Counted from the first letter of the stretch, positions 1 through 33,192 are shown. The stretch is 33,192 bases of DNA from a virus (IMGVR_UViG_3300032086_003438:1-33192); one strand, 5' to 3'. Numbers and translations are program-made. Notes: generated by a model from the letters alone, not told the origin.

Positions 1-87
1 CCCCGACGTGAGCCCAGACTTGAGCCCCGGCCTGATCCATGACCTTAGCCCTGACTTGAGCCCAGACTTGATCCACGACCTGATCAC
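1..87. repeat. Terminal redundancy, left copy (identical to 33106-33192)
   Basis: Bases 1-87 are identical to 33106-33192. This is the signature of a circular or circularly permuted molecule closed by a k-mer overlap. Because the overlap lies inside a tandem repeat, the number of repeat units at the joint is not secure. Confidence 0.9.
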
Positions 88-220
88 TGACCTTAGCCCC
101 GACCTGATCCCCGACGTAATCCCAGACTTGAGCCATGACTTGATCCCTGACGTGAGCCCCGACCTGATCCCCGGCCTGAGCCCAGACCTTAGACCAGACC
201 TGATCCCAGACCTGATCCCC
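1..220. repeat. 12-bp tandem repeat array, left part
   Basis: Degenerate 12-bp units (plus strand GACCTGATCCCC, GACTTGAGCCCA, GACCTTAGCCCT, GACGTGAGCCCC) encode, on the minus strand, the tetrapeptide repeats of the DUF6745-type protein. The array continues at 32714-33192. Because the period is a multiple of three and the units lack stop codons, several frames on both strands stay open. Confidence 0.92.
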
Positions 221-448
221 CTTGGCAAAGAAATTTTTAATTAAGTGCGCACCTATTGCGGCAGAATAGGGACTTTTAAACTTAAAATAATGTCTGGGAG
301 GCTTTAAATTTGCCTCCTTGTACGCATTTTTAACCGCTGCCTTTGCCTTTTCAAAATCAATAGGGTCTGTATTTAAGCCAATCTTAAGCCATTTTTCTCT
401 TTTTTCATTTAGAATATTTAATTTGTCGCGAGGTATTGATTCAATCAT
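1..448 (-). CDS. DUF6745-type tetrapeptide-repeat protein, N-terminal part (continues at the right end of the window)
   Basis: This is the 5' part of a gene cut by linearising a circular contig; it continues in frame at 33105 and ends at 32114, giving about 479 residues in all. Reading leftward from the ATG at 448, a roughly 75-residue non-repeat head ([20 protein letters not shown] at the start, then a KAYKEA-like helix) leads into tetrapeptide repeats of the form D/A-Q/K/H-V-G/W/R/M. The head, the repeats and the C-terminal domain together match what I remember of DUF6745 proteins of bacteria and phages, whose function I do not know. A GAGAA ribosome-binding site lies about 10 bases upstream of 448. 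An ATG at 490 with AAGGG upstream is an alternative start, but it lies inside another plausible small ORF (459-581). Confidence 0.8.
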
Positions 449-458
449 GATATTTTTC

Positions 459-581
459 TCATTTATTGTTTGTTTTAAAATAACTACCATTACCACCCTT
501 AATAAGCTGTAACTTATAAGTACCATCTGTCTGAGCCGTCAATTTTGCGTATTCGGATAGAATTTTTCTTATTGCTCGCAC
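459..581 (-). CDS. Small ORF, 40 residues, unknown
   Basis: A GTG at 581 opens a 40-residue frame (MRAIRKILSEYAKLTAQTDG..., ending YFKTNNK) that stops at TGA 461-459, 10 bases before the DUF6745 start. It overlaps the last 13 bases of the gene at 569-889. The composition is protein-like, but there is no good ribosome-binding site, so it could instead be a displaced C-terminal fragment or chance. If real, it favours 448 over 490 as the start of the following gene. Confidence 0.35.
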   Translation of the reverse strand: MRAIRKILSEYAKLTAQTDGTYKLQLIKGGNGSYFKTNNK

Positions 582-889
582 TTTAAAAATTGGACACAAG
601 AATCATTAGCTTTCTTGCTGATCTCGGAATGATTAATTTTTTTCCAAACTGAGGCACTTAAAAGCTTTGAAACCTTCCGACTAACTTGATCGCCATTCAG
701 CATTTTCCACATTCGCTTTTTTATAGCTTCATGTGCCCTCTGAATTTTTTCGATGTCGATATTAGCATCATCTGTACTCTTGCAATTAGATGCGATTTCC
801 TTTGCTATCAACTCTAGAAAATCATTTTCTGTTTTTGTTAATGAGGTGGTAGAACCTTCATTGATCATGTTTTCAATATTGATCGTCAT
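569..889 (-). CDS. Hypothetical protein, 106 residues
   Basis: I do not recognise this protein. It is hydrophilic and lysine-rich, with predicted helices and no membrane segment or cysteine motif. AAGGAAAA precedes the ATG at a usable distance. It lies between SSB and the DUF6745 operon on the leftward transcript, so it is probably an early or middle gene. The 3' end overlaps the small ORF at 459-581. Confidence 0.65.
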   Translation of the reverse strand: MTINIENMINEGSTTSLTKTENDFLELIAKEIASNCKSTDDANIDIEKIQRAHEAIKKRMWKMLNGDQVSRKVSKLLSASVWKKINHSEISKKANDSCVQFLKCEQ

Positions 890-968
890 TTTGATTTTTT
901 CCTTTAGGTTGCAATGTTATTAAATAAACAATACACCAATAATATTATAAATACAATTTGTTTTTTTA

Positions 969-1403
969 TTAAAAAGGAATATCATCATCAAAACTATCCC
1001 TTCCTTGAGCTGCTGGTGCCGGAGGTTGCTGAGAAGATGTATGCTGCGAGCTATTGTCTTTACTCTTACCTCCTAACATTTGCATCTCAAGCCCTATAAT
1101 CTCTGTACTGTAGCGATCCTGACCGCTTTGATCTTGCCATTTCCGGGTGCGCAAGGAGCCCTCAACATAAACTTGTGACCCCTTCTTAAGATATTCGCCC
1201 GCAATCTCCGCGAGCTTGTTGTAAAAAACAATCTTATGCCACTCTACGCGCTCTTTAGCTTCTCCTGTTTGCTTATCTTTCCATGATTCAGACGTGGCTA
1301 CACTAATATTTGCAACTGCTCCACCAGCAGGGATATAACGTATCTCCGGGTCTTGTCCAAGATTACCTACAATAGTGACTTTGTTTATGCCTTTTCTTGC
1401 CAT
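969..1403 (-). CDS. ssb: Single-stranded DNA-binding protein (SSB)
   Basis: A bacterial-type SSB of 144 residues. The OB-fold (about residues 1-108) begins [20 protein letters not shown] and includes the typical [24 protein letters not shown] stretch (given here in parts: [10 protein letters not shown], then [10 protein letters not shown]). A glutamine/serine/proline-rich linker leads to the acidic tip DDDIPF, the peptide that docks SSB partner proteins. It coats ssDNA during phage replication and recombination and would act with the Rad52-type annealing protein encoded at 8281. AGAGGAAA precedes the ATG. It sits directly left of the cassette array, so the array lies between the early promoter at 5782-5809 and ssb. 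Confidence 0.97.
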
Positions 1404-1429
1404 AATTTCCTCTTACTTATAAGTATATG

Positions 1430-1438
1430 TTATACGGT
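1430..1438 (+). repeat. Core-site-like GTTATACGG, extra left copy
   Basis: GTTATACGG, followed by TTTC, also occurs at 1500-1508 in the same orientation, and its complement CCGTATAAC lies in attC-1 at 1775-1783. The 61 bases between the two direct copies contain no TAACAA box and no attC fold. This copy could mark the original insertion target or a cassette whose attC has been lost. Confidence 0.5.
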
Positions 1439-1500
1439 TTCTTTCCCACTTATCAGGTTTTTTAATAGATAAACTAGAATCGATCCCTTGTATCACAGTG

Positions 1501-1755
1501 TTATACGGCTTTCATTTTTACATCGTAAGCGTCAACCATCTCGCCTTCAAATTCGACTTTATGGCCCGTTTTGAATAGGGCTGCTTGCTGAGAAATTCTT
1601 CCCCAAAAAATATTTTGTATCTCATCTGGTATGCCTTCACAAGCATCTTCCAATTCAAGAGATAGCAGTTCTTCGCATCTTTCTTTCGCCTCACTTTCAG
1701 TCTTGTGTGTTTCAAAACCGTCATCCCAGTGATAACTAAAAAATTTATCTTTCAT
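1501..1755 (-). CDS. Cassette gene 1: hypothetical protein, 84 residues
   Basis: I do not recognise this protein. It starts MKDKFFSYHWDDGFETHKTE and looks like a small soluble alpha/beta protein, with an acidic EELLSLELEDACE helix and a WGRISQQAALF segment. The ATG at 1755 is chosen over the longer frame because GGGAGAA lies 5 bases upstream. Its stop codon TAA (1503-1501) is the core-site sequence GTTA read on the minus strand. The 5' end lies just beyond attC-1. Confidence 0.75.
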   Translation of the reverse strand: MKDKFFSYHWDDGFETHKTESEAKERCEELLSLELEDACEGIPDEIQNIFWGRISQQAALFKTGHKVEFEGEMVDAYDVKMKAV

Positions 1756-1776
1756 AATTATTCTCCCAAAAAATCC

Positions 1777-1849
1777 GTATAACAACCGCAATTAAATCGT
1801 TTCACTCGGACAGCGTTTGCAACGCTGCCGTTTATTGCCAAGGTTAGTG
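1777..1849 (+). repeat. attC-1
   Basis: GTATAAC (R'' box) at 1777 and GTTAGTG (R' box) at 1843 flank an imperfect palindrome. The left arm GCAAT[T]AAA[T]CG pairs with the right arm, whose complement reads GCAATAAACG, leaving two bulged bases three nucleotides apart on the left arm only. The tip is a perfect 7-bp stem, CAGCGTT-TGC-AACGCTG (1811-1827). The stop codon of the ASCH gene is the TTA of the right box. Confidence 0.85.
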
Positions 1850-2188
1850 TGCAATACGTACCCAAGTTACAGCGCCTTGTGGGTGCTGGTAAGGTATGGG
1901 TTTATCGTATCTTTTAGCACCTTCTATTTCCCATGCGTAGCACCACTTATTTAGCAAATTAAAATCATCAACCCTATGATGTGAGTAGTGCAACCCATGC
2001 TCAATCGGGTCTAGCTTTATATGATCGCTATCAACAATTTTACATTCGCCAACAATTAGCCCTGAGCCTTGCTCAATCAATCCTATCTTGCCACGCACAT
2101 TAGTCGGCCTGCTTCTCATTTCCCACGTCTTTTTGCCGCTCAATATTAAATCAATCCACGGCTGCCTTACTATCAATGCTCTTTCCAT
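1844..2188 (-). CDS. Cassette gene 2: ASCH-domain protein
   Basis: A compact ASCH domain of 114 residues. The fold signature is clear: RQPWIDLILSGKKTWEMRS at the start, then GKIGLIEQGSGLIVGECKIV, and a C-terminal YAWEIEGAKRYDKPIPYQHP strand. ASCH proteins have a PUA-like beta-barrel and are thought to bind RNA or modified nucleotides; some hydrolyse modified cytidines. Which activity applies here cannot be read from the sequence. ASCH proteins are common in phage and mobile-element accessory regions. The TAA stop (1846-1844) is supplied by the attC-1 core box, and the start lies 15 bases left of attC-2. Confidence 0.88.
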   Translation of the reverse strand: MERALIVRQPWIDLILSGKKTWEMRSRPTNVRGKIGLIEQGSGLIVGECKIVDSDHIKLDPIEHGLHYSHHRVDDFNLLNKWCYAWEIEGAKRYDKPIPYQHPQGAVTWVRIAH

Positions 2189-2203
2189 AATTCAACTCCT
2201 GCA

Positions 2204-2272
2204 CACTAACAACTACGTCAATCTGATGTCTCAAAGCTGCGCTTTTCGCCACAGCTTACGTTTAGGTTATAA
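2204..2272 (+). repeat. attC-2
   Basis: CACTAAC at 2204 and GTTATAA at 2266 bound an imperfect palindrome. Left-arm ACGT[C]AA matches the complement of right-arm TTACGT with one bulged C on the left. The left flank GCACACTAAC is the exact complement of GTTAGTGTGC at attC-1, tying the two ends of the ASCH cassette together. An AAGCTG/CAGCTT stem lies within the variable tip. Confidence 0.8.
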
Positions 2273-2530
2273 CGCATTCACGCCTTCTAATTTGCAAGTC
2301 AAACTATCAACTTTAGATTGTAAATAGCACACCCTCGCCCCTAGCATTGTTGGCGTTACATCAGGCTGTAAAGTTCCGGTTATTTGAGCTATCTTTGCTT
2401 GCTCCAGTTGATGGAGTAGCTCTAACAAATAACTTTTTGCTATACCTTCTAATACTTCAGTTCTGCTTTCATGCGTTATAACAACGGCATCAAAACCGCT
2501 CCTGCCGTCGCTCGGACTCACTTCGTTCAT
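2267..2530 (-). CDS. Cassette gene 3: hypothetical protein, 87 residues
   Basis: I do not recognise this protein. From about residue 26 it is mostly helical (IAKSYLLELLHQLEQAKIAQ), with a later VCYLQSKVDSL helix. The only ATG in frame with a ribosome-binding site (GGAGAACGAA-ATG at 2530) lies inside attC-3, so the first 18 residues would be attC-encoded. A second ATG at 2472, directly after the attC-3 core box, reads MKAELKY then stops, yet a one-base shift would join MKAEL smoothly to EVLEGIAK. Either the gene starts in the attC loop or it carries a frameshift. The TAA stop (2269-2267) comes from the attC-2 core box. Confidence 0.55.
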   Translation of the reverse strand: MNEVSPSDGRSGFDAVVITHESRTEVLEGIAKSYLLELLHQLEQAKIAQITGTLQPDVTPTMLGARVCYLQSKVDSLTCKLEGVNAL

Positions 2531-2559
2531 TTCGTTCTCCGCTTATGCCAAGGTTATGT
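2476..2559 (+). repeat. attC-3
   Basis: TTATAAC at 2476 and GTTATGT at 2553. The left arm GGCAT[C]AAA[A]CCGC pairs with the arm whose complement is GGCATAAGCGG; two bulged bases lie three nucleotides apart on the left arm. The left flank ATGCGTTATAAC is a 12-base exact complement of GTTATAACGCAT at attC-2. The variable tip contains a ribosome-binding site and ATG (2530) used by, or usable for, cassette gene 3. Confidence 0.82.
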
Positions 2560-2560
2560 G

Positions 2561-2785
2561 TTAATTGGTTATCTCTACATCTAAATGGTAATTACTTGTC
2601 CAAGCACTAAGTGCGGCCATAGTCAGCATAGAAAGATAGCTTTGCTTGCCGCCCATCGAATTTTTATATGTAACTCGCGGCCTATGGTCTTTCAACCATT
2701 TTTCATAGCGATTTCTTTCATTAGCATAAAATTCGGCTTCTGCTTTTCGCTGCTGAAATGTACCTCTTCTTTTTGCTTCGCCCAT
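2561..2785 (-). CDS. Cassette gene 4: MGEAKRR-type small protein
   Basis: A 74-residue protein starting MGEAKRRGTFQQRKAEAEF, a highly basic N-terminus I recognise from many small phage and proteobacterial proteins of unknown role. A helical, charged N-terminal half is followed by a more hydrophobic segment (SMLTMAALSAWTSNYHLDV). The ATG at 2785 lies 19 bases from attC-4, and the TAA stop is about 2 bases beyond the attC-3 core box. No function is established to my knowledge. Confidence 0.82.
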   Translation of the reverse strand: MGEAKRRGTFQQRKAEAEFYANERNRYEKWLKDHRPRVTYKNSMGGKQSYLSMLTMAALSAWTSNYHLDVEITN

Positions 2786-2803
2786 AAATCCTCCAAATTA
2801 ATC

Positions 2804-2859
2804 ACATAACAACTAATTCCACTTGAGCGGCAAGCCGCCAAGTGAATAGGCGGTTATAA
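2804..2859 (+). repeat. attC-4
   Basis: ACATAAC at 2804 and GTTATAA at 2853. This 56-base site folds almost completely: CACTTG[A]GCGGC-AA-GCCGCCAAGTG forms the stem with a bulged A, and a bulged C lies in the outer left arm (ATT[C] against ATT). It is the most compact, textbook-looking site of the array. The left flank CACATAAC complements GTTATGTG at attC-3. Confidence 0.88.
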
Positions 2860-3045
2860 AGATTCCTCACACCATTCACGCTCATTGCCTCCATCAGCAA
2901 CACCGATTTTAGTTGTATTAATTTCGTGCGTATCTTCGTCAACCTTCCACCCAAGCAGTTTAATCGCTCGCTCTTCGCTTTCCGCCTGCACTACGGCAGA
3001 TAGTCCAAAACCTAAATAATCCCGCCAGCAAAAATATATATTCAT
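2854..3045 (-). CDS. Cassette gene 5: hypothetical protein, 63 residues
   Basis: I do not recognise the family. It starts MNIYFCWRDYLGFGLSAVVQ and continues AESEERAIKLLGWKVDED, an arrangement of a short strand pair, a helix and an acidic stretch, soluble. The frame stays open further upstream through attC-5, but ATG 3045 just beyond the site is preferred. The TAA stop (2856-2854) comes from the attC-4 core box. Confidence 0.7.
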   Translation of the reverse strand: MNIYFCWRDYLGFGLSAVVQAESEERAIKLLGWKVDEDTHEINTTKIGVADGGNEREWCEESL

Positions 3046-3059
3046 CTCAAACCCCATCT

Positions 3060-3118
3060 TTATAACAAAGCAAAGCAGTCGGATTGCGTACCGCAACCGC
3101 TGTTTGCAATGGTTAGCT
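3060..3118 (+). repeat. attC-5
   Basis: TTATAAC at 3060 and GTTAGCT at 3112. The left arm GCAAA[G]CAG[T]CGG[A]TTGCG pairs with the arm whose complement is GCAAACAGCGGTTGCG, around a TAC loop; all bulges are on the left arm and the first two are three nucleotides apart. The flank ATCTTTATAAC is an 11-base complement of GTTATAAAGAT at attC-4. Confidence 0.88.
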
Positions 3119-3119
3119 G

Positions 3120-3473
3120 TCACTTAGTCGCTGGATATAACGGCATGTTTGTAGGCATCCAGTGAGTAATATTTTTAAGCATTACCTGTTCGCAATAAGT
3201 CTCAGCGTAAATGTCGCTAGTTTCAGCGAAGCCGATATCGTCAAACCATGCCACAAGCGCAATACGGCTCAAGCCCCCTTTCTTAATTGTTGCCCAAAAA
3301 GGTCTTGCGTTTGGGTTTTGCTCGGGCTTGCAAGCCCTTGTATCCATCCATGCGCCAACTTTCGCACATTCAAGTTGTCGTTCTAAATCTTCGATTTTTT
3401 TATCTGCTGTCAAAAAATCATCAACCAGTCGTCTTAGTAAATCCGGTAATCTTTCTATTGTTCTTTCGTTCAT
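3120..3473 (-). CDS. Cassette gene 6: DUF551-like protein
   Basis: A 117-residue protein. The N-terminal part is a helix/coiled coil (LRRLVDDFLTADKKIEDLER). The C-terminal part runs RIALVAWFDDIGF ... VMLKNITHWMPTNMPLYP, and the THWMP(x)nMP ending resembles DUF551 proteins common in phage early regions, whose function is unknown. The TGA stop lies 2 bases beyond the attC-5 core box and the ATG (3473) lies 23 bases left of attC-6. A DUF551-type gene in a cassette suggests phage genes themselves become cassette cargo. Confidence 0.8.
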   Translation of the reverse strand: MNERTIERLPDLLRRLVDDFLTADKKIEDLERQLECAKVGAWMDTRACKPEQNPNARPFWATIKKGGLSRIALVAWFDDIGFAETSDIYAETYCEQVMLKNITHWMPTNMPLYPATK

Positions 3474-3496
3474 TTCTTGTCTCTCACTAAATTATC

Positions 3497-3555
3497 AGCT
3501 AACAACTCGCTTAATTTCGACTCGCTAACGCTCGCGCATTAGCTCTAGGTTATAC
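3497..3555 (+). repeat. attC-6
   Basis: AGCTAAC at 3497 and GTTATAC at 3549. The left arm GCT[T]AAT[T]TCG pairs with the arm whose complement reads GCTAATGCG: two bulged bases three nucleotides apart on the left arm. The flank CAGCTAAC complements GTTAGCTG at attC-5. Confidence 0.8.
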
Positions 3556-3885
3556 GCCAAGCGCTTTCTGTTGCTTGTAATAGTCCATGTCATAATGTCT
3601 ACCAATCCACGCGGGTTCTGTGTTCCATGCGCCAAAGCGGTTTTGCTTTAGGCTTTGGTAGTTGTATCTGTAGTGGTAGTCATGCTCTCTACCCCATACG
3701 TCCTTGGGCAGGTCAACGTAATTGCATGGCACCCACCATTGATCAAGCTCACATTGCACCGCATTTTTAGGCAATGTCATACGGCCTACTATTTCAAATA
3801 TCGGCGCGTAAAGGCGTATAACAAAGCATTTCAACGCTGACCCACTGCTGCGGTGCTTGTTTGCATCTTCATATAGTTTGTTCAT
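3550..3885 (-). CDS. Cassette gene 7: hypothetical aromatic-rich protein, 111 residues
   Basis: I do not recognise this protein. It is strikingly rich in Trp and Tyr (DQWWVPCNYVDLPKDVWGRE, then DYHYRYNYQSLKQNRFGAWN and a YDMDYYKQQ tail), suggesting a compact binding domain. The ATG at 3885 (GGAG 9 bases upstream) lies inside attC-7, so about 23 N-terminal residues would be attC-encoded; ATG 3780 (MTLPKNAVQ), just outside the site, is the alternative. The TAA stop (3552-3550) is the attC-6 core box read backwards. Confidence 0.7.
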   Translation of the reverse strand: MNKLYEDANKHRSSGSALKCFVIRLYAPIFEIVGRMTLPKNAVQCELDQWWVPCNYVDLPKDVWGREHDYHYRYNYQSLKQNRFGAWNTEPAWIGRHYDMDYYKQQKALGV

Positions 3886-3939
3886 GTTCCTAGTCTCCAG
3901 TGTTCTGTTTCCGTGGTCAGGTTAAATGCAACGTTATAT
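3816..3939 (+). repeat. attC-7 (long, VCR-sized)
   Basis: GTATAAC at 3816 and GTTATAT at 3933, 124 bases, close to the length of Vibrio VCR sites. The left arm GCATTT[C]AAC[G]CTGACC[C]AC pairs with the right arm, whose complement is GCATTTAACCTGACCAC: 17 pairs, with three bulged bases on the left only. The flank GGCGTATAAC complements GTTATACGCC at attC-6. Nothing like a further attC is found to the right, so this is the array end. Confidence 0.9.
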
Positions 3940-3960
3940 GGTTTTCATTATTTAAACCCC

Positions 3961-4209
3961 TTAATCTTTAGGCAAATTTACATTGTTATAGTAGTCGCAG
4001 GCTTCCGCGCATATATAAAAGTAAATGCAAAAACCCACTAAGAAAAAAGGATCAAGAATATGAAAGAAATATTCGCCAAATATTATTTTCTCAAGCTCTA
4101 CCTCAATAAACATGAAAAACATGTAATAAATAAAAACATCGACAGCACAATAAAGCTTTTTCCCTTGATTATGAAAAGCGCATCTAACTGAACTATTGAC
4201 AAAAAACAT
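3961..4209 (-). CDS. Small membrane protein, 82 residues
   Basis: Two hydrophobic stretches (around YCAVDVFIYYMFFMFIEV and ILDPFFLVGFCIYFYICAEA) suggest two membrane segments, with a short basic loop near the start. ATG 4209 is preferred because AAAGG lies 7 bases upstream; an ATG at 4230 would add 7 residues. It is the first gene right of the array and has no attC on its own 5' side, so it is not a complete cassette. Function unknown; small phage membrane proteins here are often host-takeover or exclusion factors, but nothing specific shows that. Confidence 0.6.
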   Translation of the reverse strand: MFFVNSSVRCAFHNQGKKLYCAVDVFIYYMFFMFIEVELEKIIFGEYFFHILDPFFLVGFCIYFYICAEACDYYNNVNLPKD

Positions 4210-4314
4210 TATGAGACCTTTAAAATTCATTTTAATTAACTATCCCCATCACCAGACAACGCCCCATCAATATGATCTTTTAAAAATTGACTGGGCTAGA
4301 CAAATTTTCTGCTT

Positions 4315-4512
4315 TTAAAAACTTACACTTGTATAAAAGTAACCTGAATCATATTTTAAATCTGTATAATTAATATAAATTGATCCACCACAAGACAAGC
4401 TCACTTTACAGATTTTTTTATCATCCCAGCAATCAACCACTTTTCCAGACCACGGCGCTTCTAAATTTATCACATGACTGTGTTTAGCTGGCCAAATTCT
4501 TTTTTTATTCAT
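4315..4512 (-). CDS. Hypothetical protein, 65 residues
   Basis: The start ATG 4512 follows the stop of the DUF1367-like gene by two bases, so translation is probably coupled. The protein begins MNKKRIWPAKHSHVINLEAP, then WSGKVVDCWDDKKICKVSLS and a YINYTDLKYD strand, and looks like a small beta-barrel of the SH3-like kind. Family not recognised. A longer frame from 4599 only overlaps the upstream gene. Confidence 0.65.
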   Translation of the reverse strand: MNKKRIWPAKHSHVINLEAPWSGKVVDCWDDKKICKVSLSCGGSIYINYTDLKYDSGYFYTSVSF

Positions 4513-4514
4513 AG

Positions 4515-5129
4515 CTAACCGATTTGAGACATTTTTTGCACGGCTTCCTCTGCCTCTTGCTCTGTTTTGAAATTGTTTTGCGAAAAAATATATTCCCAAG
4601 CCACTGCAAACACTTTTTTGTAAAACTCATTGAATTCTTCTTGCGACATTTTATTGAATGATATTGAATGCAACTCTTTCCTTACTCCTGTAGGCGTCAA
4701 GACTGCATCATAATACCCGGCCTCTTCTTTTAACCATTTATGTATCTGATCAAGTCTATTTGCCGCCTTTTCAACTTGAGAAATTTTACTTTTGATTCTT
4801 CCGGCTCTGTCGGAAAGGTACGCATTTATTAGTGTACATATTGCCATAGTATCCACTCCTTGAGAGGCGACAAATTGCACTAGCCCTGACATAATTTTTT
4901 TATCACCTTTGGGGATCAAGCCTTGCTCCGCATCCCAATAATCAGAGACTAACCTCACTAGACCTCCAAAATAAAGCTTATGATGCTGAATCGATCTTGA
5001 ACTGGCTTTTTTTATCAAAACCTTGCAAGGCTCGCCATAATTTAAAGATTCTAACTTTTCTTCGTCAGCCAATGACGCGACAATCAAAGTATTTTTAGAC
5101 GCTTTTTGAGCCATTATCTCTATAGACAT
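4515..5129 (-). CDS. DUF1367-like / NinB-like early phage protein
   Basis: A 204-residue protein resembling the DUF1367 / NinB group of early phage proteins. The hallmark is an HHKLYFGGLVRLVSDYWDAE segment about residues 49-68, followed by helices and an aromatic C-terminal region (FNEFYKKVFAVAWEYIF). NinB proteins act in recombination, but I cannot confirm catalytic residues here. Start 5129 is uncertain: ATG 5114 (MAQKASKN) is equally possible and would leave the small ORF at 5120-5200 almost non-overlapping. Confidence 0.72.
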   Translation of the reverse strand: MSIEIMAQKASKNTLIVASLADEEKLESLNYGEPCKVLIKKASSRSIQHHKLYFGGLVRLVSDYWDAEQGLIPKGDKKIMSGLVQFVASQGVDTMAICTLINAYLSDRAGRIKSKISQVEKAANRLDQIHKWLKEEAGYYDAVLTPTGVRKELHSISFNKMSQEEFNEFYKKVFAVAWEYIFSQNNFKTEQEAEEAVQKMSQIG

Positions 5130-5200
5130 AAGATAAACTCGATCTCAGAAGCCAACAAAAAACAAATAACTATAAGAGCTATAATTGCAATAGATTTCAC
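5120..5200 (-). CDS. Very small hydrophobic peptide, 26 residues
   Basis: GTG at 5200 overlaps the TGA of the preceding gene (GTGA overlap) and opens a 26-residue frame, VKSIAIIALIVICFLLASEI at the start, which is a single membrane segment with one lysine at the N-terminus. It ends at TAG 5122-5120 next to the following gene's possible starts. The tight stop/start overlaps at both ends argue for a coupled small membrane protein, but the ORF is short enough to be chance. Confidence 0.4.
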   Translation of the reverse strand: MKSIAIIALIVICFLLASEIEFILCL

Positions 5201-5487
5201 AGCACGTCAGCCTCGTGACAATCAGAAACCTCTACAATTTTTCTGTGATTTTCTACTTGCCCCCAAGATTCCGTCAGCCCCTCACCATCATTAACAGTTT
5301 GAACAGTGCAGTTTTTCAAACATTCAGAACAAATCGGATTGCTAATATCAGAACCATTAAAAATATATACTGCCTCCTGCAAACAGGCTAATAGCTTTAA
5401 CTTTTCTGAAACATTGGAAGCCTCATAATTAAAATCAATTATTTCGGAAACTCTTTTATAACGCTCTAAAACTTCTTTTTCTTGCAT
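5197..5487 (-). CDS. Hypothetical protein with CxxCxxxC motif, 96 residues
   Basis: I do not recognise the family. The N-terminal half is helical (EVLERYKRVSEIIDF ... EKLKLLACLQEAVYIF). A cysteine cluster, CSECLKNC near residues 53-60, and Cys/His in the tail (VSDCHEADVL) could bind a metal. It starts 2 bases after the upstream gene's stop and is in the same leftward operon. Confidence 0.6.
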   Translation of the reverse strand: MQEKEVLERYKRVSEIIDFNYEASNVSEKLKLLACLQEAVYIFNGSDISNPICSECLKNCTVQTVNDGEGLTESWGQVENHRKIVEVSDCHEADVL

Positions 5488-5489
5488 GA

Positions 5490-5747
5490 TTAATGAACCC
5501 TGTAATTAATATAAGGTGATTGATGATGCACTTTTCCTGTATTTTCATCAATGCTAGCCATCATCATAGATATTTCAAGCAAAATTATATTTGCTGGCGC
5601 ATCTAGCAAAGAATCTAAATCTATTATCCCTTGCTGAACACATAAAGATATTCTATCGCTTAAAATTACAGAACTTTGCATTTTCAAGCCATAAGCTTTT
5701 CTCGATAATGTGTATGCTGCTTGCAAAGCCTCTTGTAGCTGTTTCAT
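5490..5747 (-). CDS. Hypothetical protein, 85 residues
   Basis: Largely helical (LQEALQAAYTLSRKAYGLK, then a hydrophobic IILLEISMMMASI stretch). It is the first gene behind the strong minus-strand promoter at 5782-5809, with a leader of only about 28 bases, so it is probably among the most highly expressed early genes. The ribosome-binding site is weak. Family not recognised. Confidence 0.62.
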   Translation of the reverse strand: MKQLQEALQAAYTLSRKAYGLKMQSSVILSDRISLCVQQGIIDLDSLLDAPANIILLEISMMMASIDENTGKVHHQSPYINYRVH

Positions 5748-5781
5748 TTTAAATGGCGCTCGTGATTAACAATTAATAATA

Positions 5782-5809
5782 ATTATATTTTAAATTACAC
5801 TAAAGTCAA
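5782..5809 (-). promoter_or_regulatory. Strong sigma70-type promoter, leftward
   Basis: On the minus strand TTGACT, 16 bases, TATAAT: five of six at -35 and a perfect -10. The expected start is near 5775, reading leftward into the small early genes, the cassette array and ssb. It shares the TTGACTTTA core with the rightward promoter at 8211. Confidence 0.75.
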
Positions 5810-5823
5810 TAGTTTTTTTTATT

Positions 5824-6552
5824 TTAATCTGTGTACTTATCGCTGGGGAATTTCTTAGATAATTTCTCATAGAACTTTTTTGATTCTTCCAACTCTTCCG
5901 CACTTGGCGGATCCAGCTTTTTTGTTCTTTCGGCGACATGCGAAACAACATAATCATCACAATCGATTTTTTCAGCGCTCGCTAAATATGCGGGCGCATT
6001 TTTGCTGGCATGGTAGGTTTTACTAATACAAGCAATAGCCTCTTGAGAGGGGGAGGGCAAGCCGTGATATATAGGCGCCTTTGGGCTAACGCTGAGTTTT
6101 TCCATTATCGCTATCTCATGCGGTGTGTAGCCACCATCTTGAATTCTATCAACTATTTCTGGAAGTTTTTGAAGAAAAACTAAGGCCGCTTGCTTTCTTG
6201 TAAAAGGATCAGGCTCATTATGAAGAGTATAGGTTCCAATTGATATTCTCGCTAAAACCCCTAGAGGCGTTTTTGGAGAGTAAGCCATAGCCAAGACCTC
6301 ATCAGGCTTTAGCTCTTGCACATTAAACGACGATTGAGAGTTTCTAATAACGTCTATTGGCTTAGGGAATCTATGCCCTATAAACTTATCTTTCACATGA
6401 CAATCAAGCCCATTTTCAACCTGAGACAACGGAACAGCCCTCAAAAAATTAAACCATGTCTTAAGCTGATCAGGAGATAATGGGCTTTCTCCATAACCCG
6501 TACACACCATATCCATTAGCTTTGCGAATGCTGGTCGATCAGAATCATTCAT
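5824..6552 (-). CDS. Helicase-loader-like replication protein
   Basis: A 242-residue protein overlapping the end of the initiator gene by 4 bases. The N-terminal domain (FAKLMDMVCTGYGESPLSPD, WFNFLRAVPLSQVENGLDCH, RFPKPIDVIRN at about residues 8-85) has the layout of phage helicase-loader N-domains: a helical bundle ending in an F-P-P-D-I motif. With the initiator upstream this suggests an initiator/loader pair recruiting the host DnaB helicase, as lambda O/P do. The C-terminal half is unrecognised, with a charged helix at the end. Assignment rests on the N-domain and on position. Confidence 0.65.
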   Translation of the reverse strand: MNDSDRPAFAKLMDMVCTGYGESPLSPDQLKTWFNFLRAVPLSQVENGLDCHVKDKFIGHRFPKPIDVIRNSQSSFNVQELKPDEVLAMAYSPKTPLGVLARISIGTYTLHNEPDPFTRKQAALVFLQKLPEIVDRIQDGGYTPHEIAIMEKLSVSPKAPIYHGLPSPSQEAIACISKTYHASKNAPAYLASAEKIDCDDYVVSHVAERTKKLDPPSAEELEESKKFYEKLSKKFPSDKYTD

Positions 6553-7322
6553 AATAATTCCCCGCTATCGTTATCAATAGTATTTTTCCGGCCAGATTGA
6601 TTAGATGAGTTAAACCACTCTTGCAACTCTTGCTCACGGTTTTCACTGGCTTGAAGAACAGGTGATTTACCAATGCGGTTCACCATCCATTCAAATCTAA
6701 ACGATTGCCACTTAGTGTTATCCCAGCAGTCCAAAATGTTGTCAATACTGTATCCAGCTTCATACGCTAAATCAAACTCCTTAACCATGGTATTAACAAT
6801 ACGCTGACTAATCACTGCGGCTTTGGCAGAGTTTGAGTTTTTTTTGCGAATTCGTATTATTTCGTCTATATGACTTTGCGCGAGATTAAGCGGAGAGTAA
6901 TCGACGCTATTTTTATCTCTCTTCTCTTCTCTGCTCTGCTCTCCTCTCTCTCTCCTCTCTCTCTCCTCTAGGCAAGCATCTTGCTTGCAGTCTGCTAGCA
7001 CCCTGCTAGCATCTTGCTCCGGTGACTGTAACACCCCGTCGTTACTGGGTTCGAGTGTTATGAACCCAGCGTCTAAAAGCTCTTTTAAATCAACATCGGA
7101 CTCAACACCTATCCGCTGTTTTATCCACTTTGGATTGAAGGGTAAACGGTTATTGTTGCGACTTGCTAGCAGCCAGATTAAAACCAGGTGCAACTTGCTA
7201 GCATCCTGCAAGCAGGCGAATTCGTAGTCATCCAGCAGGTGGTTATATAGTTTAATCCAGGGCGGTGTTCGGTCGGTGTAGTGTTGTAATTCAGACCAAT
7301 TTTTTATAGTGAAGAACTGCAT
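6549..7322 (-). CDS. Phage replication initiator, winged-helix N-domain
   Basis: 257 residues. The N-terminal region (about 1-95: FTIKNWSELQHYTDRTPPWI, then LYNHLLDDYEFACL, HLVLIWLLASRNN and LPFNPKWIKQRIG) matches the winged-helix domain of many phage replication initiators. A charged linker (ERERRERGEQSREEKRDK, about 119-136) separates it from a C-terminal domain with NTKWQSFRFEWMVNRIG. As in lambda O, the origin may lie inside the gene: the linker-encoding DNA holds TGCTAGCA repeats and a purine-rich tract. It would bind the origin and hand over to the loader encoded next. Confidence 0.8.
   Translation of the reverse strand: MQFFTIKNWSELQHYTDRTPPWIKLYNHLLDDYEFACLQDASKLHLVLIWLLASRNNNRLPFNPKWIKQRIGVESDVDLKELLDAGFITLEPSNDGVLQSPEQDASRVLADCKQDACLEERERRERGEQSREEKRDKNSVDYSPLNLAQSHIDEIIRIRKKNSNSAKAAVISQRIVNTMVKEFDLAYEAGYSIDNILDCWDNTKWQSFRFEWMVNRIGKSPVLQASENREQELQEWFNSSNQSGRKNTIDNDSGELL
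6916..6969. repeat. Polypurine/polypyrimidine tract in the initiator gene
   Basis: 54 bases that are pyrimidine on the plus strand except for two G (CTCTCC/TCTCTC runs), encoding the Arg/Glu-rich linker of the initiator. Such tracts can form triplex or easily unwound DNA. It lies immediately next to the TGCTAGCA repeats, so it may be part of a replication origin. Confidence 0.5.
6971..7017. repeat. Iteron-like TGC(T/A)(A/T)GCA cluster 1
   Basis: Within 47 bases there are a GCAAGCATCTTGCTTGC inverted pair and two TGCTAGC copies (TCTGCTAGCA, CCTGCTAGCA), at roughly 11-bp spacing, i.e. on one face of the helix. Together with cluster 2 they are candidate initiator binding sites. Confidence 0.55.
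7163..7216. repeat. Iteron-like TGCTAGCA cluster 2
   Basis: Two TTGCTAGCA copies (7163 and 7195) and an adjacent CTGCAAGCAGG variant lie about 150 bases from cluster 1, inside the initiator coding sequence. The repeated 8-bp palindrome is over-represented here compared with the rest of the window by eye. Confidence 0.5.
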
Positions 7323-7464
7323 TGATTAAATCCCCTTTAGAAGCGACCCGACCCGGTGACAATTCCGAAGCAGGCCGACTATAAAGTCATTGAACGGTAC
7401 GAATCAGGCCGCTTTTAAAAGGGATTCATACCCGCTAATTGCGCTTGTCACGGCGCTGTTGGTG

Positions 7465-7493
7465 ATTATACTATTTGTAATTACTAAGAACAA
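7465..7493 (-). promoter_or_regulatory. Possible promoter for the replication genes, leftward
   Basis: On the minus strand TTGTTC, 17 bases, TATAAT: perfect -10, weak -35. It would start near 7458 and leave a leader of about 135 bases before the initiator. The AAGAAC/GTTCTT inverted repeat at 7487-7512 overlaps the -35 and could be an operator. Otherwise the 7323-7533 gap holds two CAGGCCG copies and a weak inverted repeat (ATCCCCTTT / AAAAGGGAT), and no gene that I can see. Confidence 0.45.
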
Positions 7494-7533
7494 AGTAACA
7501 AAAAGTTCTTTTATTGCCTTTATGTTGCGTCCA

Positions 7534-7749
7534 TCACTGCATACCCCGCATTAAATCTTCTATTAAATCACCCATATCTTCCATGTCATCTATCAATTCC
7601 TTGCACTCCTCTGCGCTGCTAGCAGTGCCACACCTAAAATCGTAGGCATCTGGCGCACCATCATAATCATCGTGCACAAACTCATAGTTGGCGTACGGCC
7701 AACTATTAACAGCTCGGGTTATTGTGTAGTTTTTATACTGGATTATCAT
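7534..7749 (-). CDS. Small acidic hypothetical protein, 71 residues
   Basis: MIIQYKNYTITRAVNSWPYA at the start, then an Asp/Tyr-rich middle and a very acidic C-terminal helix (ECKELIDDMEDMGDLIEDLM). ATG 7749 is chosen over the longer frame because AGGTGG lies 6 bases upstream. The beta-strand start and acidic helix recall small DNA-mimic or antirepressor-like proteins, but this is only a resemblance. It lies between the regulator and the initiator. Confidence 0.68.
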   Translation of the reverse strand: MIIQYKNYTITRAVNSWPYANYEFVHDDYDGAPDAYDFRCGTASSAEECKELIDDMEDMGDLIEDLMRGMQ

Positions 7750-7825
7750 CAGTGTCCACCTCATCAGCTTCACAACAATCAGACACCTGTTGCAGATTCA
7801 CATCATTCGATTTTTGGCCCCAAAA

Positions 7826-8140
7826 CTACTCTTTCATAAAAAACTGGGCAGTTTTTAAATCATTTTTAGAAAACGAGCCGTTTAAATCAACTGACTTTTT
7901 ATCAAAAGCTAAGCTAGCGGCTACTCCGTAACATTCTGATACAAGTGGAATAACACCGATATCAAGATAGCCAGCAATAGCTTTTATTCTTTCTCTAGCC
8001 TTATCTTCCCCTAAGCAACCAGTATTTTTAATGTGGGTTAAATTTTGGCTGGATATACCCATTTTTTTTGCTAATTCTTTGCTGCTTCTAGAAGAATTGC
8101 TAATTATATTAGCATTAATAATATGTCCTAACTTGTGCAT
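7826..8140 (-). CDS. HTH transcriptional regulator (XRE-like)
   Basis: 104 residues. A helix-turn-helix is clear at about residues 19-42 (SSKELAKKMGISSQNLTHIK), followed by a helical stretch (KARERIKAIAGYLDIGV) as in small phage Cro/repressor-type and DUF3693-like proteins. It is transcribed divergently from the recombination genes across a 134-bp control region with two head-to-tail CAAAAAGTATA repeats, the expected position of a Cro- or CI-like switch protein. No cleavage domain of a CI-type repressor is present. AGGGG precedes the ATG. Confidence 0.75.
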   Translation of the reverse strand: MHKLGHIINANIISNSSRSSKELAKKMGISSQNLTHIKNTGCLGEDKARERIKAIAGYLDIGVIPLVSECYGVAASLAFDKKSVDLNGSFSKNDLKTAQFFMKE

Positions 8141-8163
8141 ATTTACCCCTAAATATTAATTTC

Positions 8164-8187
8164 CAAAAAGTATAAACAAAAAGTATA
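8164..8187. repeat. Direct repeats CAAAAAGTATA, possible operators
   Basis: CAAAAAGTATA at 8164-8174 and 8177-8187, 13 bp apart. They cover the -10 and spacer of the minus-strand regulator promoter, a suitable place for autoregulation. Confidence 0.45.
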
Positions 8188-8197
8188 TTTATGTAAA
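8169..8197 (-). promoter_or_regulatory. Promoter of the HTH regulator, leftward
   Basis: TTTACA, 17 bases, TATACT on the minus strand, with the start expected about 8162, some 22 bases ahead of the regulator ATG. Five of six matches at each hexamer. Confidence 0.65.
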
Positions 8198-8210
8198 GTA
8201 AAAAAAAGCA

Positions 8211-8238
8211 TTGACTTTATTTTTGTGTGAGGTATTAT
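8211..8238 (+). promoter_or_regulatory. Promoter of the recombination operon, rightward
   Basis: TTGACT, 16 bases, TATTAT on the plus strand, five of six at each hexamer, start expected near 8245, about 35 bases ahead of the annealing-protein gene. The -35 boxes of the two divergent promoters are 13 bases apart, so a single bound repressor could control both. Confidence 0.68.
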
Positions 8239-8280
8239 TCGTATTAACTTAAGAGATTAACTAAAAGAGATTGAGTGCTT

Positions 8281-9225
8281 ATGAATATTAAAGAGCTTGC
8301 AAAAAAATTCAAACCCGAAGATATTGAGTGGCGCGTACAGTCTTGCGGCATAACGGGGAATAAAAACAGCGGCGGCAAACCATGGGCGCTTATTATACCT
8401 TACGTTACCAACCGAGCAATCCAGCAAAGGCTAGACGATGTTGCTGGCGGAGGTAATTGGAAAAACGAATACAAGCAGTCGCCATGCGGCAATGGAACTC
8501 TTTGTGGTATTTCAATAAAGATTGGTGATGAATGGATTACCCGATGGGATGGCGCTGAAAACCCAACAGGCAAGAAAAACGAACAGCTAGATGCGGTTAA
8601 GACTGCATTATCTAACTCGATGAAGCGTGCAGGCGTACAGTGGGGAATAGGCCGTTACCTTTACGAGCTAGACGCAGTATTCGCTATATGTGATTGGTGT
8701 GACTATAGATCGCAAACGCCAGAAGGGTTTAATTACCAGTACAAGCAAAAGAAAGGTGAAGCGCCAGCTTATGGGTTTGCTTGGAAAGCGCCAGAATTGC
8801 CAGTTTGGGCTAGGCCGCTAAAGAAGAACGAAATACTTGGTTACCAGCAAATGCTCGAAGAATGCGAAACCAAGCAGGAGCTGAAAAAGGCTTGGTCTGA
8901 GTGTTACAAAATGGTTATATCTGAGTGCAATTCAGACTTGCAAAAACACTTCGAGGAAATAAAAGATCGGATGAAAGCTGATTTTGAAGAAGCGGAAGAA
9001 GCCGAGCGCAAAGAGCAGGCAGATAAGCGATACGAGATAATAGCTGGCTATATTGATCATATAAATGCGGCGGTAAATGATTCAGCCGCTAAGGGTTTAA
9101 CCGTTAACGCCATAGATCAACTTGGTAAGATACTATCAAAACAGCATTTGCATGATGCTGTTAAAAAGCTAAAAGCTGCTGAAACAAATAAACTAAAACA
9201 ACTTAATGGTGGACAATATGAGTAA
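8281..9225 (+). CDS. Rad52/Rad22-family single-strand annealing protein
   Basis: 314 residues. Residues about 15-165 carry the Rad52/22 fold seen in phage annealing proteins: WRVQSCGI, ALIIPYVTNRAIQQRLDDVA, GNWKNEY, then the conserved DAVKTALSNSMKRAGVQWGI-GRYLYEL segment. The rest is a charged helical tail. Such proteins anneal ssDNA for recombination and recircularisation, working with SSB. ATG 8281 is chosen over GTG 8275 for spacing to AGAGA. It is the first gene of the rightward operon and overlaps the next gene (ATGAGTAA). Confidence 0.9.
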   Translation: MNIKELAKKFKPEDIEWRVQSCGITGNKNSGGKPWALIIPYVTNRAIQQRLDDVAGGGNWKNEYKQSPCGNGTLCGISIKIGDEWITRWDGAENPTGKKNEQLDAVKTALSNSMKRAGVQWGIGRYLYELDAVFAICDWCDYRSQTPEGFNYQYKQKKGEAPAYGFAWKAPELPVWARPLKKNEILGYQQMLEECETKQELKKAWSECYKMVISECNSDLQKHFEEIKDRMKADFEEAEEAERKEQADKRYEIIAGYIDHINAAVNDSAAKGLTVNAIDQLGKILSKQHLHDAVKKLKAAETNKLKQLNGGQYE

Positions 9226-10072
9226 CAATTTAATTGCTTCTTTTAAAAAAAGTGCTGGCCTTGCAGATGATGGCCTTGATCGGCTAAGGGCTGAAAAGAA
9301 AAGCATTATTTGTGATGTGACTACTGAGGCAGGCTTCAAGGCTGCACGCAAAGAGCGCACTGAACAAAACAAGTATATTGATGCTATTAAGCGTGCCGCT
9401 ATTGATGCAAAAACAGACATTGATGGTGAGCGCAAACGCTTGATTGCCGAGGTTGAAGATATTTATAGCGTCAATGTATTGGCGTTTGAACAGGAAGATG
9501 AACGCAGAAAGCAAGAAAAAGCCGAGCAAGAACGCAAAGAAAAAGAGCGAAAAAATAGAATTTTGGCAGATATATCGAATATAAAGAATTTTGCCAGCGG
9601 CGCTTACGAAAAATCATCCGAAGAGTTGCAGTCAATAATTCAAGCGGTTGATCTTATTGATGTTGGCGTTAGCTTTGCTGAATTTACTCAAGAAGCGCTT
9701 AATGCTAAAAAAGAAACCTTGGCTGCACTAAACCAAGCTTTATCGCATGTTATTGACCGCGAAGCCATTGCCCGTGAGCGTGAAGAGTTAGCGCGCCAAC
9801 GCGAAGAGCTTGAGCAGTTAAAGCGAGAAAGTAAGCCAGCCGAAGAGAAACAATCAATATCAGAGGTTGCGCAAAGCCACGGTGCTTCCGCCGCAACCCG
9901 TTACAGCCAAAAGCAGGATGAAGCTGATGAAATGGTCAGCATCGTTGTTAATGAGGTAGAATACCTTTTAGTTTGCTGCCCTAAATCAAAAGCAAGCGCT
10001 GTATATAGTGCGCTAATGGATCACCTAGATTGTGATATTGATGTAGAAAATAAAAAGGTTTTGATTAAATAA
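9218..10072 (+). CDS. Coiled-coil protein of the recombination operon, 284 residues
   Basis: Starts MSNNLIASFKKSAGLADDGL. Two long charged coiled-coil regions are visible (QEDERRKQEKAEQERKEKER about residue 95, and AREREELARQREELEQLKRE about 188), followed by a linker and a small C-terminal domain (VSIVVNEVEYLLVCCPKSKA). ATG 9218 has GGTGG 5 bases upstream and overlaps the annealing gene's stop; ATG 9206 lacks one. This arrangement recalls phage proteins that accompany Rad52/Erf/RecT-type recombinases, but no nuclease motif is visible. Probably an accessory recombination or structural factor. Confidence 0.75.
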   Translation: MSNNLIASFKKSAGLADDGLDRLRAEKKSIICDVTTEAGFKAARKERTEQNKYIDAIKRAAIDAKTDIDGERKRLIAEVEDIYSVNVLAFEQEDERRKQEKAEQERKEKERKNRILADISNIKNFASGAYEKSSEELQSIIQAVDLIDVGVSFAEFTQEALNAKKETLAALNQALSHVIDREAIAREREELARQREELEQLKRESKPAEEKQSISEVAQSHGASAATRYSQKQDEADEMVSIVVNEVEYLLVCCPKSKASAVYSALMDHLDCDIDVENKKVLIK

Positions 10073-10101
10073 CTTAAATGGGAAATTTTCAATAACTAAT
10101 T

Positions 10102-10284
10102 ATGTGTAAGTCTTATTATATTCCCGGATGCCCAAGATTTACGGGCTCTAGAGAAATGTTTGTTGAACACTTTAAAAATAGCGGATTTATTATAGATGGT
10201 TTTGAAGTAGACGGGGATAAAATAATATTTACTTTAAAATCCCATGAAGATTTTATATTTATAGTTTGTATTAAGGAGGTTTAA
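10102..10284 (+). CDS. Small hypothetical protein, 60 residues
   Basis: MCKSYYIPGCPRFTGSREMF at the start, then alternating beta-type segments (FIIDGFEVDGDKIIFTLKSH). Family not recognised. Its last codons contain AAGGAGG, the ribosome-binding site of the next gene, whose ATG follows directly after this stop, so the two are translated as a unit. Confidence 0.62.
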   Translation: MCKSYYIPGCPRFTGSREMFVEHFKNSGFIIDGFEVDGDKIIFTLKSHEDFIFIVCIKEV

Positions 10285-10518
10285 ATGATTTGTCCAGAAA
10301 GTATTTATGATTTTCTTTTAACCGAAACGAATAATAAAGGCTGTCATCCAAAGCTAAAAGAAGTAATGAAAGAGTTTAATATCGTAGAGGGGACAGCGGT
10401 CAAGAAACTTAGAACCCTTCATCACGAGGGAAAGATCATTTTTAAAATGAAGGAAATTCAAGAGGTTATTAAACCCGCTGTTGATTGGCTTAGAAAGCCA
10501 ATACTATACAAAAGTTAA
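10285..10518 (+). CDS. Small winged-helix-like protein, 77 residues
   Basis: The middle part (KLKEVMKEFNIVEGTAVKKL, then RTLHHEGKIIFKMK) reads as a helix, turn, recognition helix and wing, similar to the small wHTH domain at the N-terminus of LexA-type proteins. There is no catalytic or dimerisation domain. It has the best ribosome-binding site of the operon (AAGGAGG). It may be a small DNA-binding regulator; the call is from pattern only. Confidence 0.6.
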   Translation: MICPESIYDFLLTETNNKGCHPKLKEVMKEFNIVEGTAVKKLRTLHHEGKIIFKMKEIQEVIKPAVDWLRKPILYKS

Positions 10519-10543
10519 GGCTCAATTCTAAACATATGGTTTT

Positions 10544-10567
10544 GGTACCGACATGAATGACGGTACC
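10544..10567. promoter_or_regulatory. Inverted repeat GGTACCG-N10-CGGTACC
   Basis: A perfect 7-bp inverted repeat with a 10-base spacer in the 163-bp gap between the wHTH-like gene and the HNH nuclease. It could be an operator or an RNA hairpin; no U-run follows, so it is not an intrinsic terminator. It overlaps the start of a possible small Cys-motif ORF. Confidence 0.45.
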
Positions 10568-10678
10568 ATCTGTGAAGATTGCAACAACTGGAAACAAACA
10601 ACGATAAGTATTTCAAATGTAAAAAGAGCTAACACTACAGGAAATGCTATAATTAGAAGAATCTTTAATCAATCATAG
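10553..10678 (+). CDS. Possible small CxxC ORF, perhaps frameshifted
   Basis: ATG 10553 opens MNDGTICEDCNNWKQ..., a 41-residue frame. At codon 16 the protein changes character, but a one-base shift yields NDKYFKCKKS and a stop (TAA at 10630-10632). The joined version, CEDCNNWK...YFKCKKS, looks like the small phage zinc-binding proteins with a CxxC...W...C layout. Either the gene is broken, or a base is missing or extra near the AAACAAACAACG run. Confidence 0.3.
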   Translation: MNDGTICEDCNNWKQTTISISNVKRANTTGNAIIRRIFNQS

Positions 10679-10681
10679 ATT

Positions 10682-10975
10682 ATGAAAAAAGCAGAGTTAA
10701 AACACATGGATCGAGTAGCCGGGCTTGGCTGCATTGCTTGCCGCAAAATGCGTTTTTATGACACTCCAGCAGAAATACATCATGTCTCTAAAGGCGTCGG
10801 CAAGGGCCAAAGAGCAAGCCATTTTGACGTTATACCATTATGCCCTTATCACCACAGAAATGGCGGCTATGGCGAGGCTATACACGCCGGACGCAAAGCA
10901 TGGGAAACTAAATTTGGTGATGAACACGAACTCTTAAAAGAAGTTAAGGAACTGTTGAATGATAATAGGCATTGA
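10682..10975 (+). CDS. Ref-like RecA-dependent HNH nuclease
   Basis: 97 residues matching the P1 Ref group: MDRVAGLGCIACRKM at the start, with zinc Cys17-x2-Cys20, catalytic-type His33-His34 (EIHHVSKGVGKGQRASHFDV), and CPYHHRNGGYGEAIHAGRKA (Cys54, His57, His58). Ref cleaves DNA within RecA-made displacement loops and aids recombination. It lacks the long N-terminal extension of P1 Ref, as many short phage homologues do. It overlaps the next gene by 17 bases. Confidence 0.9.
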   Translation: MKKAELKHMDRVAGLGCIACRKMRFYDTPAEIHHVSKGVGKGQRASHFDVIPLCPYHHRNGGYGEAIHAGRKAWETKFGDEHELLKEVKELLNDNRH

Positions 10976-11390
10976 TCCTGACGCAAATAAACACGGCGTC
11001 GCTGTTTACAACAATGAACTTATTAGGCTAGCAATGATGAGCCGTAAAGAAATAATACAAGAGTTTAAATACTGTCATGACGTGGTATTTTCTATTGAAA
11101 ATGTATTGCTAACCAATGCAATTTTTCCAAAACACTTAAAAGGGGTCAGCGCCGATAAGGTCAAAATGAATATAGCCCTGAAAGTGGGAAAAAATCAGCA
11201 GGCATTACAAGAACTTATTGCTGACCTAGAACATCATAATTTAAGCTATATTTTGCAAAAGCCATCCAGCGAATGGAAAAAAAATAAGCCTCTATTTGAA
11301 AAAGTGACAAGCTGGACTAAAAAAAGCAACGAAGACACAAGAAGTGCTGCATATTTTGGATGGCTTGTCGCGTCAATGGTTACTTGCTGA
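10959..11390 (+). CDS. RuvC-like Holliday junction resolvase
   Basis: 143 residues with an RNase-H-like resolvase fold. The acidic residues are in place: Asp6 in IIGIDPD, Glu47 in FSIENVLL, and Asp126 in SNEDTRSAAYFGW, where an H/D-xx-(D)A(A)-type helix is expected. It would resolve recombination or replication junctions before packaging, completing a set with SSB, the annealing protein and the Ref-like nuclease. It ends tail-to-tail with the leftward late genes, overlapping the last 11 bases of the neighbouring gene. Confidence 0.85.
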   Translation: MIIGIDPDANKHGVAVYNNELIRLAMMSRKEIIQEFKYCHDVVFSIENVLLTNAIFPKHLKGVSADKVKMNIALKVGKNQQALQELIADLEHHNLSYILQKPSSEWKKNKPLFEKVTSWTKKSNEDTRSAAYFGWLVASMVTC

Positions 11391-11673
11391 GCAACCCTTT
11401 TATCATTGCTTCTTGAGCAAAAAACTGTTTTTCCAGCTCGTCAAACCTCTTGAGAAGCAATTCATATTTATCTTCGCACGCTTTTATATGAACCTCAGAA
11501 ACCGCTATTTCTGTGTTTTTCTTTTCTATTACCCGGATACTTTTTACAATGTAAAACAAAAACGCGCTTAATGAGATAAAAAAAACGACAGGCAAGGGCT
11601 CAACATTTAATGACTCACCCATCAGGCCTATCATTTGATTTATTTGCTCCAATGTTTTGGGCACCCAATTCAC
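11380..11673 (-). CDS. Membrane-anchored coiled-coil protein, inner-spanin-like candidate
   Basis: 97 residues: one membrane segment about 27-44 (PLPVVFFISLSAFLFYIVKS), then a long charged coiled coil (EDKYELLLKRFDELEKQFF). That topology, in a lysis cluster, is the usual pattern of an inner-membrane spanin or lysis-associated protein, although inner spanins usually have the membrane segment nearer the N-terminus. GTG 11673 has AAGGG 6 bases upstream. It is the last gene of the late operon. Confidence 0.6.
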   Translation of the reverse strand: MNWVPKTLEQINQMIGLMGESLNVEPLPVVFFISLSAFLFYIVKSIRVIEKKNTEIAVSEVHIKACEDKYELLLKRFDELEKQFFAQEAMIKGLLSK

Positions 11674-11761
11674 GCTCAGCCCTTTTTAAAATATCTTTTA
11701 GCAAAACGCAAAGAGAAATTGTTAAAAATAATGTACTTAGGAAAAGAAATGCGATCTCCAT
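11615..11761 (-). CDS. Small overlapping membrane protein, 48 residues
   Basis: MEIAFLFLSTLFLTISLCVL at the start is a membrane segment, followed by a charged, polar tail (KDILKRAERELGA). It overlaps the 3' end of the 5-TM protein by 86 bases and the 5' end of the spanin-like protein by 59 bases, in a different frame. A cysteine follows the hydrophobic stretch (LTISLCVLL), but it does not make a convincing lipobox. Overlap of small lysis genes is common in phages; ATG 11803 is an alternative start. Chance remains possible. Confidence 0.42.
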   Translation of the reverse strand: MEIAFLFLSTLFLTISLCVLLKDILKRAERELGAQNIGANKSNDRPDG

Positions 11762-12185
11762 CACTTGTACGGCCTTTGTAAATAGTGTATGCACAGATAG
11801 CATAGTAAACCGTAGATAGAGCTAAAATAATATCAAAATCTGATCTTATCCCGAAATATTCTAAAACTAGAATCATTAGAGCAAAAAGCAATAAATAGCC
11901 GCCCCATAAGCACCTTTTTATGTATAAACAGGATTTATGGCACGATTTTTGCAAATATACAAGACACATAAGGGCGAATACAATCGCATTAATTATCAAA
12001 TACTTTAACCCATGAGCAAGCTCATCAGAGGGCTCGTAGATATTGTGCGCAAAAAAAGGCATAATAAATTCAGGCAAAAAGGCGCCAAAAACAAACACAT
12101 AGCCATAAAGCCGCCCTATAGGCTCCTTATCGAAAAGGGCAGCAATAAAGCACAAAGAAACCGCCAAACCCCACATAATATCCAT
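11676..12185 (-). CDS. Multi-pass membrane protein, 169 residues
   Basis: About five hydrophobic segments: near residues 3-18, 27-45, 60-78, 92-110 and 120-137 (for example MWGLAVSLCFIAALFD, GYVFVFGAFLPEFIMPFF, YLLLFALMILVLEYFGI), with a basic C-terminal tail. No family recognised. Lying in the lysis block, it might be a second holin, antiholin or pinholin-like factor, or a superinfection-exclusion protein. Confidence 0.65.
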   Translation of the reverse strand: MDIMWGLAVSLCFIAALFDKEPIGRLYGYVFVFGAFLPEFIMPFFAHNIYEPSDELAHGLKYLIINAIVFALMCLVYLQKSCHKSCLYIKRCLWGGYLLLFALMILVLEYFGIRSDFDIILALSTVYYAICAYTIYKGRTSDGDRISFPKYIIFNNFSLRFAKRYFKKG

Positions 12186-12187
12186 GA

Positions 12188-12313
12188 CTATCTTTTTCCT
12201 TTGGGTTTCTGTGTGGCACGAGGCGTTTTAACCTTAGCTTTAGGAGGCGGTTTAACCTTGGATTTAGGGGGTTTAACTGGAGATTTTTTCCTCGATGTCC
12301 CATAACTAACCAT
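12188..12313 (-). CDS. Small Lys/Pro-rich basic protein, 41 residues
   Basis: Too short for common gene callers but well placed: ATG 12313 follows the holin stop by one base, with GAAGGG 8 bases upstream. The sequence starts MVSYGTSRKKSPVKPPKSKV and repeats a K-V-K-P/T-P pattern, ending RATQKPKGKR. It is highly basic, unfolded-looking and lacks hydrophobic residues. It may bind nucleic acid or membrane phospholipid; function unknown. Confidence 0.6.
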   Translation of the reverse strand: MVSYGTSRKKSPVKPPKSKVKPPPKAKVKTPRATQKPKGKR

Positions 12314-12314
12314 A

Positions 12315-12695
12315 TTAATTGCCCTTCATAACGTTTGTGAGGTTTACACCAAAACTTGACGCTACTATTACGCCAAAAGCGGTACTAATGTCAGCAAAAA
12401 GAGCCTTAACCGTTTCAACCCCATAGGCTACAGAATTGTATTTTTTGCCTTCTACTATAATATCAGAACCGAAACCCATCATCTGCATAAAAACCAACAG
12501 CGCACCAATAAAAAGATAAATCATGTATGCGTTACAAACCATTAGGCTAATATCCCTTCTCATTTTGCCGTTCGGGTCAAGAGCCCGAATCATTAAAGTT
12601 TTTGCTTCTGCTCGGTCTTTGTCGGTTTCAATCCATTCCGTAGCTATATTCTCTATAGATTTTGTGATACCACCAGTTAGCCATTTAAACATCAT
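12315..12695 (-). CDS. Holin, 3-TM (GTA-type) family
   Basis: 126 residues. The charged N-terminal helix (ITKSIENIATEWIETDKDRA) and middle (RALDPNGKMRRDISLMVCNA) followed by hydrophobic helices (YMIYLFIGALLVFMQMMGFG, and TAFGVIVASSFGVNL) match the three-TM holin family known from gene-transfer agents and many phages. It makes the inner-membrane hole that frees the amidase. It overlaps the endolysin gene by 4 bases (ATGA). Confidence 0.82.
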   Translation of the reverse strand: MMFKWLTGGITKSIENIATEWIETDKDRAEAKTLMIRALDPNGKMRRDISLMVCNAYMIYLFIGALLVFMQMMGFGSDIIVEGKKYNSVAYGVETVKALFADISTAFGVIVASSFGVNLTNVMKGN

Positions 12696-13108
12696 GATAA
12701 CCCCAAAAAAGATTCAACATCAAAAGATGGGCACGCCTTGCCATTATCTAAGTCTCTATGACCTTTAATCTCAGGGTTGTTGTATTCGCTTTTTAGTCGA
12801 GCCAATAAAGACTCTAGAGAATAAAACTGGTTTTGTGTAAAGTTGCAATCAGCATTATTGTCTTTATCAACACCACCAACCAAACAAATACCTAATGAAC
12901 CTTCATTGTGGCCTTTAACATGGGCACCGCTAATATGATCAGGTCTACCCTTCTCAATATCACCGTTGCGCTTAATAACATAATGGTATCCTATATCAGA
13001 CCAACCGTTACCGTTGACATCGTTGACATGCCAATCCCGAATTGTATTTGCGTCAATATCCATGTCAGGCGGTGTAACGCTACAGTGAACCACAATAAGG
13101 TTAATCAT
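12692..13108 (-). CDS. Endolysin, N-acetylmuramoyl-L-alanine amidase (T7 lysozyme-like)
   Basis: 138 residues, Amidase_2 fold. Zinc ligands His8 (IVVHCS), His117 (GHRDLD) and Cys126 (KACPSFD) are present, with Tyr41 (IGYHYVI) and Lys124 in the positions of the T7 lysozyme catalytic pair. It cuts the amide bond between N-acetylmuramic acid and L-alanine of peptidoglycan. There is no signal peptide, consistent with holin-dependent release. T7 lysozyme also inhibits its RNA polymerase; this phage has no such polymerase, and the short N-terminus lacks that extension. Confidence 0.94.
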   Translation of the reverse strand: MINLIVVHCSVTPPDMDIDANTIRDWHVNDVNGNGWSDIGYHYVIKRNGDIEKGRPDHISGAHVKGHNEGSLGICLVGGVDKDNNADCNFTQNQFYSLESLLARLKSEYNNPEIKGHRDLDNGKACPSFDVESFLGLS

Positions 13109-13563
13109 AAAAATCTCTCATTAAACTCAGAACCTTGCATCATTTCAGCTTTATAGCCCATATTAAGCAATGAGTCTATAATTTTAACGCCATTAATGCG
13201 GTATTTGATGCCCAAATCTACACCAATGGATAAAAGCGCACGCTGTATAACCTCATAGCAATAAAAATGCTGCTCGGCATGAATACCTAATCCCCACAAA
13301 ATAACGCCTAACGTGTCGTACTTAACGCCAATGTTGTTTTCTATCCACTTACTGCAATCCCCGGGCACATCAAAAACAATAACGGTTCTGCCGTCGCGCA
13401 CCTTTTCAACTTCTCCGAATCTTCCGCGCAAAAAATTGGAGTCGTATAGCTTCCCATTGTTGTAAATCATGCCGTGCGGGTAAGCCGTTTGACCGCCCAT
13501 GAACAGAGTGTAAATAGGTGCAAACCAGCTACCTTTGCTAGACTCGCAAATAATGACTTTCAT
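13105..13563 (-). CDS. Papain-like (permuted NlpC/P60, YiiX-type) enzyme
   Basis: 152 residues. The order His then Cys (AYPHGMIYNNGKLYDSNFLR around residues 28-47, then HFYCYEVIQRALL around 101-113) fits circularly permuted NlpC/P60 enzymes, where His32 and Cys104 would form the catalytic pair. Such enzymes cleave peptide, amide or ester bonds; in phages they may trim peptidoglycan or lipids, or modify virion proteins. It lies between the fibre cluster and the endolysin, with which it overlaps by 4 bases. Confidence 0.65.
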   Translation of the reverse strand: MKVIICESSKGSWFAPIYTLFMGGQTAYPHGMIYNNGKLYDSNFLRGRFGEVEKVRDGRTVIVFDVPGDCSKWIENNIGVKYDTLGVILWGLGIHAEQHFYCYEVIQRALLSIGVDLGIKYRINGVKIIDSLLNMGYKAEMMQGSEFNERFL

Positions 13564-13565
13564 TA

Positions 13566-13991
13566 TTAACCTGTAAAATTAACCTTTAAACAGCTTTGTC
13601 TAAACGGAATCCAAACAGCCTCAAAAGCATCAATGTTTGAACTTGTTAAAGTAAGCTTATTTTCGTTTTCAAATTGGAAAACAACGTCATTCCCAGCCAA
13701 GACAAATTCTTTGATAGATGCTAAGCCCCACTGATCTTCTTTAAATGCGCTACACATAACACCTTCAAAATCAACACCTGTCATCATGGTTTGCTGTCGC
13801 AGATCTTCGATTTTCTTGTTACTCTCTGCTTTTTTAAACTCTTCCGTGAGAATAGCTGCTTGTGCTTCCGCTTCTGCCATATCAATGGTGTCTGTGATTT
13901 CTTTAGAACCTTCAAATATTTTTAAGGAGTCTCCCTCATCTACGATGGATGTAATATTAGGGTATAAGTTGTAGAGTGCTTGATGTATCAT
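13566..13991 (-). CDS. Fibre-associated protein, DUF4376-like
   Basis: 141 residues: an N-terminal MIHQALYNLYPNITSIVDEG segment, an Ala/Glu-rich helix (AEAEAQAAILTEEFKKAESN), then a domain with GVDFEGVMCSAFKEDQWGLA and LTLTSSNIDAFEAVWIPFRQ. The C-terminal pattern is close to DUF4376, common next to tail fibre genes and often called fibre assembly or chaperone-like. It starts 1 base after the fibre gene ends. Confidence 0.65.
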   Translation of the reverse strand: MIHQALYNLYPNITSIVDEGDSLKIFEGSKEITDTIDMAEAEAQAAILTEEFKKAESNKKIEDLRQQTMMTGVDFEGVMCSAFKEDQWGLASIKEFVLAGNDVVFQFENENKLTLTSSNIDAFEAVWIPFRQSCLKVNFTG

Positions 13992-13992
13992 A

Positions 13993-15408
13993 TTAAGTGA
14001 TCTCCAAGATTATTAGGGATGATGTAGCGCGTTCTTGGCCAAATGTATCGGTGTCACTTACAGTCCTGTTGTTGTATAAGGTTTGGGCATCGCGTGTATG
14101 TATAAAAACTTTATAGGTAATAGAGTTAGTAGTATTAGGCTCATCTAAGTACTGTCCATCCCATGAGTCCATTGTTGAATCGGCATCGCTGCTATAATAC
14201 CCTTGAGACAATACACCCCTTCCGACAGACCTATTACCTGCTGCTGCGGGATTACCTATGTAAGAACTGTCTCTTTTAAAGCCGAAAACAGTGTTTTGGT
14301 TGTTAGTGTTACTTCCCTCCCCATTCCAATTAGCCATTAGTAAAAACTTACTATTAGTAGATTGGGGAGTAAGGGTCACACTTAAACCTGTTATCTCTGC
14401 TGGTGTATTAGCTGTTAAAGACTGACTACTAGTTGTAGTAACGTCTACAGAGTGTACTAATGTTTTAGAGCTTGCAACCTCATCTATTGCCGCCTGAACA
14501 TCGGTTGCTGTAAGCCCTGAAGTTGTATTGTCATAAGTAACATTGGCCGAATCAATAGAGCTTACATCCTGAGCAACCTCATCTATTGCCGCCTGAACAT
14601 CGGTTGCTGTAAGCCCTGAAGAGGCATTATCATAAGTAACATTGGCCGACTGAGCAACCTCATCAACCTTTTCCTTTAATGTCTTGGTGTTGCTATAAGC
14701 GGGTTCGACACGCTCTGCATATCGGGAAGCATTATCAGTGAAAACAATTGTCGAAAATCCATCATCAGATACAGCGCCGCTTTTTACTGCAAAATAGCCT
14801 CCATTATCCGATAAAACAATAATCTGTCCATCAGCCAAACTCGAACTGTCGTAAGCTCTTAATGCGGCATAATTTGCTAAAGGGATACCGTTTTCAACAA
14901 TCCCATCACCCAGCGTTATAGCTTCAAGAGCTGTCCCGGCTGCATTAACTCTCCAAATCGTGTTAGGGGTAAGCTCTGGCAGTTGTATGCCACTTGCACC
15001 GTGAGCCGACTCATTAAAGCTAGGAGCAAGTCTTATAGCTTCTTTTGCTTGCTTTGCAATGCTTAGCGACCTGTCCATGTCGTTATCCACAAGATCAGGA
15101 TCAAAAACACCGCCATCCTTATAATCGGTACTCCGCGTTTCTGATACATTTGAGATAATAGTAATCCTATCACCAAGCGTCGCCCCGCTATCTAAAGTTA
15201 CTACTCCACCCTGGCTTGCGTCTTGGTCTGCATTCGGCGTCATTGTGTACGCTGTTATTAGGTAGGTCGCGTCATCAAAATCAACCCCGGCGGGAGTTTG
15301 ATAAACTTTAACGTCTGTATTACCAAAAACACGGAAATTAAATGTAAAAACCGTCTGCCCTGCTGTTGCTACATACTCTTCTCTTAAATCTGCTGTAGAA
15401 ACTGTCAT
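13993..15408 (-). CDS. Tail fibre protein (T7 gp17-like N-terminus)
   Basis: 471 residues. The N-terminus (EYVATAGQTVFTFNFRVFGN and KVYQTPAG) is the T7-type fibre domain that attaches to the tail, about residues 1-150. A central region follows, then two 33-residue repeats (SGLTATDVQAAIDEVA) of the trimerising kind, and a C-terminal beta-rich head (LTANTPAEITGLSVTLTPQS to SSLIILEIT) likely to bind the receptor. ATG overlaps the preceding stop (ATGA). Confidence 0.9.
   Translation of the reverse strand: MTVSTADLREEYVATAGQTVFTFNFRVFGNTDVKVYQTPAGVDFDDATYLITAYTMTPNADQDASQGGVVTLDSGATLGDRITIISNVSETRSTDYKDGGVFDPDLVDNDMDRSLSIAKQAKEAIRLAPSFNESAHGASGIQLPELTPNTIWRVNAAGTALEAITLGDGIVENGIPLANYAALRAYDSSSLADGQIIVLSDNGGYFAVKSGAVSDDGFSTIVFTDNASRYAERVEPAYSNTKTLKEKVDEVAQSANVTYDNASSGLTATDVQAAIDEVAQDVSSIDSANVTYDNTTSGLTATDVQAAIDEVASSKTLVHSVDVTTTSSQSLTANTPAEITGLSVTLTPQSTNSKFLLMANWNGEGSNTNNQNTVFGFKRDSSYIGNPAAAGNRSVGRGVLSQGYYSSDADSTMDSWDGQYLDEPNTTNSITYKVFIHTRDAQTLYNNRTVSDTDTFGQERATSSLIILEIT
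14474..14671. repeat. Two 99-bp direct repeats in the fibre gene
   Basis: The 49-base block starting GCAACCTCATCTATTGCCGC occurs at 14474-14522 and 14573-14621, 99 bases (33 codons) apart, almost without change; a third truncated start appears near 14653. They encode the TATDVQAAIDEVA repeats. Near identity at the DNA level implies recent duplication or gene conversion. Confidence 0.85.
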
Positions 15409-18293
15409 TGCGCTGCCTCCGATATTTCGTGTGATGCGCGTCTTAAATAGAATAAGTTATTGTACGGCAATAACCGTAGAAATGCTTTTGTATCACTATC
15501 TTTCCATTCGTTTTCATCAGTTGCCGAATTAGCCACCCTTGATAACGAGCTAACTAAACTTCCGTAAGATGGGCCAATAGCGGCTTCCGCAAAACTGCGA
15601 GAAGCAAACCTAGAGGCGGGCTGATCTATTCCTATTAGTGGCCTAAAGCCAAACCTATTACCGGTTAGCTTTTCAGCAGTATTATTAGCCTCCATAAGAA
15701 TTCCCATAGCGCCTGACCTGTCAATACCATCCATCACTAAGCGCTTAACGCTCTCCGGGTCATCTGGGTCAAAATCGTATTCTCTGCCAGAATTCCAACT
15801 CTTAAACAATGTTGTCATCATGCCCAATCCTATCATAAATGTCATCCCAGAAAAAAAGCTCGCATCCTGCCCTTGGAGTCCGGCCAAAAGTGCTCTCTGT
15901 GTAGACGACACCATAAATGATCTAAACTGCAATATAGTCTTGCCAAGATCGCGAGACATGACAAGCGGCTTTTCTTGCCCCGGAACTATAATAACCCGAT
16001 CAGATTCTTTGCGTAACGCCGCCCCCCACTTAAACGCTAAGTCCTGATTATCCCATTCTCTAGCGTTAAAAATTCTTGCTCCATCAACAACTATGCTATG
16101 TTTTTTTAATTCATTAAAAATATCTTTTGCGGCAAATTCATCTATGCCTAATTTTTCTAGTTTGGGGTTTTTAAACTTTCCAGCCTTCAGCTCATCGAAT
16201 ACCCGTGCTTGCATAGCTAAACCATGGATAATTTTTTGTGAGTCCGTCCATTGGTTCATCAAAGAAATGTTGCCGAAATGGTTTGACAAATACTCAATAG
16301 ATTTTTCAACCTTGGTCTTACCTATATTGTAATCAGTAATATCCGCTATAGCATCAATGCGCCCGTTAGTATAAGTTTCTGCACCAATACCCCAGTATCT
16401 AAAATCTTCTGCAACCTCTGGATTAATTTTAAACCCTTTAAGATTTCTTAGAAGAGGAATAAGCCCATCTTTATGGGCGCGGATAAAGCCTTCTGCCATA
16501 TTAATTCTAGCAACATCAGGGAACGACGACGGAACAACCCCACCCATTAATCGAATAAAATTTAAATTTCTAGCCGCTGCATGTATTCTGCGACCAATAC
16601 TAGGATTCATAGGATCGTCAGGCAAATCATAAGTGCCCCGGATTCTATCGCGCATCCCAACTATAGCTTTAACCTCCCTAATGCCTTGAGATTTAAGCTT
16701 TTTTGCTTTTGTGGGGTCTGTTTCTTTTTTAAGCAATTCTCGGTATTTTGCCTCAATATCGCCTATTTGGCTTTGCATCATTACCGCATCTGACGGGTCA
16801 ACGTTCTGGCCGCCAAACGCCCTGACTAGCTCGGCATCTGCAACCGTTTGTCTAACGTAAGATGATGATAACGCTTCGATGTCATTTTCTAAAAAATCTT
16901 CGATTAGTTCATCTTCAATATCAAATACACGCGACTTAAATACACCTTTTAACTTGTTAGGCTTACCTCCGTGAGAAGCCGTAACCGCGTGGTCATAGGG
17001 CAAAATACCATCAGGCGTTTTCATTATTCGACCCGCTATCTCAAGCGCTAGATCATCCGCATCCTCTGGCGTTTCAAATTCCTGTCTTGACTGCAGCCAG
17101 TCTGAAACAATTCTCTGAAATTGATTGATGTTAGCGGCTACCTTTTCCCTGTCCCAGCGACGATTAACATAATTTGCGGCCGTTGAAACATCAACATCTT
17201 CACCTAACATTTTCAACTCGATCAAGTCTTTTTTGATCGGATCATATACTTCAGCTCGCCAGTTATCAGCAGAACGTTTAATAAACTCGTCCTGCCCATC
17301 AACTGGGTTTCTCATTTCCTTAGTAACTCGCTCGTTAAACTGCCGATTAGACATTTTTCCGCCAGCTTTTTTGTAATCAACATAGGCTTGTTTATGAACT
17401 GATAACCCGCGATAAATATAGGCATCACGCTTGGTTTTTGCCAACTGCTCAACACTTTGACCCTGACCACCAATTAGCTCATATGGCGACTCAGAAAGCC
17501 TTGCAGTAATATTTCTCACCTCTGGAACCTTGCTCGATAAGCCAGCATCTAAAGGAGAAATATAAGATAATCCCTTTGAGGCTTTTTGTATATTTTTCCC
17601 TTTTATCTCCACGTCCTCAAACGCCTGAGCAGCGCCTACAGACTTTTCTATAGGTAATTCATCATCTAGGATTTCTTCTACTTCATCAAAAAAAGTAGGG
17701 TGTTCGGACCTGATCTGATTTAGCTTGGCTGTGCCGCCGCCAAGAGCGCCACTAATAAGCATCGCTGCCGTGATGTTAATCAGTGTTTCTTCTTGTGTTC
17801 TTTCAAGCTGTTGTGTATGTAATAGTGCTTCTTGTGATGACACGGTTCCGGCTCCTACTGCTGCCGTATAAAGTGCGCCTTGCATAACTTTCCCGCTTTT
17901 GTACGCACGGTAGGCTTGCCCTCCAACAGGGATAAAATTAATCGGGCTTAATGTTCCAGCTATCATTGACGCGGCAACCCCATCAACGCCAGTTAATTTC
18001 TCTCTATGTTTGCGCTCTTTTTCCGTTTGCCGCCTAACCGATTCAAGCTGAGATGGGCTATCTGCCAAAGCGGCATTAAAAACAAAGTTTTCATCCAACT
18101 TTTCATCTTCTGTTAAATCGTCAAGCGCGTTATATTCACCTTCATAATAAATGTCCGGGAGGCCATTTTCACGAGCAATTGCAGCACCTATCTCATTGTC
18201 AGTCACAAAAGCGGATTTTAGCTTTTCGCCAAATGAAATATCATCCGAATCCTGCAAATGTTCAGGGATGTATCGCTGAATATTAGGGTACAC
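15405..18293 (-). CDS. Large internal virion / ejection protein (T7 gp16 position)
   Basis: 962 residues, the largest protein of the phage. It lies between the second ejection protein and the fibre, where T7-like phages encode gp16. Features: an N-terminal helical region, a small hydrophobic GVDGVAASMIAGTLSPINFI/GGQAYRAY stretch near residues 98-125 and another TAAMLISGALGGGTA near 175, then long mixed charged helices. I see no lysozyme/transglycosylase motif. It would enter the cell with the DNA and form the trans-envelope channel. GTG start with AGAGG upstream; overlaps the preceding gene by 11 bases. Confidence 0.82.
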   Translation of the reverse strand: MYPNIQRYIPEHLQDSDDISFGEKLKSAFVTDNEIGAAIARENGLPDIYYEGEYNALDDLTEDEKLDENFVFNAALADSPSQLESVRRQTEKERKHREKLTGVDGVAASMIAGTLSPINFIPVGGQAYRAYKSGKVMQGALYTAAVGAGTVSSQEALLHTQQLERTQEETLINITAAMLISGALGGGTAKLNQIRSEHPTFFDEVEEILDDELPIEKSVGAAQAFEDVEIKGKNIQKASKGLSYISPLDAGLSSKVPEVRNITARLSESPYELIGGQGQSVEQLAKTKRDAYIYRGLSVHKQAYVDYKKAGGKMSNRQFNERVTKEMRNPVDGQDEFIKRSADNWRAEVYDPIKKDLIELKMLGEDVDVSTAANYVNRRWDREKVAANINQFQRIVSDWLQSRQEFETPEDADDLALEIAGRIMKTPDGILPYDHAVTASHGGKPNKLKGVFKSRVFDIEDELIEDFLENDIEALSSSYVRQTVADAELVRAFGGQNVDPSDAVMMQSQIGDIEAKYRELLKKETDPTKAKKLKSQGIREVKAIVGMRDRIRGTYDLPDDPMNPSIGRRIHAAARNLNFIRLMGGVVPSSFPDVARINMAEGFIRAHKDGLIPLLRNLKGFKINPEVAEDFRYWGIGAETYTNGRIDAIADITDYNIGKTKVEKSIEYLSNHFGNISLMNQWTDSQKIIHGLAMQARVFDELKAGKFKNPKLEKLGIDEFAAKDIFNELKKHSIVVDGARIFNAREWDNQDLAFKWGAALRKESDRVIIVPGQEKPLVMSRDLGKTILQFRSFMVSSTQRALLAGLQGQDASFFSGMTFMIGLGMMTTLFKSWNSGREYDFDPDDPESVKRLVMDGIDRSGAMGILMEANNTAEKLTGNRFGFRPLIGIDQPASRFASRSFAEAAIGPSYGSLVSSLSRVANSATDENEWKDSDTKAFLRLLPYNNLFYLRRASHEISEAAQ

Positions 18294-20271
18294 GTTTAGT
18301 CCTCTTCACCCATTCATCTACTGTTTCTCCCGGCCGCTTAATATTCCATCCTTCCTTCTGCATAACTTCTGATTTTTGGATGTTTTCTTCTTTTCGTTTT
18401 TCCAATACAGGACTTTTGTCAGGGTAAAATCTACCCTCAGATTCTCCAACGTAAAACTGCCAAACACCATTTGACTTGAACTTAATAAGGTATGAAGGAA
18501 CACGTGAATTAGCTTCGCTGGCTGTTATTTTATCAGACACAAGGCGCACCTCATCAACATCACTTAATGTGTCTTTAAGCACCAGTTCTCTTGCCTGATT
18601 AGCAACCCATTTACTAGAACCATTTATCTGGTAAAAGTTATCAGGGCTATAGGCTATAGTCTGCCCTTCCCATTCCTGCCATTTATTCTGAATCAGCTTT
18701 TTAGCGTGGGACTTAGCATCGTCTATTTCCATCCCTGAACCTGCAAACGATTCAACTAAACCCTGATAGTCTCTCGCAATATGCGGCTGTGAAAGGACAT
18801 CAACATCATCCCACGCTAAAACGTACTTCGCTTCATCTATATAATCTGTTTTTTCGTCTTTCAATCGTTTTAACTGAGCATCAAAAAAAGCTTTGTTTGT
18901 CGGGTCAGTTAAACGCCTAGCTTTATCAATCGCCTCTTCGGGGGACATAAAATCAAGCAACCGACTCACCTGTGAAGCAAACGCCCTGTCTTTATTTGAA
19001 AATTGGTCATTCATTCCTCTGATCTGACTGAGCCCCTCCATTATAGAAATAGAGTTTTTAATCACTTCTGGGTCATCAGACATCAAGCCCATTGACACTT
19101 CACGCTTTAGAGATGAAGGAACGGTTTTATTTTTGTCGGCAAACATCACTTTTTGCATGACAGACAATTGATTAGCAGCCCTATCATAAACTCGGTTAAT
19201 GGCGTCTTCTTTTGGAACCACTGCTTGATCTCCACCAAGCCTTATAAGAACAGCAGCATCTTCATCAGCTTGCTCTAGTGCTTCGCGCTGCTTGTTAATT
19301 ATCTTTGTTTTTAAAGAAACATACTTACTATCAGTAGGTTTATTTTTGTACAAAGCCTCTAGGTCGCCCAATGTTTCCGAATAATCTCCGGTATTAACTC
19401 TGATCTCTAAATCATTTAATGCCTGAGAATCAACTTCTAAAACTTTTGCTTGATTAGCCTTATCTATTTTTATTTTGTCTACAATATAGGATTCTGCGCG
19501 ACCACGAAATACGTCCCACTCATCGGCTGTAAATCCTTCTGGAACCCGCTTGTTATCATTTAACCACTTAACGGCCTCGGCGGTACTCATGCTATCTATT
19601 TTGCCAAAGTGCGTATGTTCGGTAGCTTCACGCTCAGCATCTCGCATTAGCTCAGAATATTGTGCCTCATTTATATAGCCACTATCTAACTGCTGCGCCA
19701 AGGTTGCCTCATACTTTATAAGACTTTCGGCAGAACCTTCTAAATTACCATTGCGTGCCTGCCTAGCTGCATCATCATAATACGTTGCGCCTGCTTTATT
19801 TAACCCAGCCTTGATTTCATTTTGCTGCTTATTGTAGGCTTGCTCTTGAATGCGCAATCTTTGCCTGTCTGCCGCCTTTCTCGCAGAAAGGATTAATTGG
19901 GGCGCCAATTGAGGGTCTAGCTCTTTTTGCAAACCAGAAAACATACCTTCAATTTCTGCATCATATTTTGCAACATCGCCTTGATTTTTTAATCCAATTT
20001 CACTTATTCGCGAAAGATTATCCGAATCTACTCCTGCAATGTACGCTGCCTCTAAACCTCTGTTATGAGCCTCTGCGGAATCTTTACCAATAAAACCAAA
20101 TAAAGGTTTTTTGCGCTCAATGCTTTCTGCGCCTGTACCTTTTTTTAATCCTTCTTGAAAAGCTTTTTTCTGAATTCGCTCACTTCTTTCTGCACGTCTT
20201 TCAGCCGACCATTGAGAAATCTCACTAGCCAAAGGATTAAAACCGCTTGCTTGAAAAGATGTTTTTCTCAT
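18283..20271 (-). CDS. Internal virion / ejection protein (T7 gp15 position)
   Basis: 662 residues, mostly long charged helices (WSAERRAERSERIQKKAFQE near the start; repeated AREL/ADRQRLRIQEQAYNKQ-type segments), without cysteine-rich or membrane features. Length and order (after the gp14-like and before the gp16-like gene) match the middle ejection protein of T7-like virions, which forms the tubular section across the periplasm. Confidence 0.82.
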   Translation of the reverse strand: MRKTSFQASGFNPLASEISQWSAERRAERSERIQKKAFQEGLKKGTGAESIERKKPLFGFIGKDSAEAHNRGLEAAYIAGVDSDNLSRISEIGLKNQGDVAKYDAEIEGMFSGLQKELDPQLAPQLILSARKAADRQRLRIQEQAYNKQQNEIKAGLNKAGATYYDDAARQARNGNLEGSAESLIKYEATLAQQLDSGYINEAQYSELMRDAEREATEHTHFGKIDSMSTAEAVKWLNDNKRVPEGFTADEWDVFRGRAESYIVDKIKIDKANQAKVLEVDSQALNDLEIRVNTGDYSETLGDLEALYKNKPTDSKYVSLKTKIINKQREALEQADEDAAVLIRLGGDQAVVPKEDAINRVYDRAANQLSVMQKVMFADKNKTVPSSLKREVSMGLMSDDPEVIKNSISIMEGLSQIRGMNDQFSNKDRAFASQVSRLLDFMSPEEAIDKARRLTDPTNKAFFDAQLKRLKDEKTDYIDEAKYVLAWDDVDVLSQPHIARDYQGLVESFAGSGMEIDDAKSHAKKLIQNKWQEWEGQTIAYSPDNFYQINGSSKWVANQARELVLKDTLSDVDEVRLVSDKITASEANSRVPSYLIKFKSNGVWQFYVGESEGRFYPDKSPVLEKRKEENIQKSEVMQKEGWNIKRPGETVDEWVKRTKRVP

Positions 20272-20275
20272 AACC

Positions 20276-20731
20276 TTAAGTCAAATAAGATCCTGCTGTT
20301 TTTAACAAACTAATACCTGCTTTTGCTTTATAAGCAGAAGCCTTCTGTTGTGCCTTATAAGTGGCCGCAGATTTAGCCGTTTCTGATCCATATTTTTCAA
20401 ATTTTAACCGATCTTTTTCGCGCCTCATTTCTTCTCTCGAGCGCTCGCTTTCAATCCCTGAGCGTCTTGCGGTTTCACGCATAGCAGCTATAGGGCTGCC
20501 TTCAAAAACAGCCACACCACGGCCAGCGGCGCTTGCTCTTTGAGCGGCTATAGCATCAGCTAGCGCCGTTTTCCGGTTTGCCTCTTCTGCCGCATATTTT
20601 GATTCCGAAGCCGCGTATTCAGCCTCAGACCTAGCAAAATTAGCGTCCTCTTGGTAATTCGATATACGGCCCTCTGATTTAGCAACACTTGCTTGGCTTA
20701 AACTTTGAGCTATATCTAATATCTCTGTCAT
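20276..20731 (-). CDS. Internal virion protein, gp14-like
   Basis: 151 residues, very rich in Ala, Glu, Ser and Arg (FARSEAEYAASESKYAAEEA), a long helix, with the conserved-looking AIAAQRASAAGRGVAVFEGS segment in the middle typical of the small ejection protein of T7-like marine phages. It is predicted to insert in the outer membrane on DNA entry. Starts inside the stop of the nozzle gene (ATGA overlap). Confidence 0.82.
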   Translation of the reverse strand: MTEILDIAQSLSQASVAKSEGRISNYQEDANFARSEAEYAASESKYAAEEANRKTALADAIAAQRASAAGRGVAVFEGSPIAAMRETARRSGIESERSREEMRREKDRLKFEKYGSETAKSAATYKAQQKASAYKAKAGISLLKTAGSYLT

Positions 20732-22737
20732 ACACTAACCTCGGTGTTAATACTGAGAATTGTCATATCAAACGGCAAATCTTGAGTAATTGTAACATCA
20801 GCATCTAGTGAGTACCCCCTTAAAGAAACCTCCTTTTGACCTGTAAATAATTCAGGAGGGGAAAAGGCGCTAGAATCCATAAGCCTATCCCTTACGCGCT
20901 TTCCATTAACGATAATGCCAGCGCTATTAAGCAACCGTAGAAAACATCTTACAAGCCGTTTTTTTCTTGATACTGTTGAGCCATTGCCAAAACTAAAATT
21001 GATCGGCATGGTTTTTACCTCGGTCGTAAACTTTAAGCCCGCTTGCAGCTCTGTATATGCGCTTGAAAAAGTAGAGCTGGAACCCAAACTGTAACCATCG
21101 CCCTTAGCGTAAACAATAACGCCAGAATCTAGGTGGGACATACTGAGTGAAGTCCCTGACCCCTTCTCTGAGCAGTCAAAATAAACTGTGTTATCCGCTT
21201 TTTCCAGAAAATAATCGCCATTAGCGCCTTTGCCCTCTCGATAGACAAGCATGTATAATGTATCATCAACAATAGCAACTGATTTAATATCACCTTCGGT
21301 TGCCCAGCTTGAAAAACCCTCGACACCTTCCGTAGTTAGCGTGTTGAGTATAGTCATACCTCCGTCACTGTTTACGACATAAATATAATTTGCGTCATCA
21401 GAGCTAGTCCCTTTAGAAGCCGCCATTTGAACAGGGTTTGAAACTAAATGCGGTGCTAATACCGCAATATTCCGCGTTTCTGTTGGTTGGTATTGGTTGC
21501 TTATCGTTACAATATTTAACCTTTTCCCTGTCCGATTAGAATACAAAATATCATTATCAAGTATTACTGGTGACGCAATGCCAGCACCTTCATTGCTAAT
21601 TGATCTAACGGATACAGTGGATGGCGTTATAACATCTTCTGGAATATAAAAATGCTGTCCGGTCGTAAATACCTGCAATTTTTTATTTGATACAACATGC
21701 CTAATCGCGTTTAATTGGTCAGTATCAAGGAACAATTGAATTGATTCGTCATCCCTGCTTTTTCCCTTATCAAAGTCATAATAATCCCCGATATTGCTAG
21801 CCCACAAAGTCGTTGGCAAAGATTTAGAACCACCAATCCACAGCCTATTACCGTGAAAAGTTGAACTAATAGGATACCCTCTAGTCGCAGACCATGCGCT
21901 TTCGGCTTTGCTTACCCCCGTCTGCGTTCTTGTGCCATTTGCAGAAAACGAGGAATTTTTAGTGACCACACCATAACCGATAATTAAACCATGAGGGAAA
22001 GCGCTATCGCCTGCAAAAGTTACTGTGTAAGTTGAGCCAGAAAGAAAGGCCACTAAAATTCCGTCATTACCCATATTAGGCAAATCTTGCAGCGCAGACC
22101 GAATAGCCTCGGCATTATCGCTCGTACTTGATGAATAGACAATTTCATCTGTCAGGAAGCTGTCGACAGAAAGCTTGTACCTATCACCAGTGCTCGCGCT
22201 GGAAAATGCCAAATTCTGGATTTCAGAAGTAGGCGAAGGGCTGGAAGCATCATTAAAATTATATTGCGGCGCATCCGTAAAGGGAATAGTTGAAATAGTC
22301 CAAGCTGTATCGCTAGTTCTTGCTATTTCTTGTGTGGGCAAATCCGCGTGGCAAATAATAACAGTATCTGCCGATTGCGTGTAGTCAAAACTGTTGAGCA
22401 TGCCTGCTGTAATAGTTGTTGTTAGATAATCATTACCGCTGCCGCTTATATTTGTTTGCAACACTCCGCTTTTGTAAATATACATTCTAAGCGGGTAAAA
22501 AACTAAAAGGTATTCTACCTCATCGTTGAAGCTAAATGACTCTAGTCTTGAGTTGACATCAAAATCATCAACATAAACAGTGCCAGATCGACGACTAACC
22601 CCACCTTGCGGCAAACAAACAACATTAGTCGCTTTTCTTAACCCAGAATAATATGATTCTAAATCATTCCTGCCAACCAAACTCGGAGCAAGTTCGCCAC
22701 GATTGAGGTTAGACTGCATGTTGAATATCTTGCCCAT
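20728..22737 (-). CDS. Tail nozzle protein (tail tubular protein B / stabilisation-like)
   Basis: 669 residues. The N-terminus contains the family's hallmark: MQSNLNRGELAPSLVGRNDL, then YYSGLRKATNVVCLPQGGVS-RRSGT. A long beta-rich body follows (SFHGNRLWIGGSKSLPTTLW, ESIQLFLDTDQLNAIRHVVS). Such proteins form the hexameric nozzle below the adaptor in podovirus tails. The ATG directly follows the adaptor stop; ATG 22719 (MQSNLNRG) is a plausible alternative. Confidence 0.9.
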   Translation of the reverse strand: MGKIFNMQSNLNRGELAPSLVGRNDLESYYSGLRKATNVVCLPQGGVSRRSGTVYVDDFDVNSRLESFSFNDEVEYLLVFYPLRMYIYKSGVLQTNISGSGNDYLTTTITAGMLNSFDYTQSADTVIICHADLPTQEIARTSDTAWTISTIPFTDAPQYNFNDASSPSPTSEIQNLAFSSASTGDRYKLSVDSFLTDEIVYSSSTSDNAEAIRSALQDLPNMGNDGILVAFLSGSTYTVTFAGDSAFPHGLIIGYGVVTKNSSFSANGTRTQTGVSKAESAWSATRGYPISSTFHGNRLWIGGSKSLPTTLWASNIGDYYDFDKGKSRDDESIQLFLDTDQLNAIRHVVSNKKLQVFTTGQHFYIPEDVITPSTVSVRSISNEGAGIASPVILDNDILYSNRTGKRLNIVTISNQYQPTETRNIAVLAPHLVSNPVQMAASKGTSSDDANYIYVVNSDGGMTILNTLTTEGVEGFSSWATEGDIKSVAIVDDTLYMLVYREGKGANGDYFLEKADNTVYFDCSEKGSGTSLSMSHLDSGVIVYAKGDGYSLGSSSTFSSAYTELQAGLKFTTEVKTMPINFSFGNGSTVSRKKRLVRCFLRLLNSAGIIVNGKRVRDRLMDSSAFSPPELFTGQKEVSLRGYSLDADVTITQDLPFDMTILSINTEVSV

Positions 22738-23286
22738 TTATCGTGATTCGTAGTGATGATTACTGAATGGCTTGTGCTGTATTTGAACTTGAGGCCTAGA
22801 TTGTGAATCAGCCGCAAGACACATACTTAAAGCATTTAAATATTTTCGCTCGTATAACTGGTTTTTGTTGTCATCCTCAGTTACAGAAATAGCAAAATCA
22901 GAAGCAAGCTTATACTCCATCATTTTAACAAAATAAGCTGGCAAATCGCTCTCTGGAGGTCTGCGTATGTAGGTAGCAACAATTTTACTTTCGTTAGAGT
23001 ACAGCGAGTTTCCAATAATAGTGTAATTGTTATTAGGCTCTGTCTGCCAAAGCCTAATCATATCGGAAGGCAAATTATAAGAATATGTCCACCCTTCAAT
23101 ATCTGAAGAAGCGTTTTTAGAAAGCTCCTGAGATTTTAAAGAAAACGACCACGGATGGAACCCCAAAACGTGGTCGTAGGTCGATGCGTAAAGGTTAGCC
23201 GCTGCGGCATCATCATCTAAAGATTGTATAGGTTCCTCGCCAAGCAAAATCAGCGCATTACTACACATAGAAATATCTGTTGCCAC
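22738..23286 (-). CDS. Tail tubular protein A-like adaptor
   Basis: 182 residues: SMCSNALILLGEEPIQSLDD at the start, then ASTYDHVLGFHPWSFSLKSQ, LPSDMIRLWQ and VKMMEYKLASDFAISVTED, the standard pattern of the T7 gp11-type adaptor that links portal and nozzle. It lies between the small virion protein and the nozzle gene. Confidence 0.92.
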   Translation of the reverse strand: MATDISMCSNALILLGEEPIQSLDDDAAAANLYASTYDHVLGFHPWSFSLKSQELSKNASSDIEGWTYSYNLPSDMIRLWQTEPNNNYTIIGNSLYSNESKIVATYIRRPPESDLPAYFVKMMEYKLASDFAISVTEDDNKNQLYERKYLNALSMCLAADSQSRPQVQIQHKPFSNHHYESR

Positions 23287-23298
23287 AGCTAACCCCCT

Positions 23299-23562
23299 TT
23301 AGTCGGTATCAGTTTCCGCGATAGCAGTACCATCTGATACATCAACAACGCCGGAGGCATTGCTTAACACCGAAACTTGATTAGTAGTTGGTGTACTTGT
23401 ATCAGCAACAATAATAATATCGCGAACCGATAATTGGTCGGACGCATCATTAAAGTAGCCAGCCGTATTAACAGTGGCAATAGCATCTGTAGTTTCATAA
23501 ACCCAAACCTTGGGCGAAGTCGCGCCATTAAGACACGCCAAATTTTTAATATTAAAAGCCAT
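23299..23562 (-). CDS. Small capsid-associated protein, 87 residues
   Basis: Begins MAFNIKNLACLNGATSPKVW, with YETTDAIATVNTAGYFNDAS in the middle and a Ser/Thr/Val-rich beta-type tail. Proteins of this pattern often follow the major capsid gene in podoviruses, and may be a decoration or joining component. Its exact role is not known to me. It has a good GGAGG ribosome-binding site. Confidence 0.72.
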   Translation of the reverse strand: MAFNIKNLACLNGATSPKVWVYETTDAIATVNTAGYFNDASDQLSVRDIIIVADTSTPTTNQVSVLSNASGVVDVSDGTAIAETDTD

Positions 23563-23573
23563 GATTAGCCTCC

Positions 23574-24419
23574 TTACGCCAGATTAATTTTAACAAGGCC
23601 TTCTGGGTCAACCACAACGGAGCCAGCTTTAAGCATACCGTTAGATAACCAAGAAGATTTATGACCAGTCCAATCAACGTGCACCATCTTATCTAAAGTG
23701 CCGACCGCATGACCAACACCAGATTTAACATACGAGTATGCTAGATTGGAACCCAAACCACCCTCCGCACGACGAGAGCCAATACAAATAAACTTGCAGC
23801 CCATAGCAGTAGATGACTCAAGAGTACCAGCAACTAAACCTTGTACATTCTGATAATCCGAGCTAGTCAATTTTTCTTCATTCAACAAATCTTCTAACGA
23901 ATCACCATCTACAAGGATGGTTGGCATCTCATCGATCTCAAGATTGGCATAATACTTTTTGATTGATAGTAGCTTGGCAAAAGTAAAGCCTGTACCACCT
24001 GCCGCAATCTCAAAACCCTGACCATCAGTAGCAGTGGTGTTAAATGTAGCAGCCGCGACCTGATCAATAATTAACTGATCTTCTTTGCGTCCCAATGCTT
24101 TTGCGATAACTGTAGCTAACTCCACTTTTTCTTCAAAGTTAACAGCCGCCTGATTGAAAATATCAGTATATTCAGGCGCTTCTAAGTCGATAAGCGTTGC
24201 TGTTGCATTGGTGTGAGAAATATTCATAGGAACAACATCACTGGATGGTGCGCCGCGCTCATGCGCAATACCACGACCCATTTTTGGAAAACGATACGTT
24301 GAAGCCTGAATACCCGTACGTAGTCGTACAGTGTCGCGCAATTTACCTGCGCCTTGATATGCGTGTTTTACCTCATTGCTAAATTCAGCAATTGCCGCAG
24401 AGGATAAAGTTTTAGACAT
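23574..24419 (-). CDS. Major capsid protein
   Basis: 281 residues, HK97-like fold of the Phage_capsid_2 type: FSNEVKHAYQGAGKLRDTVR at the N-terminus, RFPKMGRGIAHERGAPSSDV (N-arm/E-loop area), APEYTDIFNQAAVNFEEKVE, and a C-terminal HAVGTLDKMVHVDWTGHKSS. AGGAGG lies 7 bases ahead of the ATG, as suits the most abundant virion protein. A likely dedicated promoter lies at 24552-24579. Confidence 0.95.
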   Translation of the reverse strand: MSKTLSSAAIAEFSNEVKHAYQGAGKLRDTVRLRTGIQASTYRFPKMGRGIAHERGAPSSDVVPMNISHTNATATLIDLEAPEYTDIFNQAAVNFEEKVELATVIAKALGRKEDQLIIDQVAAATFNTTATDGQGFEIAAGGTGFTFAKLLSIKKYYANLEIDEMPTILVDGDSLEDLLNEEKLTSSDYQNVQGLVAGTLESSTAMGCKFICIGSRRAEGGLGSNLAYSYVKSGVGHAVGTLDKMVHVDWTGHKSSWLSNGMLKAGSVVVDPEGLVKINLA

Positions 24420-24551
24420 GGGGATAACCTCCTAAAGTCCAAATAAAACAAAATTATTTTATGCTCTACTTGGTTCCCCGATTACAGGCCAAGCAAATGC
24501 TTAACTCTGTAATCAGTCCAAAAGGATTACCCAATCACTCGAATCACACTA

Positions 24552-24579
24552 ATTGTCACATAATGACAAAATTTGTCAA
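24552..24579 (-). promoter_or_regulatory. Possible capsid promoter, leftward, with extended -10
   Basis: On the minus strand TTGACA, 16 bases, GACAAT preceded by TGT: a perfect -35 and a TGn-extended -10 with 4/6. The -35 overlaps the scaffold stop codon. The start would be near 24545, about 125 bases ahead of the capsid ATG. An inverted repeat TTGTCA-N5-TGACAA (24553-24569) covers the -10. The rest of the 156-bp gap shows no gene. Confidence 0.5.
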
Positions 24580-25325
24580 CCCACAAATTCCTGATATTGA
24601 CCCTTTCCTACATGCTGCTCCAATAACCGCTGAATACGGGCGCGATATTCAGGGTTTTGCATTTTACGATTCCCATGCTCATCGGTAGCTGTTTGCAACT
24701 TCATAATTTCTTCCATGGACATAGCCGGAACTCCGTTGACTTCCTGAGGGCTTGAGGGCGCTTTGCCAGCCTTATTGTCAAGCAGCCATTCTAAAGCCTC
24801 GACTGCTGCCGCACTGGTGGCAATATCAGCTAACCCTTCTTGATGTTCTTCTGGCACGTTTGCACCAATCCAATTGTTAATATTGGCTATACGCTTTTCC
24901 GCATTATCCAACTTTGAAAACTCGCTTTTTAATGCCTCATCCTCCGCTTGAGCGATAGCTATCTGCGCGGCAGCATACATTTCGATGCTTTCTTGGTAAT
25001 GTTTCGCTGAGTAATTATTAGCCTTTGCAAACTCATTAAAAGCAACCATCAGAGGGTCATCTGGAGGAAATTCTACGCCTTCAATTTCAGGCAAAGTATA
25101 ACCTTCGTCGGGTTGCCCAAAGTAATCCGACATTGACTCATTAGCTTTTTTTAATTCTCCTATTTCCGTCCCTTTTTCGCCTAGCGTCTTGTTGAGGGCC
25201 ACATAAGCCTTTGCTTGATCATCTACGGTTGCAAACTGCTGCAAATGCCACTCAGGGCGCATCCCCTCTAAAACCTGCTCAGGGTTGCTATCTTCTGTAT
25301 TCTCTAAAGATTCTTCACTCATCAT
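24576..25325 (-). CDS. Capsid scaffolding protein
   Basis: 249 residues, acidic and helical, just upstream of the capsid gene as in other podoviruses. Contains RPEWHLQQFATVDDQAKAYV and the LNKTLGEKGTEIGELKK segment typical of phage scaffold/assembly proteins, EGYTLPEIEGVEFPPDDPL in the middle, and a C-terminal basic helix (YRARIQRLLEQHVGKGQYQ) that would contact the shell. Start overlaps the preceding gene's end (ATGATGAGTGA). Confidence 0.88.
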   Translation of the reverse strand: MMSEESLENTEDSNPEQVLEGMRPEWHLQQFATVDDQAKAYVALNKTLGEKGTEIGELKKANESMSDYFGQPDEGYTLPEIEGVEFPPDDPLMVAFNEFAKANNYSAKHYQESIEMYAAAQIAIAQAEDEALKSEFSKLDNAEKRIANINNWIGANVPEEHQEGLADIATSAAAVEALEWLLDNKAGKAPSSPQEVNGVPAMSMEEIMKLQTATDEHGNRKMQNPEYRARIQRLLEQHVGKGQYQEFVG

Positions 25326-25518
25326 TACCTACCTTTGCAATTATTGAATTAATCTGAACAATAAAATCATTATGGCCTGCGGTGTAGGCTAATGCTTCAT
25401 GAGACCTATCTACCGACATAGTGCTTGTCAGCTCTTCATTCCATGCCGCCAACAACTTTTTCCCGTTGGGGTTGTTGTGGAAGACATCGTATATTAATCG
25501 CTCGTAATCACTCGCCAT
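25315..25518 (-). CDS. Bbp19-like small virion-cluster protein
   Basis: 67 residues: YERLIYDVFHNNPNGKKLLA near the N-terminus, then an acidic middle and AYTAGHNDFIVQINSIIAKV at the end, the pattern of the Bbp19 group (F.t..GkkvLa.....y) found between portal and scaffold genes. Role unknown, perhaps assembly. Confidence 0.75.
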   Translation of the reverse strand: MASDYERLIYDVFHNNPNGKKLLAAWNEELTSTMSVDRSHEALAYTAGHNDFIVQINSIIAKVGNDE

Positions 25519-25606
25519 AAAGCACCCACTGTAACTCCATGATTAAATCGGCATATTTTTCACAATCTGACGGCTTTTCGCATTTCTCCAACCTTAACTT
25601 ACTCAT
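25508..25606 (-). CDS. Tiny coupled protein between portal and Bbp19-like gene, 32 residues
   Basis: ATG 25606 overlaps the last codons of the portal gene (GATGAGTAA), and the TGA stop lies inside the start of the following gene, so the ORF fills the gap exactly. It reads MSKLRLEKCEKPSDCEKYAD and then a helix LIMELQWVLYGE. The two overlapping junctions make it a likely real coupled gene. Cys9 and Cys15 could form a small metal or disulfide motif. Function unknown. Confidence 0.62.
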   Translation of the reverse strand: MSKLRLEKCEKPSDCEKYADLIMELQWVLYGE

Positions 25607-27092
25607 CAACTGCCCCCATAAATTGTTGACCTATTTGCTTTATTTCGTTCTTGCTGCGATTCAAGTCTGAATCGACCCCTAGCATTTTGGCTGCTTTTCT
25701 TGGTAAATCCTCGATTTTCAAAGTGCCAGCCATAAATATAGCCGCCATTTCTGGCGGGAGAGTTTGAGCGATTCCCTGCAAAAATCCGATGTAGGTTTGC
25801 AGCGCTTGAAAGTCTTCAAGCTTTTCGGCTTGCGCTAAGGGCGACTGGTAAATAACCCTTACCTCCTCGCCATTAACTTCAAATTTAGGCATTTTCCCCC
25901 TGCTGCCCAATATTGCCGAAACCGACTTAATAACAACGTTCATTAACTCGGTCTTTAAACGGCCTATTGATGCCCCTTGCGACCTTAGCATTTCTTGTTG
26001 TCTTATCATATGCTCTGTGGCGGTCTTAGTTGGATCGGTAATATCCCCTAAAGGATTTATATATAAAGCCTTTTCTAAAATATCACGCATTTCATTGACA
26101 AGCATATTACCTAACCCTATGTCGCCAGCACGATCAAGCGCCCTAAGTGTTGGGTTTCGTGAATCGTTAGACGCTACAGGGATAATTGTCGCTGGTGCAA
26201 TTCTGGCTGTATAAGGGTTAAAACTACCATCGCTCACCCCTGTATAAACGCCTGCCACATTCAATGCAGCGTTTTCAAGGGTATATTTTTCAACCTGATT
26301 AATACGCCTGATTAACGGCAGGTTGCGAAGTATTACGCCACGGCCAAGCACATCGCCAGAATTCACAGACTCACGAAAGGCTATAATAAACTTATAGTCG
26401 CGATCTTCCTCAAAAATTGGATTGTCTTTATATGAAACGATAAGTCGGTATTTTTGCCCGTCTTTAATTTGCGATATGGTGATGTCAATTTCACAATACG
26501 GCTGCTCTTTTTTCTTATCTGTAAGCTCTTGAGGTAATACCGCGTCAGGCCACGTCTCCTCAATAGCCGAAAGGGTCATTTTTACAAACCTGTGTAAATT
26601 TTCTAATACACCTTTAATGGGTTTTTCAGGGGCCATTTGATAAGCGGGGATGCTTGTAAAATAAAACGGCTGCTCGTCGCTAATTGGGTTTTCGTCTATC
26701 CCGATATAGCCCGTTGAAATTAAGCAATCTTGCAATGATGGGTTTATTTCGGTGTCAAAATTAGACTGCTGAAAATAAGAATAATAAGCGTCTGTAGCTT
26801 CGACAAGCGCATCATCTATGATTTTAGACTCGTCGTCATCCAACTGATCCCCACTTGCGAAAGAATGCCATTTTTGCTGAGGCGGCATTAATGCGCCTTG
26901 CATACGATTCGCAGCTACAACAATGCCATTGACCGCCGTTTCGTCGTAAATATGGAGGTTTTCTTCCTTCCCTTTTACTTGGTTAGACCATCCATTTTTT
27001 TCTGGGATTGTGTAATCATACGCGACCTCAAGCATTGCCCGAAAATTCTCGGCGTTCTCTTTTGCTTTGGCGATTCTTGTTTTTAAATTCAT
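25599..27092 (-). CDS. Portal (head-tail connector) protein
   Basis: 497 residues, T7 gp8-like Head-tail_con family: an N-terminal helix, YDYTIPEKNG, DETAVNGIVVAANRMQGALM-PPQQKW, ISTGYIGIDE and RFVKMTLSAIEETWPD early on; central GDVLGRGVILRNLPLIRRIN and the stem region; C-terminal MAAIFMAGTLKIEDLPRKA. It makes the 12-fold ring for packaging and tail attachment. ATG 27092 (MNLKTRIAK) has AGGTGG 5 bases upstream and is preferred to GTG 27101. Confidence 0.94.
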   Translation of the reverse strand: MNLKTRIAKAKENAENFRAMLEVAYDYTIPEKNGWSNQVKGKEENLHIYDETAVNGIVVAANRMQGALMPPQQKWHSFASGDQLDDDESKIIDDALVEATDAYYSYFQQSNFDTEINPSLQDCLISTGYIGIDENPISDEQPFYFTSIPAYQMAPEKPIKGVLENLHRFVKMTLSAIEETWPDAVLPQELTDKKKEQPYCEIDITISQIKDGQKYRLIVSYKDNPIFEEDRDYKFIIAFRESVNSGDVLGRGVILRNLPLIRRINQVEKYTLENAALNVAGVYTGVSDGSFNPYTARIAPATIIPVASNDSRNPTLRALDRAGDIGLGNMLVNEMRDILEKALYINPLGDITDPTKTATEHMIRQQEMLRSQGASIGRLKTELMNVVIKSVSAILGSRGKMPKFEVNGEEVRVIYQSPLAQAEKLEDFQALQTYIGFLQGIAQTLPPEMAAIFMAGTLKIEDLPRKAAKMLGVDSDLNRSKNEIKQIGQQFMGAVDE

Positions 27093-27093
27093 A

Positions 27094-27348
27094 CTATCCA
27101 CCTAAGCGGTTAGAGCGAATCAACGAACGTTTTCCGCGTGAAACTCGACGCGATACAGCCCCTTCGCTTGCCTCTTCTGCCGCCCTTAAAACCTCTTTTT
27201 GCTTAGTAGCAGCTTCTCTCTGCCGAACCTTTTCAGATTCGGCTTGCGCCGCCATTGAGCGTTTTCGTTGAGCGTTTTCGGTCTGTCTGGCTAGTTTTTT
27301 TGCGGTTTTTCCTGTGACCGCATCGAATGTATCTTTGATTGCTGACAT
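27094..27348 (-). CDS. Small coiled-coil protein before portal, 84 residues
   Basis: MSAIKDTFDAVTGKTAKKLA at the start, then a Gln/Glu/Arg/Ala-rich helix (AQRKRSMAAQAESEKVRQRE) and a basic tail. The true start is ATG 27348 with AGAGG upstream; the longer frame to 27432 merely overlaps the upstream gene. Similar short helical proteins precede portal genes in T7-like marine phages; it may be an assembly or virion-core component. Confidence 0.72.
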   Translation of the reverse strand: MSAIKDTFDAVTGKTAKKLARQTENAQRKRSMAAQAESEKVRQREAATKQKEVLRAAEEASEGAVSRRVSRGKRSLIRSNRLGG

Positions 27349-27704
27349 TTTTTCAACCTCTTGTACAATTGATAAGGGGTGAAAACAAACGGATATGATA
27401 CCCCTAGAAAGTATTTTATTAATCCTACACATGTAATAAAGTTAAGACTATAAGCGCACCTTGCGCTAATATTAACATCTACCTCAACAACTGTTCCATC
27501 ACCAACAACATCCTGAAATGCACAATCCTCTAAAGACTCGTACCTAACAGTACCTAAGTTGTAGTGGCCTTCGATAATTGTAAATAAACAGTCATAATCC
27601 TTTCTCAACAAAAAGCAGTGCCTAAACCCTTTTTTAAACCATCCGACCCTTGGGTTATTGCTGTCTTTAAAGACAACGTAATGTTTAATAGATTGAGAAT
27701 CCAC
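27291..27704 (-). CDS. Conserved phage protein between terminase and portal, about 137 residues
   Basis: A soluble protein with KHYVVFKDSNNPRVGWFKKG and FRHCFLLRKDYDCLFTIIEG in its first part and YSLNFITCVGLIKYFLG later. Many podovirus genomes have a similar FRH-(C)-type protein next to TerL; function unknown. The start is unclear: GTG 27704 is used here; ATG 27734 and TTG 27746 are further upstream inside TerL, and homologues often begin just at KHYVVF, which here would need an ATT codon at 27689. Confidence 0.72.
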   Translation of the reverse strand: MDSQSIKHYVVFKDSNNPRVGWFKKGFRHCFLLRKDYDCLFTIIEGHYNLGTVRYESLEDCAFQDVVGDGTVVEVDVNISARCAYSLNFITCVGLIKYFLGVSYPFVFTPYQLYKRLKKCQQSKIHSMRSQEKPQKN

Positions 27705-29124
27705 CAGCCCGCACCGATTCAGTGAATATTGCATGTCTTGAAGCAATTGTTTTAAAGCTCATCACAACAGAATCAAACATATTGGGGGAATTAATGCCAT
27801 TTTTTTTCATGTTTTGCTTAGACATCAGTTGTACAGCCCCGGAACTATTAGGGACAGTGGGAATTCTGCAAGACTCAGCTTTTAAAGAAACCATGTTTTC
27901 TATGCCCTCACTATCCAAACTAATAAGGTTTTCAGGGTCAATATACTCGCCTTTTACTCTCAGCCTGTATGCGTTATAAAACCGGTTTGCCAGCCTGATT
28001 GAGTATTGCGCCCTCTGATTCTTAAAAGAATCTGCCACGCTTACGTCGCCATCGAGCCATTTTTCTTCCGCGTTATCCTGCGCCGACCCCGATAACCCGC
28101 CCTTGTAAGCATGAATATCGACTTTTATGCCAAAAAACCCCCTAGATATTTGATCTTTTAAGCCAGCACCCATGCCATCCGCATCATAAACAAAATGATC
28201 AACCCCATCCTGTCTGGCGTTAAATAACGCCCAATCGCAACCCTCGGCTATATCGCAACCTTTCTTTTCCATTACCCTGCGAACAATAGAGCCTTCGCGC
28301 ATAGCGTAGCCCTTAGCATCATTTCCGGTATCGCTAGGGTCATGCGCGGCAACTTTCACAGCATAATCCTTAAATAGATGCTTAAATTTTTCTTGCTTGT
28401 GCAGATCAACAGCCGCATCAAACCATTCCGGGAGGATTATTGAATTTTCAACCTCATCATTAAAGGCTCCTTCCCATATCCAATCGTATTTGCTCCTTGA
28501 GAGATTTTCATAATCCCATGATCTTAACGCCTCCTGCTCCTTATTCCACCACGGATTATCGCGCCAGTTTACGACTACAATGATATGCAAATCATCTTCA
28601 TAGTAACCATGCTGGTCTAATTCTGCCTTATAAGGGTTTATAAATCTTTGGCTAAAAGGGTCTGCACTTGACTGGGGATTGGCACTAAACCAGCATTCCG
28701 CGCCAGTATTGCGTAATATCGTGGGTAATAACTTGTCTAAACTAGCTTGAGATGCTCTGTGAGCTTCCTCAAACCATGAATACTTGTAACCTTGCGCTGA
28801 CTGCATAGCATCAGGGTTACGATTAGCGCCTTTGTAAGCTGTTTGCGCTCCGTTTGGAGCTATAACCCTATTTTGCTGAATATCCCATCCAGACAATTTC
28901 AAACGGTCTTGAATGCTTCCCTTAAATACCCTATGAACAGAATCCGTTACGGAATCCTGAAATTCTCGGAGGCAATATATATCTGATTTTTCAGTGTGCA
29001 TCTTAAAAGTAAAAATATCACCGAAACCAATAGACTTGCCGCTACCTCGGCCCCCAATAGCAATTTTTATAGGCTTAGGTTTAACCAGCAATGGTTTAAG
29101 CTTACTATTTACTTTCAGCTTCAT
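27685..29124 (-). CDS. terL: Large terminase subunit (TerL)
   Basis: 479 residues. Walker A GGRGSGKS (24-31), Walker B around 115-120 (YSWFEE), then coupling motif SANPQ. The C-terminal nuclease domain has acidic residues in AAHDPSDTGNDAKG, VYDADGMGAG and the final FDSVVMSF. Similar to the PBSX/Terminase_3 group. It powers DNA packaging and cuts the concatemer. The packaging strategy is not certain; circular assembly fits headful packaging. Overlaps TerS by 20 bases. Confidence 0.95.
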   Translation of the reverse strand: MKLKVNSKLKPLLVKPKPIKIAIGGRGSGKSIGFGDIFTFKMHTEKSDIYCLREFQDSVTDSVHRVFKGSIQDRLKLSGWDIQQNRVIAPNGAQTAYKGANRNPDAMQSAQGYKYSWFEEAHRASQASLDKLLPTILRNTGAECWFSANPQSSADPFSQRFINPYKAELDQHGYYEDDLHIIVVVNWRDNPWWNKEQEALRSWDYENLSRSKYDWIWEGAFNDEVENSIILPEWFDAAVDLHKQEKFKHLFKDYAVKVAAHDPSDTGNDAKGYAMREGSIVRRVMEKKGCDIAEGCDWALFNARQDGVDHFVYDADGMGAGLKDQISRGFFGIKVDIHAYKGGLSGSAQDNAEEKWLDGDVSVADSFKNQRAQYSIRLANRFYNAYRLRVKGEYIDPENLISLDSEGIENMVSLKAESCRIPTVPNSSGAVQLMSKQNMKKNGINSPNMFDSVVMSFKTIASRHAIFTESVRAGGFSIY

Positions 29125-29572
29125 TAATTAAATTATTTCCACTAGCGTCAACAAACTCAACAGTATGATGGTTATCGACTTCTATAGGCGCCCCGTCCCG
29201 GCCTGTAAGCTCTTGCTGCACCTTGTCGCCGTATTTTTTCGGCCTCTTTTTGCTTGCCGTCCATTTAAAAGCATCGATTGCCACTCGACCAGAAGCAGGG
29301 TCAACCTTACCATCTAAAACATCTTTGGCAACGTCTTCGATGCGTTCAGCATCAACATCGCCACTTTCTTCTTTCGCGCGCGCGTATTGCTCCGAAAATT
29401 CCTGATGCTCTCTAAGCCATTTAAACAGTGTAGACATAGCAGGCATTACAGGATCAAAAGAAATAGCTCTCATCGATTCGCCGCAAGCAATACGAGCGCA
29501 TATATCGTCTGCCATAGCTTCTGTGTATTTGCTAGGCCTACCCATAACCCCCCCATGTTTCACGTGAAGCAT
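29105..29572 (-). CDS. terS: Small terminase subunit (TerS)
   Basis: 155 residues if it starts at ATG 29572 (one base after the preceding stop); ATG 29545 (MGRPSKYTEAM), after a G-run, is an alternative. The N-terminal HTH (GRPSKYTEAMADDICARIA, GESMRAISFDPVMPAMSTLF-KWL) is typical of TerS, which recognises packaging DNA. The middle has REHQEFSEQYARAKEESGDV and AIDAFKWTASKKRPKKYGDK, also family-typical. The first codons coincide with a parS-like palindrome (29556-29571). Confidence 0.9.
   Translation of the reverse strand: MLHVKHGGVMGRPSKYTEAMADDICARIACGESMRAISFDPVMPAMSTLFKWLREHQEFSEQYARAKEESGDVDAERIEDVAKDVLDGKVDPASGRVAIDAFKWTASKKRPKKYGDKVQQELTGRDGAPIEVDNHHTVEFVDASGNNLINEAESK
29556..29571. 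promoter_or_regulatory. parS-like ParB-binding site
   Basis: TGTTTCACGTGAAGCA differs in one base from the bacterial chromosomal parS consensus TGTTTCACGTGAAACA. It overlaps the first codons, or the leader, of terS. A near-exact 16-mer is not expected by chance in 33 kb (roughly 4 in 10,000 for up to one mismatch), but no ParB is encoded here. Confidence 0.55.
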
Positions 29573-29573
29573 T

Positions 29574-29735
29574 TTAGTCAACTTCTGCTTCTTTTAGCAG
29601 CCTAGGAAATTCGCCCCCAAGCTTCTTCAACGATTTAACAAAAGACTCTAATTTATCCAGCCTATCTAAAATATCGTTTTTAGTTTGTTTTTTTGTGGCA
29701 TTAGGAGTTGAAATTGAATTACTTGCAGTCTGCAT
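29574..29735 (-). CDS. Small coiled-coil protein before TerS, 53 residues
   Basis: A short gene (MQTASNSISTPNATKKQTKN, then DILDRLDKLESFVKSLKKLG) with AGGA 6 bases ahead of the ATG and its stop one base before the TerS ATG, so the two are translationally coupled. A polar N-terminus leads to an amphipathic, heptad-like helix. Perhaps a TerS partner or regulator; function not known. Confidence 0.68.
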   Translation of the reverse strand: MQTASNSISTPNATKKQTKNDILDRLDKLESFVKSLKKLGGEFPRLLKEAEVD

Positions 29736-29749
29736 AATTTGTCCTAAGT

Positions 29750-29998
29750 TTAATTGAAATGTATAGCGCCAATAAGATTTGTTGCAGTAGTGCCAGTTGC
29801 AAGCACTTTCTTTGCTTTAAAAGGAAGAACTGTCCCAGCCGCAACGGCAGAAAAAGTTAATTGAGCATCACTTGGCGTTACCAATACAATATCACCAGCA
29901 CCTCCACAATAGATAGCATTGGCAATCTGTGCAAGATCATTGTCATCATTCGGCGTTATTGAAAACCCTGAACCCGCTGTATTATCCAAAAAAGACAT
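29750..29998 (-). CDS. Small beta-rich virion protein, spike-base-like, 82 residues
   Basis: GFSITPNDDNDLAQIANAIY, CGGAGDIVLVTPSDAQLTFS, GTVLPFKAKKVLATGTTATN: this pattern is widespread in phages and gene-transfer agents as a small spike-base or head-associated protein. AGGGGA precedes the ATG. It lies with the SGNH tail protein, so it may attach that spike. Confidence 0.8.
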   Translation of the reverse strand: MSFLDNTAGSGFSITPNDDNDLAQIANAIYCGGAGDIVLVTPSDAQLTFSAVAAGTVLPFKAKKVLATGTTATNLIGAIHFN

Positions 29999-30009
29999 GA
30001 TTATTTCCC

Positions 30010-31356
30010 CTAAATTCCTATATTTATACCTATTATTAACTGGCTTGATCCAGCGCCACCAATAAAAGATGGCACGCTAAACGCTTGAATGGCCGGAACA
30101 AACTCCTCATCGGCTAAAACGAAATAGCCGTCATTGTTCAAGTGAACACTATCACTAAAATATGTCCCCAAGTTAGTTTGAGCTGATCCGTCAACCCCTA
30201 TCTTAGAGTTAAGATGCAAAGAAACAACGCCGTCTGCATCACCCGGATCACTGATAATGTTCGTGCAATAGCTCTGACGCTCTATTTCATCACCAGAATC
30301 ATATTGAGATGAATCGGTAGCGGTTCCAAGCAAAACATAGACATTTTGATCTAGTTTTAACCTGTCTACATAATCTCTAGTTCTTGTTTCTTTGAGAGGG
30401 TCGCCAGATTGGTTATGGTACTCAAATGTACACACCAGCACTGGCTTTTTGTAAAATTCAGTAGCCCACTCTATCTCAGTATCTACGATATCAAGCATTT
30501 CTTGATAATCTATACCGCCAATGCCTAGATTATGCCAGTATCCATAGGGGATGTTTAGTTGCGTTGATATAGCCGCTTGCTGGCCTAATGTTAGGTTTTC
30601 ATCCCCATCTCCAGAACCTACGCCAGCGGTAATCGAATCACCAAGCCAAGCTAAAATATATGGTGCAGAATCCCAAGGGTAAGATATACCTAAATCATCA
30701 TAAATATCTTTTGTAACCTGCATACACTCTTGAGGGTCTAGAGCCCTATCGATAACATAAGACGCGTAATAGTCACCCTCAAAGGGGCTATATCCGTTAA
30801 ATATATTACCTATAGAGCAATCCTCGGTATTACTGGTGAGGGGATCGTAAGCATCATTGTCTACAGCGGCGCACGTTCCATTAACCCAAACTCTGCGCAA
30901 ATCTCCTATCCCTGAGTAGGAAGGAGCATACACACATATAACAACGACAAGTTCATCATTTGGAACAGGGACAGTGGTTACTGCTAAAGCGTCACCTATC
31001 CTAGAGTCACTGTTGACTTGTCTTATTCCTCGACCGCCAGAAAAACTAGCAAAAATAGTCCCTGATGTCCCCGTTCCCGTGTTCTTTGAGACAGTGATGG
31101 TTGTTAATTCGTTACTAGAAGTGGCTGTATAAAGAGAAGGTAAATCAGCAGCAGCAAAAACCGCTCTACTTGCAGTAGTACCTAAAAATCTAAGCCCCGG
31201 CGCTCCCTGCTCCGAGTTTTCTACGTACGTGACGTTTGAACATGTAGATGTTACAGCGCTATCTACTTGCTCGGTCAATGATGTGACCGAATCACCATCA
31301 TTAAACCCAGTCATAGCACTTACTTCATGTCTAAACACAGACTCATCTAATATCAT
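30010..31356 (-). CDS. Tail spike or fibre with SGNH/GDSL esterase domain
   Basis: 448 residues. Residues about 45-225 form a lectin-like (LamG/concanavalin-type) beta domain. From about 233 an SGNH hydrolase follows: block I WLGDSITAG with Ser241, block II NLGIGG (277-281), block III EYHNQSG (N315), and DSVHLNNDGY with Asp402/His405. It probably removes acetyl groups from host surface polysaccharide during adsorption. The N-terminus (LDESVFRHEVSAMTGFNDGD) would attach it to the virion. It is encoded upstream of terminase, apart from the fibre gene at 13993. Confidence 0.85.
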   Translation of the reverse strand: MILDESVFRHEVSAMTGFNDGDSVTSLTEQVDSAVTSTCSNVTYVENSEQGAPGLRFLGTTASRAVFAAADLPSLYTATSSNELTTITVSKNTGTGTSGTIFASFSGGRGIRQVNSDSRIGDALAVTTVPVPNDELVVVICVYAPSYSGIGDLRRVWVNGTCAAVDNDAYDPLTSNTEDCSIGNIFNGYSPFEGDYYASYVIDRALDPQECMQVTKDIYDDLGISYPWDSAPYILAWLGDSITAGVGSGDGDENLTLGQQAAISTQLNIPYGYWHNLGIGGIDYQEMLDIVDTEIEWATEFYKKPVLVCTFEYHNQSGDPLKETRTRDYVDRLKLDQNVYVLLGTATDSSQYDSGDEIERQSYCTNIISDPGDADGVVSLHLNSKIGVDGSAQTNLGTYFSDSVHLNNDGYFVLADEEFVPAIQAFSVPSFIGGAGSSQLIIGINIGI

Positions 31357-31666
31357 TCATTCATACCTAAACTACTTTTTCCAAAAAAGCAACTCATATA
31401 ATTTATAAATTTTACCACAAATTATATTTTTGTATAACAAAACTGTATATTTTAGATGATTATTTATGTTTGCCCGTATCGTGGGCCAGCCGCTATAGTC
31501 ACCCTAAGCATGAATCCTCAAATTTGATCAGGCTTATCCGCACCGACGGCACCCAAAAAACCGATTTTTCATGCCGTTTACTGAAAACTACAATAGAGTA
31601 GGAGAGGACAGTATCAGGCCTATAGTGCTGGTGTTATTAGCGCCACCGCCAGCCGGGCTAGAAAAT
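31357..31666. other. 310-bp intergenic region with late-gene control signals
   Basis: No gene is evident on either strand; a plus-strand frame at 31571-31843 is a shadow of the 31667 gene. The left end is very AT-rich and holds the candidate promoter at 31421-31449. The right part has several short inverted repeats but no convincing intrinsic terminator. It separates the DUF6745 operon from the structural genes. Confidence 0.6.
31421..31449 (-). promoter_or_regulatory. Possible late promoter, leftward
   Basis: TATACA, 17 bases, TATAAT on the minus strand (4/6 and 6/6), with a start near 31414 and a leader of about 58 bases to the SGNH tail gene. Placed to drive the structural block. Confidence 0.45.
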
Positions 31667-32008
31667 TTAATCTGCTGCTCGTCTAAAACCTTCTGGAGTA
31701 TATTCCCTCTGACGCGTTATTCGATATTGACCGGGAGGGAGCGAAATTGTTTCATGAGTATCAAAAGAACGAAGATGAACAACATTACTTTCTTCCTTAA
31801 CATCTATATAAGAAATAAATTCATTCTCCAAATAAACTTCTGAAAAATCCCCTGATATAACGTGATTATGCCCCGTTTCACTGTGTGCCAAAATGTGATT
31901 ACCATTATTATCAGGTTTTTCTTTAACCAAATCACTCGGAATACTTTTTGCTGAAAATATATTTAAATCACCTTGTGCTGAATATGGATGTTGAAATTTA
32001 ATAGTCAT
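31667..32008 (-). CDS. Conserved partner of the DUF6745 protein, REYTPE protein, 113 residues
   Basis: Starts MTIKFQHPYSAQGDLNIFSA. The middle has a His motif (ILAHSETGHNHVISGD, three His) and the end reads LPPGQYRITRQREYTPEGFR-RAAD. From memory, proteins with the GH-H motif and a terminal 'YRVVRQREYTPE' occur beside DUF6745 genes in diverse bacteria, so the pair travels together; no function is known to me. The His cluster could bind metal. ATG 32008 with AGAG upstream is preferred to GTG 32017. It is the third gene of the operon. Confidence 0.8.
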   Translation of the reverse strand: MTIKFQHPYSAQGDLNIFSAKSIPSDLVKEKPDNNGNHILAHSETGHNHVISGDFSEVYLENEFISYIDVKEESNVVHLRSFDTHETISLPPGQYRITRQREYTPEGFRRAAD

Positions 32009-32024
32009 AATTATCACTCTAAAT

Positions 32025-32117
32025 TTAAAAAATTAATGCCGAAATAATACATAAAATACAAAATACTATCCAACAAGAAAAAATAATATCTATATGTCGC
32101 TGAATGAAATCTCTCAT
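32025..32117 (-). CDS. Small membrane peptide in the DUF6745 operon, 30 residues
   Basis: ATG 32117 overlaps the TGA of the DUF6745 gene (ATGA), and the TAA comes 16 bases before the partner gene's ATG. The peptide begins MRDFIQRHIDIIFSCWIVFC and is a single membrane helix (about residues 10-30) with a charged, cytoplasmic-type N-terminus. The tight coupling implies it is translated. It suggests a membrane link for this operon. Confidence 0.62.
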   Translation of the reverse strand: MRDFIQRHIDIIFSCWIVFCILCIISALIF

Positions 32118-33192
32118 GTTCTAACCTCTGGAATGTACATATCTTCTGTTGTAAAGTTTAGCCACGCCTGAGCCTGACTTGCCCTAACCATATCAGGGGG
32201 GACAGGAAGCGCAAACTCTCGGCCAGTCCCACACATCACTCTAAGGAATTTTTCTTTTCCAACATCTGGCAAATTAACCTCAAGAAGCTCTCCAACAAAA
32301 GGATTTTCATTTTTATCAATGCTTTTTGCTTTCAGCTCAATCAAAATATTGTTCCATCCTACTATCTCACAAGCCGCTCTGCGTTGTTCCATATTAGATA
32401 TGGACAAAGCCGAACTAGCAGTCAAATTTTGACTTAAAATCCAATCTTTAGGAACCTTTACCCCATGCCAAGAATAAACAGAAAAACCATCTCGATACAA
32501 AATAGATGGGCCATTCTCACAATGAAGCCTTTTTTGATCATCAAATTTTATTAATTCTGGCCTATCCTGCATGATCACACAATTCTCATATGGAGCCCAC
32601 CAACCGCAATTTTCAGCTAAATTCATTAGCGGCTTTAATCTTTTGCAATCGACAACCCCCAATTCCAGCATCACATCATAAAAACTAAGCCAGTTAGCAT
32701 CGTGGCAACCATAGACCTGATCCCCGACGTAATCCCAGACTTGAGCCCCGAACTGATCCCCAACCTGATCCCTGACCTTAGCCCTGACCTGATCCCCGAC
32801 CTGAGCCCCGACGTGAGCCCAGACTTGATCCATGACCTTAGCCCCAACCTGATCCTTGACCTGATCCCAGACTTGAGCCCTGACTTGATCCCTGACGTGA
32901 GCCCCGACCTGAGCCCCGGCCTGATCCATGACCTTAGCCCTGACCTGATCCCAGACTTGATCACTGACTTTAGCCCAGACCTTAGTCCCGGCCTGATCCC
33001 CGACGTGAGCCCAGACTTGAGCCCCGGCCTGATCCATGACCTTAGCCCTGACTTGAGCCCAGACTTGATCCATGACCTGATCCCCGACCTGATCCCCGAC
33101 CTGATCCCCGACGTGAGCCCAGACTTGAGCCCCGGCCTGATCCATGACCTTAGCCCTGACTTGAGCCCAGACTTGATCCACGACCTGATCAC
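32114..33192 (-). CDS. DUF6745-type tetrapeptide-repeat protein, repeats and C-terminal domain
   Basis: Continues from the segment at 1-448 across the circular joint. The first part here is about 160 residues of tetrapeptide repeats ([20 protein letters not shown] and so on). The C-terminal 200 residues (GCHDANWLSFYDVMLELGVV, NLAENCGWWAPYENCVIMQD, LHCENGPSILYRDGFSVYSW-HGVKVP, and the end FALPVPPDMVRASQAQAWLN) match the conserved DUF6745 C-domain, which is often preceded by LxSQ-type repeats. Function unknown. Tetrapeptide periodicity with Val at one position suggests an extended helical or solenoid stalk. Confidence 0.85.
   Translation of the reverse strand, partial: DQVVDQVWAQVRAKVMDQAGAQVWAHVGDQVGDQVGDQVMDQVWAQVRAKVMDQAGAQVWAHVGDQAGTKVWAKVSDQVWDQVRAKVMDQAGAQVGAHVRDQVRAQVWDQVKDQVGAKVMDQVWAHVGAQVGDQVRAKVRDQVGDQFGAQVWDYVGDQVYGCHDANWLSFYDVMLELGVVDCKRLKPLMNLAENCGWWAPYENCVIMQDRPELIKFDDQKRLHCENGPSILYRDGFSVYSWHGVKVPKDWILSQNLTASSALSISNMEQRRAACEIVGWNNILIELKAKSIDKNENPFVGELLEVNLPDVGKEKFLRVMCGTGREFALPVPPDMVRASQAQAWLNFTTEDMYIPEVRT
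32714..33192. repeat. 12-bp tandem repeat array with 108-bp higher-order repeat, right part
   Basis: About 40 degenerate 12-bp units. A longer block starting at 32998 is repeated at 33106, 108 bp (nine units) later; over about 83 bases I see a single difference (CATGACC against CACGACC). The array runs over the contig joint into 1-220, for about 51 units (roughly 205 residues) in the circular form. Confidence 0.9.
33106..33192. repeat. Terminal redundancy, right copy (identical to 1-87)
   Basis: Exact copy of bases 1-87; see the left copy. Removing one copy gives a circle of 33,105 bp and restores an uninterrupted reading frame for the DUF6745-type gene. Confidence 0.9.

Follow-up and report, generated by a model that had tools for sequence, protein, structure and literature searches.

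The early region analysed here probably contains a mobile array of integron-type gene cassettes, i.e., a CALIN, which a tailed phage carries with inverted polarity in its early operon and which a host integrase would move in trans. The window, i.e., the whole stretch of DNA that was analysed, is a virus record of 33,192 bases carrying TerL, portal-like, capsid and internal-virion genes. Carriage of a CALIN by a phage, proposed earlier in a sequence-only reading of the same DNA, is supported, yet cassettes in a phage are not new, since phage CALINs have been published (Qi 2023, PMC9892861). What is new here is: (i) the window's cassette set; (ii) a locus that is hypervariable in relatives; (iii) cassettes that are common to several phages.

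The array is placed between the SSB gene (969-1403, − strand; Pfam SSB 3.9e-40), which is directly downstream of it along transcription, and a DUF1367 gene (4515-5129, − strand). A DUF1367-based search for relatives led only to one distant contig, which has no array. In the array, seven attC-like sites separate seven small ORFs. The ORFs are without exception on the − strand and the sites on the + strand, where the latter follow the pattern YTAACAA (R'') ... [G/C]GTTA (R') and span 1777-3939. The seven sites claimed by the sequence-only reading are confirmed: the interval 1400-4000 contains eight TAACAA...GGTTA/CGTTA box pairs, far above the mean of 0.31 and the maximum of 3 obtained after 2000 rounds of dinucleotide shuffling; elsewhere in this genome, no stretch of 2.6 kb contains more than 2. 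The extent of the array had to be corrected in part. Seven sites and seven cassettes stand, but site 7 ends at 3939 (CGTTATAT) and not with the GGTTA at 3920, and the cassettes cover 1501-3933. At the left edge (1429-1506, + strand) the R box of cassette 1, GTTATACGG, can be read as two direct copies, at 1429 and 1500.

No attC family exists in Rfam, and the window has no Rfam match. A covariance model (R1) was trained on bacterial and published attCs alone, i.e., bacterial attCs upstream of intI (loci L021-L100), class 1 attCs and Shewanella attCs, with no site of the window; it recovers known arrays in the correct orientation. Such a model had been suggested beforehand as a check; here it scores five of the seven sites, all on the + strand and with 9-19 bits: site 2 (2204-2272, 14.6 bits, with left-arm bulges), site 4 (2804-2859, 16.5 bits, three left-arm bulges), site 5 (3060-3118, 9.4 bits, bulges G, T and A spaced 3 nt), site 6 (3497-3555, 11.7 bits) and site 7 (3816-3939, 19.4 bits, the best of the window), a 124-nt site with a long loop that shares sequence with the ORF of gene 7 in its 5' part. 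The two others, also on the + strand, were recognized by reading and are missed by the model. Site 1 (1777-1849, missed at E≤10) has R'' GTATAAC, R' GTTAGTG and the inner stem CGG[A]CAGCG/CGCTGCCG; site 3 (2476-2559) has R boxes and a CGGAC motif but the weakest arms, which pair poorly. Among the ten best matches of the model in the 33 kb, both strands included, five fall inside the array, all on the + strand. Matches outside the array reach 15 bits, thus a single site is weak evidence and it is the cluster that counts. Unpaired bases of the core stem sit on the left (L'') arm, mostly 3 nt apart. The earlier reading gave left-arm bulges for every site and the 3-nt spacing for five of the seven; here the geometry is evident at 2804, 3060 and 3816, less so at 2204 and 3497, and poor at 1777 and 2476.

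In the window, R'' matches the start of its own cassette at 7.7 of 10 positions vs. 3.7 for the next box. The same comparison gives 6.1 vs. 4.1 in other virus arrays and 6.3 vs. 4.8 in bacterial integrons. The own R boxes are for example GTTAGTGTGC...GCACACTAAC in cassette 2 and GTTATAACGCAT...ATGCGTTATAAC in cassette 3. Since each R'' pairs with its own 5' box and not with the next one, the units fit circles opened at G^TT. This match is stronger evidence for attC identity than the model scores. The units thus have the form of gene cassettes, i.e., they run from G^TTRRRY to G, with one gene, an attC, and an R'' complementary to the own 5' end. It must be added that this match alone leaves polarity open, which is taken from the orientation of the bulges and of the model and from the side on which the attC body travels in the pair of Mom cassettes described below.

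It could be objected that the sites are regulatory hairpins of the phage between early genes, mere lookalikes of attCs. They are intergenic within one operon, where they could be weak terminators or leaders, and single sites have low model scores. Such a role would leave unexplained that the bulges are correctly on the L'' side, that each R'' is complementary to its own start and that the units are exchanged as such; moreover, strong attCs (30-46 bits) are found at comparable places in other phages, and the sites of phage PH101 are recombined by IntI1 (PMC9892861). This explanation is thus considered very improbable, and the sites are treated below as attCs.

The seven genes, all on the − strand, are small. 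Gene 1 (1501-1791, unit 1501-1843) is a 96-aa ORF with a probable ATG near 1755 and a weak relative, phrog_21696; the G^TTA box at 1500 provides its stop codon (TTA). Gene 2 (1844-2188, unit 1844-2266) encodes an ASCH-domain protein of 114 aa (Pfam ASCH 2.8e-7), and a relative 59% identical to it is a reversed cassette in L010/L019. The ASCH relatives in Vibrio phages, L008-L009 and L011-L013 are outside attC arrays and were not kept as array members. Gene 3 (2267-2530, unit 2267-2553), an 87-aa ORF of unassigned function, runs into attC 3 and its start is ambiguous. Genes 4 (2561-2785, 74 aa, unit 2554-2853), 5 (2854-3123, 89 aa, unit 2854-3112) and 7 (3550-3885, 111 aa, unit 3550-3933) are also ORFs of unassigned function: a + strand ORF of equal length exists for the first, the second has a probable ATG near 3045 and the third a possible one near 3780. 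A search for viral relatives of cassette 7 gave none. Gene 6 (3120-3473, 117 aa, unit 3113-3549) has a weak DUF551 likeness, and no relative in plasmids or named phages. An excess of stop codons that coincide exactly with the R' box (33 of 56) was set aside as a signal, one third being expected from the frame alone.

With seven attCs in 2.2 kb (at least two within a few kb define a CALIN) and no intI gene, the region corresponds to a CALIN and not to a complete integron (intI, attI and Pc). The absence of an integron integrase, already stated in the earlier reading, is borne out in the 33 kb record, itself possibly incomplete, in which a TIGR02249 search gave no match and no candidates.

The window's attCs and genes are opposed: 7/7 genes are antisense to the top strand of their attC. 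In canonical cassettes, of which Vibrio, Shewanella, class 1 and TJE1 served as controls, genes point toward TAACAA. Co-orientation of gene and attC top strand, usual in cassettes although not strictly required, is thus not found here. That the − strand is the coding one is not in doubt for the ASCH gene, with its Pfam match, and for gene 6, where third codon positions of the − frame hold most of the differences (59 of 86 vs. L361 and 33 of 51 vs. L360). The sequence-only reading recognized integrase-less integron-type cassettes, and this holds; the inverted polarity of every cassette, which alters the interpretation, had been missed. A reversed phage cassette would be antisense to Pc if put in a bacterial attI, therefore the window does not simply carry a bacterial array in transit.

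Fixed gene content in related phages had been named beforehand as a refutation, and variation was found instead. G011 is a close relative (capsid protein MCP 79% and portal 77% identical) which carries an array of four or more attCs, with different cassettes, just before an SSB-like gene, i.e., at the place equivalent to that in the window; the content is thus not fixed. One cassette of this array is canonical and co-oriented, hence antisense to phage transcription. A difference between G024 and G025, taken at first for a cassette difference, comes from a simple deletion or fusion within genes that are repeated.

Cassettes are also found in unrelated contexts. Relatives of cassette 6 occur in four virus contigs, L358/L359, L360 and L361, with 84-93% protein identity and unrelated flanks; the DNA is similar over 396 bp at 97.2% (L358/L359), 397 bp at 84.9% (L360) and 363 bp at 76.9% (L361). 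This similarity runs from GTTAGCTG (R') to CAGCTAACAA (R'') with none beyond; from R'' to R' the contigs have different attC bodies, so the body was not carried along. One bottom-strand event at R' does not account for this swap of attC bodies around cassette 6. Two other phage contigs, L291 and L294, have in common a 651-bp Mom cassette (94.5%) whose limits are exactly G^TTATG and G^TTAG; the attC body is part of it, and no similarity was found between them outside this cassette. The attC body transferred together with the Mom gene lies at the 5' end of the gene, therefore polarity is fixed here by evolution, in agreement with the model. The Mom cassette of L356 has a different attC body. Units that move between contexts and break at R boxes are thus observed: the Mom pair has both its breaks exactly at R', and cassette 6 breaks at R' and R''.

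These data bear on two other explanations. According to the first, the array is a frozen relic, i.e., a piece of a bacterial array captured once and since then merely inherited with the phage. Several sites are degenerate (1777 and 2476), the record has no integrase, and the near-identical phage contigs G005 and G023 retain the same array, all of which a relic would display. A relic is nevertheless unlikely: bacterial arrays are co-oriented and this one is entirely reversed, the close relative G011 has other cassettes, and cassette 6 is found in unrelated contexts. According to the second, the cassettes are exchanged by annealing recombination of the phage (Rad52-like protein and SSB) on R boxes used as short homologies, with no integron integrase. 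The genome has a Rad52-family gene at 8275-9225 and the SSB gene adjoins the array; breaks at R'' as well as at R', with a swapped attC body, in cassette 6, and the other attC body of the L356 Mom cassette, would fit this process. However, both breaks of the L291/L294 pair fall exactly on G^TT and the attC body is included, and hairpins with left-arm bulges and a match between R'' and the own start would have no reason to persist if IntI were lacking. Annealing is thus judged rather improbable, and movement by a host-encoded integron integrase is preferred.

The polarity was then compared in virus and bacterial arrays. Two pattern scans of IMG/VR, filtered with the model, and an ASCH search gave about 20 more virus contigs with at least two attCs. 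A generic attC pattern gave mostly chance matches before this filtering and a stricter one worked; as the sample was picked with TAACAA/GCGTTA-type patterns, other attC types are under-sampled, and virus records may be partial or contain host sequence. Polarity was assigned automatically (longest ORF, ratio 1.25), a rule that is noisy for short ORFs. With this rule, bacterial intI loci have 35 co-oriented and 6 reversed cassettes, vs. 15 co-oriented and 54 reversed in virus contigs; among the 88 virus intervals, 17 are ambiguous and two have no usable ORF. Nine of the 15 co-oriented cassettes come from L317, a canonical bacterial-type array in a virus record. When L317 and duplicates are removed, about 44 reversed and 6 co-oriented cassettes remain (Fisher 8e-13 vs. 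the bacterial 6:35), counts that are approximate since the rule errs, e.g., for L114, called reversed and co-oriented by inspection.

Reversed polarity is thus seen again in about 20 virus arrays, and hallmark genes (TerL and others) confirm that the array contigs come from several unrelated kinds of phages; G001 was recognized as a phage by its ORFs. In phage G006 (L134) arrays are present in both directions, each opposite to the local genes. Protein families give an independent check: the ORFs of the reversed strand (n = 66) have matches in 6 families of Pfam and 29 of PHROG, including Lar and ASCH (twice each), Mom, Dam, SSB, primase and RNase H; those of the attC strand (n = 51) match no Pfam family and one PHROG family, weakly. 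Tyrosine recombinases are absent from most of the other array contigs and present in some. As phage arrays are reversed, gene finders or readers that expect the bacterial polarity would misplace the boundaries of phage cassettes.

On the + strand, each unit runs from the G^TT cut point (R') through the reversed gene (− strand) to its own R''-L''-loop-L'. A host integron integrase would excise and insert the cassettes by acting on the folded bottom strand; a host enzyme is suggested because the R-box boundaries are exact and the phage has no integrase. Since the genes are antisense to their attCs, the recombining bottom strand would be the coding strand. This strand would be displaced during transcription, and it would be the lagging-strand template provided that the fork moves in the direction of early transcription. 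The bottom strands of attCs fold and recombine more on the lagging template, and bacterial chromosomal integrons mostly hold them on the leading one (PMC8946536). By exposing the bottom strand, inverted polarity should raise cassette exchange, and this may be the reason for it. Exchange would renew the set of small early genes, which in several phages would serve anti-restriction or DNA modification (Lar, Mom and Dam). Isolation of expression is a conceivable side effect: phage cassettes placed at a host attI and host cassettes placed in a phage would both be antisense to the promoter.

A wider proposal, for which we see the chances as evenly poised, is that phages hold a distinct and widespread pool of cassettes with inverted polarity, whose bottom strand is the coding one, which a borrowed host integrase readily exchanges while the phage is transcribed and replicated, and which are silent in host integrons as host cassettes are in phages. 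This pool would be the counterpart of the defence libraries of bacterial integrons, lately presented as anti-phage in 2025 Science and Nature Microbiology papers (as cited in PMC12444791). If so, with restriction-alleviation (Lar) and DNA-modification (Mom and Dam) genes in the phage pool, both sides of the arms race would share one recombination system. It would also give a testable handle on how cassette polarity is set, on cassette origin and on the control of exchange by strand exposure.

Three known systems can be compared with the window. The phage CALINs of Qi et al. 2023 (TJE1, PH101, P12002L and MW202573; PMC9892861) are like it, i.e., attC arrays in phages with no integrase. IntI1 recombines the PH101 attCs, better by the bottom strand, and some sites of PH101, TJE1 and P12002L recombine with attI1 by IntI1 (PMC9892861). 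The cassettes of TJE1 and PH101 are described there as having the same direction, and inverted polarity is absent from the main text (PMC9892861). According to the orientation given by our model, all annotated array genes of PH101 and MW202573 are opposite to the attCs, i.e., reversed, and TJE1 is co-oriented; the model gave no match in P12002L. Sedentary chromosomal integrons (Vibrio, Shewanella and Pseudomonas) share with the window the attC architecture, one small gene per cassette and an R'' complementary to the own start, but their genes are co-oriented with attC (35:6) and read from Pc, and integrase and attI are present (PMC3607928, PMC12444791). Hypervariable early regions of phages with anti-defence genes resemble the window and the other phage arrays by their small early genes near SSB, of the Lar, Mom, Dam and ASCH types; unlike them, the window has each gene bounded by an integron recombination site.

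The stop codon TAA of the reversed cassette genes, i.e., those antisense to their attC, coincides exactly with the TTA triplet within the G^TTA box in 33 of the 56 such genes carried by virus contigs, for about one third expected by frame. With the stop lying within this box (e.g., at 10122, 10507 and 11078 in the reversed cassettes of locus L179), a reversed gene thus terminates at the recombination cut point.

The gene and the hairpin of a cassette are not always associated in the same manner. In the case of cassette 6, the gene and the R' and R'' boxes are accompanied by an attC body (L''-loop-L') that varies from phage to phage (window, 3497-3555; related loci L358, 2920-2977, L360, 2772-2820, and L361, 667-714). 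The gene and R'/R'' boxes of the Mom cassette are likewise attached to a differing attC body in L356 (2944-3019). From sequence comparison, both cassettes look as if gene and hairpin had been swapped independently. Two phages that differ over their remainder have a 98% identical segment (L331 of G024, 1-1855; L334 of G025, 1-1856), in which DNA methyltransferase genes are found together with two attCs of reversed polarity.

At the left edge of the window array, the cassette 1 R box, GTTATACGG, is found in two direct copies, at 1429 and 1500 (spacing 71 bp); this pair may be what a since-lost cassette left behind, or an insertion site resembling attG. Directly beyond attC 7 lies a gene (3961-4230, minus strand) without its own attC there, related at 34% to one of the cassette genes in G011, a phage close to that of the window. 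Portions of a repeat-rich protein are encoded at both record ends (1-526 and 32114-33190, minus strand), probably a single gene of a circular or permuted genome, split by the contig ends.

Phage G006 (L228) has two attC arrays of mutually opposite directions (1698-5300 and 8028-9856), each running against its local genes, with SSB and Rad52-type genes nearby. G011 has one cassette of canonical polarity (L267, 5765-6067, minus strand), therefore antisense to phage transcription; it is perhaps a newly captured bacterial cassette. Finally, L317 (IMGVR_UViG_2834908352_000001), filed as virus, contains a canonical array of 14 attCs (prophage edge or host DNA), of the type found in bacterial integrons.
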